NCBI GenBank assembly: GCA_017626295.1
Contig: JAGAJB010000036.1
Coordinates: 62,001-126,000 of the forward strand
Length of the DNA: 64,000 bases
Direction: 5' to 3'
Source of the DNA: Clostridia bacterium
GTDB lineage: Bacteria > Bacillota > Clostridia > Oscillospirales > Acutalibacteraceae
The translations under genes were made by a program, and so were the position numbers. Shown piece after piece: positions 1 to 64,000 of this stretch; position 1 is the first letter of the stretch, and every line of letters starts with the position of its first letter. Under the pieces are notes generated by a model. That model did no database searches and was not told the origin of the DNA. It saw nothing but the letters and a program-made list of their open reading frames with translations.

Positions 1-1
1 T

Positions 2-154
2 TTATTCCTTCTTTCCGATGCACTCTTAGCGGGTCTTTATTTCGGTATTGATGAAAAAGACAGAAAAAACCAAGCCGCTATAACTTTTAATCATTTATTT
101 TACTACATAGCACAATATCTTATTGCTGCTTCACTTATTTTTTACAGAGGGTAA
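2..154 (+). CDS. C-terminal end of a YhhN/TMEM86-like membrane protein (partial)
   Basis: The frame is open from base 2 to a TAA at 152-154, so this is the last 50 codons of a gene that begins outside the window. The translation is hydrophobic, with an LLSDALLAGLYF helix and a final FYYIAQYLIAASLIFY helix. That pattern resembles the last two helices of the YhhN/TMEM86 family, integral membrane proteins that include lysoplasmalogenases. The next gene starts two bases after the stop, so they probably share a transcript. The family call rests on a short stretch and is tentative. Confidence 0.5.
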   Translation, partial: LFLLSDALLAGLYFGIDEKDRKNQAAITFNHLFYYIAQYLIAASLIFYRG

Positions 155-156
155 TT

Positions 157-1329
157 ATGCTTACTTCAAAATTATACTACGAGGATGCTTACATTAAAGT
201 TTTTAATGCAAGTGTCCTCTCTTGCGAATTTACAGGGGAGTTTTATGAAATTATTCTTGATAAAACCGCCTTTTTCCCCGAGGGTGGCGGTCAAAAGGCT
301 GACTGCGGTTTTATCGGAGATGCAGAAATAACCGATGTACAAGAGGTTAACGGCGAGATTATTCATTTTTCAAAAAACTCTTTAACAGTCGGTCAACAGT
401 ATGAGTGTAAAATTGACTGGGGTATACGTTTCGGGAGAATGCAAAATCATAGCGGTGAGCACATAGTTTCGGGTATTGTCCACAGTATGTTCGGTTACGA
501 TAACGTGGGCTTTCATATGGAAAATAATTATGTAACCGTTGATTTTAGCGGTGAACTAAACCGCGACCAACTGGATTTAATCGAAGAAAAGGCGAATATT
601 GCAGTTTTTTCAAATTACAAAATTAAATGTTATTTTCCCGATGTTGATGAACTTTCTGATCTCGATTACAGAAGTAAACTTGATTTGACGGAAAATGTCC
701 GTTTGGTTGAAATAGAAAATATTGATTTATGTGCCTGTTGCGCTCCCCACGTGAATTTAACAGGTGAGATAGGTGTTATTAAAATACTTGATTTTATGAG
801 GCATCGCGGTGGAGTCAGAATAGTTATGAAATGCGGTTTTGATGCCCTGCACGACTATCGTGAAAAATATAAAAGCGTTTATGAAGTATCGGGACTTCTT
901 TCGGCAAAACAGTGCGAGATTTCTGATTCTGTCGGGCGCTTGCTGCAAGAAATTGATTCTGTTCGCAGAGATTTTTACAATTTTAAACTATCGGTTGCGG
1001 AAAACGCTAAGACCAATCTCTTATCAGCAGGTGAGTGTTCTTATTTTATAACAAATGGCTATGATGCCGATATGATGCGCGAACTTGTAAATTTCAGTAT
1101 GTTAAACAGTAAACTTTGCATGATTTTTTCAGGTGACGACAACAACGGTTATTCGTATATTGCCGGCAGTTTATCACTTGATATGAAAAAAGTTGCAAAA
1201 GCAATAAACACCGTACTTAGCGGTAGAGGTGGCGGCAGAGATACTATGATTCAAGGTAAAGTTTCTGCCCATAAAAATTTTATTGTCGATTTTATTACTA
1301 ATATAGATTTAGGTGATTTTAATGGTTGA
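157..1329 (+). CDS. AlaX-type alanyl-tRNA editing protein (AlaX-L with DHHA1 domain)
   Basis: Members of this family hydrolyse mischarged Ser- or Gly-tRNA(Ala) and resemble the editing half of alanyl-tRNA synthetase. The 390-residue protein has the AlaRS second-additional-domain signature: FFPEGGGQ near residue 39, the zinc motif HSGEH at 98-102, and the second zinc pair C194/H198 in CACCAPH. The C-terminal third has a DHHA1-type glycine-rich motif (SGRGGGRD near residue 355), so this is the long AlaX form. No aminoacylation domain is present. It starts two bases after the upstream stop and its 3' end overlaps the next gene, so it is translated within an operon. The family is clear; the exact substrate (Ser or Gly) cannot be read from sequence. 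Confidence 0.85.
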   Translation: MLTSKLYYEDAYIKVFNASVLSCEFTGEFYEIILDKTAFFPEGGGQKADCGFIGDAEITDVQEVNGEIIHFSKNSLTVGQQYECKIDWGIRFGRMQNHSGEHIVSGIVHSMFGYDNVGFHMENNYVTVDFSGELNRDQLDLIEEKANIAVFSNYKIKCYFPDVDELSDLDYRSKLDLTENVRLVEIENIDLCACCAPHVNLTGEIGVIKILDFMRHRGGVRIVMKCGFDALHDYREKYKSVYEVSGLLSAKQCEISDSVGRLLQEIDSVRRDFYNFKLSVAENAKTNLLSAGECSYFITNGYDADMMRELVNFSMLNSKLCMIFSGDDNNGYSYIAGSLSLDMKKVAKAINTVLSGRGGGRDTMIQGKVSAHKNFIVDFITNIDLGDFNG

Positions 1330-2947
1330 TTACAGAAAAAAACCTCCGAGAGGCTCAATGCCTCAGCCGGACCATATTTTTATAAGTTTTAACGGGGATG
1401 CCAAAACCTCAATGGCGGTCACTTGGCGAACATCAATAGATGTAACAAGCGGTTACGCCCTTTGCAGAAAAGACGGAACAGATGAATATATGCGTTATGA
1501 TGCAGATAGTGATGTTTTTGAAAGCGATATTGACATCAGTAATATGTTCTGGGCGCGTATGACTAATCTTGAACCGGGTACGAAATATTATTATACTGTT
1601 GGTAATGATGAATTCAGAAGTGATGAATTTTACTTTACTACCGAGGAAGAGAATGCCGAAAGTTTCAAATTTATCTGTGTTTCCGATCAGCAGTCGGGTG
1701 AACCCCACGATTTGCCCGATTACTCTGGTTTCAATGAATTTTTAAATTCGGTCCTTGCTGAAAATCCGGATACAAAATTCATTTTAACAGGTGGTGACAA
1801 TACGGACTGCGGTCAGCACGAAGTTCAGTGGAACGGAGCGTTTTCGGGACTTAAAGGCATAGTAGAACATATTCCCTTTATGATGACTTTGGGAAATCAC
1901 GATAATCGCGGTTTTGAAGATTATAAAAACGGAATAGGCAGATATTATTCCGAGCCTGCAGAATTTTTCGGTAAGCAGTTCAAAGGTTCTTATCCTTATA
2001 ACGGCCCCGAGGGTTGGAAAACCGAGAATTATTCCTTTGATTACGGTAACGCTCATTTTAACGTTTTAGGTGTAAACGGGCCCGAAGATGTTAATGAATG
2101 GCTGAAAGTTGATGTACCTGCTTCCGATAAAATTTGGAAATTCGGTTCTTATCACTTCCCGATTTATTATACAGGTCCCGAACTTGCCAATGACGATGCA
2201 TATCCCATGATGCGTGAGGGTGTAGAACTTCTCGATGTTATTTTTTCGGGTCACGAACATAATTTTTCAAGGAGTTTTCCTATAAAAAACGAATCGATTT
2301 TTGATAAACCGTCACAGGGTACTGTTCATTATGAGTTGGGTAACAGTAACTATAATCCGCCCGGAACCGCAACGGTTAAAAAAGTCTGGCACGCGGCGTA
2401 TTACCCCCAAACCGAACATGTTGCTGCGGCAGCAATCGTTGAGGTATTTAAGGATAGAGTTGAACTTACAACTAAATTAAACGACGGCAGAATTGTTGAC
2501 AGTTGTGTAATTGATAAGGCAAATGATGAAATCCGTCCCTATGCGCTTGCGCCGTATTACAGGCGTCCGCGTGTATTCTACAAAGGTACTGATTTGGGTT
2601 TGGGTCAGCGTGAACTTTTCCCCGAACAAAAAGACGGCATCTGGTATGCGCCGCTTTCTGTAATGTTTAATGCAATTTGTGCTGAAGTTATTAAAGAAAA
2701 GGGCAAAGTTACTTTAGGCATTTACGGTAAAAGAGCAACGTTTACGGAAAATTCTGATATTGCAGTAACAAATGACGGTGAAGTAAAACTTGTTGCGCCT
2801 GTTTACCGCGGTAACAGGGGACAACTTTACATTCCTGTTGAATCTGTTGTTTCGTGTTTTGATATGAAGTGGAATTATGCCGAAAGGAATAACTTTATTT
2901 CAATAGAACACGTAAGCGAAGATATACCGTACACGGAGCAGCCTTGA
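1322..2947 (+). CDS. Calcineurin-like metallophosphoesterase with purple-acid-phosphatase-type N-domain
   Basis: The ATG at 1322 is preferred over an in-frame GTG at 1313 because AGGTG at 1311-1315 is then a properly spaced ribosome binding site; this gives 541 residues. Residues 10-105 look like the fibronectin-like N-domain of purple acid phosphatases. The catalytic domain follows with VSDQQSGE, GGDNTDCG, LGNHDNRG and SGHEHNFSRS, the usual metal-binding blocks (GNHD, GHEH). The last 110 residues resemble a copper-amine-oxidase-N/stalk-like domain. There is no signal peptide at this start, which is odd for the family and suggests a cytoplasmic enzyme or a mis-set start. It overlaps the AlaX gene by 8 bases. 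The substrate is unknown. Confidence 0.75.
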   Translation: MVDYRKKPPRGSMPQPDHIFISFNGDAKTSMAVTWRTSIDVTSGYALCRKDGTDEYMRYDADSDVFESDIDISNMFWARMTNLEPGTKYYYTVGNDEFRSDEFYFTTEEENAESFKFICVSDQQSGEPHDLPDYSGFNEFLNSVLAENPDTKFILTGGDNTDCGQHEVQWNGAFSGLKGIVEHIPFMMTLGNHDNRGFEDYKNGIGRYYSEPAEFFGKQFKGSYPYNGPEGWKTENYSFDYGNAHFNVLGVNGPEDVNEWLKVDVPASDKIWKFGSYHFPIYYTGPELANDDAYPMMREGVELLDVIFSGHEHNFSRSFPIKNESIFDKPSQGTVHYELGNSNYNPPGTATVKKVWHAAYYPQTEHVAAAAIVEVFKDRVELTTKLNDGRIVDSCVIDKANDEIRPYALAPYYRRPRVFYKGTDLGLGQRELFPEQKDGIWYAPLSVMFNAICAEVIKEKGKVTLGIYGKRATFTENSDIAVTNDGEVKLVAPVYRGNRGQLYIPVESVVSCFDMKWNYAERNNFISIEHVSEDIPYTEQP

Positions 2948-2949
2948 TT

Positions 2950-4257
2950 ATGAGTGATTTAATTAAACAGATACCGTTACCGCAGTCGGCTGAATATTTA
3001 TTTTATCCCTCGGGTGACGGTTGTGAACTTGCGTTATTTAATGACGTAACATATGAAGATTTTGAAGCCTATGCTGACAATCTCATTGAAAATGCATTCA
3101 AACTTATAAATGAAAACAAAATCGAAAATAACTATTTTAAATTCTTTAAAAATGACAGATTAACTGTTTCTTTTGGGTTTTATGAATGTGATAAAACAAT
3201 GAGAGTTGTTGTTGATAGTAACATCAATTTACCGCAATTTAAACCTTGTAATAATATTGTGAAACGCGAAAAAACTACTTTGTGGCAGTTTGAAGTTGAT
3301 CATTCGCTTATTGACTGCGGAATGTGTTATATATTCAGAACAGCAACAGGTGCGTTTTTTATTATTGACAGCGCCCACACTTATTCTGTAAATGACTGCG
3401 AGCGTATTCATAAATTTTTGCGTGAAAGAACACCGGAAGATGAAAAGATACGTATTGCAGGTTGGTTTTTCTCCCACGGTCACGAGGACCATATTGCGCA
3501 GTTTATAAATTATTTTAATTTCTTTTGTGAAGACACGGTTATAGATAATCTTTATTTTAATTTCATTTCATTGGATCACCGTGACGGTGATGAATGGATG
3601 GATACATTGCGCGGTTATTATAAGATGTTCCGCAATGCAATTGAAAATCATCCCGAAGTGAATGTTATAAGACTTCATACAGGTCAGTCTTTTTATGTAG
3701 ATAACCTTAAAATTGACGTTCTTTGCTCTCACGAGGATGTTTTTCCGAATGATAACAGTAATTATAACGATTCGTCCGTTGTTATTATGGTTACTGCCGA
3801 AAATACAAAGGTTCTATTACCGGGTGACGCAGGTCACGAAGAAAGTTATATTCTTGAAGCAAGGTATCCGAAATATCTTAAATCAGATATAGTTCAACAG
3901 GCGCACCACGGCCATTTCGGTACAACCGATAATTTTTACAGACTTGTTTATGCGGATGTTACTCTTTTTCCCGTTACACAAATTAAATTCGATGAGGAAC
4001 TTGATCATTGGAGTGCCAACAGAGTTTCGTTAGAAATTGCTGATGAATATTACATCGCTTCAAACGGTACTGTGGAAATTGATTTGCCTTATAAAAAGGG
4101 TGAAATTAAGGTTTTTCCTGATGAAACATTTGAGAGTTTCAAAGGTGTTTATGATTTGTGGTCTTACGAGTACACTAAAGAATACAAGGAAAAACTTTAT
4201 AAAGAGTATCTTAGTAGAGGCGGTAAACCTTTAGACGAATATAAAGACGGTTTTTAA
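2950..4257 (+). CDS. Metallo-beta-lactamase fold hydrolase
   Basis: The start is the ATG at 2950, 2 bases after the upstream stop at 2945-2947; a TTG at 2944 is the alternative. The 435-residue protein carries the MBL zinc motif SHGHEDH (H176, H178, D180, H181), a later LLPGDAGHEE segment that supplies the bridging aspartate, and QQAHHGHFG with the last histidine ligand. This layout resembles the ComEC/Rec2-like MBL branch, but no competence domain or membrane segment is present. About 140 residues before the MBL core have no recognised domain. It sits inside a tight run of hydrolase genes, which hints at a shared substrate class, but nothing in the sequence identifies it. Confidence 0.75.
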   Translation: MSDLIKQIPLPQSAEYLFYPSGDGCELALFNDVTYEDFEAYADNLIENAFKLINENKIENNYFKFFKNDRLTVSFGFYECDKTMRVVVDSNINLPQFKPCNNIVKREKTTLWQFEVDHSLIDCGMCYIFRTATGAFFIIDSAHTYSVNDCERIHKFLRERTPEDEKIRIAGWFFSHGHEDHIAQFINYFNFFCEDTVIDNLYFNFISLDHRDGDEWMDTLRGYYKMFRNAIENHPEVNVIRLHTGQSFYVDNLKIDVLCSHEDVFPNDNSNYNDSSVVIMVTAENTKVLLPGDAGHEESYILEARYPKYLKSDIVQQAHHGHFGTTDNFYRLVYADVTLFPVTQIKFDEELDHWSANRVSLEIADEYYIASNGTVEIDLPYKKGEIKVFPDETFESFKGVYDLWSYEYTKEYKEKLYKEYLSRGGKPLDEYKDGF

Positions 4258-4258
4258 T

Positions 4259-4768
4259 ATGAAATTTCAGTACACCTTAATTCGCTCAAAGCGTAAAACT
4301 ATTGCTGTTCAAGTGGATTCTGACTGCAATATAACTGTCAGAGCGCCTTTGAGAATGTCACAAAATGAGATAGATGAATTTCTCGCTGAAAAGAAAATCT
4401 GGCTTGAAAAAGCAGTCGTTTCTCAACTTGAAAAGGCTAAAAATAAAAAAGAATATACGGATTCCGATATTTCCGAACTGCGTAAAATAGCAAAGGAAAT
4501 AATTCCTAAAAAGGTGGAATATTATTCGGAAATTATGGGTGTGAAGCCAATTTCCGTTAAAATAAATTCCGCTAAAAAACGTTACGGTTCTTGCTCGGGC
4601 AAAAACGGTTTGAATTTTTCACTTTATCTTATGGATAAAGATGAACGCTTTATTGATTACGTTGTTGTTCACGAATTAGCGCATATTAAGCACCATAACC
4701 ACAGCAAAGATTTTTATAATTTCATAGCGGAGTTTATGCCCGACTATAAAGAACGGATGAAACTCTGA
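4259..4768 (+). CDS. YgjP/SprT-like M48-type metallopeptidase (DUF45)
   Basis: This 169-residue protein starts one base after the upstream stop. It has the zinc protease signature HELAHIKHHNHSKDFY with H138, E139 and H142, preceded by the family block KKRYGSCSGKNGLNFSLYL. Both features define the DUF45/YgjP group, found in bacteria as small cytoplasmic proteins of uncertain substrate and sometimes encoded beside type I restriction systems. No restriction genes are present here; it lies in the hydrolase operon. The typical family length is about 230 residues, so this copy is on the short side and lacks part of the N-terminal region. Confidence 0.75.
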   Translation: MKFQYTLIRSKRKTIAVQVDSDCNITVRAPLRMSQNEIDEFLAEKKIWLEKAVVSQLEKAKNKKEYTDSDISELRKIAKEIIPKKVEYYSEIMGVKPISVKINSAKKRYGSCSGKNGLNFSLYLMDKDERFIDYVVVHELAHIKHHNHSKDFYNFIAEFMPDYKERMKL

Positions 4769-4782
4769 CAGGGGGGAAAAAT

Positions 4783-6264
4783 ATGTCTTTTGTATCATCA
4801 TTACTGGAAAATATCGTTAAAACACACGGCAAGATGTGTTTGAAAAGTAAACCTGTTAAACCTTTAGACAGTACAATTGTTGATTTCCTAAAAGAGCCTC
4901 AAAGTGACAAATTTACAGTAGGGTTTGCAAAAGAAATTCTTCTTCCCGATGATATTGATTCAAAGAAGTATTACATAGCAGGTTACGGCGAAAATAACCC
5001 CGCAAGAGGTGTTATTGACCCGCAGTATGCTCACGCGGTTTTTATTGACGATAACAGCGGTAGGGGCGGCATTTTGTTAGTTTCGCTTGATGTTGTCGGA
5101 CTTCTGAATAAAGATGTGGAGATTATAAGAAATAACCTTAAAGAGTTTTGTGAAATTTCGGGATGCCGTAAAATTGACGTCGTTTCCACCCATAACCACG
5201 CAGGCATTGACACAATGGGTATATGGGGCCCGCTTCCTTTCACAGGAAAGAACAAGAAGTTTATGGATATTCTCTTTCAAGGTGTGAAAAAAGCCGCTTT
5301 TAAGGCTTACGAGAGCCGAAAAAACGGTGATTTGTATCTGGGTACTGTTGAAGTTCCCGATATGCAAGAGGACATCAGAACACCCATTGTTTATTCCAAA
5401 ACTCTTACACGTTTTCGTTTCGTACCCGATAATAACAGTAATGAAATTTGGGTTTTGAACTTTGCTTCGCATTCAGAATCTCTTCAAGGTTGCAATCATC
5501 TTGTCAGCGCAGATTTCCCTTGTTATCTCAGGGAGAAAATTAAAAATACAACTAATGCCGATACCCTTTACACAGTCGGTGCCATCGGCGGTATGATTAG
5601 TATGGATATACCCGATGAAGATGTTCTGAGAAACGAGCACCGACTTATTGAATCCACAAGAAATATCGGTTATAAATTAGCAGATTACGCTATTTCAATT
5701 TCAAATGATATTAAACTTTCACCCCTTGTGAATTTCGCGACAAGAGAGTTTTATGCAGATGTTGAAAACCCTGTGCTGACCATCGCTTGCGATATAGGAA
5801 TAATGTCAGCAAATAAATACGCAACTGAGTCTGCGCCTAAATATTGGACTTTAAAATCGGAAATTACTTATTACGAAATCGGCGGCAAAAAAATTCTTCT
5901 TTTGCCTTGCGAACTGTTTCCCGAACTTGCTTTCGGCGGTGCTTTAAGCGCAGAGGAGTCGGGAACAGGGAACGGTCCCGAAGTTAATCCACCTCTTTTG
6001 TGTGATATAACAGGGGATGAGGAGATACTTATTTTCGGTCTCGCCAATGACGAATTAGGTTATGTTTTACCCCCTAATGACTATGTTTTGAATGAAAAAT
6101 CACCCTATATTGATGACGGCAGAGACAGATTAAACAGGCGACATTATGAGGAAACTAACTCTGTTGGCCCGAAAACTGCGGAAACAATAGCAAAAACAGT
6201 TGCGGAGATTATTTCAGAAATTGAAAAATCAAGATATAAAAGAAAGACTTATGACACAAAATAA
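4783..6264 (+). CDS. Neutral ceramidase-like hydrolase
   Basis: A GGGGGGAAAA ribosome binding site precedes the ATG at 4783. The 493-residue protein resembles the N-terminal catalytic part of neutral/alkaline ceramidases: GFAKEILLP and AGYGENNPARG near the start, VVSTHNHAGIDTMG (the family's THTHSGP-like zinc site) in the first half, and a late glutamate-rich segment LPCELFPELAFG. Related proteins in gut Firmicutes are annotated only as hypothetical or ceramidase-domain proteins. There is no signal peptide, so action on external sphingolipid is not supported. It is the last gene of the run, and its stop codon lies inside a terminator hairpin. The fold-family call is moderately secure; ceramide as substrate is a guess. 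Confidence 0.55.
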   Translation: MSFVSSLLENIVKTHGKMCLKSKPVKPLDSTIVDFLKEPQSDKFTVGFAKEILLPDDIDSKKYYIAGYGENNPARGVIDPQYAHAVFIDDNSGRGGILLVSLDVVGLLNKDVEIIRNNLKEFCEISGCRKIDVVSTHNHAGIDTMGIWGPLPFTGKNKKFMDILFQGVKKAAFKAYESRKNGDLYLGTVEVPDMQEDIRTPIVYSKTLTRFRFVPDNNSNEIWVLNFASHSESLQGCNHLVSADFPCYLREKIKNTTNADTLYTVGAIGGMISMDIPDEDVLRNEHRLIESTRNIGYKLADYAISISNDIKLSPLVNFATREFYADVENPVLTIACDIGIMSANKYATESAPKYWTLKSEITYYEIGGKKILLLPCELFPELAFGGALSAEESGTGNGPEVNPPLLCDITGDEEILIFGLANDELGYVLPPNDYVLNEKSPYIDDGRDRLNRRHYEETNSVGPKTAETIAKTVAEIISEIEKSRYKRKTYDTK

Positions 6265-6280
6265 TGTCATAAGTCTTTTG
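6243..6280. terminator. Bidirectional rho-independent terminator
   Basis: AAGACTTATGACA at 6244-6256 pairs with TGTCATAAGTCTT at 6265-6277 around an 8-base loop, with A runs and T runs on both sides. It ends the + strand hydrolase operon, whose stop codon lies in the loop, and also the minus-strand rnhA gene. Confidence 0.85.
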
Positions 6281-6718
6281 CTATTTATATTTTTCACACT
6301 CCGCCACAGCCAATCTGTCACATCTCTCGTTTTCGGGGTGTTCGTTATGGCCTTTTACCCAAACAAACGTAACGTTGTGCATGTCAAGTAAGGTGAGTAA
6401 TTCGCTCCATAAATCAGGGTTTAAGGCAGGCTTTTTATCCGCTTTTCTCCATCCGTTTTTCTGCCAGGAGTATACCCAACCTTTTGTAACTGATTCATAA
6501 ACGTATTTTGAGTCAGTTGTAACTGTAACCTCACAGGGATATTTAAGTGCTTTCAAGGCGGAAATAACAGCAGTTAATTCCATTCTGTTGTTTGTTGTGT
6601 CTTTTTCTCCGCCGCTTAATTCTTTTTCTGAGCCGTTGCACCTGAGTATTGCACCCCAACCACCCGGGCCGGGATTACCGCTGCAAGCGCCGTCTGTAAA
6701 TATTTCTACTTTTTTCAT
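6281..6718 (-). CDS. rnhA: Ribonuclease HI
   Basis: RNase HI cuts the RNA strand of RNA-DNA hybrids such as R-loops and Okazaki primers. The start at 6718 ([15 protein letters not shown]) is chosen over an ORF start 12 codons upstream because AAAGGA lies the right distance before it. The 145-residue protein has the full DEDD set: D in [17 protein letters not shown] in [10 protein letters not shown] in VTTDSKYV and D in NERCDRLA. Length and order match E. coli-type RnhA without the N-terminal hybrid-binding domain of Bacillus-type proteins. It is transcribed convergently with the upstream hydrolases and divergently from the next gene. Confidence 0.92.
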
Positions 6719-6744
6719 TTTATGTCCTTTAAAATTTTTTTTAC

Positions 6745-6773
6745 ATATTAACATATTTTCGGAACATTTTAAA
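6745..6773 (-). promoter_or_regulatory. Candidate promoter of rnhA
   Basis: On the minus strand, TTTAAA (6773-6768) lies 17 bases before TAATAT (6750-6745). The -10 sits inside TATGTTAATATGT, a block also found at the thyX promoter. The -35 is weak. Confidence 0.45.
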
Positions 6774-6813
6774 GATATAAATTATATTTTTTAAAATTTT
6801 CGGAGGTTTGAAA

Positions 6814-8823
6814 ATGATAGCGGTTTTAATTGACTGTGAAAACAAAATAATCAATGAATGCTTCGGTGTTCATTCCTGTTTGGAACTGCCTCTTTTTACT
6901 GAAACTTTCGGAAACAAGGTTTTAAAAAATATTTCTGTCGCAAATGTTGAAAAAATTTATGTATGTTCCAAAAATGATAACTCTTTCAAAAATTATACTG
7001 ACTGTGAAGTCGAATTTATTGATGATTTAAGAGATATGCAGTGTGTTTTTTCACAAAAACCTAATGATTTTACATCGTTTTTCTTCAGTAATATCTATTT
7101 TGAAAATGATGAAGACTTTTATAAGTTAACGGAAAATAAATATGCAGACGCTTTTTCCGTTAATAATCAGACAGGGGACCGAATATCTGTAATTTTACGC
7201 AACAGTAAAGTATATGAATTTTTGTCTGATAATAATTTCGATATAAAAGAACTGACTTTTGAAACTGCCGAAAAAATAATAGTTGATTGTTATTCTAAAA
7301 TCATAAATAAGCCAACAGATTATAAAAATCTTATTTCTGATATTCTTGCAGGCAACACTAGTTTCAATTTGCCCGAAGTTGCTCAGGGTGTTTTTGCCGA
7401 ATCAAAAATTCCTCAGGGAGATTTTGTAATCGTACCGCCTGTGTTTTTTGACGAAGGTGTACAGGTCGAAAGCGGATGTGTTATAGGTCCGTGTACGGCT
7501 ATTATGAAGAATTGTCTTATCGCGAAAAACTCTAATATTCGTAACAGTGTTATCAGTAAAAATTGTTATATTTCTTCGGGTTGTTTTTTGGATAATATTA
7601 TGTGCGCTGAAAATGTTTCTGTACGCAGAAACTCCGTTGTGTTTTCCGATACTGTTTTAGGCCGTGATTCTGCGTTGGGTGAAGATAGTGTGATTGAAAA
7701 CGGTTCATATATCAGACCATTTGCAAAAATTGATGATTTTAAGAAAAATTATATAAATTTTAAGCAGGAAAGTAATCAATCTCCTGCAGGTTTTTACGGA
7801 TACACTCCTGAAAAAGCCGCGCTTTTAGGGGCGGCTGTGGGAATCGTTTTTAATTCACCTAAAATCGCTGTTGCAAGTGACGGAGAACTTAATTCAACTG
7901 CACTTAAATTATCACTTTTGGGCGGTCTTATTACAACGGGTGCATCCTGTTATGATTTCGGTAATACTTTTTTATCGTCCCTTCATTACTATATGTCTTT
8001 TTGCGAGTTGGACTGTTCTGTTTTTATAAGCGGTAACAGGGAAGGAACTGCCATAACCGTATTTTATAAAAACACATATTCTCTTTCAAACAGTGATTAT
8101 TACAATATTAAAAATGTTATGACTTCCGGTGAAATCAGACGTTGTGAGTCCGGGGAATGTAAAAATATACGCCAGATACACGGTATGCAAAGAATGTACG
8201 TGCAGAATCTTATAAAGAAGTTTGATTACGAACTGGATTTTGTACCTGTATTTGAATGTGAGAACAAAAGAATTAAAAGTGTCCTTGAAATTGCTGTATC
8301 TAAAATCGGCTTTAAAGCGGGTAAAAACTGCGTTATTTTTAAAATAAATTATGAGGGCACGAAAATCACAGCCGAAAGCAACGGAATACACTTTTCGCAC
8401 GGAAAATTGCTTGAAATTGTGTCGCATTTTGTTACTGAAAAAGGGGATTTATATATAAAAAATGTCAGCGGAAGTTCCGAAGAATTATGGAAACTTGATG
8501 CAGTAATTCTCTGTTTTAAATTACTCGAAACGTTGAAAAATAATAAAGTTACTTTATATGAAGCTTATAAGAAACTACCTGCTTTTTATGTTGCGGAAAG
8601 TACAGTTCTGTCAAAAGTACCTCTAAGTGCGTTGGCATCGGAAATAAGTAATAAAAACTGTGTGAATTATGATAAAGGGGAACTACGCTATCAGGACGGT
8701 TTATCAAAAGTCCGTATCAATAAAATGAGTGACGGTTCATTAAAGATAGCGGCAAGGGCAGTTACAATTGAAGCAGCACGCGAAATTGTTGGCAATTTAA
8801 CCGAAATAATAAGCCGTTATTAA
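6814..8823 (+). CDS. Degenerate nucleotidyltransferase / left-handed beta-helix / phosphohexomutase fusion
   Basis: The ATG at 6814 follows GGAGG at 6802-6806. In order, the 669-residue protein shows a divergent nucleotidyltransferase-like N-terminus (about 1-190), hexapeptide-type repeats typical of a left-handed beta helix (about 210-310, such as GCVIGPCTAIMKNCLIA), and an alpha-D-phosphohexomutase-like half. Mannose-1-phosphate guanylyltransferase/phosphomutase fusions have this layout. The catalytic TASHNP serine loop reads FISGNREG, and no DGDGDR metal loop is found; INYEGTKITAES stands in its place. The N-domain also lacks the usual GxGxRL nucleotide loop. It is therefore probably a non-catalytic or regulatory relative. 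It stands alone between rnhA and the RNase J promoter. Confidence 0.6.
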   Translation: MIAVLIDCENKIINECFGVHSCLELPLFTETFGNKVLKNISVANVEKIYVCSKNDNSFKNYTDCEVEFIDDLRDMQCVFSQKPNDFTSFFFSNIYFENDEDFYKLTENKYADAFSVNNQTGDRISVILRNSKVYEFLSDNNFDIKELTFETAEKIIVDCYSKIINKPTDYKNLISDILAGNTSFNLPEVAQGVFAESKIPQGDFVIVPPVFFDEGVQVESGCVIGPCTAIMKNCLIAKNSNIRNSVISKNCYISSGCFLDNIMCAENVSVRRNSVVFSDTVLGRDSALGEDSVIENGSYIRPFAKIDDFKKNYINFKQESNQSPAGFYGYTPEKAALLGAAVGIVFNSPKIAVASDGELNSTALKLSLLGGLITTGASCYDFGNTFLSSLHYYMSFCELDCSVFISGNREGTAITVFYKNTYSLSNSDYYNIKNVMTSGEIRRCESGECKNIRQIHGMQRMYVQNLIKKFDYELDFVPVFECENKRIKSVLEIAVSKIGFKAGKNCVIFKINYEGTKITAESNGIHFSHGKLLEIVSHFVTEKGDLYIKNVSGSSEELWKLDAVILCFKLLETLKNNKVTLYEAYKKLPAFYVAESTVLSKVPLSALASEISNKNCVNYDKGELRYQDGLSKVRINKMSDGSLKIAARAVTIEAAREIVGNLTEIISRY

Positions 8824-8824
8824 C

Positions 8825-8853
8825 TTGACATTAAAGCGGAATAATTGTATTAT
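8825..8853 (+). promoter_or_regulatory. Sigma-A promoter of the RNase J operon
   Basis: TTGACA at 8825-8830 and TATTAT at 8848-8853 are separated by exactly 17 bases. The promoter begins one base after the stop of the upstream gene and drives rnj and the genes behind it through an untranslated leader of about 115 bases. Confidence 0.85.
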
Positions 8854-8879
8854 ATATTATTAGAAAAGTAGGTCACTAT

Positions 8880-8899
8880 GCCGTCTTGTTAAAGTCGGC
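8880..8899 (+). other. Leader hairpin upstream of RNase J
   Basis: GCCGTCTT (8880-8887) can pair with AAGTCGGC (8892-8899) with one T-T mismatch and a GTTA loop. A second small hairpin, GCGC-TTTA-GCGC, lies near 8953-8964 just before the ribosome binding site. RNase J transcripts are often controlled post-transcriptionally, but a role for these hairpins is only inferred. Confidence 0.4.
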
Positions 8900-8977
8900 G
8901 TTACATACAGGTTATTTTAATTTATTCCTCTCGTTTACGAATTAAATGTCAGCGCTTTAGCGCATTAGGAGAAATTT

Positions 8978-10891
8978 ATGCAAAAAGAAAATAAAACTAA
9001 ACAAAATACACAGCAGAATAAAAAGAAAAGTTCTAAAACAGCAAAAAAGACCAAGAACACAAAACAGAATATTCAGTCCGAGAATAAAAAGTCAACTGAT
9101 ACCCGTAAAAAGAACGAAAAACAGTCTGCTAAACAGACCAAGCAAACAAAACAGACTAAGCAGACAAAGAAGAACAAAACATCACAAAACAATAAAAAAG
9201 GTTCACTTTATTCTCGCGTAACTCCCCCTGTTAAAACCGAGCCTGTAAAGATTTCGTTTTTAGGCGGTATTAACGAAGTGGGTAAGAATATGACTTGCTA
9301 CGAGTACGCAAAGTCAATGATTATTGTTGATTGCGGTCTTGCTTTCCCCGAATCAGACCAATTGGGTGTTGATTTTGTAATTCCCGACTTCACTTTTGTG
9401 GAGCGTAATGCAGACAAACTCAAAGGCGTTATTATAACCCACGGTCACGAGGACCATATAGGTGCACTTTGCTATCTTTTAAAGAAAGTTAAAGTACCTG
9501 TTTATGCAACTTTGCTTACAGCAGGTCTTATTCGCGGTAAACTTTCCGAGCATAAACTTGATTATGAAGTTGAAATAAACATTGTTAAAGCCGGGGACGA
9601 AGTCGCCTTAGGTGATTTTTCCGTTGAGTTTATTAAGGTTAATCACTCCATTCCCGATGCTGTTGCACTTGCTATAAAGAGTGAAGCAGGTACAATTGTT
9701 CAGACAGGCGACTTTAAAATAGACACAAGCCCCATTGACGGCGGAATTATTGATTTATCGAGATTTGCAGAACTGGGTAACGAGGGGGTTCTTTGCCTTC
9801 TTTCCGACTCTACAAACGCAGAACAACCCGGCTACTCACAAAGTGAAAGCAAGGTTGGTGAAACATTCCGCAACCTCTTTACACAGGCAGGGGACAGACG
9901 TATAATAATCGCCACATTTGCCTCGAATATTCACAGAGTTCAGCAGATTATTGATATTGCCGCACAAACAGGCAGAAAAGTTGCTCTTTCCGGCAGAAGT
10001 CTTGAAAACGTTGTTTCAATTGCTTCTGAATTAGGTTATGTCAATATCCCGGACGGTACACTTATCGGCATTGATGATATTAAAAAATATTCTGATGACA
10101 GACTTGTAATCGTTACAACAGGCAGTCAGGGTGAGCCTATGTCTGCACTTTCAAGAATGGCATCGGGAAATCATCGTAAAGTAAATATTGGTTTTAACGA
10201 TTGCGTTATTATTTCTGCAAGACCCATACCCGGTAATGAGAAAACAGTTTACCGTGTAATAAATGACTTGCTCAGATTAGGTGCAAGGGTTATTTACGAA
10301 AAAATGTATGATGTTCACGTTTCCGGTCACGCTTGCCAGGAAGAATTGAAAATTATGCTTTCGCTTGTTAAACCAAAGTACTTTATTCCTGTTCACGGTG
10401 AGCAGAAACACCTTCGTTATCACGCAAGAATTGCGGAAAGTATCGGCATTGACCATAATAATATTCTTATTGCCGATAACGGTTACGAAGTTTCTGTCAG
10501 CGAGCGTTCGATTACCGTTTCGGGAACTGTTGCCAACGGTAAGGTTTATGTTGACGGTTACGGCGTAGGCGACGTCGGTACCCGCGTTATGAAAGAACGT
10601 CTGCACTTAGGTCAGGACGGTATTATAATCATTGCTGCAACTATTGACGGTGCTTCGGGTGAACTTCTCTCAGGTCCTGAAGTGCTTTCAAAAGGCTTCG
10701 TTTATGTTAAAGAAGCGGAACTTCTTATGAAAGAAGCGGTTGCATTATCAATGCACGTTATCGACAGTTTTCCGCCTTACAGTTTCGATATAAACTCAAT
10801 GAATACAAAATTGAGGGATGAAATCTCTCGCCTTATGTACGAACGGACAAAGCGCAGTCCTATGATTTTGCCTGTTCTTATGCAGGTATAA
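8978..10891 (+). CDS. rnj: Ribonuclease J
   Basis: RNase J is the 5'-3' exo- and endoribonuclease that starts much mRNA decay and rRNA maturation in Firmicutes. The 637-residue protein has the beta-CASP MBL core from about residue 85: FLGGINEVGKNM, the zinc motif TGHEDH-like ITHGHEDHIG, LSDSTNAEQPG, and the C-terminal FIPVHGEQKHL and SGHACQEE blocks. Ahead of it is an unusual 80-residue tail of Lys, Gln, Thr and Asn with near-perfect KQT repeats encoded by a short tandem DNA repeat (about 9117-9180). Normal RNase J is about 555 residues, so the tail explains the extra length. AGGAG precedes the ATG. It is the first gene of a transcript with gdpP, rplI and dnaB. Confidence 0.92.
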   Translation: MQKENKTKQNTQQNKKKSSKTAKKTKNTKQNIQSENKKSTDTRKKNEKQSAKQTKQTKQTKQTKKNKTSQNNKKGSLYSRVTPPVKTEPVKISFLGGINEVGKNMTCYEYAKSMIIVDCGLAFPESDQLGVDFVIPDFTFVERNADKLKGVIITHGHEDHIGALCYLLKKVKVPVYATLLTAGLIRGKLSEHKLDYEVEINIVKAGDEVALGDFSVEFIKVNHSIPDAVALAIKSEAGTIVQTGDFKIDTSPIDGGIIDLSRFAELGNEGVLCLLSDSTNAEQPGYSQSESKVGETFRNLFTQAGDRRIIIATFASNIHRVQQIIDIAAQTGRKVALSGRSLENVVSIASELGYVNIPDGTLIGIDDIKKYSDDRLVIVTTGSQGEPMSALSRMASGNHRKVNIGFNDCVIISARPIPGNEKTVYRVINDLLRLGARVIYEKMYDVHVSGHACQEELKIMLSLVKPKYFIPVHGEQKHLRYHARIAESIGIDHNNILIADNGYEVSVSERSITVSGTVANGKVYVDGYGVGDVGTRVMKERLHLGQDGIIIIAATIDGASGELLSGPEVLSKGFVYVKEAELLMKEAVALSMHVIDSFPPYSFDINSMNTKLRDEISRLMYERTKRSPMILPVLMQV

Positions 10892-10903
10892 GGGAGGTAT
10901 AAA

Positions 10904-12859
10904 ATGAAGTTTAAAGAGTTTATATACCAAAATCCTTTAGGGCTAATTTCTGCTCTTATTCTCTTAATATTTTCTATATCAAGTTATTTTGTTGATTTCA
11001 AGATATTTGTTTCTTTCACCATTACATTCGGTTTGGTTCTTTTTATTGATATTATTTACTTTGTTTTCAATTTCAAAAACACAAAGAAGTATATTGAACA
11101 AATCAATAAATCGCTTACTGCGGATATGGCTGATGCAGTTTCAAACTTTCCGTTACCGGCTATTATTTCCGATAAACACGGCAATATTACCTGGTTTAAC
11201 AAACAGTTTGAAGAAGATGTTCTTGAGAGTTTTGAGATAAATAAACTTTCAATGAAAGATTTCTTTGATGATTTTTCCTTTACAAGACTTGCGGAAGAGC
11301 GCGTTTCCGATGCTCATTTTGCAGACAGGCAGTATACCGCTTTTTCAATGCCTTTAAGTAATTCCGCAATGTGCTTCTATCTTTTTGACGACACATATCT
11401 TAAAGATATTGCTAATGAATATCATTTTTCCCGACCTTTCGTTATGCTTATACTTGTTGATAACATTGAGCAACTTTCCCGCGGTCTTACTGACAGTAAA
11501 TTTGCACTTGTTTCAAGCGGTATAGAAAGCAGAGTAGAGGAGTGGCTGAAAGAGGAAGAAGTTATTCTAAAAAAAATCGGTAACGGTAATTTCCTTGTTA
11601 TCGGTGAAAAGAGGAATCTTGATAATCTTTCGGAAAATAAATTCTCGGTATTAAACGAAGTTCGTAATTATTCTTACAACGGAACCCCAGTCAATGCCAC
11701 TTTATCAATAGGTGTTGGAACGGGCGAAACATTCCGCGAATGTGAAAATAAAGCGCGAAAAGCACTTGATATGTCCTTAGGAAGAGGTGGTGACCAGGCG
11801 GCTGTTTATACAGAGAACGGTTACATATATTTCGGCGGTGTTTCCAACCGTTCAAACGATAATTCCCGTGTTTCACCAAGACAAACCGCGGCTAATATTT
11901 CAACCCTTTTAAAGCAGTACGGCAAAGTATTTGTTATGGGCCATAAATACTCTGATTATGACGCAATAGGTGCTGCAATGGGTATGCAGTATTTTGCTGA
12001 GGCAAACGGTTTAGAAGCGTACGTAGTTGTGGATTCCAAAACTACACTTTCTTCGGCACTTGTAAATCTTTCCCAGGAAAAAGGTTTTAAAGCCTTTATA
12101 ACGCCTTCAAAAGCCCTTGATTTATGTGATGACGATACTGTTGTTATTGTTGTTGATACTCATAGGCATATGCTTCTCGATTCCTCGGATTTATATGACC
12201 TTGCAGGCACTACTGTTGTAATTGACCACCACAGGCTTGCGGATGATTATATTGAAGATGCAGAGATTTTTTACAGTTCACCGTCACCGTCGTCCACTTG
12301 CGAAATGGTTGCGGAACTTATTGAGTATTCCACAATTCAGGAAAACTTACCGCCTGTTGTTGCAACAGCCTTGTTGTCGGGTATAGTTCTTGATACCAAA
12401 GATTATGTTTTAAGAACATCCCAACGTACTTTTGAGGCGGCAGGTTTTCTGCGGGATAACGGCGCTGATACTGTGGAAGTCAGAAAATTATTTTCTATTG
12501 ATGCAGATATGGCATCCTTAAAAAATGAAATTATTTCTGAAAGTAAAATTCACAACGGATTTATGGTCGGCAGTACTTTGAGTGATAACAAGAATTTAAG
12601 AATCGTTACTTCATCCGCTGCCGATGAAATGCTTAATATCGAAGGTGTTAAAGCATCGTTTGTTCTCTCTAAAATCGGTGTGGGTAAGATACAGATATCC
12701 GCCCGTTCTTTGGGCGAGGAAAACGTTCAGTTAATTATGGAAAAATTGGGCGGCGGCGGTCACAGTACCATGGCGGCGGCACAGATAAAAGGCGCCAATA
12801 TCGAACAGGCAAAACAAATGTTATTGGATGCCATTGATGAATATATCTTTAATAAATAA
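10904..12859 (+). CDS. gdpP: Cyclic-di-AMP phosphodiesterase GdpP (DHH/DHHA1)
   Basis: GdpP is the membrane-bound enzyme that degrades cyclic di-AMP to pApA and so affects cell wall and potassium control. A strong GGGAGG site precedes the ATG. The 651-residue protein shows two N-terminal membrane helices (about 10-60), a PAS-like region (about 80-160), a degenerate GGDEF-like domain (about 175-310), a DHH domain with MGHKYSDYDAIGAAMG and VIDHHRL, and a DHHA1 end with LGGGGHSTMAAA. Length and order match Bacillus GdpP (659 residues). Its position before rplI and dnaB is the usual Firmicutes arrangement. The catalytic DHH aspartates and histidines are intact. Confidence 0.92.
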   Translation: MKFKEFIYQNPLGLISALILLIFSISSYFVDFKIFVSFTITFGLVLFIDIIYFVFNFKNTKKYIEQINKSLTADMADAVSNFPLPAIISDKHGNITWFNKQFEEDVLESFEINKLSMKDFFDDFSFTRLAEERVSDAHFADRQYTAFSMPLSNSAMCFYLFDDTYLKDIANEYHFSRPFVMLILVDNIEQLSRGLTDSKFALVSSGIESRVEEWLKEEEVILKKIGNGNFLVIGEKRNLDNLSENKFSVLNEVRNYSYNGTPVNATLSIGVGTGETFRECENKARKALDMSLGRGGDQAAVYTENGYIYFGGVSNRSNDNSRVSPRQTAANISTLLKQYGKVFVMGHKYSDYDAIGAAMGMQYFAEANGLEAYVVVDSKTTLSSALVNLSQEKGFKAFITPSKALDLCDDDTVVIVVDTHRHMLLDSSDLYDLAGTTVVIDHHRLADDYIEDAEIFYSSPSPSSTCEMVAELIEYSTIQENLPPVVATALLSGIVLDTKDYVLRTSQRTFEAAGFLRDNGADTVEVRKLFSIDADMASLKNEIISESKIHNGFMVGSTLSDNKNLRIVTSSAADEMLNIEGVKASFVLSKIGVGKIQISARSLGEENVQLIMEKLGGGGHSTMAAAQIKGANIEQAKQMLLDAIDEYIFNK

Positions 12860-12882
12860 TCTTTCAAACGGAGGTATCATAA

Positions 12883-13326
12883 ATGGAAGTTTTATTAAAA
12901 AGTGATGTAAAAGGTTTAGGCAAAAAAGGTGAAAAGGTGAGCGTATCCGAAGGTTATGCCCGTAATTTCCTTTTCCCCAGAGGTCTTGCTGCAGAGATGA
13001 ATGCTCAGCTTATGTCTGAGTTAAAGAATAAACAGTCATCTGAAAAATTCAAAGCAGATGAGGAACTTAAGGCCGCAAAGGCTTTTGCTGAAAAAATCAG
13101 CGGTAAGACTGTTGTTATAAAAGCAAAAGGCGGTGCTAACGGTAAACTTTTCGGTTCTGTTACTGCAAAAGAAATTGCAACTCTCGTTTCAACTCAGTTT
13201 TCCGTTAAAGTTGATAAACGTAAAATCACGGTTGATGATATTAAAACATTCGGCACTTACAAGACACAGGTAAGGCTTCACCCTCAAGTTACTGCTGATT
13301 TTAAAGTACAGGTTGTTGAGGAATAA
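12883..13326 (+). CDS. rplI: 50S ribosomal protein L9
   Basis: The 147-residue protein has the L9 N-terminal rRNA-binding signature: [19 protein letters not shown] followed by [14 protein letters not shown] helical linker and the C-terminal domain ending in [16 protein letters not shown] follow. Length is normal (about 148). GGAGG lies before the ATG. It sits between gdpP and dnaB, a conserved order in Firmicutes. Confidence 0.97.
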
Positions 13327-13352
13327 AATTTCATTCTGAAAGGGATGTGGAT

Positions 13353-14720
13353 ATGGCTGAAAATACCGGTCTGCCGACTTTTGACAGCATAAATCTTCCA
13401 TACAGTATGGAAACTGAACAGGCTGTTATAGGTTCGGTTTTAATAAACCCTGAATGTGTAAGTGTCGTTCTTTCTCATATAAAGCCCGACTATTTCTATA
13501 TGCCTCAGCATAAGGCGATTATGGAAGCTATTGTTATTCTTGATACACTCGGTTCAAGAATTGACGCTTTAACCATTCTTGATAAATTAAGTTCTAACGG
13601 TTCTTTTGATATGGATACGGGAAAGAATTATCTTTTCCAACTCGCTCAAATTGTACCGTCTGCAGCCAACGTTGAAAATTACTGCAAAATAGTAAAAGAA
13701 AAATATTTCCTTCGTTCTTTAATCACTATTTCCAAAGAAACTATTGATTCTGCAATGGACGGCGGTGCAGAGGCTGATAAAATTCTTGACGCCGCAGAAC
13801 AGAAAATTTACGATATAAGAAAAGGTAAAACAACAGGCTCTCTCCAAAGGCTCAGCGATGTTATTTCTGCGGAAGTTTATCCTAACCTTGTTAAAATTTC
13901 TTCAGAAAATGCAGAAGAGTTCAAAGGTATTCCTATGGGCTTTTCTAAGATTGATGAAATTACATCGGGTCTTAACCGTTCCGACCTTATTCTTATAGGT
14001 GCTCGTCCTGCTATGGGTAAAACAAGTTTTGCACTCAATATTGCAAGAAACGTTTCCCTTGCAGGTAAGAAAGTAATTTTCTTCTCTTTGGAGATGTCTA
14101 ATGAACAGTTGGCGGCACGTGTGCTCTCCACTGAGGCTCGTGTTGAGTCAAACAAACTTCGTTCGGGTGATATTTCTTCTGAAGAATGGGTGCGCCTTGC
14201 AGAAGCAACGGACAGGCTCACGAAATGTAATCTTTATTTTGACGATACTGCATCAATTACTGTTCCTGAGATAAAGTCGAAAATCAAGCGCGCAAAAGAC
14301 GTTGATTGCATTATTATTGACTATCTCGGTCTTATGGAGTCTGCAAAAAAGAAAGAAAACCGTGTTCAGGAAGTTACTGAAATTACACGAAGCCTTAAAA
14401 TGCTGGCTAAAGATTTAAAAATTCCTGTTGTTGTTTGCGCACAGTTGTCGCGTGGTCCCGAGAAGAACGGTAAATCTTCAAACAGACCTATGCTTTCTGA
14501 CCTTCGTGACTCAGGTTCTATTGAGCAGGACGCAGACATTGTTATGATGCTCTACCGTGAGGGTTATTATAAAAACAGCGCGCAAAATGCTGATGAAATT
14601 GATATGACCCAGGCAGACGTTGATATTGCTAAAAACAGACACGGTCCCACAGATAGAGTTAAACTTCATTGGGATGCACAGTACACACTTTTCTCAACAT
14701 TGGAGTATAGAGATGAATAA
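13353..14720 (+). CDS. dnaB: Replicative DNA helicase DnaB (DnaC of Bacillus)
   Basis: The hexameric helicase unwinds DNA at the replication fork. The ATG at 13353 is preferred over GTG 13347, which would lie too close to the GAAAGGGA ribosome binding site. The 455-residue protein has the N-terminal primase-interacting domain (PYSMETEQAVIGS from about residue 15) and a RecA-type motor with Walker A ARPAMGKTSFAL, Walker B-like IIIDYLGLM, and SDLRDSGSIEQDADIV near the end. Length is normal. Its last 8 bases overlap the start of tilS. No intein is present. Confidence 0.96.
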   Translation: MAENTGLPTFDSINLPYSMETEQAVIGSVLINPECVSVVLSHIKPDYFYMPQHKAIMEAIVILDTLGSRIDALTILDKLSSNGSFDMDTGKNYLFQLAQIVPSAANVENYCKIVKEKYFLRSLITISKETIDSAMDGGAEADKILDAAEQKIYDIRKGKTTGSLQRLSDVISAEVYPNLVKISSENAEEFKGIPMGFSKIDEITSGLNRSDLILIGARPAMGKTSFALNIARNVSLAGKKVIFFSLEMSNEQLAARVLSTEARVESNKLRSGDISSEEWVRLAEATDRLTKCNLYFDDTASITVPEIKSKIKRAKDVDCIIIDYLGLMESAKKKENRVQEVTEITRSLKMLAKDLKIPVVVCAQLSRGPEKNGKSSNRPMLSDLRDSGSIEQDADIVMMLYREGYYKNSAQNADEIDMTQADVDIAKNRHGPTDRVKLHWDAQYTLFSTLEYRDE

Positions 14721-16083
14721 TTTTTCTCTGACGGTTAAAGATAAGGTTTTATCTGCTTTAAAGGAATATTCAATGCTTGAAAACACCGAAAAGATAGTTG
14801 TTGGATTTTCCGGAGGGGCAGATTCCCTTTGTCTTTTACATCTGCTTAACTGTTTGAAAAATGAATTGAGTATTAAGGTAATTGCTGCCCATATTAACCA
14901 CGGTATAAGAGGGGCAGAGGCTCAGAGAGATGCGGATTTTGCAAAAGATTTTTGCAATAAGAATGGTATTGATTTCAAATTTCTTACAGCAGATTGTGTT
15001 AACGAAGCGAAAGAAACAGGCGAAACTTTGGAAGAGTGCGGAAGAAGAATCAGATACGACTTTTTTAACTCTTTGTGTGGTGAAAAATGTAAAATTGCTA
15101 CTGCACATAATTGTAATGATAATGCAGAAACTGTTATTTTCAACGTCATTCGCGGTTCTTCATTTAATGGTGCTTGCGGTATTCCGCCTGTGAGAGATAA
15201 TATTATAAGACCGCTTATTTATTGTACCCGTAGTGAAATTGAGGGTTACTGTAAAGAAAACTGTCTTGAATATGTAACAGACAGCACAAACTTATCAGAT
15301 GATTATACAAGAAACAAGATAAGGCACCTTATTTTGCCCGTTATGGAAGAAATAAATTCGGGTGCTGTAAATAATATATCTACATTCAGTACTTCTGCGA
15401 AAGAGGTAACTTCTTTTGTTACAAAGGAGGCTGAAAATGCCTTAAATGCGGCTGAAAAGCGTGAAGGTGTATATGATGTATCTTGTCTTTTAACTCTTGA
15501 TAAAGCGGTGTTAAAACAGGCTGTCGTGCTTGCGTTTAACAGATTTTCCGAAAGAAGTCTTGACAGTAAAAAAATCGACGCTATATATAATTTGCTGTTT
15601 CAAAAAGGCAGAATTCAGTTGTTCGGAGATATATATGCAGAAGTTGTAAAAAATAATTTTCGTTTTTTTATAATGTATACAAACGAAAAAGCAACAGAAA
15701 AAATCATTGATTGCATACCTTTTGAGTACAGAAACGGTACTTATAATATAAAAATATCTCAATACACAAATAATTCAAAAAAAATTAATAAATTGGTATT
15801 GGATAATCTTATAGACTGTGATAAAATTGTTGGGAAAATTTTTTTAAGGACCCGCCGTGAAGGTGATAAATTCACTTTTCCGAGGCGTAAGGTTACAAAG
15901 TCCTTAAAGAAACTTTTTAATGAACTTAATATACCTGTTGAAAATCGCAGTTCATTACCTGTTTTGTGCGATGATTCGGGTGTTGTATGGATATATTCTG
16001 TCGGTGTTGATGCAAGATGCTCCGTTGATACCGATTCAAGTAATATTATTTTTGTAAGGGGAGAAGATAATGATAGGCAATGA
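14713..16083 (+). CDS. tilS: tRNA(Ile)-lysidine synthetase
   Basis: TilS converts C34 of tRNA(Ile2) to lysidine so that AUA is read as isoleucine. The ATG at 14713, preceded by GGAG at 14702-14705 inside dnaB, gives 456 residues. The PP-loop [16 protein letters not shown] lies near residue 30, [10 protein letters not shown] and [11 protein letters not shown] follow, and the C-terminal TilS substrate domain ends with [22 protein letters not shown]. It overlaps dnaB by 8 bases and hpt by 14, so translation is coupled. The tilS-hpt-ftsH order is conserved in Firmicutes. Confidence 0.95.
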
Positions 16084-16624
16084 TATGCTCAAGGATATTG
16101 ACCGTATTTTGATTTCTGAAGAAGAACTTTCAAAAATTGTTAAGGAACTCGGTGCAAAAATAACTGAGGATTATAAAGATAAAAACTTACTTCTCGTAAG
16201 TATCCTTAAAGGTTCCGTAACTTTTATGGCTGACCTTATGCGCGAAATCAATATTCCTTGTAATATAGATTTTATGGCTGTTTCAAGTTACGGTTCGGGT
16301 ACAAAATCTTCAGGTGTTGTTAAGATTATTAAGGACCTTGATTCTTCTATTGAGGGTAAAGATTTACTTATTGTCGAAGATATTCTTGATAGCGGCAGAA
16401 CTTTAAATTATATTAAAGAAATTCTGCTTGCACGTAACCCTAAAAGCATAAGAATCTGCACTCTTTTCGATAAACCCGAAAGACGTGACGTAGATTTATA
16501 TGCTGATTATATCGGCTCTAAAGTGCCTAATGAATTTATTGTCGGTTACGGTCTTGATTACAACGAATATTACAGAAATCTTCCGTATATAGGTGTATTA
16601 AAGGAATCTGTTTATTCTGAATAA
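16070..16624 (+). CDS. hpt: Hypoxanthine phosphoribosyltransferase
   Basis: This purine salvage enzyme makes IMP and GMP from hypoxanthine and guanine with PRPP. The 184-residue protein carries the PRPP loop [14 protein letters not shown], the early [14 protein letters not shown] segment, and [20 protein letters not shown] at the end, all diagnostic. The ATG at 16070 is served by AGGGGAGAAG at 16057-16066 within tilS; a second ATG at 16085 is possible. It lies between tilS and ftsH, as in Bacillus. Confidence 0.95.
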
Positions 16625-16645
16625 GAATAAATTATCATATAAAGT

Positions 16646-16661
16646 GAGGTGAGCTGTTATA
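16646..16661 (+). promoter_or_regulatory. Ribosome binding site and apparent AUA start codon of ftsH
   Basis: GAGGTGAG at 16646-16653 is a good Shine-Dalgarno sequence. Five bases later, in frame with ftsH, is ATA at 16659-16661, exactly where an ATG is expected. A stop codon lies in frame at 16650-16652, and no ATG, GTG or TTG occurs in frame before 16716. Confidence 0.6.
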
Positions 16662-18656
16662 AAAGGCAGCGAAAAAATTAAGTCATTTTTACCGTATATT
16701 GCAATTCCGCTTATAATGGTGTTATTTATTGCATTTTATACATCAGATACTCCCAAAAAGTCAAAACTCGAGTATTATCAAGTGGTTGAATATTTTGACA
16801 GCGGTAAAGTAACAGAGTATGAATTGAATATAGGAACAGGTGCTCTTGATTTTACATTGAGTGACGGTAAATCAACAAAATATACCGTTCCTAACGTTAA
16901 TTTGTTTATTGATGATATTCACGATACGGTTATTAACTATAACCGTGAAAATCCCGATAAACCTATTAAGTATAACTATGTTTCCGGTACGTCGTATTCA
17001 TTCTGGCTTCAACTTGTACCGGTGATAATTTGTGTTATTCTCGCCGCTGTATTCGGTTATATCTTCATAAAGAGGATGAATAACACAATTACTTCCGAAA
17101 ATAACCGTGCTATGAGTTTCGGTAAAGCGAGGGTTAAATTCGGTAAAGACGAAAAACGTAAGACAACTTTCAGGGAAGTTGCAGGTGCTGACGAGGAAAA
17201 AGAGGAACTTCAAGAAATTGTTGAGTTCTTGAAAGACCCACAAAAGTTTACTGAACTCGGTGCAAGAATTCCTAAAGGCGTTCTTTTAGTTGGCCCTCCC
17301 GGTACAGGTAAAACCTTGCTTGCCCGTGCAGTTGCAGGCGAGGCAGACGTTCCTTTCTTCTCCATTTCCGGTTCTGACTTCGTTGAAATGTATGTAGGTG
17401 TCGGTGCTTCCCGTGTTCGTGACCTTTTTGACCAGGCTAAAAAGAGTAGTCCTGCTATCATTTTCATTGATGAAATTGATGCGGTGGGTCGTCACCGTGG
17501 TGCAGGTATGGGCGGCGGTCACGATGAACGCGAACAGACACTTAACCAATTACTTGTTGAAATGGACGGTTTCGGTAATAACGAAGGTATCATTATAATT
17601 GCCGCAACTAACCGCCCTGATATTCTTGACCCTGCATTGCTTCGTCCCGGTCGTTTCGACAGACAGGTTACTGTCGGCAGACCTGACTTTAAAGGCAGAG
17701 AAGAAATTTTGAGAGTTCACGCTAAAAACAAACCTCTCGGTCCCGATGTTGACCTTAAAACAGTTGCTCACGGTACTGTTGGTTTTGTAGGCGCAGACCT
17801 TGAAAATCTTCTTAATGAGGCTGCTCTTCTTGCTGCAAAACGCAACAAAAAGGCAATTACTATGACTGAAATTGATGAAGCAACCATTAAAGTCGAAGTG
17901 GGTGCTGAGAAAAAGTCAAGAAAGTATACAGAAAAAGACAAAAAGATTACTGCTTATCACGAGGCAGGTCACGCAGTTTCCGCATATTATCTTGAAAATT
18001 GTGAGCCTGTTTATGAGATTTCGATTATCCCGAGAGGTATGGCAGGCGGTTACACCTTATACCGTCAGGATGAAGATTCAAGTCATCTTCTTAAATCTGC
18101 TATGCTCGACAGAATTATATCTGCAATGGGTGGCAGAGTTGCTGAACAAATTACTTTCGGTGATATTTCAACAGGTGCTTCGCAGGATATTGCACAGTCA
18201 TCGGAAATCGCTCGTTCTATGGTTACCAAATATGGTATGAGTGAAAAGTTAGGTCCTGTTCTCTACGGTAAAGATAATGATGAAGTATTTCTCGGAATGG
18301 ATTATTCAACCACTAAGAACTATTCCGATGCATACGCTAACATTATTGACGACGAAGTAAAGAGGATTTTAAGCGAATGCTACAGTAAATGCGAGGAACT
18401 TCTTACAGTTCATAATGATAAACTTACCCTTATTGCAGAAACACTTATAAAACAGGAGAAAATCGATAAGGATCTGTTTATTAAACTTATGGATGAAAAT
18501 TATGATCCTGATACGGTTGAAGATGTTTCCGAAGAGAAAGTTGAAATAACCGAAGAAAATGAAATTGTTTCTGAAGACGTTATTTCGGAAGAAACTACTG
18601 TTGTTGAAGAAACCGAGGCAGTTAGTGACGAAGTTTCAGAAGAAACTCAAGAATAA
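16659..18656 (+). CDS. ftsH: ATP-dependent zinc metalloprotease FtsH
   Basis: FtsH is the membrane-anchored hexameric AAA+ protease that clears misassembled membrane and regulatory proteins. The first in-frame ATG (16716) would cut off half of the N-terminal helix, so the start is placed at ATA 16659, giving 665 residues. There are two membrane helices (about 7-27 and 107-127), Walker A GPPGTGKT at 212-219, Walker [12 protein letters not shown], the SRH segment [19 protein letters not shown] and the protease motif HEAGH at 434-438. The last 50 residues are a very acidic Glu/Val/Ser tail of no recognised fold. A strong terminator follows the stop. Confidence 0.93.
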
Positions 18657-18660
18657 AATT

Positions 18661-18700
18661 AAACTCCGTAACAGAAACAAAAATCTGTTACGGAGTTTTT
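18661..18700. terminator. Bidirectional terminator between ftsH and the HAD gene
   Basis: AAACTCCGTAACAGA at 18661-18675 pairs with TCTGTTACGGAGTTT at 18684-18698 around an 8-base loop. T runs on both strands suit the two convergent genes. Confidence 0.9.
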
Positions 18701-18701
18701 A

Positions 18702-19376
18702 CTATTCAAAATATTTATATATTTCCGAATAGTCATTTATGTAGCATTTACATAAATTCTTTACTGTCTCGGGATCTGCTTTCTCGGAAACATCGCTGAT
18801 ACCAACTATGTTGTAACCTGCTTTGTTGGCGGTTTCAATTGCATATAAAGCATCTTCAAAAACAAAAGTATTCTCTTTGTTTGTTCCGAGATGTTCTAGC
18901 GATTTATCGTATATTACCGCGGTGTCTTTTCCTGCACCGACACTTGAACAAGTGAAAATTTCTGAGAAATACTCCCGTATGCCGTTTCTTTCAAGCGCCT
19001 TTTCAACTAAGTGTTTGTCTGTGGCGGTCGCAACGCACATTTTAACGTTTTTGTTTTTAAGGTATTCTAAAAATTCTTTTACACCGTCTTTAAGTACAAC
19101 TTCTTTAAAATAGAAATCGTGAACAAGTGCATTTATGCTGTTAACAATATCCATAACAGTTTTCTCGGGAGCGTAATTTTTAATATAAAATTCTGCGGCT
19201 TGAACAAGACTCAGTTTTATAAATTCATCTTCCGCACCGGGCGGGGGAGTAATACCCTCGTTTTTTAAAAATTTAAGACCGATGTCACTCCAGATATACA
19301 TTGAATCGAGTAACGTGCCGTCAAGGTCGAATATTGCACCTTCAATATTTTTTAAAACCTTTTCTTCACTAATCAT
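18702..19376 (-). CDS. HAD-superfamily phosphatase (beta-phosphoglucomutase-like)
   Basis: The start at 19376 has GGAGG five bases ahead of it; an ORF extension begins with TTG inside that site and is rejected. The 224-residue protein has HAD motif I in AIFDLDGTLLDSM, motif II as CVATATDKH, and motif IV in FVFEDALYAIETANKAGY, with a helical cap of the PGM type between. It probably dephosphorylates a small sugar or nucleotide-like phosphate; the substrate cannot be told. It is the last gene of the thiN operon, and its ribosome binding site lies inside the end of thiN. Confidence 0.8.
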   Translation of the reverse strand: MISEEKVLKNIEGAIFDLDGTLLDSMYIWSDIGLKFLKNEGITPPPGAEDEFIKLSLVQAAEFYIKNYAPEKTVMDIVNSINALVHDFYFKEVVLKDGVKEFLEYLKNKNVKMCVATATDKHLVEKALERNGIREYFSEIFTCSSVGAGKDTAVIYDKSLEHLGTNKENTFVFEDALYAIETANKAGYNIVGISDVSEKADPETVKNLCKCYINDYSEIYKYFE

Positions 19377-19377
19377 A

Positions 19378-20016
19378 TTATCCTCCAATAAGCCATTTTC
19401 CGTGTTTTCCGTTCCAGATTACGCAAATTTTGCCCTTTTTAACGGAAACGGTTGCATTTTTACCAATAAATTCATTGCTGACTCCCAAGGGATAATCGGG
19501 TGTCAAATCGGCATCACTTATTTGATACAGCAAATTATCTTCACAGACGCCGTAAGCCATTTCCGAACAAGCAAAAACAGAAATTATACCTTTGTTGTCA
19601 TCTGTGAATTGTATTTTATTGTTTTTGATAACGGTAAGGTGTGTATCTCCGTCAATAAATACAGCGTTACCGCCCTTTTCTGCTATGTATGAGGCAGTTT
19701 GTATACTTGCAAAAGTCTGGTCGAGCCGTCCTCCCAGACAACCGAAAATTATGAAGTTTTTATAACCTTTTTCAAAAGCAACATCAACTGCAAGAATTGT
19801 GTCGGTTTCGTCCTTTTTAACAGGATGTTTTATAACATTTGTACCTTTGGGCGTGTATTCGAGGGAGTCAAAATCCCCAACTATATAATCGGGTGCAATA
19901 TTGAATTTTTCAGTATTTTTAAGACCTGCATCGGCAGCAATAACCAAGTCTTCGGATTTTATTTTGTGATTAGATTCCGACACATTGAGGGAGCCGAAAA
20001 TGTAACAAATTTTCAT
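19378..20016 (-). CDS. thiN: Thiamine pyrophosphokinase
   Basis: The enzyme transfers pyrophosphate from ATP to thiamine, giving the cofactor TPP. The start at 20016 (MKICYIFGS) has GGTGA ahead of it and gives 212 residues; an upstream ATG at 20046 lacks one. Family motifs are IAADAGLKNTEKF, DYIVGDFDSLEY and IIFGCLGGRLDQTFASI, and a C-terminal beta domain contains TPDYPLGVSNEFIGK. It lies between a membrane exporter gene and the HAD gene on the minus strand. No TPP riboswitch is seen upstream. Confidence 0.9.
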   Translation of the reverse strand: MKICYIFGSLNVSESNHKIKSEDLVIAADAGLKNTEKFNIAPDYIVGDFDSLEYTPKGTNVIKHPVKKDETDTILAVDVAFEKGYKNFIIFGCLGGRLDQTFASIQTASYIAEKGGNAVFIDGDTHLTVIKNNKIQFTDDNKGIISVFACSEMAYGVCEDNLLYQISDADLTPDYPLGVSNEFIGKNATVSVKKGKICVIWNGKHGKWLIGG

Positions 20017-20082
20017 ATTTTCACCATTTTTTAAATTATAGTTCAATAATACATATTTTTTATCTTAAAATCAATAGAAAAT

Positions 20083-20107
20083 AATAACCGCCGTTAAAAA
20101 CGACGGT
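20083..20107 (-). terminator. Hairpin terminator downstream of the small exporter gene
   Basis: ACCGCCGTT (20087-20095) pairs with AACGACGGT (20099-20107) with one mismatch. In the minus direction it is followed by TTATTATTTT. It lies between the exporter and thiN, so it may reduce rather than block read-through. Confidence 0.55.
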
Positions 20108-20113
20108 CTTTTT

Positions 20114-20605
20114 TTAAAATATTCCGTATGTAATAAGTGACATTATCAAACCTGCAACAAATACGCCAAATGCAATAATGGGAAGACATTTTTTCATTCT
20201 TAAATCCATAAGTGCGGCAATAAGTGCGCCTGTCCAACCGCCTGTACCGGGAAGGGGAATGGCGACAAAAAGTAAAAGCCCCCACTCCTGATATTTAACA
20301 ATAGTGTCTTTCTTTTTATCTGCTCTTGCTTCAAGTTTATCAACAATTTTACCGAAAAATTTCACTTTACGCATCAAAGCAAATATTTTTCTTATGAAAA
20401 GTAAGATAAAGGGAATAGGAATCATATTTCCGAGATAGCAAACAAGGAATGCTTGAATAAAATCAATATTCAAAGCACGTGCCGCTATCATACCGCCTCT
20501 GATTTCGAGAACAGGGAAAAGTGAAACAAGGAAAGGAATAAGCTGAGTGGGAATGTTGTTGCTTTCTAAAAATTCAACGAAAGCACTTACAATATTTTCA
20601 ACCAT
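20114..20605 (-). CDS. Small multidrug-export family membrane protein (COG2426)
   Basis: The 163-residue protein has four or more hydrophobic helices and the family blocks SLFPVLEIRGGMIAA near residue 30, YLGNMIPIPFILLF near 57 and AIPLPGTGGWTGALIAA near 115. These mark the Sm_multidrug_ex family (PF06695), a DedA/VTT-like group whose transport substrate is not established. It follows the Nudix gene by one base, so they are co-transcribed. Confidence 0.8.
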   Translation of the reverse strand: MVENIVSAFVEFLESNNIPTQLIPFLVSLFPVLEIRGGMIAARALNIDFIQAFLVCYLGNMIPIPFILLFIRKIFALMRKVKFFGKIVDKLEARADKKKDTIVKYQEWGLLLFVAIPLPGTGGWTGALIAALMDLRMKKCLPIIAFGVFVAGLIMSLITYGIF

Positions 20606-20606
20606 T

Positions 20607-21347
20607 TTATACCTCGCTGATATAATTATTCTCTATTAAAAATTCGTGAGCATCTTTTAAAATTGCTTTGTCATTTTCAAATTTCAGGCAATTATAAGCA
20701 TTCTCAAAAGGTAACCATATATAATCTTCAATTTCTTCGGGTTGAATTCTGGTTTGCTCATCATTGGTTGTTGCCGCGAAAATCTGAACAGTTTTTTGTA
20801 TTCTGTTTTGAATGGTGTATTGGGATTTGCTGACAAAACCCGGGAATATTTTTATTCTGATTCCCGCTTCTTCAAATACTTCGCGCTTTGCGGTTTCTTC
20901 CAAAGTTTCGCCGTCCTCAACGTGACCTTTCGGAAAACTCCAGTTTGAACTGCGGCGATTTTTTATAAGGAGGTATCTCACACCGCCATTGATAATTCTG
21001 TAAACAACTGCACCGCAAGAGCGCTCATAGTAGCACTCAAGAGAAAATGGTCTGTTTCCTGTATAAAAAGCGATATAACGCTTTATTTCCCAATCAATAA
21101 AACGCTTTGATTTGGGAGCAGCAATGAGTTTTTGTTCGCCGTTATCCCTGAAACGCAAGATGGCGATAACTCGTCCGTCAAAATGTTTAACAGGATTATC
21201 AATACCGAGAACAAATACACCGCTTATGGGTGAAGAAACACGGAATTTACCGATAGGTTTTCCGTGGTTGAGCTTATAAAAGCCGCCATTGGGTAACGCT
21301 GAACCGACCGCCTCGGTTATGGAAACCCGTATCAATTTACCTAACAT
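20607..21347 (-). CDS. Nudix hydrolase fused to an inorganic-pyrophosphatase-like domain
   Basis: The start at 21347 follows TGAGGTAA; an upstream TTG overlaps that site. The 246-residue protein has two parts. Residues 1-105 resemble the soluble inorganic pyrophosphatase fold: VGSALPNGGFYKLNHGK, ISGVFVLGIDNPVKHF, GRVIAILRF and KLIAAPKS. Residues 110-246 form a Nudix domain with the full box GHVEDGETLEETAKREVFEEAG. Nudix enzymes hydrolyse nucleoside diphosphates linked to another group; the substrate here is unknown. It is the first gene of the four-gene minus-strand operon behind a strong promoter. Confidence 0.75.
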   Translation of the reverse strand: MLGKLIRVSITEAVGSALPNGGFYKLNHGKPIGKFRVSSPISGVFVLGIDNPVKHFDGRVIAILRFRDNGEQKLIAAPKSKRFIDWEIKRYIAFYTGNRPFSLECYYERSCGAVVYRIINGGVRYLLIKNRRSSNWSFPKGHVEDGETLEETAKREVFEEAGIRIKIFPGFVSKSQYTIQNRIQKTVQIFAATTNDEQTRIQPEEIEDYIWLPFENAYNCLKFENDKAILKDAHEFLIENNYISEV

Positions 21348-21386
21348 TAAGTTTACCTCACAGTAAAACAAGAAAATCTATTTTGT

Positions 21387-21415
21387 ATTATAAAACTTTT
21401 TTTATGTTGTTTCAA
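21387..21415 (-). promoter_or_regulatory. Promoter of the Nudix-exporter-thiN-HAD operon
   Basis: On the minus strand, TTGAAA (21415-21410) and TATAAT (21392-21387) are separated by 17 bases, about 40 bases before the Nudix start. Confidence 0.8.
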
Positions 21416-21487
21416 TATGCAAACTTATTATAATTGGAAAAAGATTTTTGTGTTTTTCATTCAAAATACCACAAAAACAGTTAAAAT

Positions 21488-21529
21488 TACCAAAGAAAAA
21501 CAAGAGACGGCGTGAATTCCGTCTCTTGT
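21488..21529 (-). terminator. Terminator of thyX
   Basis: ACAAGAGACGG (21500-21510) pairs with CCGTCTCTTGT (21519-21529). Read on the minus strand it is followed by TTTTTCTTT. It lies directly behind the thyX stop. Confidence 0.85.
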
Positions 21530-21536
21530 TGAGTTT

Positions 21537-22919
21537 TTAAAGATTTTTAATTGTTTCGATTACTTCTGCTGCCTTACCGCAAGTAAGAGGTCCTTCGGGG
21601 CATTTGGAAACATAACAACTGGGTCCGTAGAAATTGAAAACAGTACTGTCTGCGGCACGAAGTTTCTTTAACATATCGATGGCAAAATCACGAATTTCCC
21701 ATTGCGCTCTGTTACAGGAACGAAGTTTCATAAATAAAAGTAACTCTCTGCCGTTAATAGTGGTTACAATATCAACGGTGTTACCGCTTAACTGAATATA
21801 TGCAAGTAATTCTTCGCTGATACCGTTCTTTTTCAGTTCCTCGTAAAGTTCAGCAGTTTTAGTGAATGCGTTACAGTATCTCTCTTTTAACTCTGCGTTT
21901 TGTGATATTGTTTCGGGAAGAATATGTCTTCTTCGATTTGTAAGAGTTAAAGAGGGGATTCCTATTGACTGCATTCTGTGACGTGCAAAATGAGTAAGAC
22001 AGGATAAAGAAACATTGTTAATTCTGAAAGTGAACGTTGCGGCTTCAAGAGCGCGCTGTCTTTTTGAAGAGATAACTGTTTTGATTATTTTTGCACATTC
22101 GTCTTTATCAGAGATTATATCCTCAATCTGAGCAGTGGGGAGATTGCAGGATTCAATTAAAGCAGCCCTTGAAATTGCTTTTGCAGCATCGGGAGTATAA
22201 CTTAAAAGTTCAACAGGCTCTTCTTTCGCAATAATATCAAAATCGGGTTTGTAGTTGAATTTAGGTGTATCCTGAACGGTGGGTCTGCGGGTTTCAAAAT
22301 CGGTAAAAATACCGGGTGTAAGTCTGCGTGCCTGTTCAAGTAAAGATTCGCCCAAAGTCTTAAGTTCGGGGAAATCTGCACCTCTGCCGTAAATCATAGC
22401 ATAGAGCATATTAAGTAATTCGCGTGCATTGAGTGTGCAGTAGAAGTTACTGTAAAGTGAATAGGGAAGAAGGAATCTGGCATCTTCCTTGGGAACGCCT
22501 GCGCTTATAAAATACTCGTATTCACCGTAAAGGTAATCCATATGTGCTATGTATTTATCCTGTACCGATTTTGATTCAAAATGGGGGATATAGTAACCGA
22601 GTTTTGCAAAGTCAACATAACGTCTTGATTTAACTGTAAATGAAGCAAGGCGGAACTCAATGACAAACTGTTCAACAAGTACCGAAACATTTTGAAAAGC
22701 GAGGTTGAATACAGTGTGCTCAACAGTTGAGTTGTGACCCGAACGTGTAACTTTTGAAATTAAGTTGGCATTTTTCTGTGCATCTTTTGATAAATCGAGT
22801 ATCTCAAGAGCAGTTCCGGGTTGAGTTGAAATTCGTCCGGATGCAGCAGGGATTTTTTCGCCTGTGTCGGTAAGACCGATGATGATAGCCTTTGAATTTG
22901 TGTTGAATTCCGTTGTCAT
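21537..22919 (-). CDS. thyX: FAD-dependent thymidylate synthase, tandem ThyX-like
   Basis: ThyX makes dTMP from dUMP using FAD, NADPH and methylenetetrahydrofolate. The start at 22919 follows GGAGG; an ORF extension of 17 codons has no site. At 460 residues it is about twice the usual 220-250. It contains two ThyX-like halves. In the first, EFRLASFTVKSRRY aligns with the ThyX motif RHRxxSxxxxSxRY but has lost the leading RH. In the second, RHRMQSIGIPSLTLTNRRRH keeps RHR. GHNSTVEHTVFNLAF (first) and ALEAATFTFRINNVSL (second) are the matching preceding segments. The C-terminus has CYVSKCPEGPLTC, a possible metal site. It is monocistronic. Confidence 0.85.
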   Translation of the reverse strand: MTTEFNTNSKAIIIGLTDTGEKIPAASGRISTQPGTALEILDLSKDAQKNANLISKVTRSGHNSTVEHTVFNLAFQNVSVLVEQFVIEFRLASFTVKSRRYVDFAKLGYYIPHFESKSVQDKYIAHMDYLYGEYEYFISAGVPKEDARFLLPYSLYSNFYCTLNARELLNMLYAMIYGRGADFPELKTLGESLLEQARRLTPGIFTDFETRRPTVQDTPKFNYKPDFDIIAKEEPVELLSYTPDAAKAISRAALIESCNLPTAQIEDIISDKDECAKIIKTVISSKRQRALEAATFTFRINNVSLSCLTHFARHRMQSIGIPSLTLTNRRRHILPETISQNAELKERYCNAFTKTAELYEELKKNGISEELLAYIQLSGNTVDIVTTINGRELLLFMKLRSCNRAQWEIRDFAIDMLKKLRAADSTVFNFYGPSCYVSKCPEGPLTCGKAAEVIETIKNL

Positions 22920-22960
22920 AATATATCCTCCGTCAAAGATGTTTAGATATAACTTCCAAC

Positions 22961-22989
22961 ATATTAACATATTTCTGCAATAAATTCAA
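22961..22989 (-). promoter_or_regulatory. Promoter of thyX
   Basis: On the minus strand, TTGAAT (22989-22984) and TAATAT (22966-22961) are 17 bases apart, 42 bases before the thyX start. Confidence 0.7.
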
Positions 22990-23068
22990 GTTTTAGTTAA
23001 TATTATATAATTTCAATTATTTTTATGTTTTTTATGTTAATAATTTTACAATAATAGTTGATTTAATC

Positions 23069-23097
23069 TTGAAAATACAATGGTGTTGTGGTATTAT
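23069..23097 (+). promoter_or_regulatory. Promoter of the alpha/beta hydrolase-miaB genes
   Basis: TTGAAA at 23069-23074 and TATTAT at 23092-23097 are separated by 17 bases. The start codon is 64 bases downstream. A small GCC-TTTT-GGC hairpin followed by six T (about 23121-23136) lies in the leader and could attenuate weakly. Confidence 0.7.
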
Positions 23098-23161
23098 TAT
23101 CATAATCGTGGGTGTGTGTTGCCTTTTGGCTTTTTTACACGTAAAAAGGAGGATTGTTTTT

Positions 23162-24094
23162 ATGGCAATTATTAAGAAAGAAGCATATTTTAATTCTTCT
23201 ACCGGAGTTAATAAAATCCGTACTCTCATCTGGCTTGATGACGAAGTTACGCCTGTGGGTGTTTTTCAAATCGCTCACGGAGTTTGTGAACATATAGGCC
23301 GTTACGATGATTTTGCAAAGTTTCTTGCTTCAAACGGTTTTGTCGTTTGCGGTAATGACCATATCGGTCACGGTAAATCCGTTGAATGCGAAGAAGATTT
23401 AGGTTTCACTGCCGAAAAAGAAGGTTATCGCCGTTTTGTTGACGATATGCACATCTTGTACTCAATAATGCATAAACGCTATCCCGATTTACCGTATTTT
23501 CTTTTCGGTCACAGTATGGGTTCCCTTTGCGCACGTGTGTATGCAAGCGCATTCGGTTCCGAACTTTCGGGTTTGATTATCTGCGGTACTGCACAGGTTC
23601 CTTCGGGTCTTGACTTCTTTATTGAAACACTTGATAAGGCAACCGAAAAATTCGGTCCGAGAACTGTAAATCACACTCTTTCATCACTTCTCAATAAAGT
23701 GTCCTCGCTTCAGATTTCCGACAGAACTACTGACCTTGACTGGCTCAGTGTTAATAAAGAGAACGTACAGAAATACATAGAAGACCCTCTTTGCGGTCAG
23801 GAACTTTCTATTGCGGGTATTCGTGACCTCGCTTGTATCGGTATTCTCGCAAGCGATAAAATGTGGCCTGTAACAGTTCCCACAGATTTACCGATTTTGA
23901 TAATTTCCGGTGCTTTAGACCCCGTCGGTTCAAACGGCAAAGGTCCCATCGCTTGTTGCGATTCCCTTGTTGAAACAGGTCATGAACCTACGGTTATTGT
24001 ATATCCCTGTTGCCGTCACGAGATTCTTAATGAAGACTGTAAAGAAAAAGTTTATTTTGATGTTCTCGGTTGGTTAAACAGTATTCTTAATTAA
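23162..24094 (+). CDS. Alpha/beta hydrolase, monoacylglycerol-lipase-like
   Basis: AAAGGAGG precedes the ATG at 23162; an open extension upstream runs through the promoter and is rejected. The 310-residue protein has the serine hydrolase nucleophile elbow FGHSMGSLCARVY, the oxyanion segment IAHGVCEHIGRYDDFA, the acid in SGALDPVGSNG and the histidine in CCRHEILNE. HGxxEH plus GHSMG is characteristic of the serine aminopeptidase S33/monoglyceride lipase group (PF12146). There is no signal peptide, so it acts in the cytoplasm or at the membrane. miaB follows 21 bases later. Confidence 0.85.
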   Translation: MAIIKKEAYFNSSTGVNKIRTLIWLDDEVTPVGVFQIAHGVCEHIGRYDDFAKFLASNGFVVCGNDHIGHGKSVECEEDLGFTAEKEGYRRFVDDMHILYSIMHKRYPDLPYFLFGHSMGSLCARVYASAFGSELSGLIICGTAQVPSGLDFFIETLDKATEKFGPRTVNHTLSSLLNKVSSLQISDRTTDLDWLSVNKENVQKYIEDPLCGQELSIAGIRDLACIGILASDKMWPVTVPTDLPILIISGALDPVGSNGKGPIACCDSLVETGHEPTVIVYPCCRHEILNEDCKEKVYFDVLGWLNSILN

Positions 24095-24115
24095 ATTTAT
24101 ATTCGGGTGAATATT

Positions 24116-25342
24116 TTGCAGAAAAACATTTTTGTCAGCGAAAGCGAATTAAACGTTCAAAAAGAATATACTGAAAAAGTTCGTACCGTACTATCTTCCC
24201 GTTATCCGACGGCCCCTAAGGCCTTTGTTCATACGTACGGTTGTCAGGGTAATGTTGCTGACAGCGAGCATATCAAGGGTATGCTTATTGAAATGGGTTA
24301 CGTTCTTTGCGATGATGTCAGCGAGGCTGATTTTATTCTTTATAATACTTGTGCCATCCGTGAACACGCCGAGGATAGAGTTTTCGGTAACGTGGGTGCA
24401 TTGAAAAAATATAAAAAAGAAAAGCCCGGGCTTATTATCGCTCTTTGCGGCTGTATGATGCAACAGGAACATATTGCCGAAAAAATAAAAAAGAGTTATC
24501 CATTCGTTAACCTTGTTTTCGGTACACACGTTACACATAAATTACCGGAACTTGTTTCAAAAGTTCTTTGCACAGGTAAAAGAGTATTTTGCATCGACCA
24601 AAGTGACGGTGAAATTGCTGAAGGTTTGCCGAGTTCAAGGGACAGCGGTGAAAACGCCTGGCTTCCTATAATGTACGGTTGCAATAACTTCTGTTCGTAT
24701 TGTATTGTTCCTCATGTGAGAGGACGTGAACGAAGCAGAAAACCCGATGTAATTCTCGACGAAGCAAAAACTTTGGTTAAAGAAGGGTACAAACTTATTA
24801 CTTTGCTTGGTCAGAACGTTAACTCTTATGGTAAGAACTGCGATTTTGACGTTAATTTTGCGGAACTGATAAGACGAATAGATGAAATTGAAGGCGACTT
24901 TAAATTCGATTTTATGACGTCTCATCCGAGAGATTGCAGTTTTGAACTGATTGACGTTTTGTCACAGTCAAAGCACTTTTGCGGTCATCTTCATTTACCT
25001 GTTCAGTCCGGTAATAACCGCATTTTAAAAGAAATGAACAGGCACTACACAAGGGAACATTACCTTGAACTTATTGAATATGCCAAGAAGAAAATCCCGA
25101 ATGTTGATATAACAACCGATATAATTGTAGGTTTTCCCGGTGAAACTTACGAAGAATTTCTTGATACACTTTCCCTTGTTAAAGAAGTTCGGTACGGTTC
25201 AATGTTTACATTCATTTATTCTCCGAGAAAGGGGACACCCGCTGCTGAAATGCCCGACCCTGTTTCTAAGGAAGAAAAAACTAAATGGTTCCTTGAATTA
25301 CTTAAAATTCAGGAAACTATCACTGCTGAAAATCAGCAATAA
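24116..25342 (+). CDS. miaB: tRNA-2-methylthio-N6-dimethylallyladenosine synthase MiaB, lacking TRAM
   Basis: MiaB is the radical-SAM enzyme that methylthiolates i6A37 in tRNAs reading UNN codons. The TTG at 24116, with GGGTGA six bases ahead, fits better than GTG 24107; the protein is then 408 residues. The UPF0004 domain holds TYGCQGNVADSE, NTCAIREHAEDRVFG and CGCMMQQ, the three auxiliary-cluster cysteines. The radical-SAM motif CNNFCSYC is intact and LPVQSGNNRILKEMNR follows. The protein ends at KIQETITAENQQ, just where the C-terminal TRAM RNA-binding domain normally begins. No TRAM-like sequence is seen after the stop. Its partner miaA lies downstream at 30499. Confidence 0.9.
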   Translation: MQKNIFVSESELNVQKEYTEKVRTVLSSRYPTAPKAFVHTYGCQGNVADSEHIKGMLIEMGYVLCDDVSEADFILYNTCAIREHAEDRVFGNVGALKKYKKEKPGLIIALCGCMMQQEHIAEKIKKSYPFVNLVFGTHVTHKLPELVSKVLCTGKRVFCIDQSDGEIAEGLPSSRDSGENAWLPIMYGCNNFCSYCIVPHVRGRERSRKPDVILDEAKTLVKEGYKLITLLGQNVNSYGKNCDFDVNFAELIRRIDEIEGDFKFDFMTSHPRDCSFELIDVLSQSKHFCGHLHLPVQSGNNRILKEMNRHYTREHYLELIEYAKKKIPNVDITTDIIVGFPGETYEEFLDTLSLVKEVRYGSMFTFIYSPRKGTPAAEMPDPVSKEEKTKWFLELLKIQETITAENQQ

Positions 25343-25349
25343 TTTTATA

Positions 25350-25366
25350 AACAATGTTTCATTGTT
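25350..25366 (+). other. Weak hairpin behind miaB
   Basis: AACAATG (25350-25356) pairs with CATTGTT (25360-25366) around TTT, followed by GAAATTTTAATAT. It is too AT-rich to be a strong terminator, so read-through into ylbF is likely. Confidence 0.35.
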
Positions 25367-25402
25367 GAAATTTTAATATATTTTTTAAGGAGTACACAAA
25401 AA

Positions 25403-25816
25403 ATGACAGTAATTGAAATCACAAGACAGCTTGGTGTTGCAATTCAGGAAGACCCCCGTTACAAAGAATACGAAGCAGCAAGACAGGCTAATGAAAAAGA
25501 CGATGCTCTTAACGAACTTATCGGCGGTATCAACCTTATTCAGCTTAACTATCAGAACGAAGCTGCAAAGGGCGAAGAAGCAGACGCTGCTAAAATGGAA
25601 CAGTTTGCAAAAGAGTTTGAAGAAAAATACCGTGAAATTATGCTCAACGGCAATATGATTAAGTTCGAAACTGCTAAAAATACAGTTGACGCTATGATGA
25701 ACGAAATTATGGGCATCCTTGCTTGCTGTGTTGACGGTCAGGACCCTGCTACTTGCTCACCCGAACAGGAACATCACTGCAGCGGTAGCTGTGACAGTTG
25801 CGGCGGTTGCCACTAA
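25403..25816 (+). CDS. YlbF/YmcA family protein with cysteine-rich tail
   Basis: The 137-residue protein is a YlbF-type helical protein: DPRYKEYEAARQA near residue 18, then alternating amphipathic helices to about 105. In Bacillus, YlbF, YmcA and YaaT form a complex that tunes RNase Y-dependent mRNA processing and carries Fe-S clusters. The last 30 residues here contain seven cysteines and three histidines (ACCVDG, ATCSPEQ, HHCSGSCDSCGGCH), so metal or Fe-S binding is plausible. AAGGAG precedes the ATG. It lies directly before mutS, a common Clostridia arrangement. Confidence 0.75.
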   Translation: MTVIEITRQLGVAIQEDPRYKEYEAARQANEKDDALNELIGGINLIQLNYQNEAAKGEEADAAKMEQFAKEFEEKYREIMLNGNMIKFETAKNTVDAMMNEIMGILACCVDGQDPATCSPEQEHHCSGSCDSCGGCH

Positions 25817-25847
25817 AACCAATTTAATTTAAGTGCTGAGGTAAAAA

Positions 25848-28466
25848 ATGGCTAAACTTTCTCCGATGATGGAACAATACTTCCAAATTAAACAGAATTA
25901 TCCGGATACGCTTTTGTTTTTCCGTCTGGGCGATTTTTATGAGATGTTTTTTGAAGATGCAAAAATTGCATCCAAAGAACTCGAACTTGTTCTGACCGGA
26001 AGAGATTGCGGCCAAGAGGAACGTGCGCCTATGTGCGGCGTTCCTTTCCACAGTGCCGATTCTTACATAGCAAAACTCGTCAGCCGAGGATATAAAGTTG
26101 CAATTTGCGAACAGGTTGAAGACCCTGCCACCGCAAAAGGTATTGTAAAGCGCGATGTTGTAAGAATCGTTACACCGGGCACGGTTATTGAAAGTAATAT
26201 GCTTGATGAAAGCAAGAATAACTATCTTGCATCTGTCTTTATTTCCGATAAAAGTTGCGGACTTGCTTTTGTTGACGTATCTACCGGTGAAGTTCACCTT
26301 GATTCTGCTTCTGATAATGATGCTGCGGAACATATTATCAACAGGCTTGGTTGTTATTCTCCACGTGAAGTTATAATTAACAAATACGCTGCATCAGTTA
26401 AAACTATTTCAGAGTTTATAAAGAACAGACTTTCAGTTGATTACCAAATAGTTTCCGAAAAAGATTATGACGTTGATGAATTGAAATCAACAATTTCAGC
26501 GCATCTTCCGAAAGGTGAAAATCAATTTTCGGAATTTGAAAAGAACGTGTCTTTGTTATATGCTTTCGGTGTCGCTTTGAATTACCTTAAGGGCGTACAG
26601 AAAAACGATTTGGAAAACATAAACGATGTTGATTTCTATAACGAAAACAGTTTCTTGACCCTCGACCTTAATGCGAGAAGAAACCTTGAACTTACTGAAA
26701 CTCAGTTACGCCGTGAGAAAAAGGGCAGTCTTTTGTGGGTGCTTGACCATACTAAAACCGCTATGGGAAAACGCCTTATGCGTAGTTGGGTTGAACAACC
26801 TCTTATTAACTATTCTTCAATTATTTTAAGACAAAATGCGGTTGAAGAACTTACAACCGACACTATTTTACTTGATTCTTTAATGGGTTATCTTTCCGAT
26901 ATGTTTGACCTTGAAAGAATTATGACCCGAATTGTTTACGGTACTGCTAACGCTAAAGAACTTCGTACTTTAAGCCAGACCGTTGATCAACTTGTTAACA
27001 TTAAATCTTCCCTTGTAAATGCAAAGTCAAAAATGCTTGTTAATATTTTTGAGGATATTGATTTATTGGAAGATGTTAATAAACTCATAACCGATGCAAT
27101 TTGCGATGAACCACCGCTAACTGTTCGCGAGGGCGGTATGATTCGTGACGGATATAACGGAGAACTTGACACTTTACGTGACATTGTTAAGAACGGTAAA
27201 GGTTATCTCGCTTCCGTTGAACAAGCCGAACAGGAAAAAACCGGTATTAAAAAACTTAAAATCGGTTATAACCGTGTTTTCGGTTACTATATTGAGGTTA
27301 CAAATTCTTTTAAAGAACTTGTACCCGAACATTACATAAGAAAACAAACGCTTACTAATTGCGAAAGATATATAACTCAGGAACTTAAGGAATTAGAGTC
27401 GAAAGTTCTCGGCGCCCAGGAGAGAATTGTACGCCTTGAATACGAACTTTTTTCTGCAATTCGCTCTAAGGTTGCCGAACAACTTGAACGTGTTCGCGTA
27501 ACCGCAAGAGCCGTTGCAAGACTCGATGCACTTTGTTCCTTGGCTTTTACAGCCGTTAATAATAACTATACACGCCCTGTTGTTGATACTTCCGACGAAA
27601 TTATAATTGAAAACGGAAGACATCCTGTTGTGGAACTTATGCTCGGCGGTGCACCGTTTGTACCCAATGACACTTTCCTTGACTGTGGTGAGAATAGAAC
27701 CGCTATAATTACAGGTCCTAATATGGCGGGTAAATCAACCTATATGCGTCAAGTTGCAATAATAACCCTTATGGCTCAGATTGGCAGTTTTGTGCCTGCC
27801 GCAAGTGCAAAAATCGGCATTGTTGACCGTATTTTTACAAGGGTTGGTGCTTCTGATGACCTGGCTGCAGGTCAGTCAACGTTTATGCTCGAAATGACCG
27901 AGGTTGCAGACATTTTAAAGAACGCAACTTCTAAAAGCCTTATTGTTTTTGATGAAATCGGCAGAGGTACTTCTACTTATGACGGTATGAGCATTGCCAG
28001 AGCCGTTCTTGAATATACCGCCGATAAAAAGCGTATCGGTGCGAAAACACTTTTTGCAACACATTACCACGAATTAACCGAACTTGAAAATACCGTACAG
28101 GGTGTTAAAAACTATAATACGTCCGTAAAAAAACGCGGTGATGACATAACATTCTTACGCAGAATTGTTAAAGGTCCTGCTGACGGAAGTTACGGTGTTG
28201 AAGTTGCAAAACTTGCAGGTGTTCCGAAAGTTGTGGTTGAAAACGCTAAAAAAATCTTAGCATCACTTGAATCACAAGTACCTGTTAAAATGACAGAAAA
28301 AGTTATTGAAAATACAGAGGAAGAAAATGAACTTCAATTATCTTTCTCTTCCGGAGTTAAAGAAGATTTAATCCAAAAACTTAAAGTTATCGATGTCAAC
28401 ACTTTGACACCCATAGAAGCAATGACGGTACTTTTTGAACTTCAGAAAGAAGCGCATTCTTTATAA
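25848..28466 (+). CDS. mutS: DNA mismatch repair protein MutS
   Basis: MutS recognises mismatches and recruits MutL. The 872-residue protein has the mismatch-binding domain with the Phe-x-Glu motif (FFRLGDFYEMFFEDA, residue about 25), the connector and lever domains, and the ATPase with Walker A GPNMAGKSTYMRQ, STFMLEMTE, IVFDEIGRGTSTYDG and ATHYHELTELE. The length is typical of MutS1. GAGG precedes the ATG. It is followed by mutL and miaA in one transcript. Confidence 0.97.
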   Translation: MAKLSPMMEQYFQIKQNYPDTLLFFRLGDFYEMFFEDAKIASKELELVLTGRDCGQEERAPMCGVPFHSADSYIAKLVSRGYKVAICEQVEDPATAKGIVKRDVVRIVTPGTVIESNMLDESKNNYLASVFISDKSCGLAFVDVSTGEVHLDSASDNDAAEHIINRLGCYSPREVIINKYAASVKTISEFIKNRLSVDYQIVSEKDYDVDELKSTISAHLPKGENQFSEFEKNVSLLYAFGVALNYLKGVQKNDLENINDVDFYNENSFLTLDLNARRNLELTETQLRREKKGSLLWVLDHTKTAMGKRLMRSWVEQPLINYSSIILRQNAVEELTTDTILLDSLMGYLSDMFDLERIMTRIVYGTANAKELRTLSQTVDQLVNIKSSLVNAKSKMLVNIFEDIDLLEDVNKLITDAICDEPPLTVREGGMIRDGYNGELDTLRDIVKNGKGYLASVEQAEQEKTGIKKLKIGYNRVFGYYIEVTNSFKELVPEHYIRKQTLTNCERYITQELKELESKVLGAQERIVRLEYELFSAIRSKVAEQLERVRVTARAVARLDALCSLAFTAVNNNYTRPVVDTSDEIIIENGRHPVVELMLGGAPFVPNDTFLDCGENRTAIITGPNMAGKSTYMRQVAIITLMAQIGSFVPAASAKIGIVDRIFTRVGASDDLAAGQSTFMLEMTEVADILKNATSKSLIVFDEIGRGTSTYDGMSIARAVLEYTADKKRIGAKTLFATHYHELTELENTVQGVKNYNTSVKKRGDDITFLRRIVKGPADGSYGVEVAKLAGVPKVVVENAKKILASLESQVPVKMTEKVIENTEEENELQLSFSSGVKEDLIQKLKVIDVNTLTPIEAMTVLFELQKEAHSL

Positions 28467-28490
28467 TTTTTGAAAGAAGGGAGTGGCAAT

Positions 28491-30473
28491 ATGCCTCGCA
28501 TAAACGTTTTACCTAAGAATATCGCAGACCTTATTGCCGCAGGCGAAGTTGTCGAACGCCCTTCTTCCGTAATTAAAGAGTTTGTTGAAAACTCCATAGA
28601 TGCAGGCGCTAAAAAAATCACCGTCGAAATTCAAAACGGCGGTAAAACATATATGCGCGTTACCGATGACGGTTGCGGTATTGACAGGGAAGATGTAAGA
28701 AAGGCTTTCATAAGCCACGCTACCAGTAAAATTTCTTCGGTTTCTGACCTTGATTCTATTTCGACCCTAGGTTTCAGAGGCGAAGCCCTTGCTTCTGTTT
28801 GTGCTGTTTCAAAGGTCGATTTAATGACCGCAACTTCCGATTCAGATACAGGTACTCGCTACGTAATAGAGGGCGGCGAGGAGAAATTTATTGATGACGT
28901 AGGTTCACCTGTGGGAACAACACTTGTTGTTAAAGATTTGTTCTATAATATTCCCGCAAGACTGAAATTTTTGAAAAAAGATGTTCAGGAAGGTAACTAT
29001 GTAGCGACTATTCTTGAAAGAATCGCGTTATCAAACCCGGGCATTGCTTTTAAATTTATACGCGACGGTAAAATTGCTTTTCAGACTCCAGGTGACGGTA
29101 ACTTAAAATCCGCAATTTATGCTGTATTCGGCAAAGAGTTTACTTCACAACTTCTTCCTGTTGAAAGTGAAATGAACGGCATAAAAGTTCACGGTTTTAT
29201 CACAAAGCCAACTGCGGGTAGGGGTAGCCGTTCTATGCAAACATTCTTTGTAAACGGCAGATTTGTTAAAAGTGTTGTTTTTCTTACCGCACTTGAAAAT
29301 GCATATAAAAACTCCATAATGATAGGCAAATATCCCGCCTGTGTACTGTTTGTTAATATGCCTTATGAAACTGTCGACGTAAACGTTCACCCTGCAAAAA
29401 CAGAAGTTCGTTTCTTTGACGAAAAGCGGGTTTTTGAAAGTATTTATAATTCTGCATTATCTGCTTTAAATGCTGACCGCACAAGACCTCAAGCAACTTT
29501 TTCGCAAGCAAAAATCTTTACAAAACCCGCTGAAAAAGGCGAGCAGTTAAATTTTAAAGATGTTACACCTGTCGTAAAGACTGAGCCTCAGCGAAGTTTT
29601 GTTATTAAAGAATTCGGAAACCCTGTTACAGGCGAAGAGGATAAGGTGAGAGCACCCGAAAAAAATGAGCCGAAACAGTTGGATTTTCTTAAAGACGCTT
29701 ACTTTAAACCACAGGTTAAAATTATAAATGAAACTGAATTAAACAGACCGCAACAAGAAACCCTAAAAACAAATGTGGTTGTAACAGAAACACATAAAGA
29801 GGAAAATATTCCTGAAGAAGATAATAAAGTAAACGATGTTGCGATTGTATTTGATAAACCTATCGAAAAGCAGGTTTCTGCTATAACTAAACGTGTTAAT
29901 ACAACACCCGATTATAAATATATCGGTGAAGCATTCAATACATACTTAATAGCAGAAATTGAAAATAAGATAATTTTTATTGATAAACACGCAGCCCACG
30001 AACGTATTTTGTTTGAAAAGTTCAAAAAGCAAAGCGCAGGGGAGTCTCAGATGATGCTTTTACCTGTAAGCGTGAATTTATCCGCTGATGAATATTCTGC
30101 CGTTATTGATAATCTTGAATTATTGGAAAGTGCGGGGTATGACGTTAGCGACTTCGGTGACAGATGCGTAAAAGTGAGCGCGTGTCCACCCGAACTTGTT
30201 AATGAAAACCTCAGTGAAATTATAACTGAAATTGCAGGTTATCTTTCCAATAATATAAAGAGTTTAATGCCCGAAAAACTCGATTGGATATATCATTCCA
30301 TGGCTTGCAGAGCTGCTGTTAAGGCAGGTAATTTCACATCGTCTTATGAAGCAGAAAAATTTGTGGGAACAGTACTCGCTGACGATAATATCCGTTATTG
30401 TCCTCACGGCAGACCTGTTCTTATTGAAATGACAAAACGCGAAATTGAAAAACAATTCGGACGTATTGTTTAG
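28491..30473 (+). CDS. mutL: DNA mismatch repair endonuclease MutL
   Basis: The ATG at 28491 follows AAGGGAG; the open frame extends to 28470 without a better start. The 660-residue protein has the GHKL ATPase motifs EFVENSIDAGA, DDGCGI and TLGFRGEALASV, the PAKTEVRF segment, a long low-complexity linker (about 335-490), and a C-terminal domain. The latter has DKHAAHERILFE, matching the metal-binding DQHAx2Ex4E endonuclease motif, plus ACRAAVKAGN and CPHGRP. It should therefore nick DNA itself, as expected without MutH. It lies directly behind mutS. Confidence 0.96.
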   Translation: MPRINVLPKNIADLIAAGEVVERPSSVIKEFVENSIDAGAKKITVEIQNGGKTYMRVTDDGCGIDREDVRKAFISHATSKISSVSDLDSISTLGFRGEALASVCAVSKVDLMTATSDSDTGTRYVIEGGEEKFIDDVGSPVGTTLVVKDLFYNIPARLKFLKKDVQEGNYVATILERIALSNPGIAFKFIRDGKIAFQTPGDGNLKSAIYAVFGKEFTSQLLPVESEMNGIKVHGFITKPTAGRGSRSMQTFFVNGRFVKSVVFLTALENAYKNSIMIGKYPACVLFVNMPYETVDVNVHPAKTEVRFFDEKRVFESIYNSALSALNADRTRPQATFSQAKIFTKPAEKGEQLNFKDVTPVVKTEPQRSFVIKEFGNPVTGEEDKVRAPEKNEPKQLDFLKDAYFKPQVKIINETELNRPQQETLKTNVVVTETHKEENIPEEDNKVNDVAIVFDKPIEKQVSAITKRVNTTPDYKYIGEAFNTYLIAEIENKIIFIDKHAAHERILFEKFKKQSAGESQMMLLPVSVNLSADEYSAVIDNLELLESAGYDVSDFGDRCVKVSACPPELVNENLSEIITEIAGYLSNNIKSLMPEKLDWIYHSMACRAAVKAGNFTSSYEAEKFVGTVLADDNIRYCPHGRPVLIEMTKREIEKQFGRIV

Positions 30474-30498
30474 GTTTTAACTAATAAGGAGAATCATT

Positions 30499-31443
30499 TT
30501 GAAACGGAAAGCTGTTGTAGTTGTAGGTCCTACTGCCTCGGGAAAAACAGCACTTGGTGTTCATATTGCTAAAAAGTTTAACGGTGAAGTTATATCCGCT
30601 GATTCTATGCAAATTTATAAAGGAATGGATATCGCTACTGCTAAGCCTACAAAAGAAGAAACTGACGGAATAAAGCATCATTTAATAGATTTTATTGATG
30701 TTTCTGAAACTTACAGTGTTTCAGCCTTTTGTGAAGATGCAGGAAAAGCCTTTGACGAAATTTATAATTCAGGTAAATTGCCCGTTATTGTGGGCGGTAC
30801 AGGATTATATGTTGACTCGTTTCTTTCAAATACCTCTTTTTTAAACAGTGCTTGCTCCGATGAAGTTCGAGTTCAATTGAAAAATGAACTTGATAAATAC
30901 GGCATCGACTATATGTATTCACAGTTAAAATCCGTGGACCCCGATGCCGCTTTGAAAATTCATCCAAATAATACCGTTCGTGTTTTAAGAGCACTTGAAG
31001 TTTATAAAACAACAGGTAAAACCATTACCCAGCAAGTTGCTATGTCACACCAAATTGACTCTGATATTGAGCCTTTGTTTATCGGTATCACATATAACGA
31101 CCGTGAAAAATTATATGAAAGAATCAATAAACGTGTTGATATTATGCTGGGTAACGGTCTGTTAGATGAAGCAAAAACGTTTTTTGAAAGTTCACCCTCA
31201 AAAACTGCTTTCAATGCAATAGGTTGCAAGGAACTTAAACCCTATTTTGACGGTGATAAAAATTTAGAAGAATGTGTGGAAGATTTAAAACGAAGCACAA
31301 GGCGTTACGCAAAACGCCAACTTACCTGGTTTAAACGTAATAACAAAATAAATTGGATATATCCCGATGCGGTTGAGTATGCAGATATACTTGATACCGT
31401 GGATGATTTAATAAATAATTTTTTAGAAGGTGAAGCGAATTGA
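30499..31443 (+). CDS. miaA: tRNA dimethylallyltransferase
   Basis: MiaA adds the dimethylallyl group to A37 that MiaB then methylthiolates. The TTG start at 30499 follows AAGGAG. The 314-residue protein has the P-loop GPTASGKTALGV near residue 10, the DSMQIYKGMDIATAKPT signature and VGGTGLYVDSFL, then a C-terminal RRYAKRQLTWFKRN. Length and motif order are normal. It overlaps the next gene by 4 bases. Confidence 0.96.
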   Translation: MKRKAVVVVGPTASGKTALGVHIAKKFNGEVISADSMQIYKGMDIATAKPTKEETDGIKHHLIDFIDVSETYSVSAFCEDAGKAFDEIYNSGKLPVIVGGTGLYVDSFLSNTSFLNSACSDEVRVQLKNELDKYGIDYMYSQLKSVDPDAALKIHPNNTVRVLRALEVYKTTGKTITQQVAMSHQIDSDIEPLFIGITYNDREKLYERINKRVDIMLGNGLLDEAKTFFESSPSKTAFNAIGCKELKPYFDGDKNLEECVEDLKRSTRRYAKRQLTWFKRNNKINWIYPDAVEYADILDTVDDLINNFLEGEAN

Positions 31444-32660
31444 AAAAGAATAAATTCAGTCTTAAAGCAGTTGCAATAGTACTCGCTGTTTCTTTACTCG
31501 CTTCATACGTAATTTATCAGTGTGTTCTTCTTTCAAAAGACGATATGGAAACACAGTTCGCTTTGACAGAAACCGTTTATAATACAATAGATACAAAGTG
31601 TTTTGTTGTACGTGATGAACATTTTATTAAGAATAACGTTAACGGAACTACCGTTTCCTTTGCGAAAAACGGCGAGCGTGTTGCAAGCGGTGATACTGTA
31701 TCAATGATTTTTAAATCTTCTGATGATGCCGTTTCGTATCTAAAAATCAGTGAACTTGAAAAAAGTATTGCACATTATGAAGAACTTTCGGGACAAGCCA
31801 ATTTTCAAACTTTGAATATTGACTCCCTTACCGATAAAATCGACAATGAATTGATAGAATTTTTAGAAGCGCGCGATAACCGTCAATATGACGAGGCAAT
31901 TGAAAGTGCTGATGTTTTTCGCGATTCCTTAACAGGTAAACAGATAGCAACAGGCTCTTCCCTTGATTTTTCAAAACAGTTGGCTACACTTAAAAACGAA
32001 TTAACAACATTACAAAATGCAAAATATGCTTATACTGAAGTTAAAAGCGATTCAGCAGGGTATTACATTAACGGCTCCGACGGATACGAATCAACTATTG
32101 ATTTCAAGAAAATTGATGAAATAACGGTCGATAATGTAACAAAAGCGCTCGAATCCAAACCACAGGCAGTTGCTTCTGACGTAGTTGGTCGTGTAGTAGG
32201 CTCTTTTACTTGGTATATAGTTTGCGCCGTCGATACTGATGAAACAATAAATCTTTCTTATGATGAGCGTATTTACATCAATTTACCTTATCAGGGTGTT
32301 GAAAGGTTGCCTGTAACATTACATAAAATCGGTGACAGAACGTCGGATAAAACCCTTTTGATTTTATCCTGTGATTTGATGGATGAATCTCTTGCTGATT
32401 TAAGAATTGAAGACATTCAGATTGTTACCGAAGAATATACAGGTTATAAAATTCCAAATTCTGCTATACGAACTGTTGACGGTGAAAAAGGTGTGTATGT
32501 TGTACGCGGTAATCTGTTAGGTTTCCGTAAAATTCACATTTTGTATTCAACCGATTCTTATTCAATAGTCGATAACCCGGACGGTGAATCCGGCTATATA
32601 AAATTATACGATAAGGTTGTCACGAAAGGAGTTGAGTTGTATGATAACAAACTTGTCTGA
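31440..32660 (+). CDS. HlyD-like membrane-anchored adaptor protein
   Basis: The 406-residue protein starts with TTG overlapping the miaA stop. It has one N-terminal membrane helix (about 9-30), then biotinyl-lipoyl-like beta segments (TTVSFAKNGERVASGDTVSMIF), a helical hairpin (about 95-205), and beta-barrel segments ending with IPNSAIRTVDGEKGVYVV. This is the layout of HlyD/RND-type adaptor proteins. No partner ABC transporter is nearby; instead it precedes yggS, sepF and divIVA. Similar orphan HlyD-like proteins occur in this spot in other Clostridia, so a role in envelope or division is possible (inference). Confidence 0.7.
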   Translation: MKKNKFSLKAVAIVLAVSLLASYVIYQCVLLSKDDMETQFALTETVYNTIDTKCFVVRDEHFIKNNVNGTTVSFAKNGERVASGDTVSMIFKSSDDAVSYLKISELEKSIAHYEELSGQANFQTLNIDSLTDKIDNELIEFLEARDNRQYDEAIESADVFRDSLTGKQIATGSSLDFSKQLATLKNELTTLQNAKYAYTEVKSDSAGYYINGSDGYESTIDFKKIDEITVDNVTKALESKPQAVASDVVGRVVGSFTWYIVCAVDTDETINLSYDERIYINLPYQGVERLPVTLHKIGDRTSDKTLLILSCDLMDESLADLRIEDIQIVTEEYTGYKIPNSAIRTVDGEKGVYVVRGNLLGFRKIHILYSTDSYSIVDNPDGESGYIKLYDKVVTKGVELYDNKLV

Positions 32661-33372
32661 TGATCCTAAATTTGAGATAATTTCAGAAAATCTTAAAGTT
32701 ATCCGCAATGATATTACCGAAACTGCAATTTCCGGGGGAAGAAACCCCGAAGATGTTCGTCTTATGGCGGTTACTAAAACAGTTGACGTAAAGTATATAA
32801 ATCACGCAATTGAAAATTGCGGTGTTGATTTGATAGGCGAGAACAAAGTTCAGGAGTTTTTATCAAAAAAAGATTCACTTTCCCTTAAGGGTGTTGAGAA
32901 ACATCTTATCGGTCACTTACAGACCAATAAAGTGAAAAAAATTTTGCCGGAAGTTGATATGATTCAGTCGGTTGACAGTCTGAGACTTGCTGCTGCAATT
33001 TCCGCAGAAGCCGTAAAACTAGGTGTTGAATCCAAGGTTTTATTAGAAGTTAATATTGGCGGTGAGGACAGTAAAACCGGTTTTGATAAAACTGCTTTTA
33101 TGGAGTCTCTTGATGAAATTTCAAAACTTCCCGCATTAAAAGTAAAAGGTCTTATGACAATACCGCCTATATGCGAAAATACACTTGAACTTGAAAAGTA
33201 TTTTTCTATGATGTATGATTATTATAACGAAATCAAAGAAAAAGACTTCGAGAATTTCGATTTTGAAATATTATCAATGGGTATGTCGGGTGACTACAAG
33301 GAAGCGATTAAACACGGTTCTAATTTAGTAAGAGTCGGCTCTGCAATTTTCGGAGCCCGTGTATATAAATAA
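32641..33372 (+). CDS. YggS-family pyridoxal-phosphate homeostasis protein
   Basis: YggS/PLPBP proteins bind PLP and buffer its level. The ATG at 32641 follows AAAGGAG, and the first 20 bases overlap the HlyD-like gene; this gives 243 residues. Motifs are VRLMAVTKTVD with the PLP lysine near residue 40, IGENKVQEF, HLIGHLQTNKVK, LLEVNIGGEDSKTGF and LSMGMSGDYKEAIKHGSNLVRVG. The gene sits just before sepF, the standard Firmicutes arrangement. Confidence 0.93.
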   Translation: MITNLSDDPKFEIISENLKVIRNDITETAISGGRNPEDVRLMAVTKTVDVKYINHAIENCGVDLIGENKVQEFLSKKDSLSLKGVEKHLIGHLQTNKVKKILPEVDMIQSVDSLRLAAAISAEAVKLGVESKVLLEVNIGGEDSKTGFDKTAFMESLDEISKLPALKVKGLMTIPPICENTLELEKYFSMMYDYYNEIKEKDFENFDFEILSMGMSGDYKEAIKHGSNLVRVGSAIFGARVYK

Positions 33373-33387
33373 TTGGAGGTTTTTATT

Positions 33388-33876
33388 ATGGCATTTAGTG
33401 ATTTATTCAAAAAATTTATCAATGCATCTGATGAGGATGATTACGAGGAAGTTAACGAAGAAGTAACTCCCGAAGCATTTGAAACAACTTCATTTTCTTC
33501 AAATTATGAAAGTGATTATGAAACACCCAAAACAACACGTTCAAGAAGACAGTCACATTATTCAAGTGACCCCAGCAGAGTGGTTGATATTCGCACAACT
33601 GCTATGCTTCAGGTTGTTCTTGTAAAACCTGACAAATTTGAAGATGCCCGTGCTATTGCTGACCATCTTAATGAAAAAAGAACTGTTGTTCTTAACCTTG
33701 AAGCAGCAAGCAAAGATGTTGCAAGACGTCTTGTTGACCTTCTTAACGGCGTTGCTTATGCAAACGGCGGTCAACTTAAAAAGGTTTCTACAAACACATA
33801 TATTATCACTCCTTATAATGTAAATGTTTCAGGCGACCTTCTTGATGAACTTGAAAGTACAGGCGTATTTTTCTAA
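33388..33876 (+). CDS. sepF: Cell division protein SepF
   Basis: SepF bundles FtsZ filaments and tethers the Z-ring to the membrane. The ATG at 33388 follows GGAGG. The 162-residue protein begins with an amphipathic helix (MAFSDLFKKFI), has an acidic disordered linker (about 15-70), and a C-terminal SepF core with KPDKFEDARAIADHL, VVLNLEAASKDVARRLVDLLNGVAYANGG and TYIITPYNVNV. Length is normal. It lies between yggS and divIVA. Confidence 0.96.
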   Translation: MAFSDLFKKFINASDEDDYEEVNEEVTPEAFETTSFSSNYESDYETPKTTRSRRQSHYSSDPSRVVDIRTTAMLQVVLVKPDKFEDARAIADHLNEKRTVVLNLEAASKDVARRLVDLLNGVAYANGGQLKKVSTNTYIITPYNVNVSGDLLDELESTGVFF

Positions 33877-33911
33877 ATTGAAATTTATTTTGTGGAAACG
33901 GGGAATTTACT

Positions 33912-35153
33912 ATGATGACACCGTCCGAACTTAAGCAGTATGAATTTAAAACTGCAGGACGTAACGCTTATAAAGCAGATGATGTTGACTCATTTTTCGG
34001 AGAAGTTCTTGTTAACTACGAAAAGATGTTTCGTGAAAACAGTGAACTTATAAAAAGAGTAAGCCTTCTTGCTGACCGTCTTGAAAATTATAAGAAAGAC
34101 GAAGTTGATATAAAGCAAGCAGTTTTAAGCGCACAAAAAGCCGCAGACATCATTGTCCGTGATGCTGAAGAATCAGTTGCAGATGCAAAACAGGAAGCAG
34201 AAGCGATTCTTGCTGCAGCAAAAGGCGAGGCTGATATAATTAAATCCGATGCTGAGAAACAGGCTATTGCTGATTCTGACTTACTTCTTTCAATTGCTCG
34301 TGATAAAGCCGAAGAAATTATGAATAAGGCTAAAGAAAAAGCCCACGGTATTCTTATTGCTGCAAATGATTCTGCAAGCAACACAGTTGGTGCTGCAACC
34401 AGAACTATTACAAGCGAATCGATTCATTATGATATGCTCAAAAAGGAAGTTTCTGAATTCAGAGCATCTATCCTTGCACAGTACAAAGCACATATTGAAT
34501 TGATTTCCAAACTTCCCGAACTGGCAGTTGAAGAAGCTTCAAAAATTGAAGATACTCCCGTTGAGAATCCTGTTTCTGTGGAAAACATTGTTGATGAACT
34601 CGTTGCGGAAGAAGTTGAAAAAACTGAAGAGGTTTTTGAAGAAGAAAACGATGTTTTAGAGTTTGTTGAAGATGTGAATGAACTCGAAATTTCTGTTGAA
34701 ACTGAAACAGAAGTAGATGCTGAAGAATCCTCTTGTGAAAATTCTGAAGATAACAATGAAGTGGTTGATGAGTTACCCGGTTTTTCTGATGAAGTTGAAA
34801 CCGTTTCGGAAGATGAAGAAAATGCAGCCGAAGAGCCTGCTGATATTCCGATTTCAAAGGGTTTTTCTATCAATTCAGTTGATTTTGATTTCGGTGGTTT
34901 CGATGATGAAACAGAGGAAATTCCCGAGGAGACGCTTATTCCTCAGGTTGATGAAAGTGTATCTGAATCCATTGATGTACAGGAAAATTTCTCTGCACCT
35001 GTTGAAGTTGATGACAATAACGATGATATATTCGATGATGATAACGACGATTCTGTAGCATCATTCTTCGATTCTATTGAAAGCATAGATACAGATGAAG
35101 ATAAAGATGAACCCAAAAAGCAAAAAAGAGGCTTTTTCCGTAAATGGAAATAA
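33912..35153 (+). CDS. divIVA: DivIVA-domain cell division/polarity protein
   Basis: DivIVA marks curved membrane at septa and poles. Two ATGs in a row (33912 and 33915) are possible starts; GGGGA lies upstream. The N-terminal domain TPSELKQYEFKTAGRNAYKADDVDSFF is the DivIVA membrane-binding segment. A coiled coil runs to about residue 200, rich in Ala/Glu/Lys. The remaining 210 residues are a very acidic Glu/Asp/Val tail, ending with a basic patch (KKQKRGFFRKWK). The tail makes it about twice the Bacillus length. Its reverse strand gives long serine-rich shadow frames that are not genes. Confidence 0.9.
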   Translation: MMTPSELKQYEFKTAGRNAYKADDVDSFFGEVLVNYEKMFRENSELIKRVSLLADRLENYKKDEVDIKQAVLSAQKAADIIVRDAEESVADAKQEAEAILAAAKGEADIIKSDAEKQAIADSDLLLSIARDKAEEIMNKAKEKAHGILIAANDSASNTVGAATRTITSESIHYDMLKKEVSEFRASILAQYKAHIELISKLPELAVEEASKIEDTPVENPVSVENIVDELVAEEVEKTEEVFEEENDVLEFVEDVNELEISVETETEVDAEESSCENSEDNNEVVDELPGFSDEVETVSEDEENAAEEPADIPISKGFSINSVDFDFGGFDDETEEIPEETLIPQVDESVSESIDVQENFSAPVEVDDNNDDIFDDDNDDSVASFFDSIESIDTDEDKDEPKKQKRGFFRKWK

Positions 35154-35169
35154 TGTTAGGAGTTAAAAC

Positions 35170-35715
35170 ATGTCTGTAATTTTACCCATAGTGTTTTGCG
35201 CAGTATTGGTCGCAGTAGACCAGGCGGTTAAATTTTTAGTTATAGAATACCTTAAACCAATTGAATATTTAAACGTTTTAGACGGAATTCTCAGACTCAG
35301 ATATGTTGAAAACTCCGGTGCTGTTTTTGGCTCTTTTGCCTCGCATACGCTTGTTTTAACAGTTTTCTCTATCATTCTGCTTGGTGTTACTATTTATTTC
35401 CTCGCTACTAATAAAAGTAAATCTAAATTTGTTAACTTCTGTTTACTGCTGATGGTATCGGGCGGTATCGGTAACATTATCGACAGAATAAGACTTCAAT
35501 ACGTTGTTGACTATATTGAACCTCTTTTTATTGATTTTGCCGTTTTTAATTTCGCGGATTGCCTTATAACAGTCGGTGCGGGAATGTTAATTGTTTATCT
35601 CATTGTTGATATTATTAAAGACACTAAGAAAAATAAATCTCTTAAGCCGACTGCAGATGGCGCAATGATCTTTGAAACTCCCGAGAAAAAGGGGAAAAAA
35701 GATGGAACTAAATAA
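35170..35715 (+). CDS. lspA: Lipoprotein signal peptidase (signal peptidase II)
   Basis: LspA cleaves prolipoprotein signal peptides in the membrane. The 181-residue protein has four membrane helices and the family blocks VDQAVKFLV, ENSGAVFGSF, GGIGNIIDRIRLQYVVDYI and FNFADCLITVG, which hold the two catalytic aspartates. An extra 25-residue basic tail follows the last helix. AGGAG precedes the ATG. It overlaps rluD by 14 bases, and the lspA-rluD pair is conserved in Firmicutes. Confidence 0.95.
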   Translation: MSVILPIVFCAVLVAVDQAVKFLVIEYLKPIEYLNVLDGILRLRYVENSGAVFGSFASHTLVLTVFSIILLGVTIYFLATNKSKSKFVNFCLLLMVSGGIGNIIDRIRLQYVVDYIEPLFIDFAVFNFADCLITVGAGMLIVYLIVDIIKDTKKNKSLKPTADGAMIFETPEKKGKKDGTK

Positions 35716-36613
35716 GTTTTTGGTAACTTCCGATATAGCGGGAAGCAGACTTGATAAAGCCGTTCCGATTTTGTGCCCCGAACTTTCGCGTAATGCCGTG
35801 CAACAGTTGATTGATGAGGAAAATATACTTGTTAACGGCAAAAAGAGTAATAAAAAAACAACGGTCAACGCAGGGGATGTAATAGAGGTAATTTTACCCG
35901 AACCCAAAATTTTATCTGTTGACCCCGAAAACATTCCTCTTGATATTGTGTACGAAGATGAACACCTTTTGGTTGTTAATAAGCCGAAAGGTATGGTAGT
36001 TCACCCTGCTGCAGGAAATTATAACGGTACTCTCGTTAATGCGTTGCTGTATCATTGCGGTGACTCTTTATCGGGTATAAACGGTGTTATTCGCCCCGGT
36101 ATTGTCCACAGAATTGATAAAGATACAAGCGGTTTGTTAGTAGTTGCTAAGAATGATATTGCTCACAAAGGCTTAGCAGAGCAAATAAAAGAGCATAGTT
36201 TTACAAGGGTATATAATACTGTTGTTGTCGGTAATATAAAAGATGATTTCGGCACAATAGATGCACCTATAGGCAGACATCCGAAAGATAGAAAAAAACA
36301 AGCAGTTACCGATAAAAATTCAAGAAATGCCGTTACACATTTTGAAGTTCTTGAACGTTATAACGGGTTTACTTTTTTAAAAGTTCGCCTTGAAACAGGC
36401 AGAACTCACCAGATACGCGTTCATATGGCTTACAGAGGCACCCCGGTTGCAGGTGATGTTGTTTACGGTAACCCTAAAAAAACATACGGATTACAAGGTC
36501 AATGCCTCAACGCTTCAACAATAGGCTTTGTTCATCCCATAACAGGGGAGTATCTTGAGTTTACAACGGAACTTCCGACTTATTTTAAAGATTTTCTCAG
36601 GAGAATTTCTTAA
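35702..36613 (+). CDS. rluD: RluD-type 23S rRNA pseudouridine synthase
   Basis: The ATG at 35702 follows AAAAGGGG inside lspA and gives 303 residues. An N-terminal S4 RNA-binding domain (SRLDKAVPILCPELSRNAVQ) is followed by the RluA/RluD catalytic domain with HRIDKDTSGLLVVAKN, whose aspartate is the nucleophile, and GRTHQIRVHMAYRG near the end. It probably modifies helix 69 or a related site of 23S rRNA; the exact positions are not certain from sequence. Confidence 0.92.
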   Translation: MELNKFLVTSDIAGSRLDKAVPILCPELSRNAVQQLIDEENILVNGKKSNKKTTVNAGDVIEVILPEPKILSVDPENIPLDIVYEDEHLLVVNKPKGMVVHPAAGNYNGTLVNALLYHCGDSLSGINGVIRPGIVHRIDKDTSGLLVVAKNDIAHKGLAEQIKEHSFTRVYNTVVVGNIKDDFGTIDAPIGRHPKDRKKQAVTDKNSRNAVTHFEVLERYNGFTFLKVRLETGRTHQIRVHMAYRGTPVAGDVVYGNPKKTYGLQGQCLNASTIGFVHPITGEYLEFTTELPTYFKDFLRRIS

Positions 36614-37437
36614 TGGCTGATAAATACTCAAACTGGTTACTCGTTTCAGATATAGACGGAACTCTTAACGATAAATTTACTAATTTACCCGAAAATAACC
36701 GTATTGCGATTGAGCGATATGTAAATAACGGCGGTGTTTTTACACTTTGTTCGGGGCGTAACTTAGAGTCCCTTTCTATTCACTATAAAAAACTCGGAAT
36801 CAAAACACCTGCTATATTTTTAAACGGTGCAGGTATTTATGATTTCTCTGTCAATAAAATTATAGATTATAACCCTATTACTTCTGAAGGTGAAAAAATA
36901 ATACTTGATATTTTTTCGCGATTTAAAACGGCTCAACTGACTGTTTTCGGCGCAGAAACGATTTACCTTGCCACAAGAACTTGTATATACGGTTATGTTA
37001 TTTCAAAATTTGATAGACTTAACTTTAAACTGTGTAAAAAAGTTTCTGATTTACCTAGCGGTGTCTGGGGTAAAGTTTCTTTCTTCGGTACAAAGGGTTT
37101 AATAAGAAAGATTAAAAATCTGATTCATAATGAATACAACGATTTATTCGACTGCTTTTTGACATCGCCTTTTACTTTAGAAGTTGTAAATAAAGGTGTA
37201 AATAAAGGCAGCGCAGTACTTAAACTTTCACAAATAATCGGTATTGATTCAGCAAAAACCGCTGCAATAGGCGATTATTATAACGACGTTGATATGTTAA
37301 AAACGGTTTCGCATCCTGCTTGTTGCGGGCAAGCACCCGATGATATTAAGGCGCTTGCCGAATATGTAACGTGCCATTGTAACAAAGGTGCGGTTGCCGA
37401 TTTTATAAATTATCTTGAAAAAAATTATATTTTATAA
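36613..37437 (+). CDS. Cof-type HAD-IIB hydrolase
   Basis: The ATG shares one base with the rluD stop. The 274-residue protein has motif I LLVSDIDGTLNDKF near residue 10, LCSGRNLESL (motif II), a C2-type cap, and motif IV AAIGDYYNDVDML near the end. Cof-type enzymes dephosphorylate sugar phosphates or nucleotide-like compounds and are hard to assign. It is probably co-transcribed with rluD upstream and, after a 14-base gap, the transketolase genes. Confidence 0.85.
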   Translation: MADKYSNWLLVSDIDGTLNDKFTNLPENNRIAIERYVNNGGVFTLCSGRNLESLSIHYKKLGIKTPAIFLNGAGIYDFSVNKIIDYNPITSEGEKIILDIFSRFKTAQLTVFGAETIYLATRTCIYGYVISKFDRLNFKLCKKVSDLPSGVWGKVSFFGTKGLIRKIKNLIHNEYNDLFDCFLTSPFTLEVVNKGVNKGSAVLKLSQIIGIDSAKTAAIGDYYNDVDMLKTVSHPACCGQAPDDIKALAEYVTCHCNKGAVADFINYLEKNYIL

Positions 37438-37451
37438 ACGGAGGTATAATT

Positions 37452-38294
37452 ATGGATGTAATTTCCAAAAACGAATTGGCAAAAGTTGCCTGTAATGTTC
37501 GTATGGGCATTATTGAAGGTACTTTTAATGCTAAATCGGGCCATCCCGGTGGTTCACTTTCTATTGCAGAGATTATTACTTATCTCTATTTTAAAGAAAT
37601 GAACATCGATCCTCAGAAACCCGATATGCCTGAAAGGGATAGATTTGTTCTTTCTAAAGGTCATGCTGCACCTGCTCTTTATTCAGTAATGGCACAGAAG
37701 GGTTATTTCCCTGTGGAAGAACTTAAAACACTCAGAAAAGTTGACTCAAGACTTCAGGGTCATCCCAGTATGAAATGTCTTCCCGGTATTGACATTAGTT
37801 CAGGTTCACTCGGTCAGGGTATCTCTGCCGCTTGCGGTATGGCTCTCGGCGCTAAACTCAAAGGTGCTGACTTCCGTGTATATTCTATCCTCGGTGACGG
37901 TGAAATTGAAGAAGGTCAGGTTTGGGAAGCCGCTATGTATGCTTCTGCAAAGAAACTTGATAACCTTGTTGCTTTCGTAGATAACAATAACCTTCAGATT
38001 GACGGTACTGTTGAAGAAGTCAATTCACCTTATCCCATTCCCGAGAAATTTGCTGCATTCGGTTGGAATGTAATTGAAATAGACGGTCACTCATTTGAAG
38101 AAATTGGAAATGCACTTAAGGCTGCTCGCGATTGCAAGGGTAAACCTACTGCAATTGTTGCCAAAACCGTTAAAGGTAAAGGTGTTTCATTTATGGAAAA
38201 CCAGGTTAATTGGCACGGTTCAGCACCTAATGCAGAACAGTATGAAACAGCGATGAACGAACTTAAAGCAGTTCTTAGCGGATTGGAGGGCTAA
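37452..38294 (+). CDS. Transketolase, N-terminal subunit
   Basis: Transketolase moves two-carbon units in the non-oxidative pentose phosphate pathway. This 280-residue protein is only the TPP-binding N-terminal half: SGHPGGSLSIAEIITYLYF, LSKGHAAPALYSVMA, GSLGQGISAACGMALG and ILGDGEIEEGQVWEAA, the GDG-x-NN TPP/Mg motif with DNNNLQID. GGAGG precedes the ATG. The C-terminal half is encoded separately 4 bases downstream, the split arrangement found in many Firmicutes and archaea. Confidence 0.94.
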   Translation: MDVISKNELAKVACNVRMGIIEGTFNAKSGHPGGSLSIAEIITYLYFKEMNIDPQKPDMPERDRFVLSKGHAAPALYSVMAQKGYFPVEELKTLRKVDSRLQGHPSMKCLPGIDISSGSLGQGISAACGMALGAKLKGADFRVYSILGDGEIEEGQVWEAAMYASAKKLDNLVAFVDNNNLQIDGTVEEVNSPYPIPEKFAAFGWNVIEIDGHSFEEIGNALKAARDCKGKPTAIVAKTVKGKGVSFMENQVNWHGSAPNAEQYETAMNELKAVLSGLEG

Positions 38295-38297
38295 AAA

Positions 38298-39242
38298 ATG
38301 GCAGATGTTATTAAAGTTGCAACCCGTGACGGTTACGGTAAGGCTCTTGTTGAACTTGGTGAAAAAAATCCCAATGTTCTTGTTCTTGACGCAGACCTTG
38401 CTGCTGCTACTAAAACAGGCGGTTTTAAAAAGGCTTTTCCCGACAGATTCTTTGATACAGGTATTGCAGAATCAAATATGATGGGTGTTGCTGCAGGTCT
38501 TGCAACAACAGGTTATACTGTATTTGCAAGTTCATTTGCTATGTTCTCAGCAGGCAGAGCATTTGAGCAGGTCAGAAACACTATCGGTTATCCTCACCTT
38601 AATGTTAAAATTGGTGCTACTCACGCAGGTATTTCAGTAGGCGAGGACGGTGCAAGCCACCAGTGTTGCGAAGATATTGCTCTTATGCGTTCAATTCCCG
38701 GTATGGTTATTATTAACCCTGCTGATGATGTTGAAGCACGTGCCGCAGTATTTGCTGCAGCAGAACACGACGGTCCTGTTTATATGCGTTTCGGCAGACT
38801 TGCAGTTCCGAGAATATTTGATGAAGATTATAAATTTGAAATCGGTAAGGCTGTTACTCTTAAAGAGGGTAGTGATGTTACAATAATTGCAACAGGTCTT
38901 ATGGTTAACGAGGCAATTGAGGCTTCAAAAATACTTGAGGCTGAAGGTATTTCCGTTGAACTTATAAATATGCACACAATTAAACCTCTTGATAAAGAGG
39001 CTGTGGTTGCGGCTGCAAAGAAAACAGGTTGCATTGTTACTGCTGAGGAACACAACGTTATCGGCGGTCTCGGTGACGCGGTTTGTGACGCTGTTTGCGC
39101 AGAATTCCCCGTACCTGTTGTTAAGGTTGGCGTTGAAGATACTTTCGGTAAATCCGGTCCTGCAGTTGACCTTCTCCATATCTTCGGACTTGATGCAAAA
39201 AATATTGTTGAAAAGGCAAAAATAGCCATTTCTAAGAAATAA
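38298..39242 (+). CDS. Transketolase, C-terminal subunit
   Basis: The 314-residue protein holds the pyrimidine-binding and C-terminal domains: VLDADLAAATKTGGF, FDTGIAESNMMGVAAGLA with the TPP glutamate, FASSFAMFSAGRAFEQVRN, GATHAGISVGEDGASHQ and EEHNVIGGLGDAVCD. It pairs with the preceding gene to make one functional enzyme. GGAGG at 38284-38288 precedes the ATG. No clear terminator follows. Confidence 0.94.
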   Translation: MADVIKVATRDGYGKALVELGEKNPNVLVLDADLAAATKTGGFKKAFPDRFFDTGIAESNMMGVAAGLATTGYTVFASSFAMFSAGRAFEQVRNTIGYPHLNVKIGATHAGISVGEDGASHQCCEDIALMRSIPGMVIINPADDVEARAAVFAAAEHDGPVYMRFGRLAVPRIFDEDYKFEIGKAVTLKEGSDVTIIATGLMVNEAIEASKILEAEGISVELINMHTIKPLDKEAVVAAAKKTGCIVTAEEHNVIGGLGDAVCDAVCAEFPVPVVKVGVEDTFGKSGPAVDLLHIFGLDAKNIVEKAKIAISKK

Positions 39243-39296
39243 TTCTTAAGTTTTGAAATATTTAACTAAAAGTTATATTAAAATATCGGTTTTTTA

Positions 39297-39325
39297 TTGA
39301 AAATACAAAAAAACTGTGTTATAAT
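39297..39325 (+). promoter_or_regulatory. Promoter of the zinc-ribbon membrane protein
   Basis: TTGAAA at 39297-39302 and TATAAT at 39320-39325 are 17 bases apart; the gene starts 37 bases further on. Confidence 0.8.
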
Positions 39326-39362
39326 CATTTAGAATTATTCTATTGAATAGGCAGGAGATATT

Positions 39363-40175
39363 ATGGCTAATTGTCCCAAATGTGGATACAAACTCAGAAT
39401 GATAGATATAAAAGCAGAATGCCCTAAATGCGGTGTTAACCTTTTATATTACAATCAGCAGGAAAGATTGGCACTTGATGCCGACAAAGCAGAAGAGGAA
39501 CACATTAACTTCCAACCTAAAATTGACAGAGTTAAATTCTCTTTTGTAGGCACAAAACTTTCAATAGTTCGCCTTATTATGCTTTTTGTTCCTATCGGAA
39601 TGTTATTCCTTCCTTTAGCACATATTAAGGCTGATATTCCTTATCATTCTATTGATACTAATGTTTCCGTTTTAAATATTGCTATGGATGTTATAGCAAA
39701 AATGGAATTTGATATTTTAGGTATCGTTCCTACAGCCGCTATGATTTGTTATTTCGTTTCCATATTAGGTGTATTATTAACAGCGGTTTTCGCTATTCTT
39801 AATATTCCTTTTGTTTCAGTTTCAAGTTCACCTAAAGGCTTTAAACGTAATGTTGCGCTTTCCACTTGCGGTATCGTATTTACTGTTATAAGCATTATCT
39901 CTTTCTTGGTATTTAATGCACAACTTTCTGCCCAGTTCGGTGCAATGTACTCAGGCAATATCGGAATCGGTTCGTTCTTAGTAATCGTTGGTTTCCTTGC
40001 AATTATAGGTATCAATATCCTTATTAAGAAACAGAACATTCCTGTTAAATATACTGATGTTTCCGAATACGTTGAAAGAATAGCAAGAAGAAAAGCCGAA
40101 ATCGCTGAGATGGAAGCAAAAGCAGAGGCTGCAAGAAAGGCTTACAAGGAACGCCAGGAAGCAGAAGCAAAATAA
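39363..40175 (+). CDS. Membrane protein with N-terminal double zinc ribbon, function unknown
   Basis: AGGAG precedes the ATG. The 270-residue protein starts with two CPKCG knuckles (CPKCGYKL at 4-11 and CPKCGVNL at 21-28), which should bind one zinc ion. Four or five membrane helices follow (about 65-85, 118-150, 168-190, 200-222), and the last 45 residues are a charged Glu/Ala/Lys coiled coil. I do not recognise the family. It is monocistronic, with its own promoter and terminator. Confidence 0.75.
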   Translation: MANCPKCGYKLRMIDIKAECPKCGVNLLYYNQQERLALDADKAEEEHINFQPKIDRVKFSFVGTKLSIVRLIMLFVPIGMLFLPLAHIKADIPYHSIDTNVSVLNIAMDVIAKMEFDILGIVPTAAMICYFVSILGVLLTAVFAILNIPFVSVSSSPKGFKRNVALSTCGIVFTVISIISFLVFNAQLSAQFGAMYSGNIGIGSFLVIVGFLAIIGINILIKKQNIPVKYTDVSEYVERIARRKAEIAEMEAKAEAARKAYKERQEAEAK

Positions 40176-40186
40176 TAAAATAAAAT

Positions 40187-40222
40187 CAGCTCAGTTTTTA
40201 CAAACTGAGCTGTTATTTTTTT
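40187..40222. terminator. Bidirectional terminator
   Basis: CAGCTCAGTTT (40187-40197) pairs with AAACTGAGCTG (40202-40212). On the + strand it is followed by TTATTTTTTTG and ends the zinc-ribbon gene. On the minus strand it is followed by ATTTTATTTT and would end the 6S-like RNA. Confidence 0.9.
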
Positions 40223-40399
40223 GCCCCGCTGTGCCGGATGCGATAATAGTAACCTGCTTTCAGCAGGTGGGTGTCCTCTCCGCAGTTTCACGCTCCCTTC
40301 GTCCGCCAAAGCGGGAGGTCTGCAATCCGCTGAAGAAGTGGGACTCCCTTTAATTTGTCATAGGGTTAGTATTAGTCGCATTTATCGAACACCGCAGGA
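40222..40399 (-). ncRNA. ssrS: Candidate 6S RNA
   Basis: No convincing gene lies here, yet the sequence is GC-richer than its surroundings and folds as a long rod. The closing stem pairs 5' CCTGCGGTGTTCG...TGCGA with 3' TCGCATCCGGCACAGCGGG. An open region follows, with CTAACCC on one side and a small hairpin CCTGC-TGAAA-GCAGG on the other. The upper arm has GGGAGTCC/GGACACCC, then CTGC/GCAG and GGGAG/CTCCC-type pairs. A stem, central bubble and long arm is the 6S layout, the RNA that mimics an open promoter and binds RNA polymerase. A TATAAT sits 6 bases before the proposed 5' end and a terminator at the 3' end. The minus strand is favoured, but the + strand could fold similarly. Confidence 0.6.
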
Positions 40400-40404
40400 A
40401 AAAT

Positions 40405-40410
40405 ATTATA
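40405..40410 (-). promoter_or_regulatory. -10 element for the 6S-like RNA
   Basis: TATAAT on the minus strand lies about 7 bases before the proposed RNA 5' end. The expected -35 position (TGAATA) is poor, so the promoter is only partly supported. Confidence 0.4.
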
Positions 40411-40426
40411 TGAAATAGTTTAGCGA

Positions 40427-40747
40427 TTATTCATTATCAAATTCAAATAAATCTTCAAGACGTTCTTCAAAAACTTTACCTATTTTATCAAAAAGTTTTT
40501 CATCCTCTATTGGTTCAAGGTAAGTTTCGCCGTCTTCGTCTTCAACAACAGAAAGAATTATAAGTTCTCCGTCATCATCAAGTATCTCTTCAGCGTCGTC
40601 ATAAACGGGGAGAAGGGCAACGAATCTGCCTTCATCAGTTTCGATTCTGTCAAGTTCTTCAAAAGTGTGCTGTACGCCGTTTTCGTCAACAACTGAAATA
40701 AGATCGGGATTATATTCATTAGACTGAGTATCAAAATTATCTGCCAT
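40427..40747 (-). CDS. DUF1292 (YrzB-like) protein
   Basis: The 106-residue protein is strongly acidic and carries the DUF1292 pattern: ISVVDENGVQHTFEELDRIE, YVALLP-like FVALLPVYD, and ILSVVEDEDGETYLEPIED. In many Firmicutes this gene lies next to a Holliday junction resolvase gene (yqgF), which is not present here. The function is unknown. It has its own promoter, and the 6S-like RNA lies directly downstream. Confidence 0.85.
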   Translation of the reverse strand: MADNFDTQSNEYNPDLISVVDENGVQHTFEELDRIETDEGRFVALLPVYDDAEEILDDDGELIILSVVEDEDGETYLEPIEDEKLFDKIGKVFEERLEDLFEFDNE

Positions 40748-40778
40748 TTGTATTCACCGTATTCCTTTCTTCTTTTAT

Positions 40779-40807
40779 ATTTTATAACACTGTATCTGTA
40801 TAGTCAA
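40779..40807 (-). promoter_or_regulatory. Promoter of the DUF1292 gene
   Basis: On the minus strand, TTGACT (40807-40802) and TAAAAT (40784-40779) are 17 bases apart, about 32 bases before the start codon. Confidence 0.75.
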
Positions 40808-40814
40808 CAGTAAA

Positions 40815-41666
40815 TTATTCACAAATTTCTATGTTCCAATTAAATGATGCTTTCTCGTTTGCATTGAGAGCCATTATACCGCGTTTTTCCGATAAATCGG
40901 ACTTCTTATCATAGTTATCGTTAACGCCCCACCAAGGCTCAATACAAACGTAAGGAGCATCGGGTTTTGCCCAGATACCTAAAAGAGGGGAATCAAAATT
41001 AAACTTTACAACTCTGTTGTGATTATCGCTTTTTAAGGAAATCGCTTTAGATTTGTAACCGCTGAGAATAAGCGCATCATCAACGAAAAGGTCCTTTGTG
41101 ATATTGAGTCTGTTTTTATCTATCTCAACAGGGAATTTTTCTTCAATAAGAATTGAATCGTGATCGATTCTTTCGGTTAAAAGTTCCTCATTTTCGCTGA
41201 ATTCAAGATAATCACCGATTTCACAGTTGAAAGCGGGATGAGCACCGAATGAATAATACATAACAGAATCATTCTTATTATGTACAGTATGTGTAACACT
41301 AAGACCGTTTTCTGTTAATTTAAATTCAACTTCCAACTCAAAATGGTAAGGATACATTTTTAAAGACTCTTCATCGTCTGTCTGCACGAAAGTAAGACTG
41401 TTTTCGGTTTGTTTTACAAGTTTAAAAGGTTTCTTTCTTACGATACCGTGTTTAGGCATAGTGTATTCAACACCGTTAAGTCTGTATTTATCATCAAGAA
41501 GTCTGCCGATTATCGGGAATAAAATAGGGGACTGTCCGTACCAGATGTCTGTGTTGCCGTCCCAGATATATTCTATACCTGTTTTCTTGGATTTTAAAGA
41601 CGTAAGTTCTGCACCCATCTCTTTAACGCCGAGGGAGAAAGCGCTGTTTTCAGCAGTAAAAATCAT
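40815..41666 (-). CDS. Aldose 1-epimerase family protein (LacX/YeaD-like)
   Basis: The 283-residue protein has the galactose mutarotase-like beta-sandwich motifs of the LacX branch: GAELTSLKSKKTGIEYIW, ILFPIIGRLLDDKY, MPKHGIVRKKPF and YYSFGAHPAFN with the catalytic histidine, plus CIEPWWGVND near the end. It interconverts sugar anomers, but which sugar is unknown. AAGGGTGA precedes the ATG. A dedicated promoter lies between it and the uracil permease gene. Confidence 0.85.
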   Translation of the reverse strand: MIFTAENSAFSLGVKEMGAELTSLKSKKTGIEYIWDGNTDIWYGQSPILFPIIGRLLDDKYRLNGVEYTMPKHGIVRKKPFKLVKQTENSLTFVQTDDEESLKMYPYHFELEVEFKLTENGLSVTHTVHNKNDSVMYYSFGAHPAFNCEIGDYLEFSENEELLTERIDHDSILIEEKFPVEIDKNRLNITKDLFVDDALILSGYKSKAISLKSDNHNRVVKFNFDSPLLGIWAKPDAPYVCIEPWWGVNDNYDKKSDLSEKRGIMALNANEKASFNWNIEICE

Positions 41667-41682
41667 AAAATCACCCTTTATA

Positions 41683-41716
41683 ACAAAGGCATCACGCTGT
41701 TGCGCAATGCCTTGTT
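41683..41716 (-). other. Leader hairpin of the epimerase gene
   Basis: AAGGCAT at 41686-41692 pairs with ATGCCTT at 41707-41713, with an inner GCG/CGC pairing. It lies between the promoter and the ribosome binding site of the epimerase gene, so it is part of its 5' leader. It may also slow polymerase coming from the permease gene. Confidence 0.45.
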
Positions 41717-41728
41717 TTGTTTTATTTA

Positions 41729-41757
41729 ATTATATAATATTTTATAAACGATGTCAA
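41729..41757 (-). promoter_or_regulatory. Consensus promoter of the epimerase gene
   Basis: On the minus strand, TTGACA (41757-41752) and TATAAT (41734-41729) are 17 bases apart: a perfect sigma-A consensus that begins 2 bases after the permease stop. Confidence 0.85.
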
Positions 41758-41758
41758 T

Positions 41759-43129
41759 TTATTCGCTGATTTCTTCAGTTTTTTTCTTTGAAAGGATAAT
41801 ATTGAGTACAATACCAAGAATAAGTGCGCAAGCGATAGTTGTGATTTCAACATTACCGAATTTAAGAGTAAGTCCACCGATACCTGCAATAAAGATTGCG
41901 GAAACAACGAAAAGATTTCTGTTATCTTCAAGGTCAACTTTCTGAATCATTTTAAGACCGCTAACTGCAATGAAACCGTAAAGCGCAACACAAACACCAC
42001 CCATTACGCAAGAGGGGATTGAGTTCACGAATGCAACAAAGGGTGATATGAAAGAAATAACCATTGCCATAATTGCGGCACCGATAATTGTGTAAACAGA
42101 AGCGTTTTTGGTGATAGCAACACAACCAACAGATTCGCCGTATGTTGTATTGGGGCAACCGCCGAAGAAAGCACCTGCCATAGAACCGACACCGTCACCA
42201 AGGAGTGTTCTTGAGAGACCGGGATCTTCAAGAAGGTCTTTTTCAATGATGGAAGAAATGTTTTTGTGGTCTGCAATATGCTCTGCAAAAACAACGAAAG
42301 CAACGGGAACATAAGCAGCGATAAGTGTAACAACATATGTTCCGGAAAGTTCCTTAATACCACCGAAAGCAGTTAAGAAAGTGAAGTCGGGAATCTGGAG
42401 GAAAGATTTAATTGTAATTCCGTCTGCAAATAATGATGTGATGTGTGAAAAGTCAATAACTTTAAGAGCATCAATACCTGCAACGTTACCGATTACAGTA
42501 AATACTGTTGCAACAGCGTAGCCTGAAAGGATACCGATAATAAAGGGAATAAGTTTGCCCATCTTCTTACCGTAAACAGAAGAAATACAAACAACAAAAA
42601 GTGTTACAAGACCGCAAATAAGTGCGACATAAGGAGATGCAACTGAAACATTGTCAACTTTTAAGCCACCTGATGTAAGGTCACCGATAGCGTTTCCTGC
42701 AAGTGAAAGACCGATAATGGAAACTGTGGGTCCTATAACAACAGCGGGCATAAGTTTGTTAATCCATTTAACACCTGCAAACTTAACAATAAGTGCAATT
42801 ACAACATAAACTAGACCTGCGAAGAAAGCACCAAGGATAATACCTAAATAACCCAGTGCTATTGAAGTGGCGCCTGCAAAAGCCGCAAACATTGAGCCGA
42901 TGAAAGCAAAAGATGAGCCGAGGAAAACAGGGCTCTTTTTCTTAGTGAAAGCCACATAAATGAGTGTACCCACACCTGCGCCGAAAAGTGCAGCAGCAGA
43001 ACTCATACCGTTACCAACAATTACGGGAACAACAAGAGTTGCAGCCATAATTGCGAGCAACTGCTGAATAGCAAAGATAATGAGTTGTCCGAATTTTGGT
43101 TTGTCATCAACATTATAAATAAGTTTCAT
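41759..43129 (-). CDS. Uracil/xanthine permease, NCS2 family
   Basis: The 456-residue protein has about 14 hydrophobic helices and NCS2 blocks: QQLLAIMAATLVVPVIVG, PVFLGSSFAFIGSM, MPAVVIGPTVSIIGLSLA, FAEHIADHKNISSII and GGCPNTTYGESVGCVAITK. The last resembles the uracil permease (UraA/PyrP) substrate region. It lies 47 bases behind pyrR, a typical pyrR-pyrP pair, which supports uracil import under PyrR control. GGGGGTT precedes the start. Confidence 0.9.
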   Translation of the reverse strand: MKLIYNVDDKPKFGQLIIFAIQQLLAIMAATLVVPVIVGNGMSSAAALFGAGVGTLIYVAFTKKKSPVFLGSSFAFIGSMFAAFAGATSIALGYLGIILGAFFAGLVYVVIALIVKFAGVKWINKLMPAVVIGPTVSIIGLSLAGNAIGDLTSGGLKVDNVSVASPYVALICGLVTLFVVCISSVYGKKMGKLIPFIIGILSGYAVATVFTVIGNVAGIDALKVIDFSHITSLFADGITIKSFLQIPDFTFLTAFGGIKELSGTYVVTLIAAYVPVAFVVFAEHIADHKNISSIIEKDLLEDPGLSRTLLGDGVGSMAGAFFGGCPNTTYGESVGCVAITKNASVYTIIGAAIMAMVISFISPFVAFVNSIPSCVMGGVCVALYGFIAVSGLKMIQKVDLEDNRNLFVVSAIFIAGIGGLTLKFGNVEITTIACALILGIVLNIILSKKKTEEISE

Positions 43130-43150
43130 AGTTTAACCCCCATGAATATT

Positions 43151-43174
43151 TTATTACAGCCTTGCGGCTAATAA
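43151..43174 (-). other. Hairpin between pyrR and the permease gene
   Basis: TTATTACAGCC and GGCTAATAA pair around TTGC. It lies directly behind the pyrR stop and lacks a T run, so it is more likely an mRNA processing or stability element than a terminator. Confidence 0.35.
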
Positions 43175-43176
43175 CC

Positions 43177-43776
<600 letters not shown>

Positions 43777-43788
43777 TTAAACCTTATC

Positions 43789-43802
43789 GACCTCACCGGA
43801 TC
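43789..43802 (-). promoter_or_regulatory. PyrR-binding loop (anti-antiterminator)
   Basis: The minus-strand sequence GATCCGGTGAGGTC fits the PyrR recognition consensus ARUCCNGNGAGGYU closely. Flanking ACCTTATC-type bases allow a stem. It lies between the promoter and the terminator, the expected order. Confidence 0.85.
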
Positions 43803-43824
43803 AACTTAAAAGTTCTACACGAAT

Positions 43825-43853
43825 ATAGTAATACTATTTTTGTAATTTGTAAA
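43825..43853 (-). promoter_or_regulatory. Promoter of pyrR-permease
   Basis: On the minus strand, TTTACA (43853-43848) and TACTAT (43830-43825) are 17 bases apart. Transcription would begin just ahead of the PyrR-binding loop. Confidence 0.65.
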
Positions 43854-43879
43854 TAGTTTTTCGGGAAAAAAGTCGAAAA

Positions 43880-44551
43880 TTACAGCATATATACACCGGA
43901 TTCAAGTTCGACTAATTCTCTGTCGTTAGTCTTGATATATCTGTAAACAGGTTCTTCAAACGTTTTGTAGTCAGCGACTGTGAAATCCTTAAGATTTACT
44001 GTTCTGATTTTACAAGATTCATAGTTACAGATATATAGTTTGTTATCATAAACCGAAATGGAAACAGGATTAAGGAAAGCAGTCGATGAATCACCGCCGA
44101 TTCTCAAAACTATTTTTTCGGTAGCAGGTGAGTATCTGATAATACAGTTGTTTTCGGGAACAACACACCAGATGTATTTGCCCTCAGGTGCAACACCGCT
44201 TACAGGACAATCCCTGTATTGAAGATCACCTGTCCAATATAACTCGCCTTTATCATTAAATATACCTAACTCACCGCTGGCGTATGCAATCGCAACGTGC
44301 TTGTTGGGTAAAACGGCGGCATCACAGTAGATGAAATCACTTAGTTGCTCTGCGATTTTTTCATAATTTTCGCCAAATTTATTAAGTAAATATGCACCGC
44401 GTGTACTCGCGGTAGGTCTTTCAAGTTTAACATCGTATGTGAAAAATGAAATCTTGGTATTTCCGCTTGGTAAAGTGTCTTTTCTCGCAACAATAATACC
44501 TTTATTAAAAGGGATAATATCAACAATATCTATATCCATCAATTTTTTCAT
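43880..44551 (-). CDS. Beta-propeller-like protein of unknown function
   Basis: The start overlaps the rex stop by 4 bases (ATGA). The 223-residue protein has repeated beta-strand blades ending in aromatic or Gly-Glu turns, such as NKHVAIAYASGELGIFNDKG, GKYIWCVVPENNCIIRYSP and NKLYICNYESCKIRTVN. This suggests a small WD40/NHL-like propeller or half-propeller. No signal peptide or catalytic motif is seen. Tight coupling to rex suggests a link with redox control, but that is inference. I do not recognise the family. Confidence 0.6.
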   Translation of the reverse strand: MKKLMDIDIVDIIPFNKGIIVARKDTLPSGNTKISFFTYDVKLERPTASTRGAYLLNKFGENYEKIAEQLSDFIYCDAAVLPNKHVAIAYASGELGIFNDKGELYWTGDLQYRDCPVSGVAPEGKYIWCVVPENNCIIRYSPATEKIVLRIGGDSSTAFLNPVSISVYDNKLYICNYESCKIRTVNLKDFTVADYKTFEEPVYRYIKTNDRELVELESGVYML

Positions 44552-45204
44552 TCTGTGACCTCGTCTGAATCAGATAATTTGTTGATTTGATAACAAAGTG
44601 TCATTAAAGAGTCGCCGAGATGGACATTTTCAACGGCGACACCTTCATAACGGTGCATAAGGTCATATTGAGTAAAGTTCCAAAAACCTTTGATACCTAA
44701 TGAAACGAGTTTATCAGCATTTTCAGCCGCATACTCACCGGGAATACAAAGAATTGCAACAACAGGTTGCTCTTTTTGGCAAAAATCTTCTAATGTTTCA
44801 CTATCCATTACAGTTCTGCCGCCCACAACAGTTCCCACAACATTTTTATTGTTATCGAAAATGCCTACAAGGTCAAAACCGCGGTTTTCAAAATGAAGAT
44901 GTGTTGCAATTGCGTGACCTAAATTACCTGCACCTATCATAATTGCTTTAGATTTTTTGTTGATACCGAGAATAAGACCGATTTCATTATAAAGTTGTTC
45001 AATATTGTAACCGTAACCCTGTTGACCGAAACCGCCGAAGCAGTTAAGGTCCTGACGAATCTGTGAAGCGGTAAGACCCATTCGCTGAGAAAGTTCTTTA
45101 GATGAGATTCTTACAACCCCCATATTTTTGAGTTCTTCAAGATACCTGTGATAACGGGGTAAACGCTTTATAACAGGTACGGAAACCTGATTATTATTCT
45201 TCAT
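44548..45204 (-). CDS. rex: Redox-sensing transcriptional repressor Rex
   Basis: Rex binds DNA when NADH is low and represses fermentative and respiratory genes. The 218-residue protein has the winged helix (VIKRLPRYHRYLEELKNMG and RISSKELSQRMGLTASQIRQD), the FGGFGQQGYGYN wing, and a Rossmann domain with MIGAGNLGHAIA and GIFDNNKNVVG. It lies behind isocitrate dehydrogenase in an operon led by aconitase, whose promoter carries a candidate Rex box, so it may be autoregulated. Confidence 0.95.
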   Translation of the reverse strand: MKNNNQVSVPVIKRLPRYHRYLEELKNMGVVRISSKELSQRMGLTASQIRQDLNCFGGFGQQGYGYNIEQLYNEIGLILGINKKSKAIMIGAGNLGHAIATHLHFENRGFDLVGIFDNNKNVVGTVVGGRTVMDSETLEDFCQKEQPVVAILCIPGEYAAENADKLVSLGIKGFWNFTQYDLMHRYEGVAVENVHLGDSLMTLCYQINKLSDSDEVTE

Positions 45205-45220
45205 TGCTAATTCGCCCTTA

Positions 45221-46387
45221 TCAATCTAAAGTTTTAAGAGTTTCCATTACGTAATTACCGAATTCTTCGCAAGTGCAACCTGTATCACGGCCGGTGATAA
45301 CGAGTTTCTTTTCAGTAATCATACAAATATCAAGTGCTTTTTCAAGTTTGTCTGCTTCTTCCTGTTTACCGATATGAGAGAGAAGAAGAACTGCTGCTCT
45401 GAGCATAGAGCAAGGATCAGCGTACTGACCGCGACCTTCTTTAATCATACGGGGTGCAGAACCGTGAATAGCCTCGAACATTGCATATTGTTTACCGATG
45501 TTTGCACTACCTGCAGTACCGACACCGCCCTGGAATTCTGCTGCTTCGTCAGTAATAATATCACCGTAGAGGTTGGGAAGAACAAATACCTTGAAATCAG
45601 TTCTGCGCTTTTTATCGATAAGTTTTGCAGTTGTAATATCAATATACCATTCGTCAGTTGTGATTTCGGGGTAATCCTTAGCAATATTTTTGCAAAGGTT
45701 AAGGAATTTACCGTCGGTAGTTTTGATGATGTTAGCCTTAGTAATAATAGAAACGCGATCTTTTTTGTTGTTGCGTGCATATTCATAAGCAAGTTTTGCA
45801 ATACGCTCTGTACCTTCGGTTGTTGTTACAACAAAGTCGAAAGCGAGTTCACCGTCAACATCAACACCTTTTGAGCCTACTGCGTATGCACCCTCTGTAT
45901 TTTCACGGAAGAAAGTCCAGTCAATATTTTCTTCGGGAATTTTTACGGGGCGAACGTTAGCGAAAAGGTCAAGAGCCTTTCTCATTGCAACGTTTGCGCT
46001 TTCGATATTGGGGAGTCCGTCGCCCTGCTGAGGAGTGGTTGTGGGTCCTTTAAGAATAACGTCGCAATCCTTAAGTTCTTCCATAACGTCGTCAGGAATA
46101 GCCTTCATAACTTTTGCACGGTTCTCAATTGTAAGACCGTCAATGTATTTGAATTCAACTTTGCCGTTATCAACGTCGTCTTTAAGGATAAATTTAAGAA
46201 CGTTTGCTGCTTCGTTTGTAATAATGGGGCCAATGCCGTCACCGCCGCAAACACCGATGATTATTTTATCAAGTGATTTGAAATCTTTAAAATCCTTTGT
46301 TGACTTGATTTTCTGGTTACGCTCATCCTGTTCTATAAGTAACTGTTTGAATTTATCAAGAGCGTTCTGAATCTGTACTTCGTTCAT
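45221..46387 (-). CDS. NAD-type isocitrate dehydrogenase (isocitrate/isopropylmalate family)
   Basis: It probably oxidises isocitrate to 2-oxoglutarate, feeding glutamate synthesis. The 388-residue protein has GVCGGDGIGPIIT, NIESANVAMRKALDLFANVRP (substrate serine and arginines), FFRENTEGAYAVG, the metal aspartates in LPNLYGDIITDEAAEF, and EAIHGSAPRM. The lone homo-isocitrate/isopropylmalate branch is the alternative, but the aconitase gene directly upstream favours isocitrate. Start and aconitase stop share a base. Confidence 0.85.
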   Translation of the reverse strand: MNEVQIQNALDKFKQLLIEQDERNQKIKSTKDFKDFKSLDKIIIGVCGGDGIGPIITNEAANVLKFILKDDVDNGKVEFKYIDGLTIENRAKVMKAIPDDVMEELKDCDVILKGPTTTPQQGDGLPNIESANVAMRKALDLFANVRPVKIPEENIDWTFFRENTEGAYAVGSKGVDVDGELAFDFVVTTTEGTERIAKLAYEYARNNKKDRVSIITKANIIKTTDGKFLNLCKNIAKDYPEITTDEWYIDITTAKLIDKKRRTDFKVFVLPNLYGDIITDEAAEFQGGVGTAGSANIGKQYAMFEAIHGSAPRMIKEGRGQYADPCSMLRAAVLLLSHIGKQEEADKLEKALDICMITEKKLVITGRDTGCTCEEFGNYVMETLKTLD

Positions 46388-48324
46388 TATTTATTTTCCT
46401 CCTTAGTATAGTCGAGTAATCCGCCTGCAGTAAGTATATCAACCTGTCTTTCGGAAACGTCGCAGATAAGTTTATATTCTTCGTTCTTTGTTTCGTTTCT
46501 GAGAGTTATTTCAGAACCTGCTTTAAGTTCTGCTTTGATAGCGGGAAGTGTAAGTTTATCGCCGACTGAAATCTTATCATAATCATCAGCATTTACAAAG
46601 TTAAGGGGAAGAATACTTGCGTTTACAAGGTTTGCTTTATGTATTCTTGCGAATGACTTTGTAATAACAGCCTTAACACCGAGATAAAGGGGGACAAGAG
46701 CAGCGTGTTCTCTTGAAGAACCCTGACCGTAGTTGTTACCGCCGATAATGATGCAAGAACCTGCTTCCTTACAATGTTCTGCAAAATTTTCGTCACACTG
46801 ACGGAAACAGAACTGTGAAAGGTGAGGAATATTTGAACGGTAGGGAAGAATCTTTGCACCTGCGGGCATAATGTGGTCGGTTGTGATGTTATCTTCAACT
46901 TTAAGCACTGCAGTTGCTTCGATAGAATCTGCAAGGGGAGATGTCTTTGGGAAGGGTTTAATGTTGGGTCCGTAATAAACCTCAACAGCCGCTGCCTCTT
47001 CAGGTGTTTCTGCAGGCATTTCAATCATATTGTCATTTATTATAAATGACTTGGGAAGTGTAACGGAAATATCTTCTTCACACTTAGTTGCATCGGTAAG
47101 TACACCTGTAAGAGCAGATACAGCAGCAGTTTCGGGGCTGACAAGGTAAACCTTACCGTCAGCAGTACCGCTTCTGCCCTCAAAGTTACGGTTAAATGTA
47201 CGAAGAGATACACCCGATGAACAGGGTGACTGACCCATACCGATACAAGGACCGCAAGCACTTTCAAGAATACGTGCGCCGGCATCTATCATATCTGCAA
47301 GAGCACCGTTAAGAGCGAGCATATTAAGAACCTGTTTTGAACCGGGCGCAATACCTAAAGATACTGAAGGATGAACTTTTTTACCCTTAAGAATTTTTGC
47401 AACTTTCATCATATCAAGAAGTGATGAGTTAGTGCAAGAGCCGATAAGAACCTGGTCAACTTTAATTTCACCGATTTCTGCAACAGATTTAACATTGTCG
47501 GGCATATGAGGCATTGCAGCAAGAGGTTTTAATTCACAAAGGTCAATGTCAATTACTCTGGAATATTCTGCATCTTCATCGGGAAGAAGTTCAACCCAAT
47601 CTTTTTCACGGCTCTGTGCCTTCATAAAGTCATATGTAATTTCGTCAGAAGGGAAGATAGAAGTTGTAGCACCGAGTTCAGCACCCATATTTGTAATGGT
47701 TGCTCTTTCGGGAACTGTAAGTGTCTTTACACCTTCACCGCCGTATTCGATAACCTTGCCAACGCCACCTTTAACGCTGAGTATTCTCAATACTTCAAGA
47801 ATAATGTCTTTTGCAGCAACGTAAGGGGAGAGTTTGCCCTTAAGATTAACTTTTATAACTTCGGGAACAGTGATATAGTAAGCACCGCCACCCATAGCAA
47901 CAGCAACGTCAAGACCGCCTGCGCCCATAGCAAGCATACCTAAACCGCCACCTGTGGGTGTGTGGCTGTCGGAACCTATGAGGGTTTTGCCGGGAATACC
48001 GAAACGTTCAAGGTGAACCTGGTGACAAATACCGTTACCGGGGCGTGAATAACGCACGCCGCGTTTTTTACAAACGCTCTGAATGAATTTGTGGTCATCG
48101 GCATTTTCAAAACCTGTCTGAAGTGTATTGTGGTCGATATAAGCAACGGAAAGTTCGGTTTTAACTTTGTCAATGTCCATTGCTTCAAGTTCAAGATAAG
48201 CCATTGTACCGGTTGCATCCTGAGTTAAAGTCTGGTCAATTCTGATACCAACTTCGTTACCGGGTGCATATTCACCGTCAACAAGATGACTCTTAATAAT
48301 TTTTTCGCATAAAGTGAGTCCCAT
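46387..48324 (-). CDS. Aconitate hydratase
   Basis: It isomerises citrate to isocitrate with a 4Fe-4S cluster. The start at 48324 (MGLTLCEKI) follows GGAGG; a 14-codon extension lacks a site. At 645 residues it is the shorter mitochondrial/LeuC-like aconitase type. Cluster cysteines lie in VLIGSCTNSSLLDM and ESACGPCIGMGQSPCS. TPTGGGLGMLAMGAGGLD and the swivel-domain NNYGQGSSREHAALVP are present. It is the first gene of an aconitase-isocitrate dehydrogenase-rex operon, an oxidative half-TCA branch. Citrate synthase is not in the window. Confidence 0.93.
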   Translation of the reverse strand: MGLTLCEKIIKSHLVDGEYAPGNEVGIRIDQTLTQDATGTMAYLELEAMDIDKVKTELSVAYIDHNTLQTGFENADDHKFIQSVCKKRGVRYSRPGNGICHQVHLERFGIPGKTLIGSDSHTPTGGGLGMLAMGAGGLDVAVAMGGGAYYITVPEVIKVNLKGKLSPYVAAKDIILEVLRILSVKGGVGKVIEYGGEGVKTLTVPERATITNMGAELGATTSIFPSDEITYDFMKAQSREKDWVELLPDEDAEYSRVIDIDLCELKPLAAMPHMPDNVKSVAEIGEIKVDQVLIGSCTNSSLLDMMKVAKILKGKKVHPSVSLGIAPGSKQVLNMLALNGALADMIDAGARILESACGPCIGMGQSPCSSGVSLRTFNRNFEGRSGTADGKVYLVSPETAAVSALTGVLTDATKCEEDISVTLPKSFIINDNMIEMPAETPEEAAAVEVYYGPNIKPFPKTSPLADSIEATAVLKVEDNITTDHIMPAGAKILPYRSNIPHLSQFCFRQCDENFAEHCKEAGSCIIIGGNNYGQGSSREHAALVPLYLGVKAVITKSFARIHKANLVNASILPLNFVNADDYDKISVGDKLTLPAIKAELKAGSEITLRNETKNEEYKLICDVSERQVDILTAGGLLDYTKEENK

Positions 48325-48343
48325 CTTAATTTTCCTCCGAAAC

Positions 48344-48362
48344 TTGTTCAAATTTTTAACAA
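48344..48362. promoter_or_regulatory. Candidate Rex operator
   Basis: TTGTTCAAATTTTTAACAA is a near-palindrome with TTGTT and AACAA ends, close to the Clostridia Rex consensus TTGTTAANNNNTTAACAA but one base longer. It lies just downstream of the -10 of the aconitase promoter, where a bound repressor would block transcription. Confidence 0.55.
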
Positions 48363-48366
48363 ACAT

Positions 48367-48395
48367 ATTTTAATATCTTTAATAATCTTTGTCAA
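48367..48395 (-). promoter_or_regulatory. Promoter of the aconitase-idh-rex operon
   Basis: On the minus strand, TTGACA (48395-48390) and TAAAAT (48372-48367) are 17 bases apart, about 43 bases before the start codon. Confidence 0.82.
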
Positions 48396-48447
48396 CGGCT
48401 AATTGACAATAATATTTCTTTTAATAATAAATATAATTCGTCAAATC

Positions 48448-48476
48448 TTGCACTTTTTTGTTTATTGTGCTATTAT
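48448..48476 (+). promoter_or_regulatory. Promoter of the tepA-like/uppP/ftsK genes
   Basis: TTGCAC at 48448-48453 and TATTAT at 48471-48476 are 17 bases apart, about 50 bases before the proposed start. It diverges from the aconitase promoter. Confidence 0.65.
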
Positions 48477-48525
48477 AAATAGGTTAAAAGGGAAAAATCG
48501 GTTATAATAACTATCGGTGATAGTT

Positions 48526-49272
48526 TTGTATAACGATTTATATGATTTTTTTGATTTTAATGCACCGAATCCGAACGGTATTGATAGTGATTCTGAACAA
48601 ACAGAAGAAACAGAAACTTTATTTGAAGACGAAGCAAACGACGGCAGTGTTACAGTGAATAAAAACGGTTCATACATCCACTGTCTTACTATAATCGGTC
48701 AGATAGAGGGCCACTATTCTTCTCCGCCAAATAATAAGGCAACTAAATACGAGCATATCATTCCGAGGCTTGTTGCAGTTGAGGAAAATCCCGATATTTC
48801 GGGTTTACTGATAATTCTCAACACTATCGGCGGTGATATTGAAGCGGGGCTTGCTATTGCCGAACTTATTTCAGGTATGAAAAAGCCCACTGCTTCACTT
48901 GTTCTGGGCGGAAGTCATTCTATTGGAATTCCTCTTGCAGTCAGCGCAAAAAAATCTTTTATAGTGCCTACCGCTTCAATGACGGTTCATCCTGTCAGAA
49001 TGAACGGACTGATTTTAGGTGTTCCGCAAACTTTAGTGTATTTGAAAAAAATGGAAGAACGTGTTATCGAGTTTATAACACGAAATTCAGAAATTTCTGC
49101 AAAACGTTTTAAAGAATTGATGCTTAATAATGAGGAACTTGTTTCGGATTTCGGAACAATTTTAAACGGGAATCAAGCAGTTGAAGAGGGGCTTATAGAT
49201 TCTATCGGCAGTTTGTCCGATGCTCTCGAGTGTCTTGAACGTATGGCAGAAAAACAACACGGAGGTAATTAA
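48526..49272 (+). CDS. ClpP-fold serine protease, TepA/YmfB-like
   Basis: The TTG at 48526 has GGTGA six bases ahead; a GTG at 48517 overlaps that site. The 248-residue protein has a ClpP/crotonase fold with GQIEGHYSSPPNNKATKYEH, LLIILNTIGGDIEAGLAIAE, the nucleophile in LGGSHSIGIPLA and the histidine in MTVHPVRMNGLI. These match the TepA (translocation-enhancing) group, cytoplasmic proteins thought to degrade signal peptides or aid export. In Bacillus the gene also lies before spoIIIE. The first 45 residues are acidic and unrecognised. Confidence 0.82.
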   Translation: MYNDLYDFFDFNAPNPNGIDSDSEQTEETETLFEDEANDGSVTVNKNGSYIHCLTIIGQIEGHYSSPPNNKATKYEHIIPRLVAVEENPDISGLLIILNTIGGDIEAGLAIAELISGMKKPTASLVLGGSHSIGIPLAVSAKKSFIVPTASMTVHPVRMNGLILGVPQTLVYLKKMEERVIEFITRNSEISAKRFKELMLNNEELVSDFGTILNGNQAVEEGLIDSIGSLSDALECLERMAEKQHGGN

Positions 49273-49274
49273 TT

Positions 49275-50153
49275 TTGAAAGAGATTTTACAGGCTTTGCT
49301 ACTTGGTATAATTCAGGGTGTAACCGAATTTTTACCGATTTCAAGTAGCGGTCATATGTCTTTATTCCGGCATTTTACAGGTATGAATCCTGAAGGGGCG
49401 GGGCTTTTCTCCGCTATGTTACATATAGGAACACTCGTTGCAATTTTCATTGTGTTCTATAAACCTATTTATGAACTTTTCGTAGAACTTTTTGCTTGTA
49501 TAAAAGACATTTTTTCAAAGAAATTTTCTTTCAGATTAAAAGATATGTCTACAACGCGCCGTATGTTGATGATGTTTATTGTTTCTTGCATACCGCTTCT
49601 TTTGTTGCTTATACCTGTGGGAGACGGCAAAAATTTAATGGATGTTGTAGGTGTTTTCGGGTCGGATAACAGTATCAAAGCCGAGGGTATCTGTTTTATG
49701 GTTACGGGTTTCCTGCTTTTATTCGGTACATATGTTTCTGAGTCAACACAGCGTTTTAAAAAGATTTCTCCGTTTTCTGCTGTTGCTATTGGTATTGCTC
49801 AGTTTTTTGCAGCGTGTTTCCCGGGGATTTCCCGTTCGGGTTCAACCGTATCGGCTGCTCTTTGTTGCAGAATGTCAAAAAAGAACGCTGTCAGATATTC
49901 ATTTATCTTAAGTATACCCGCAGTTCTCGCAAGCGGTCTTGTGGAGTTTAAGGATGCAATGGAAGGAACGGAAATCATACCTGTTTCATCATTGCTGGTC
50001 GGGGTTATTGCATCTGCAGTTGTGGGTGTATTTGCAATCAAATTGTTGCAAATTTTAATCAAAAAGAATTGGTTTAAATATTTTGGTTATTACTGTCTTG
50101 CTCTCGGTTTTATCGTTACAATTATCGGAGCAGTCGAAGTTTTTATAAAGTAA
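49275..50153 (+). CDS. uppP: Undecaprenyl-diphosphatase
   Basis: UppP recycles the lipid carrier for peptidoglycan and confers bacitracin tolerance. The TTG start at 49275 follows GGAGG. The 292-residue protein has eight or so membrane helices and both catalytic blocks: QGVTEFLPISSSGHMSL and FPGISRSGSTVSAAL. Length is slightly above the usual 270 because of an extra loop around residues 105-150. It lies 2 bases after the tepA-like gene. Confidence 0.95.
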   Translation: MKEILQALLLGIIQGVTEFLPISSSGHMSLFRHFTGMNPEGAGLFSAMLHIGTLVAIFIVFYKPIYELFVELFACIKDIFSKKFSFRLKDMSTTRRMLMMFIVSCIPLLLLLIPVGDGKNLMDVVGVFGSDNSIKAEGICFMVTGFLLLFGTYVSESTQRFKKISPFSAVAIGIAQFFAACFPGISRSGSTVSAALCCRMSKKNAVRYSFILSIPAVLASGLVEFKDAMEGTEIIPVSSLLVGVIASAVVGVFAIKLLQILIKKNWFKYFGYYCLALGFIVTIIGAVEVFIK

Positions 50154-50175
50154 GTTAAGTTAGGGGTATTTAGTT

Positions 50176-52896
50176 TTGGCACAGAATAAAAAGAAACCTA
50201 CTCAGAAAAAGGGTAAAACTCAACCCAAAAACAAAAAAGTTCAAAAAAACGAAGCGAAAAGGTCTTTGTTCAGTACAGAACATAAACAGATTTTTGCGCT
50301 CATCGGTTTCTTTATTGCGTTGTTTATGGGCGCAGTTGTTTTTATTGAAGCAGGCGGTGTCTGGGGTGCTTTGAGGAATTTCTTTTTCGGTTTGTTTGGT
50401 ATCAACGCTTTTATAATGCCGTTCTTTATCGCTTTTGTGTGTATAGTTGCGGCTATCGGTAAAGATACACGAAAATATAAATTCAAGGTTATTGAAGTTT
50501 TCACTTTATTTACACTTCTTGTTGCTTTTTTACATATAGTAAAAGCAAATGCCGATTTGTCTTACGGTGAACAAATTGCAGCAGGGTATAATACATTTAA
50601 ACTTTATGACGGCACCGGTATGCGTTTCGGTTACGGTGTGTTTGGTGCAATATTCGGCGGAATTCCGCTTTTGTTAACTGACGGTAACAAACTTGCTGCA
50701 GGCATAATAACCATATTACTTTTCCTTGTTCTTTTAATGTTCTTTACCGGAACAACGCTTTTGAAACTTTTACAGTCTCTGAAAGCGCCTGCGGAAGCCG
50801 TAACTGACTATGCCGGTGAAAAAATTGAAGATTTAAAAACAACTTATAACAATGTTTCCGAAGATATACACGAAAAACGTGCTAAAAGTGCCGAGAAAAG
50901 ACGTCGCGAAACAACAAAGCACGAAATTGACCTGGATATACCTCTTGATGATGACGTTGTAATTCCCGACAAAGGTGTAGACCCGATTTTAACCAACGAT
51001 GATGACGATGTTTTTGACAGAGATGTTCAGATGTCTGATATTATTGATTTATTTGAAAATGACGGAACTGATGAAGAACCTCACGAAGAATATCTTTCAC
51101 TGGAAGAAATCAGAAGGATGAATAAGACCCAACAGGAAGAACATTTTGAAGAAATCGTTGAAGCGGTCGAAGAGGAAACTGTTGTTGATATTGATGATTA
51201 TACCGATATTGAAGAACCGGGCGGTATCGAAACCGAAACACCTGTTGAAGAACAGGCAGTTGAAATCGTTGAAGAAGTTGCGCAGTATGAGTTGCCTTCC
51301 GTTGAATTTCTTGATTTACCGAAAAACAACGGTTCAACAGGTTCTACAAGTGAACTTCGTGAAAAAGGGGAAACAATTGTTAAAACTTTAAAAAGTTTCG
51401 GTGTAGGCACAAGGATTGTTGAAATCTGTCAAAGCCCTTCTGTTACCCGCTTTGAACTCCAACCCGACCCGGGTGTAAAAATCAGCAGAATCACTTCTCT
51501 TGCTGATGATATTGCAATGAATCTTGCCGCTTCCGGTGTGCGAATTGAAGCACCGATTCCCAATAAAAACGCGGTTGGTATCGAAGTTCCCAATGCCGAG
51601 AAAGCAATGGTTACACTTCGTGAAATTATTGAAAGCGGCTCATTTAAAAATGCAAAATCACGGCTCAACGTTGCTTTAGGCCGTGATATTCAGGGCGAAG
51701 CAACTTGTGCTGACCTTGCGAAAATGCCACACTTACTTGTTGCGGGTACAACAGGTTCAGGTAAGTCTGTTTGCCTTAATACAATGATTATGAGTTTGCT
51801 TTATAACGCAACCCCGGATGAAGTAAAACTTATTATGATAGACCCGAAGAAAGTTGAATTCACTGTTTACAGGTCAATTCCCCATCTTCTTGTTCCCGTA
51901 GTTGCAGACCCGAGGAAAGCCGCTGGTGCACTTTCCTGGGCGGTTGCCGAAATGGACAAGCGTTATGCATTGTTTGCAGAAAAAGGCGTAAGAAATCTTC
52001 AGGGTTATAATACTTATGCTACTTCAAACGGCTTACCTAAAATGCCGCAGATTGTTATTATAATTGATGAGTTGTCTGATTTAATGATGGCTGCTTCTAA
52101 TGAGGTTGAGGATTCAATTTGCCGTCTTGCTCAAAAGGCCCGTGCCGCAGGTATGCACCTTATTGTTGCAACTCAAAGACCCTCCGTTGACGTTATTACA
52201 GGTCTTATTAAAGCAAATATTCCCAGCCGAATTGCTTTCGCGGTAAAATCACAAATTGACTCCCGTACTATTATTGATACTCAAGGTGCAGAAAAACTTC
52301 TGGGTAACGGTGATATGCTCTACTGTCCCGTCGGTCTTTCAAAGCCTGTTCGCGTTCAGGGTTGTTACGTATCTGATGATGAAATTGAGCGTGTTATTGA
52401 GTTTGTAACTTCACAGGGCGATGTAAAATACGACGATGCCGTTATGCAGGAAATTGAACTTAAAGCCGCACAGGACGGTAAAAAGAAATCTGCCTCAGGC
52501 GGGGCTGTTGAAACTTCTTCCGATGATTACGGCGATGAAATGATTCCCAAGGCTATTGAGGTCGTAATCGAAGCAGGTATGGCATCTACAACGCTTTTAC
52601 AGAGAAAATTAAAATTAGGTTATGCCCGTGCCGCTAGAATTGTTGATGAACTTTCAGAAAAGGGGATTATAGGACCCTTTGAGGGTAGTAAACCTCGTAA
52701 AGTTCTCATTACAAAAGAACAATGGTACGAAATGCAGGCAAATTCATCAACCGTTTCTGCACCGAAACAACTTTCGGTTGACGATATTGTTCCGAACAAC
52801 CAAAATAATTCGTCAGCAGATACCGGAACACAAACCTTACCCGAAGATCATAACTATTTCGGCTCTGCGGTTAATCACGAAAATTCTGAGGAATAA
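50176..52896 (+). CDS. ftsK: DNA translocase FtsK/SpoIIIE
   Basis: This ring-shaped motor pumps chromosomal DNA through the septum or into the forespore. The TTG start at 50176 has only a weak AGGGG site. The 906-residue protein has a basic N-terminus, four membrane helices (about 35-200), an acidic linker (about 230-400), then the motor: Walker A GTTGSGKSVCLN, Walker B IIIDELSDLMM, IVATQRPSVDVITG, and the gamma winged helix LLQRKLKLGYARAARIVDEL that reads KOPS-like sites. A Gln/Asn-rich tail follows. It lies in the tepA-uppP-ftsK run. Confidence 0.95.
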   Translation: MAQNKKKPTQKKGKTQPKNKKVQKNEAKRSLFSTEHKQIFALIGFFIALFMGAVVFIEAGGVWGALRNFFFGLFGINAFIMPFFIAFVCIVAAIGKDTRKYKFKVIEVFTLFTLLVAFLHIVKANADLSYGEQIAAGYNTFKLYDGTGMRFGYGVFGAIFGGIPLLLTDGNKLAAGIITILLFLVLLMFFTGTTLLKLLQSLKAPAEAVTDYAGEKIEDLKTTYNNVSEDIHEKRAKSAEKRRRETTKHEIDLDIPLDDDVVIPDKGVDPILTNDDDDVFDRDVQMSDIIDLFENDGTDEEPHEEYLSLEEIRRMNKTQQEEHFEEIVEAVEEETVVDIDDYTDIEEPGGIETETPVEEQAVEIVEEVAQYELPSVEFLDLPKNNGSTGSTSELREKGETIVKTLKSFGVGTRIVEICQSPSVTRFELQPDPGVKISRITSLADDIAMNLAASGVRIEAPIPNKNAVGIEVPNAEKAMVTLREIIESGSFKNAKSRLNVALGRDIQGEATCADLAKMPHLLVAGTTGSGKSVCLNTMIMSLLYNATPDEVKLIMIDPKKVEFTVYRSIPHLLVPVVADPRKAAGALSWAVAEMDKRYALFAEKGVRNLQGYNTYATSNGLPKMPQIVIIIDELSDLMMAASNEVEDSICRLAQKARAAGMHLIVATQRPSVDVITGLIKANIPSRIAFAVKSQIDSRTIIDTQGAEKLLGNGDMLYCPVGLSKPVRVQGCYVSDDEIERVIEFVTSQGDVKYDDAVMQEIELKAAQDGKKKSASGGAVETSSDDYGDEMIPKAIEVVIEAGMASTTLLQRKLKLGYARAARIVDELSEKGIIGPFEGSKPRKVLITKEQWYEMQANSSTVSAPKQLSVDDIVPNNQNNSSADTGTQTLPEDHNYFGSAVNHENSEE

Positions 52897-52898
52897 TT

Positions 52899-53138
52899 AT
52901 GGATATTTTTGTTGAATACTTAGATGGGGAGTACGCAGTTTGCAGACTTCCCGATAAAGATAAGAATCTTATACGCTTACCCTTAAGAGAGTTGCCCGAC
53001 GGTGTTAAAGAGTTAGGTGTTATTTCTATGAGGGATAACGGCTCTTTTGTTATCAATGATTACGGACGTGAAGTTCGTATGAAAAAAATCACCAACTATT
53101 TAAGATACCAAAAATATTACTTTGATTTGCAAAAATAA
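52899..53138 (+). CDS. Small DUF3006-like protein
   Basis: The 79-residue protein starts 2 bases after ftsK. Its pattern DGEYAVCRLPDKDKN, IRLPLRELPDGVKELGVI, FVINDYGREVRMKKI matches DUF3006-type small beta proteins, which often occur beside MBL genes. The function is unknown. GAGGA lies before the ATG inside the end of ftsK. Confidence 0.6.
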   Translation: MDIFVEYLDGEYAVCRLPDKDKNLIRLPLRELPDGVKELGVISMRDNGSFVINDYGREVRMKKITNYLRYQKYYFDLQK

Positions 53139-53152
53139 TTAACAAAAAAGTA

Positions 53153-53181
53153 TTGCATTTTTTGTAAAAAGGTGATATACT
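53153..53181 (+). promoter_or_regulatory. Promoter of rpsB-tsf
   Basis: TTGCAT at 53153-53158 and TATACT at 53176-53181 are 17 bases apart, giving a leader of about 104 bases before rpsB. Confidence 0.75.
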
Positions 53182-53187
53182 TTCCAA

Positions 53188-53291
53188 GTTAAAAAACTCA
53201 CGCAGGGTAGATTACGGGTGTCGTGTGCACTTTTGTGTGGTGTCCGTAAGGCGAAACCGTGCGGCGGTTTAACAAAAAGGAGGACAAAATT
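53188..53291 (+). other. Structured 5' leader of rpsB
   Basis: The leader can form TTACGG (53212-53217) with CCGTAA (53244-53249) around a GTG/CAC-rich loop, then AAACCG (53254-53259) with CGGTTT (53265-53270), ending just before AGGAGG at 53279-53283. It is GC-richer than nearby intergenic DNA. S2 represses its own operon in E. coli, so an autoregulatory structure is plausible here, but no known family is recognised. Confidence 0.5.
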
Positions 53292-54020
53292 ATGTCAGTA
53301 GTTTCAATGAAACAATTACTCGAAGCAGGTGTTCACTTCGGACACCAGACAAGAAGATGGAACCCCAAAATGGCTCCTTACATCTTCACTGAAAGAAATG
53401 GTATCTATATCATCGACCTTCAGAAGACAGTTAAGAAACTTGAAGAGGCTTACACCTTCATCAACCAGATCGCTCAGGAAGGCGGCGAAGTTCTTTTCGT
53501 AGGCACAAAGAAACAGGCTCAGGATTCCATTAAGGAAGAAGCAGAGCGTTGCGGTATGTCATTCGTTAACGCACGTTGGCTTGGCGGTATGCTTACAAAC
53601 TTCAACACAATCCAGAAGAGAATCAGAAGACTTGCTCAGCTTAACGCTATGGAAGCTGACGGCACATTCGACCTTCTTCCCAAGAAAGAAGTTATCAAGC
53701 TTAACCTCGAAAGAGAGAAACTTGAAAAGTTCATGGGCGGTATCACAGAAATGAAAAAGATGCCCGCTGCTATGTTCATCGTAGACCCCAGAAAAGAAAG
53801 AATCGCTGTTCTCGAAGCAAAGAAACTCGGTATCCCGATCGTTGCTATCGTTGATACAAACTGCGATCCCGACGAAATCGACTATGTAATTCCCGGTAAC
53901 GATGACGCTATCCGTGCAGTTAAACTTATTGCAGGTGCTATGGCTGATGCTATCATTGCAGGTCGCCAGGGCGAGCAGAATGTTGCTGAAGAAGAAGTTG
54001 CTGAGGAAGCAGCAGAATAA
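53292..54020 (+). CDS. rpsB: 30S ribosomal protein S2
   Basis: The ATG at 53292 follows AAAAAGGAGG; an open extension to 53259 lacks a start signal. The 242-residue protein has [57 protein letters not shown] and [21 protein letters not shown], all standard. The acidic C-terminal tail is usual. It is followed by tsf, as in almost all bacteria. Confidence 0.98.
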
Positions 54021-54034
54021 GTGGTTAAATTAAT

Positions 54035-54055
54035 AGGCGGAATTTAATTCCGCCT
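54035..54055 (+). terminator. Hairpin between rpsB and tsf (partial attenuator)
   Basis: AGGCGGAAT (54035-54043) pairs with ATTCCGCCT (54047-54055) around TTA. It is followed by TGATAACTTT, not a T run, so it probably reduces rather than ends transcription into tsf or protects the rpsB 3' end. Confidence 0.55.
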
Positions 54056-54083
54056 TGATAACTTTATAAAGGAGGAAACCCCT

Positions 54084-55181
54084 ATGGCATTCACAGCTTT
54101 AGATGTTAAAAACTTAAGAGAAAAAACAGGCGTTGGTATGATGGAGTGCAAAAAAGCACTTACAGAAGCTGACGGTGATATGGATAGAGCGTTTGAAATT
54201 CTTCGTGAAAGAGGCCTTGCTGCTTCTGAGAAGAAAGCAAGCAGAATTGCTGCTGAAGGTGCTATCATCGCTTACACTGATGAAGCAGCTAAGGTTACAG
54301 TTCTTCTTGAAATTAACTCCGAAACAGACTTCGTTGGTAAAAACGAAAAATTCCAGGAGTTCGGTCTCAACGTTGCAAAAACAATCGCTGCAAATAAACC
54401 TGCTTCAGTAGAGGCTCTTGCTGACCTCACACTTGTTGGTTCAGACAGAACAGTTACAGAAAACCTTAACGACCTTATCCTCGTTATCGGTGAAAACCTT
54501 AAAATCCGCCGTTTTGAAATCGTTGAAGGTGATGTTGTAACATACATCCACGGTGGCGGCGCAGTTGGTGTTGCAGTTAAATTTGAAACCAACCTCAGCG
54601 ACAAAGCGGAATTTGTTGCAATGGGTAAAAACATTGCTATGCAGGTTGCAGCAATGCGTCCCGAATATCTCTGCAAAGACTCTATCTCTGCTGATGAACT
54701 TGCAAAGATGAGATCAATCACAATTGACAGTTCACTCAATAAACCCGAATCACTTCCCAAGCCCATTCTCAGCGCTCTTTTTGATAAGGCTTGCGCAGAA
54801 AAACTTTTCAGCGATGAAGATGTTGCTGCTTACGAAGAGAACAAGAAGAGTCCTTATCTTTTCAACTTCCTTTCAAAAGAAGCAGTTGCTACACTTGCAC
54901 AGCTTGCAATTGCAGGTAAAGATGAATATATCAACAACAAAATCTTTGCAGGTGCAGTTGAAGGCCGTATCAAGAAACAGATTAAAGAAATCTGTCTCCT
55001 TGAACAGACATTCGTTCGTTCCGACCTCTTTGACGGTACTGTTGCAGGCTATGTTGCACAGGTTGCAAAAGCAAACGGCGCAGATGTCAAGGTTACTGAC
55101 TTTATCCGTCTTGAAAAAGGCGAAGGTCTCGAAAAAAGAGAAGACAATTTTGCTGACGAAGTTGCCAGCATGATGAAATAA
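54084..55181 (+). CDS. tsf: Elongation factor Ts with an internal insertion
   Basis: EF-Ts recharges EF-Tu with GTP. The start follows GGAGG. The N-terminal UBA-like domain and TDFVGKN motif are normal (TALDVKNLREKTGVGMMECKKAL; EINSETDFVGKNEKF), as is the later LLEQTFVRSD. At 365 residues it exceeds the usual 290-310. The excess lies around residues 210-290, between VAAMRPEYL and GRIKKQIKEICLLEQ, and includes ESLPKPILSALFDKACAEKLF. Such extended forms are known from some Clostridia. It is co-transcribed with rpsB. Confidence 0.95.
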   Translation: MAFTALDVKNLREKTGVGMMECKKALTEADGDMDRAFEILRERGLAASEKKASRIAAEGAIIAYTDEAAKVTVLLEINSETDFVGKNEKFQEFGLNVAKTIAANKPASVEALADLTLVGSDRTVTENLNDLILVIGENLKIRRFEIVEGDVVTYIHGGGAVGVAVKFETNLSDKAEFVAMGKNIAMQVAAMRPEYLCKDSISADELAKMRSITIDSSLNKPESLPKPILSALFDKACAEKLFSDEDVAAYEENKKSPYLFNFLSKEAVATLAQLAIAGKDEYINNKIFAGAVEGRIKKQIKEICLLEQTFVRSDLFDGTVAGYVAQVAKANGADVKVTDFIRLEKGEGLEKREDNFADEVASMMK

Positions 55182-55193
55182 AATTTCAAGTTA

Positions 55194-55264
55194 GGGCGGC
55201 TTTCTTCTGAGAGCCGTCCATACTGTTTTAAATTTGAAAATTAGCGGAACACAAAATGTTCTGC
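55194..55264 (+). terminator. Two hairpins behind tsf
   Basis: GGGCGGCT (55194-55201) pairs with AGCCGTCC (55212-55219). A second stem pairs GCGGAACA (55244-55251) with TGTTCTGC (55257-55264). Neither has a full T run; the first is followed by TACTGTTTTAAATTT and is the better terminator candidate. Confidence 0.5.
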
Positions 55265-55322
55265 ATAATATAAATGGTATTCAACAGCCGAAAGGCAATC
55301 TAATTATACTGGAGAGATTACT

Positions 55323-56513
55323 ATGGAAAGAAAAGTAGGTACTGTTTCGCGCGGTATTCGTTGCCCAATTATCAGAGAAGGCGACAACCTGGTAGATATT
55401 GCTGTAACAAGTGTTATCGAGGCTGCCGAGAGCGAAGGTTTTGAACTCAGAGACCGCGATGTTGTTGCTCTTACAGAGTCTATCGTAGCAAGAGCTCAAG
55501 GTAACTATGCTAAAGTTGAAGATATTGCTGCTGATGTTAAAAATAAACTCGGCGGTGAAACTATCGGTGTTATTTTCCCGATTTTGTCACGTAACCGTTT
55601 TGCTATCTGCCTTAAAGGTATTGCAATGGGTGCAAAAAAAATCGTTCTTATGCTCAGTTACCCCAGCGACGAAGTCGGTAACTCTCTTTTGACTTATGAT
55701 CAACTTGACGAAGCAGGTATCAACCCTTACTCCGACGTTCTTACTCTTGAAAAATACAGAGAACTCTTCGGTGAGAATAAGCATGAATTTACAGGTGTTG
55801 ACTATGTTGCTTATTACTCAGAAATCATTAAAGAAGCAGGCGCAGAAGTAGAAATCATTTTTGCAAATCAGCCTAAAACCATTCTTGAATATACCGACTG
55901 TGTTCTTACTTGCGACATCCACACACGTGCAAGAACAAAACGTATACTCAAAGCAGCAGGTGCAAAGGTTGTATGCGGTCTTGATGATATTCTTAATGCT
56001 TCCGTAAACGGTAGCGGTTGTAATGAAGCATACGGTCTTCTCGGCTCTAATAAATCAACAGAAGATACAATTAAACTTTTCCCCAGAGAGTGCAATTCTC
56101 TTGTTAACGAAATTCAGGCTGAATTGCTTAATAAAACAGGTAAACATATTGAAGTAATGGTTTACGGTGACGGTGCATTTAAGGATCCCCAGGGTAAAAT
56201 CTGGGAACTTGCAGACCCCGTTGTTTCTCCTGCACATACCGACGGACTTATCGGTACACCCAATGAACTTAAACTCAAATATCTTGCTGATAATGACTTT
56301 AAAGGTCTTTCAGGTTCTGAACTTAAAGAAGCAATCTCCAACAGTATTAAAGCAAAATCCGGCAGCCTTGTAGGTAATATGGCTTCGCAGGGTACAACAC
56401 CCAGACAACTTACAGACCTTATCGGTTCACTTTGTGACCTTACAAGCGGTTCAGGTGATAAAGGCACACCCATTATCCTTGTTCAAGGCTATTTCGATAA
56501 TTATACCGACTAA
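55323..56513 (+). CDS. CofE-like (coenzyme F420-0:glutamate ligase family) protein
   Basis: The 396-residue protein resembles the CofE/FbiB amide ligase family: TVSRGIRCPIIREGDNLVDI, RDRDVVALTESIVARAQGNY, and VYGDGAFKDPQGKIWELADP. In F420 makers CofE adds glutamates to the deazaflavin cofactor. F420 is not expected in this group, and no other F420 gene is in the window, so the true substrate is probably different. GGAGAG precedes the ATG. It lies just before the GMP synthase subunit gene, which may point to nucleotide or glutamate chemistry (inference). Confidence 0.75.
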   Translation: MERKVGTVSRGIRCPIIREGDNLVDIAVTSVIEAAESEGFELRDRDVVALTESIVARAQGNYAKVEDIAADVKNKLGGETIGVIFPILSRNRFAICLKGIAMGAKKIVLMLSYPSDEVGNSLLTYDQLDEAGINPYSDVLTLEKYRELFGENKHEFTGVDYVAYYSEIIKEAGAEVEIIFANQPKTILEYTDCVLTCDIHTRARTKRILKAAGAKVVCGLDDILNASVNGSGCNEAYGLLGSNKSTEDTIKLFPRECNSLVNEIQAELLNKTGKHIEVMVYGDGAFKDPQGKIWELADPVVSPAHTDGLIGTPNELKLKYLADNDFKGLSGSELKEAISNSIKAKSGSLVGNMASQGTTPRQLTDLIGSLCDLTSGSGDKGTPIILVQGYFDNYTD

Positions 56514-56552
56514 TTACTTAGTCCTTAAAATATATAGACGGAGGTAAAATAT

Positions 56553-57533
56553 ATGGATTTAATTAAACGTCCTGATGAAATGAAAAGAATTGATACCAAA
56601 GAACTTGCTGATGCATTTATTGCAGAACAAGTTGAAAAAATCCGTGCCCAAGTAGGCGATAAAAAAGTTTTACTCGCTCTTTCGGGCGGTGTTGATTCCT
56701 CTGTTGTTGCTGCATTGCTTATTAAAGCTGTCGGCAAGCAGCTTGTATGCGTTCACGTTAACCACGGTCTTATGAGAAAAGGGGAGAGCGAGCAGGTTAT
56801 CGACGTATTCGGTAAACAACTTGATGCCAACCTTATCTACATTGACGCAACTGACCGTTTCCTTGATAAACTTGCAGGTGTCGCTGACCCCGAAAAGAAA
56901 CGTAAAATTATCGGTAATGAATTTATCGAAGTTTTCAATGAGGAAGCACTTAAACTTGAGGGTATTTCATTCCTTGCTCAAGGTACAATTTATCCCGACA
57001 TCCTTGAAAGTGATGGCGTTAAGGCTCACCATAACGTAGGCGGTCTTCCCGAAGATATGAAACTTGAACTTTGCGAACCTGTCGCACTTCTTTATAAAGA
57101 CGAAGTTCGTGTTGTAGGTTCTGCACTCGGTCTTCCCGATGAAATGGTATACCGTCAGCCGTTCCCCGGTCCCGGACTCGGTGTTCGTTGCCTCGGTGCC
57201 ATTACCAGAGACAGACTCCACGCTCTCAGAGAAGCAGACGCTATCCTCAGAGAAGAGTTTGATAAAAACGGTCTCGCAGGTAAAGTTTGGCAGTATTTTA
57301 TTGCAGTCCCCGATGTTAAGAGCGTTGGCGTTAAGGATTCAAAGCGTTACGAAGGTTGGCCCGCAATCATCCGTGCAGTAAATACAACTGACGCTATGAC
57401 CGCAACTATTGAAGAAATTCCTTACAGCCTTCTTCACCACATCACCAACCGCATCACCCACGAAGTAGACGGTATCAACCGTGTTCTCTACGACCTCACA
57501 CCGAAGCCGATCGGAACAATAGAGTGGGAATAA
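56553..57533 (+). CDS. guaA: GMP synthase, ATP pyrophosphatase subunit (GuaA C-terminal part only)
   Basis: GMP synthase aminates XMP to GMP. This 326-residue protein has only the synthetase part: PP-loop LLALSGGVDSSVVAALL near residue 43, VHVNHGLMRKGESEQV, EGISFLAQGTIYPDILES, the dimerisation-domain RQPFPGPGLGVRCLG and a terminal DLTPKPIGTIEWE. The glutamine amidotransferase domain (about 190 residues) is absent. GGAGG precedes the ATG, so it is not a truncation artefact of start choice. The GATase may be encoded elsewhere, as in archaea, or the enzyme may use ammonia. A Tn7-like element lies downstream. Confidence 0.93.
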   Translation: MDLIKRPDEMKRIDTKELADAFIAEQVEKIRAQVGDKKVLLALSGGVDSSVVAALLIKAVGKQLVCVHVNHGLMRKGESEQVIDVFGKQLDANLIYIDATDRFLDKLAGVADPEKKRKIIGNEFIEVFNEEALKLEGISFLAQGTIYPDILESDGVKAHHNVGGLPEDMKLELCEPVALLYKDEVRVVGSALGLPDEMVYRQPFPGPGLGVRCLGAITRDRLHALREADAILREEFDKNGLAGKVWQYFIAVPDVKSVGVKDSKRYEGWPAIIRAVNTTDAMTATIEEIPYSLLHHITNRITHEVDGINRVLYDLTPKPIGTIEWE

Positions 57534-57615
57534 GAAAACTATTCTTGCAAAACTCATTTATTCTCCAAGGGGTAATTTCGTTTATCCTTTCCGGAATTAA
57601 ATAAACAAAGATTTA

Positions 57616-57651
57616 GACACTGTACATCATCAGATGTGCAGTGTCTTTTTT
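57616..57651 (+). terminator. Rho-independent terminator of guaA
   Basis: GACACTGTACATC (57616-57628) pairs with GATGTGCAGTGTC (57633-57645), 13 pairs with one G-T, around an ATCA loop, followed by TTTTTT. The proposed transposon end begins four bases behind the T run. Confidence 0.93.
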
Positions 57652-57657
57652 CTTTGT

Positions 57658-57897
57658 GTTTCTGGTAAAACTCAGCACATAAAACGTATATTCCGGTAAT
57701 TAAAATGCGTTATCCTCATTTCTGTTGCCGGCAATCAAAAAGGCGGTCAGAGCCTTGAAAAATAAAGAGAAATGAAACTTCTTCTCTTCTATTATCGCAT
57801 TCTTTTTTCTCTCTTTTTACCGGTATTATGATGTTCTTTCAGCTCACTTTTCCAGAACTATGAGGTTAGTTGGCTTAGTGTTACCGGTAAAGCAAAA
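57658..57897 (+). repeat. Left-end YGGTAA repeats, candidate TnsB sites
   Basis: Repeats lie at about 57658 (GTTTCTGGTAAAACTCAG), 57689 (TATTCCGGTAATTAAAATG), 57724 (GTTGCCGGCAATCAAAAAG), and 57879 (TGTTACCGGTAAAGCAAAA), all in one direction. A fifth, near 57816, reads in reverse (AATACCGGTAAAAAG). The first three are spaced by 31 and 35 bases. The region 57534-58134 has no gene apart from these, the guaA terminator and the array before tnsA. Confidence 0.55.
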
Positions 57898-57988
57898 TCG
57901 AAGTATCAAGTTCAGTTTTTCGGAAATCGCAGGAAGGTGAACAGGATGAAGAATTTTGCCTCGGAGAGAATAAATGAAAAAATCAATG

Positions 57989-58116
57989 ATATAAAGAGAT
58001 GCCAAAAATATGTTTTTGGGGAATTTTTAGAGTGTTTTATAGCCAAAAATAGCTAAATTTCCCCAAAAATGATATAAAAAATGCCAAAAATATGTTTTTG
58101 GGCAATTTTTGGCGGA
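57989..58116 (+). repeat. CCAAAAAT / ATTTTTGG array upstream of tnsA
   Basis: The near-palindrome GCCAAAAATATGTTTTTGGG occurs at 58001-58020 and again at 58083-58102, each inside a direct repeat that also contains GATATAAA. Additional CAAAAAT half-sites lie at 58043 and 58063, and a reversed copy near 58104-58112. TTTTTGGGGAA (58013) and TTTCCCCAAAAA (58058) can also pair. The array ends just before the TAGGAGG site of tnsA and is a good candidate operator. Confidence 0.6.
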
Positions 58117-58134
58117 ATTTTAGGAGGTTTATAA

Positions 58135-58503
58135 ATGAGAGCAAGTAATTTTAAGGGTGGACGGGTAATAAAGAAATCGCTGATAAAAAGTCAAAGTACT
58201 GTTAAGTGTTATGACAAGATTCAGGTTTCCTACGCTGGTATTTTGGAAAACGATGTTGATATTTATGAGATACGATGTAACGTTCTTCTTGATGGTCTGG
58301 ATGAAGGTGACTACACATCTGATTTCGTATGTACTAAAAACAATGGTGAACTGATGGTAAGAGAATGTGTATTCAGAAAGAAACTCTCTTTACCGAGAAC
58401 GTGTAAGCTGCTTGATGCAAGTAGGGCATATTGGTCAAGACGTGGTGTTACTGATTGGGCTATTGTCATAGAAAGTGAAGGTGTGCTTTATGAAGAAAAA
58501 TGA
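58135..58503 (+). CDS. tnsA: TnsA-like protein, degenerate endonuclease
   Basis: In Tn7, TnsA cuts the 5' strands at the transposon ends while TnsB cuts the 3' strands. This 122-residue protein matches only the TnsA N-terminal nuclease domain: GILENDVDIYEIRCNVLL, YTSDFVCTKNNGEL and LPRTCKLLDASRAYWSRRGV, the last being the RxYWxxRG block. Comparing the pattern with the family, the first glutamate becomes Q30, the aspartate is kept as D63, and the lysine of the ExK/QxK motif becomes V79 (RECVF). The C-terminal TnsC-contact domain of full TnsA (about 270 residues) is missing. It is the first gene of the tns operon, has a strong AGGAGG site, and overlaps tnsB by 14 bases. It probably binds but does not cut. 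Confidence 0.7.
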   Translation: MRASNFKGGRVIKKSLIKSQSTVKCYDKIQVSYAGILENDVDIYEIRCNVLLDGLDEGDYTSDFVCTKNNGELMVRECVFRKKLSLPRTCKLLDASRAYWSRRGVTDWAIVIESEGVLYEEK

Positions 58504-60292
58504 CCTTTTGAAGACACCAAATAGCGTATATCGTGTTCTTAACAGTGATAGTGAAAGTGTATTTGCTATTGATTGTATTAAGAAAACTATGCCTAAAACA
58601 TTTTCTTTAGATTATTTTAAGAAAGCTGAACCTGTAGCTACTCTTTCTCATTCATTTAAATCCTTTGATGAGTTAACTCCATCAGTGAGAAAGGTAGCAC
58701 AGGAACGATACACTATGATTGCCGGTGCTATATCTGTTGTTGATGATACATCGGAAAGAAATAGGATGATAAATAAGGCATCAGAACAGTTCGGCATCTC
58801 AAAACAAACAATACGCTCATATCTGTGCACTTATTTAGTGTATCAAGATTTAGCTTGTCTTGCACCAAGGGAAAAAACCGAAAAAGAACTTACTGAAGAC
58901 CAGAAGAATATGAGGTGGGCTTTAAATAAATTTTTCTATACACGAAATCAAAACTCATTACAAACTGCATACACAATGATGTTAAAAGATAAATACTGTG
59001 ATGAAGAAGGGGTGTTGTTACCTGAATTTCCGAGTTTTAACCAATTTAGATACTTTTACCGAAAATACAGAAAAATGGAGACTTTGTATATTAGTAGGGA
59101 TGGCTTGAAGGATTATCAGAGAAATAACAGACCTCTGCTTGGTGATGGCGTGCAAGAATTTGCACCTACGGTAGGCACAGCAATGCTTGATGGAACGGTT
59201 TGTGATATATACCTTGTTGATGATAAAGGGCAGTTAATTGGGAGACCGGTTTTAGTTGTTGCTTGTGATGCTAATACTTCTATGTGTTTGGGTTATTCTC
59301 TTCTATGGGAGGGTGGGACGTACTCACTTCAAACTTTAATGCTGAATATCATTGAAGACAAAGTTATTTTATGTGAAAGGTTAGGGATTAAGATAACGCC
59401 AGAACAATGGTCAATAAATCAACTTCCTGCAGTTATGGTAACAGATGGTGGTTCTGAATATGTAGGTAAAATTTTTGAGCAGATAACAGAGTTAGGGGTA
59501 ACTCTTATAAAATTGCCGTCATATAGACCTGAGTTAAAAGGCACAGTTGAAAAGTTCTTTGATGTAGTTCAGAATCTATACAAAGAAGTTTTGAAAGGCA
59601 AAGGTGTTATTATGCCGGACTTTCAAGAACGTGGTTCGCACGATTATCGCAAGGATGCTGTCTTAACATTACAAGAGTTTGAAAGAATCATTGTACGTTG
59701 CATTATTTATTATAATTGTGAAAGGGTATTACAAAACTATCCATACACAGAAGATATGCTTGAAAATAATGTGAAACCTTATGCTAATGAGATTTGGAAC
59801 TATAAGAAAAATGAGTCTGGGTCCAATTTAATTTCTGTAAATAAGCGTGACTTAACTTTAACGCTTCTACCACATATAACTGGTAAATTTACTCGTTTCG
59901 GACTGAAAGTAAACAAGTTAAGATACTACAATAAAGCTTATAAAGAACAATATTTGCAGTGTGGAGAAGTTACTGTTGTTTTTAATCCTGATGACTGTGG
60001 TAAGGTATGGCTGAAAGAATCAGATGGTTCATATGTTGAATTTGAACTTATTGAAAGTCGCTTTAAAGATATGTCGTTGGATAAAGTGCAGGAAATCCAA
60101 AGAAAACAAAAAGAAGTCGTTAAAAGTGCCGTAGAGGACAGTTTTCAAGCGAAAATTGAGCTGCTCTCCTTTATTGGAACTGTATCAAGTAAAGAGGCGC
60201 TCGAAGATGTGAAAATAGATGGAATACGAACTGCAAGAAAGAACGCAAGAAGAAAAGAGCACATAAATTTAGGTGGGAATATTGATGAATGA
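58490..60292 (+). CDS. tnsB: TnsB-type DDE transposase
   Basis: TnsB binds the transposon ends and joins the 3' strands to the target. The ATG at 58490 with GAAGGTG upstream is preferred to GTG 58475, giving 600 residues. An N-terminal helix-turn-helix (FGISKQTIRSYLCTYLVYQ, about residues 100-120) is followed by the RNase H core with D234 (AMLDGTVCD), D319 (MVTDGGSEY) and E354 (KGTVEKFF). The D-E spacing of 35 is standard. The C-terminal half has the Mu-B-like beta domain and a basic tail that should contact TnsC. Overlaps with tnsA (14 bases) and tnsC (8 bases) show a coupled operon. Confidence 0.92.
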   Translation: MKKNDLLKTPNSVYRVLNSDSESVFAIDCIKKTMPKTFSLDYFKKAEPVATLSHSFKSFDELTPSVRKVAQERYTMIAGAISVVDDTSERNRMINKASEQFGISKQTIRSYLCTYLVYQDLACLAPREKTEKELTEDQKNMRWALNKFFYTRNQNSLQTAYTMMLKDKYCDEEGVLLPEFPSFNQFRYFYRKYRKMETLYISRDGLKDYQRNNRPLLGDGVQEFAPTVGTAMLDGTVCDIYLVDDKGQLIGRPVLVVACDANTSMCLGYSLLWEGGTYSLQTLMLNIIEDKVILCERLGIKITPEQWSINQLPAVMVTDGGSEYVGKIFEQITELGVTLIKLPSYRPELKGTVEKFFDVVQNLYKEVLKGKGVIMPDFQERGSHDYRKDAVLTLQEFERIIVRCIIYYNCERVLQNYPYTEDMLENNVKPYANEIWNYKKNESGSNLISVNKRDLTLTLLPHITGKFTRFGLKVNKLRYYNKAYKEQYLQCGEVTVVFNPDDCGKVWLKESDGSYVEFELIESRFKDMSLDKVQEIQRKQKEVVKSAVEDSFQAKIELLSFIGTVSSKEALEDVKIDGIRTARKNARRKEHINLGGNIDE

Positions 60293-61511
60293 TTATGTAA
60301 AGTATATGCCTGAAATATTAATGGGAGATGAGCTTGATAAAAAACTACAGATTATACCGGATTATGATGCTGGTATAAGAAATGCATCTGCGACCGAAAG
60401 ACTTGTGGCACTACAGGATTTGTACTCTGTTTTCATTCCAAATCAATTGAGCCGTGAAATATATAGTAAACTTTATCTTTCGTTATTACGCTCGATGCAG
60501 AAAAAACAGTCAATTTTGGCTGTACGACAATATAACGAGAACAGTAAAATAATTCGTCAGAACTCCTACGAAAGCATTATTGGGGGTAGCGATTCATTTA
60601 CAATTATTGGACCGAGTGGAATTGGAAAGAGCTCGGCTATAAGTAGGGCAGTAAATATTCTTACAGAAACACCAGTTTTAAAACTCAACAATACAAATGT
60701 AATATCTTGTTTGCAAGTTCAAGCACCTGCAGATTGTTCAGTTAAAGGTTTGCTTCTTGAAATATTAAGGAAAGCTGATGAAGTATTGAACAGCAGTTAC
60801 TACAATAACGCTTTTAAATCACACCCAACAGTTGATATGTTGATTGGTATTGTGAGTCAGGTTGCTTTGAACCACATAGGTCTTTTAATTGTTGATGAAA
60901 TCCAGAATGTAGTTAACAGCAAAAACGGTAAAACAGTAATCGGAACGCTCACGCAGTTGATTAATAACAGTGGTGTTTCTATCAGTATGGTTGGTACACC
61001 TGAGAGTACTATCTTTTTTGAGCAGGCGATGATGCTCGCTCGAAGGTCGCTCGGATTAAACTATTCTGCTATGGAATATGGCGAGGTGTTCCGAGAATTC
61101 TGTGAAATACTTTTAAACTACGTATATGTAAAAGAAAAAGTTGATGTGAATGAAGCAATGCTTATGTGGTTATTCAATCATTCATCAGGTAATGCAAGCG
61201 TAGTAGTCAATTTAATACACGCAGCACAAGAAATAGCGATTCTCGAAGGTTACGAAACATTAAGTATAAAAACACTTAATCTGGCTTTTGAACGTAGGAT
61301 GGCGATGTTACACGACTATATTGATGTTCCGAAAACAAATACACCGAGCGTTAGAAAGAAAACAATAGAGTTGCCTGAAATTATAAAAGATGTGACATTG
61401 GATGAATTTGTAAGTATTTTTAAGATTTCTTCACGTGCTAAAGCACAGGGCGTTGATATAGTTTGTGAACTAATTAAGAATGATATTTCGATAATCGAGG
61501 TGCCGGTATGA
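60285..61511 (+). CDS. tnsC: TnsC-type AAA+ ATPase
   Basis: TnsC is the ATP-dependent regulator that links target selection by TniQ to TnsA/B. The ATG at 60285 follows AGGTGGG and overlaps the tnsB stop by 8 bases; it gives 408 residues. Walker A GPSGIGKSSA is at 109-118, Walker B LLIVDEIQN has D204 and E205, and a sensor segment SISMVGTPEST follows. The N-terminal 100 residues (YNENSKIIRQNSYESIIGG) match the TniB/TnsC pattern, and a C-terminal winged-helix-like part ends it. It overlaps tniQ by 4 bases. Confidence 0.92.
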   Translation: MNDYVKYMPEILMGDELDKKLQIIPDYDAGIRNASATERLVALQDLYSVFIPNQLSREIYSKLYLSLLRSMQKKQSILAVRQYNENSKIIRQNSYESIIGGSDSFTIIGPSGIGKSSAISRAVNILTETPVLKLNNTNVISCLQVQAPADCSVKGLLLEILRKADEVLNSSYYNNAFKSHPTVDMLIGIVSQVALNHIGLLIVDEIQNVVNSKNGKTVIGTLTQLINNSGVSISMVGTPESTIFFEQAMMLARRSLGLNYSAMEYGEVFREFCEILLNYVYVKEKVDVNEAMLMWLFNHSSGNASVVVNLIHAAQEIAILEGYETLSIKTLNLAFERRMAMLHDYIDVPKTNTPSVRKKTIELPEIIKDVTLDEFVSIFKISSRAKAQGVDIVCELIKNDISIIEVPV

Positions 61512-62923
61512 TTGCTTTCTTTCCAGAAATATATCCCGATGAACTTCTGTACTCTCAGATAGCCAGATACCACAGCAGGAGCGGTTATGCCAGATACACT
61601 TATACATCTTCAGACATATACAACAATGAAAAACTCGTCCACCCAAGCATTGAATTCGTAAATCGTTACACAGCAGATGCTATGGAGTGGATTTCTAAAG
61701 ATAAGCCGTGGGAAGAGGTAACAGCCGAGCACACAATGTATCCTGCATATATCAGGTTTTTGCCTAAGCAAAGAAGGGTGGATGCTGTTAATGGTATTCT
61801 AACCTGCGAAGGAAACTGGAAAAACTTAATGTGTCTGCCTTTACAGAAAGAGAAAAGATATATTCGTTATTGTCCAATATGCGCAAAAGAAGACCGAAAA
61901 ATATATGGCGAAACCTACTGGCATAGAGACCATCAGATACCGAGAATCAATGTTTGCCCAAAGCATAGATGTTATTTGGAAAATAGCATAATTGAAAATT
62001 CCTCTAAAACTTCACCGGGACTTTATGATGCAGAGGGTTATGTACCCCAAGAAAGCGAACCGTGCATTTGTCAGAACGAAAGAAAACTTGCTTTCACAGA
62101 GTATGTTATAAATGTGTTTCATCACCCTATAGATTTGTGTAATACACTTTCAATTGGAAAATTTTTACACTCACATTTAAGTAAAGGGTATCTTAATGAA
62201 TCAGGGCTTGTGAGAAACATCTCTAAACTGTATAAAGACTACCTTGCTTTCTATGGTAATGAAATTCCTACAATGCCACAGTCGTATATGCAGAAGATAT
62301 TTAATGGTTATATTTATGATAATTACTTTGTTCTTCAACTTGCTTATTTTGAGGATGTTACTGTTCAGGAGATTACAAACTTGTCTGATACTGTTCCTTT
62401 ATTTGGAATTGATTCTCTATATAAAGAGTTGTCTGATAAGTATAACATTGATTTCTGTATAGTCAAAGAAATTGGAGATACCGCTCTTAAACATTCATAT
62501 AATCAAAACCGAGTTGCAAAGAAATCAGGTGTACGAGAAGCTCTATATAACGAACTTGATGAAAAATATTTATCACAAGTTAAAGATATCGTTGAGGAGA
62601 TAGTTAATAAGCAGGGTAGACCTGAAAAGCTATCGTTATCAAAAGTAACAAAAGCATTAAATCTACCTCAAAAGCAGATTAATAAACTCCCGAAATGTAA
62701 AGCGTATATCGAACAATATATCGAAACACAACCACAGTTTTGGGCTCGTCAAGTAGAGTGGGCGTACAAAGAGATGCAAAACAATGATAATCCTATAAAT
62801 CTCACTCGAATTATGAAGTTGACAAATATGAGATTGAAAGATATCAGATGTTGTAGCTCTTATATCAAAAACGAAAAGGTGAAATTAATTATTGATGAGC
62901 TACTTTTTTGCAAAGTCTATTAG
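61508..62923 (+). CDS. tniQ: TniQ/TnsD-type target-selection protein
   Basis: TniQ/TnsD proteins choose the insertion site, either by binding DNA or through a partner. The 471-residue protein has the TniQ N-domain: FFPEIYPDELLYSQIARYHSRSG and the zinc finger C122-P-I-C125 ... H139 ... C150-P-K-H153 with YWHRDHQIPRINVCPKH. The extended C-terminal part (about 200-471) has helix-turn-helix-like segments (SLSKVTKALNLPQKQINKL and NLTRIMKLTNMRLKDIRC), fitting a TnsD that reads DNA. The position behind guaA suggests that the guaA end is its target. GGTG precedes the ATG, which overlaps the tnsC stop as ATGA. Confidence 0.9.
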   Translation: MIAFFPEIYPDELLYSQIARYHSRSGYARYTYTSSDIYNNEKLVHPSIEFVNRYTADAMEWISKDKPWEEVTAEHTMYPAYIRFLPKQRRVDAVNGILTCEGNWKNLMCLPLQKEKRYIRYCPICAKEDRKIYGETYWHRDHQIPRINVCPKHRCYLENSIIENSSKTSPGLYDAEGYVPQESEPCICQNERKLAFTEYVINVFHHPIDLCNTLSIGKFLHSHLSKGYLNESGLVRNISKLYKDYLAFYGNEIPTMPQSYMQKIFNGYIYDNYFVLQLAYFEDVTVQEITNLSDTVPLFGIDSLYKELSDKYNIDFCIVKEIGDTALKHSYNQNRVAKKSGVREALYNELDEKYLSQVKDIVEEIVNKQGRPEKLSLSKVTKALNLPQKQINKLPKCKAYIEQYIETQPQFWARQVEWAYKEMQNNDNPINLTRIMKLTNMRLKDIRCCSSYIKNEKVKLIIDELLFCKVY

Positions 62924-62992
62924 TAGTAAAAATTCTGTTTATTAGTAAGTCTAATAAACTCATTTTTTCTCTAAATTTAGGAGTATAAAAAC

Positions 62993-63020
62993 GCCCTCTG
63001 AACCCTGTGATTCAGAGGGT
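62993..63020. terminator. Hairpin behind tniQ
   Basis: CCCTCTGAA (62994-63002) pairs with TTCAGAGGG (63011-63019) around an 8-base loop. On the + strand the tail is CTCAATTT, weak; on the minus strand it is followed by GTTTTTATA. It probably ends the tns operon. The stretch 62924-63370 holds this hairpin, the right-end repeats and a promoter, but no gene. Confidence 0.6.
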
Positions 63021-63132
63021 CTCAATTTAGCTGTGTATTTCTTCTCTCTTTAAAGAAAAATGGAAAATAAGGGGGAAAGAAAGAGAAACAAGGCATTGAA
63101 AAAAGTTCCGAAGAAATAACGAAGTTTTTTGT

Positions 63133-63213
63133 CGGAAGTTACCGGAACTGCATAGCCAATGTTACCAGAATTTGAAAGTGAGTGTAACATTCTTTTGATT
63201 ACCAATGCAATCT
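63133..63213 (-). repeat. Right-end YGGTAA repeats, candidate TnsB sites
   Basis: Three repeats read on the minus strand: GATTGCATTGGTAATCAAAAG (about 63193-63213, trimmed), CAAATTCTGGTAACATTGG (about 63156-63174) and CAGTTCCGGTAACTTCC (about 63134-63150). They face opposite to the left-end copies and share bases beyond the core: GGTAATCAAAAG resembles left GGCAATCAAAAAG, and TTCTGGTAA occurs at both ends. Confidence 0.5.
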
Positions 63214-63308
63214 TCAGTCTCTTTTTTGATGAAAAAAGGCTATATGAGAGATTTTTGTATATAAAGAAAATAGTGGTGTTTTTAGAGGAAAAACTTGAGT
63301 AAAAAGGG

Positions 63309-63338
63309 TTGTCAAAACAAAAGAGAAAACGTTAAAAT
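63309..63338 (+). promoter_or_regulatory. Candidate promoter of the Xre-type gene
   Basis: TTGTCA at 63309-63314 and TAAAAT at 63333-63338 are 18 bases apart, about 32 bases before the start. Confidence 0.5.
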
Positions 63339-63370
63339 ATCATTATAGAAAAGAAAGGCGCGTGATATTG

Positions 63371-63598
63371 ATGGATTTTTCAGTAATTCCTAAAAGAATT
63401 GAATCAGTTATGGAAAATGCTCCGTATGGTACTGAAGTGTATTCAGTCGAACTTGGGTACGAGCCGGACTACATTAATACAATTATGTTCTGCGATGTGA
63501 GTCCAACTCTTGAGTTTATAGAGAAATTTTGCAAACTTATGAAAGTGGATGTAATGTATTTGTTCGGTCTAATTGAGTATGTTGATGTTGAGTTTTAA
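63371..63598 (+). CDS. Small Xre-type helix-turn-helix-like protein, degenerate
   Basis: The ATG at 63371 gives 75 residues; GTG 63362 and TTG 63368 are other options, and the AAAGG site favours none clearly. The pattern IPKRIESVMEN, YEPDYINTIMFCDVSPTLEFIEKFCKLMKVDVMYLFG matches the helix layout of Cro/CI proteins, with SPTLEFIEKFCKLMKVDVMYLFG equal to the usual NPSLETLEKIAKALGVDLSELFG. The recognition helix region is atypical (YEPDYINTIMF), so DNA binding is uncertain. It may be a regulator of neighbouring genes or of the tns module. Confidence 0.6.
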   Translation: MDFSVIPKRIESVMENAPYGTEVYSVELGYEPDYINTIMFCDVSPTLEFIEKFCKLMKVDVMYLFGLIEYVDVEF

Positions 63599-63626
63599 AT
63601 CGCAAAAGTAAAAGGAGGGATAAGAT

Positions 63627-63992
63627 ATGGCGACATCATCTTTTAATGATAAAGTTGTGATTACAGACCCTGACGTTGTTGAGGAAATGAAGGAAATATT
63701 AGATAATCCTGATGTTAAAATGATGGAAAAAGATAAGCTGCCTAACTATACTATTGAACAAGCAAAAGAAAATGCAAGAAAATGGACTCCGGATAAAGAC
63801 TTAGAAAGAATTTTAGCACCGATAGAAATAAGGACCGAAGAACAGCTTGATAGATTTTTGGAAGCTTGCGATAAAGCGAGAGGCAATATAGGAAAATATA
63901 CAGGCAATAATGTTCACATTTTAACACCCGAAGAGATAAGAGAAAAATTTAAAGACCGTTTAAAAGATAAAGGAAAAAAGAATAAGGAGTGA
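63627..63992 (+). CDS. Conserved hypothetical protein, antitoxin-like size and coupling
   Basis: AAAAGGAGGGATAAG precedes the ATG. The 121-residue protein is charged and mostly helical (VVEEMKEILDNPDVKMMEKDK; TPEEIREKFKDRLKDKGKK) with no cysteines, membrane helix or catalytic motif. I do not recognise the family. Its stop overlaps the ATG of another gene at the window edge (TGATG), with AAGGAG in its last codons, the tight coupling seen in toxin-antitoxin pairs. That is the only hint at function, so the suggestion is weak. Confidence 0.55.
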   Translation: MATSSFNDKVVITDPDVVEEMKEILDNPDVKMMEKDKLPNYTIEQAKENARKWTPDKDLERILAPIEIRTEEQLDRFLEACDKARGNIGKYTGNNVHILTPEEIREKFKDRLKDKGKKNKE

Positions 63993-64000
63993 TGGCCAAT
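63992..64000 (+). CDS. Start of a further gene running off the window
   Basis: ATGGCCAAT begins at 63992, overlapping the previous stop, with AAGGAG at 63984-63989 as its ribosome binding site. Only three codons are visible. Confidence 0.5.

Follow-up and report, generated by a model that had tools for sequence, protein, structure and literature searches.

A substituted TnsA and direct copies of a small end unit in a family of Tn7-like elements consistent with integration as a cointegrate

We asked what kind of product is made by a Tn7-like element in which the TnsA-like protein has replaced most of its catalytic residues. The question is raised by a stretch of 64,000 nucleotides (referred to here as the window) from a Clostridia bacterium. 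The original prediction for this DNA was that the TnsA-like protein had lost two of its three catalytic residues, that it was maintained for something other than cutting, and that the element transposed replicatively, through cointegrates. We analyzed the window locus and compared it to related loci.

The window locus and its TnsA-like protein

The transposition genes in the window are all on the forward strand. The tnsA-like gene (58135..58503) encodes an N-terminal domain of 122 amino acids and is preceded by a ribosome binding site, AGGAGG (58122..58127). It is followed by tnsB (58490..60292), encoding a DDE transposase; the likely start of tnsB, an ATG at 58490, is within the 3' end of tnsA, and its residues D239, D324 and E359 are numbered from a GTG at 58475. 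Next are tnsC (60273..61511), encoding an AAA ATPase (AAA_22/TniB), and tniQ/tnsD (61508..62923), encoding a TniQ-domain target-site selector. The products of tnsB (Mu-transpos_C), tnsC (AAA_22/TniB) and tniQ (TniQ) passed the Pfam cut-offs. Upstream of tnsA, the open reading frame at 56553..57533 (forward strand), which we take from its sequence to be guaA (the large part of GMP synthase), has its 3' end adjoining the insertion. An excerpt of PMC11406308 gives as a working definition of Tn7-like transposons the presence of TnsB and TnsC together with TnsA and/or TniQ, and the window element has this combination. Among 90 related loci, tnsA, tnsB, tnsC and tniQ were all matched in 53, contig ends shortening many of the others. 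The TnsB triad was intact in the matched pieces (D in 71/72, D in 67/67, and E in 67/67).

We found that the TnsA-like protein has the fold of the TnsA N-terminal domain (PF08722/Tn7 TnsA) and does not have the full set of residues expected of the endonuclease (catalytic E63, D114 and K132). By profile alignment, Q30, D63 and V79 are at the positions of E63, D114 and K132 of Tn7 TnsA, and E77 is at the position of Q130. That is, two of the three catalytic residues are replaced, as predicted originally. We compared this protein to homologues from species genomes (80 of 96 loci retained) and viral contigs (10 loci). With the window protein, the set contains 91 proteins, 88 of them distinct and two of them cut or run-on. 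D63 and C78 are present in 88 of the 88 distinct homologues and E77 in 87. Q30 is present in 85, the remaining three having M, E or T. None has lysine at position 79 (V in 76, I in 5, L in 3, C in 2, and T and M in one each), and 83 have a basic residue at position 81. Among five relatives at a greater distance (L004, L005, L007, L008 and L009), the residue at the Q30 position is A in four and E in one, position 79 is I, V or A, and the D and E are retained.

The median dN/dS of tnsA was 0.063 (357 overlapping pairs). Because of this low value and the family-wide conservation, we conclude from sequence comparison that the tnsA-like gene is a maintained gene. The protein has probably lost nuclease activity, and the subunit, no longer cutting, would then have a structural role. 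The part of the original prediction that called for a maintained subunit is therefore borne out by conservation and dN/dS, and the role itself is proposed. The suggestion that the protein is an intermediate step in loss of TnsA is not supported: Q, D and V are nearly fixed in a set of 88 distinct homologues that spans many genomes, and the five more distant relatives lack the lysine as well. Local decay of TnsA is rejected given the family-wide recurrence of the substitutions and the low dN/dS. K82 and K83 were considered as substitutes for the catalytic lysine and are ruled out as they are not conserved in the 88 homologues.

In another lineage, the catalytic Asp of long clostridial TnsA proteins (L020, L021, L024-L028 and L033) is replaced by T or N. 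In several of these the Glu position is also changed, to Q, and the lysine is mostly retained (by eye). The contig of the window (L010) contains, ~3.1 kb past the window end, a TnpB-like gene that is apparently split and permuted (L010:10060-11533). The RuvC/TNB half (IS200_TnpB 169-359) precedes a separate open reading frame with a weak match to the earlier part of the TnpB-type transposase family; both halves match TnpB models and not Cas12k. The N-terminal half had no match in the other loci compared and the C-terminal half had one, at 27%, in L256. The same contig encodes a 137-amino acid cargo protein (L010:7664-8074), presumably of the SLOG type, that is common to the elements of G706 and G701 (36-41% identity).

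End units, direct repeats and target duplications

A new feature of these elements is a unit with inverted ends, 205-547 bp long, that separates the target gene from tnsA. In many of the relatives it measures ~250 bp, has both inverted termini complete (TGTCG...CGACA in one clade) and is found between the upstream gene and tnsA. The window has a unit of similar layout, terminator included, at 57540..57989 (forward strand; approximate limits, placed by eye from the layout in relatives). Its outer end, TATTCTTGCA, is 3' of guaA and its inner end is just before TATAAAGAG. The 5 bp preceding position 57540 are AAAAC, the predicted target duplication of this element. The arms of this unit (57554-57588 and 57943-57977) are 71% complementary, and an intrinsic terminator, read by eye, is located at 57616..57651 on the forward strand in the guaA-tnsA interval. 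Between the unit and tnsA (57994..58110, forward strand) are two 35-bp repeats containing CCAAAAATATGTTTTTGGG, which are possible candidate sites for TnsB or a regulator. Repeated TTTTTGGG/CCCAAAAA motifs are found in the same interval in the window (57994-58110) and in many of the relatives printed, and may be protein-binding sites.

In relatives, the unit is often present twice. A downstream second copy in Anaerotruncus G3 is 94% identical and in direct orientation. In the clade with TGTCG-type ends (searches of 18 genomes), copy A is bordered by host DNA on the left and by the constant sequence TGGTGAT on the right; copy B has the reverse arrangement, with the constant sequence GGATACTA at the left and host DNA at the right. 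That is, the outer flanks were host DNA and the inner flanks were constant in 25 of 25 full copies. Using the upstream region of each of 20 group-I genomes as its own query, we found a direct repeat of 205-547 bp and 98-100% identity, 3 to 47 kb downstream on the same contig, in 8 genomes (G706, G699, G707b, G686, G701, G673, G682 and G695). The other 12 had no second copy of at least 100 bp on the stretch fetched (G110 had 67 bp only); two of these, G671 and G672, have a second copy on another contig. Further copy pairs were in G671, G668, G680 and G672. Group II consists of distant lysine-less elements, and direct repeats were present in three of the four tested (a fifth, L005, is outside the test): G139 (227 bp, 88.5% identity), G055 (224 bp, 88.4%) and G035 (427 bp, 100%). 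The fourth, G193, had none within the 17 kb to hand. In the 11 same-contig pairs from both groups the second copy was 3-54 kb downstream, and copy identity was 98-100% in nine and 88% in two.

In contrast, no direct repeat >100 bp was found in 10 elements with long TnsA (G319, G435, G468, G375, G562, G473, G457, G628, G600 and G509) when ~30-38 kb of downstream DNA was compared to 0.9-1.3 kb of upstream sequence; inverted matches were found in G435 and G600. This contrast is between short lysine-less and long TnsA proteins, some of the latter being altered and not proven to be active enzymes. Long direct repeats were also absent from the elements with altered long TnsA (G375, G562, G509 and G457).

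Copies are 99-100% identical within G671, G673, G695, G706, G699, G707b, G686, G701 and G035, and the best other unit is 94% (G671), 85% (G673) or 72% (G695) identical. The near-identity in G671 (100 vs 94%) and G673 (99.6 vs 85%) fits fresh copying, and G668 (93.2 vs 90-91%) leans the same way. The copies in G680 are 94.4% identical (95.2% to the best other unit), and those in G675 and G677, which are unproven pairs, are no more alike than each is to the best other unit. In G139 and G055 the likeness is crossed, an end in one genome resembling the opposite end in the other. These five cases imply age or recombination, and the crosswise likeness of G139 and G055 suggests later recombination.

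Several other arrangements of units were observed. L171, L172 and L214 have tandem end units 3-4 bp apart, which suggests that a single attachment site was used more than once. L071 (9433-9809) has two end units before tnsA, a complete one directly adjoining the inner side of a truncated one, an arrangement that we read from its sequence as nested or recombined units. The contigs of L061, L050 and L117 start inside an end unit, ~265-420 bp before tnsA, as expected for a repeated unit.

The outer flanks of the copies have target duplications. A perfect 5-bp duplication was present in 10 of the 19 copy pairs read: G671 (TAATA), G673 (AAAGA), G668 (CAATA), G672 (CTAAA), G706 (AACGG), G707b (ATAAA), G686 (TCTCA), G701 (TTTCA), G139 (AATTG) and G035 (GCCGA), the exact terminus for several pairs being set by eye, 1-5 bases from the computed repeat boundary. 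Three were imperfect or shifted (G682, six matching bases with a shifted end; G680, 4/5; G055, shifted by one). Six had none (G699, G695, G675, G677, G670 and G678); in the last four, the two copies are not on one contig and could come from separate elements. Among all different-contig pairs, duplications matched in 3 of 7. Insertion 3' of a conserved gene with a 5-bp duplication, a trait of Tn7-like elements, is thus found in the relatives. In 25 of the 90 loci, guaA is found upstream of tnsA at a distance of no more than 0.9 kb, many loci starting too close to tell. In the window, the guaA side of the insertion is the visible one.

We also found an empty site. In a Sporomusa relative (G1101, L275), the unit is absent and guaA runs into TAATCTAAAATAG and then into DNA that, in S. 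ovata, adjoins the far side of the element. As read by eye, the site fits the uninterrupted, single-copy CTAAA target of Sporomusa acidovorans.

Proposed cointegrate integration and its alternatives

Based on these results, we think it quite likely that these elements, with a TnsA that probably no longer cuts, integrate as cointegrates. In the relatives, direct unit copies that have transposon ends flank donor DNA that itself lacks such ends, and the target duplication lies beyond the copies; this is the form of a cointegrate. The loss of E63 and K132 from TnsA would leave TnsB cutting 3' strands only, and this would lead to the cointegrate form. In our model, the TnsA-like protein is kept in a TnsA-TnsB-TnsC-TniQ machine that TniQ would direct to the 3' end of a conserved gene (guaA in the window). 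TnsB would nick only the 3' strands at both ends of the small unit (~450 bp in the window), and strand transfer without a 5' cut would generate a Shapiro intermediate. Replication of this intermediate would give a cointegrate in which the whole donor molecule is between two direct unit copies, with the 5-bp target duplication outside. The donor is presumably a circle or plasmid-like replicon containing the unit, tnsABC-tniQ and cargo, with the target probably chosen by TniQ. We propose that the circle has the junction GGATACTA-unit-TGGTGATA.

The predicted cointegrate route is thus strongly supported by direct-repeat ends and outer duplications in relatives; for the window element itself, a second unit copy was not found in the draft genome, the contig ending 12.1 kb beyond tnsA, and its cointegrate state is likely by analogy with relatives. 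No resolvase was recognized within the 12 kb seen of this element. The search for cointegrate junctions in related genomes gave unit copies with outer duplications but no circular form: a junction of distal flank, unit and proximal flank was found in none of the viral contigs, 258 loci or 24 genomes searched with an exact pattern that fits the TGTCG-type clade only. TnsB matches in plasmid and phage collections were all <60% identical. A survey of cargo (ten proteins picked by eye; open reading frames listed for five elements) revealed replication-type genes, encoding a D5/primase protein (G706) and Toprim and helicase-type proteins (G686). It also revealed serine recombinases in two elements (G701 and G707b) and a weak tyrosine-recombinase match in G706. 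A plasmid-like donor is therefore plausible from gene content.

It is also possible that these are ordinary transposons using their two outermost ends, the inner ends being TnsB regulatory sites and the units being kept alike by gene conversion. The outer ends are inverted and flanked by a target duplication, as in any transposon, and the cross pattern of G139 and G055 and the composite unit of L071 suggest exchange between units. However, an ordinary transposon leaves unexplained both the complete second terminus, in opposite orientation, at each end and direct repeats of 205-547 bp that are 98-100% identical in 9 of 11 same-contig cases, and such units are missing from the long-TnsA elements (0/10). 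We consider this explanation unlikely. A circle might instead enter a pre-existing target unit by homologous (RecA) or site-specific recombination rather than by TnsB. This would produce the same kind of direct repeats, and there are serine recombinases in 2 of the 5 elements with listed open reading frames and the weak tyrosine-recombinase match in a third. Yet the guaA site of the Sporomusa relative has no unit and appears by eye to fit a single copy of CTAAA, and recombination would leave the tnsABC-tniQ operon without a job. Clean solo units were not found either: all 25 full copies had a constant A or B flank, and the full unit of L071, which borders the inner side of another unit, was the one exception observed. 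When 391 genomes from the class were searched, with one query clade and at most two candidates scored per genome, only the query's own genome and two partial matches were recovered. Entry by recombination seems very improbable.

PD-(D/E)XK enzymes can relocate catalytic residues, and the conservation of D63, E77 and a basic residue at position 81 would be compatible with a TnsA that still cuts through an altered active site and supports cut-and-paste transposition. However, of the 88 homologues, 85 have Q at the E position and none has lysine at the K position, and the genomic products have the cointegrate form. We regard continued cutting as the least probable of these explanations, and favor integration as a cointegrate.

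A broader proposal, which we make tentatively and think somewhat doubtful, is that these elements are integrative replicons with a Tn7-type site-directed integrase in which TnsA is permanently disabled. The cointegrate would be the normal mode of entry, the units would be LTR-like, and an RNA switch would confine tns expression to the circle. A promoter at the distal edge and a short antiterminator would meet the terminator in the unit, ahead of tnsA, only after the ends are joined. A script found a -10 box, with no chance control, in 17 of the 19 distal flanks, and after it come bases that are complementary to the unit's terminator. Flank-terminator duplexes averaged -15.5 kcal/mol for an element's own pair and -10.2 kcal/mol between classes. 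In 500 shuffles, 6 of the 18 own duplexes were matched no more than 5 times, 11 no more than 8 times, and 7 at least 38 times; the nineteenth (G035) was matched by 59 of 1000. With five terminator classes, own pairing ranked 1 of 120, by a margin of only 0.6 kcal/mol, and the G686 distal flank was not specific. By RNAfold, the terminator was retained in 17 of 18 leaders and disrupted in one. The switch is a lead, and these data are only suggestive.

Significance and relation to known systems

We predict an integrase function, for whole replicons, in a class of Tn7-like elements from gut Clostridia and from genera such as Sporomusa and Pelosinus. The repeat ends provide a simple signature for finding and bounding such elements, and a non-cutting role of TnsA in TnsB activation becomes directly testable. 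Among the matches listed in the literature on TnsA, cointegrates, Tn7-like elements and antiterminators, a set that leaves most subscription papers outside, there was no natural family with a dead TnsA and no such repeat anatomy.

Excerpts of PMC8649781 and PMC11406308 cite May and Craig (1996) for Tn7 with TnsA active-site mutants, in which dead TnsA and working TnsB give replicative transposition. The family described here is alike in having a TnsA-type protein, catalytically dead as judged from sequence, beside TnsB. It differs in that this state is natural and family-wide, the C-terminal domain is gone, and the apparent transposed unit is a small repeat without tns genes.

According to the same excerpts (PMC8649781, PMC11406308), Tn5053/Tn402-like and type V-K Tn7-like elements have no TnsA and form cointegrate products. 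The original comparison with these elements fits in chemistry, a TnsB-type transposase without 5' cutting and cointegrate products being common to both, and some elements of the present family carry genes of putative resolvase type. The anatomy differs. Here a tnsA-like gene precedes tnsB and is kept under selection, the apparent transposed unit has no tns genes, and the integrated form is unit-element-unit with direct repeats.

In Tn916, as described in an excerpt of PMC11658703, a terminator near one end insulates the genes of the element, and after excision they can be expressed owing to an antiterminator. Our data suggest a comparable layout of terminator and antiterminator, the proposed antiterminator being a short complementary stretch that is only suggestive. 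To our knowledge, no TnsB-type transposase is involved in Tn916.

Translocatable units of IS26 are circles that join a target via a cointegrate and so end up flanked by direct copies of a small unit. The family described here has direct flanking unit copies and may share the circle-to-target route. Unlike in IS26, the transposase genes are outside the small unit, in a Tn7-type operon with a target selector.
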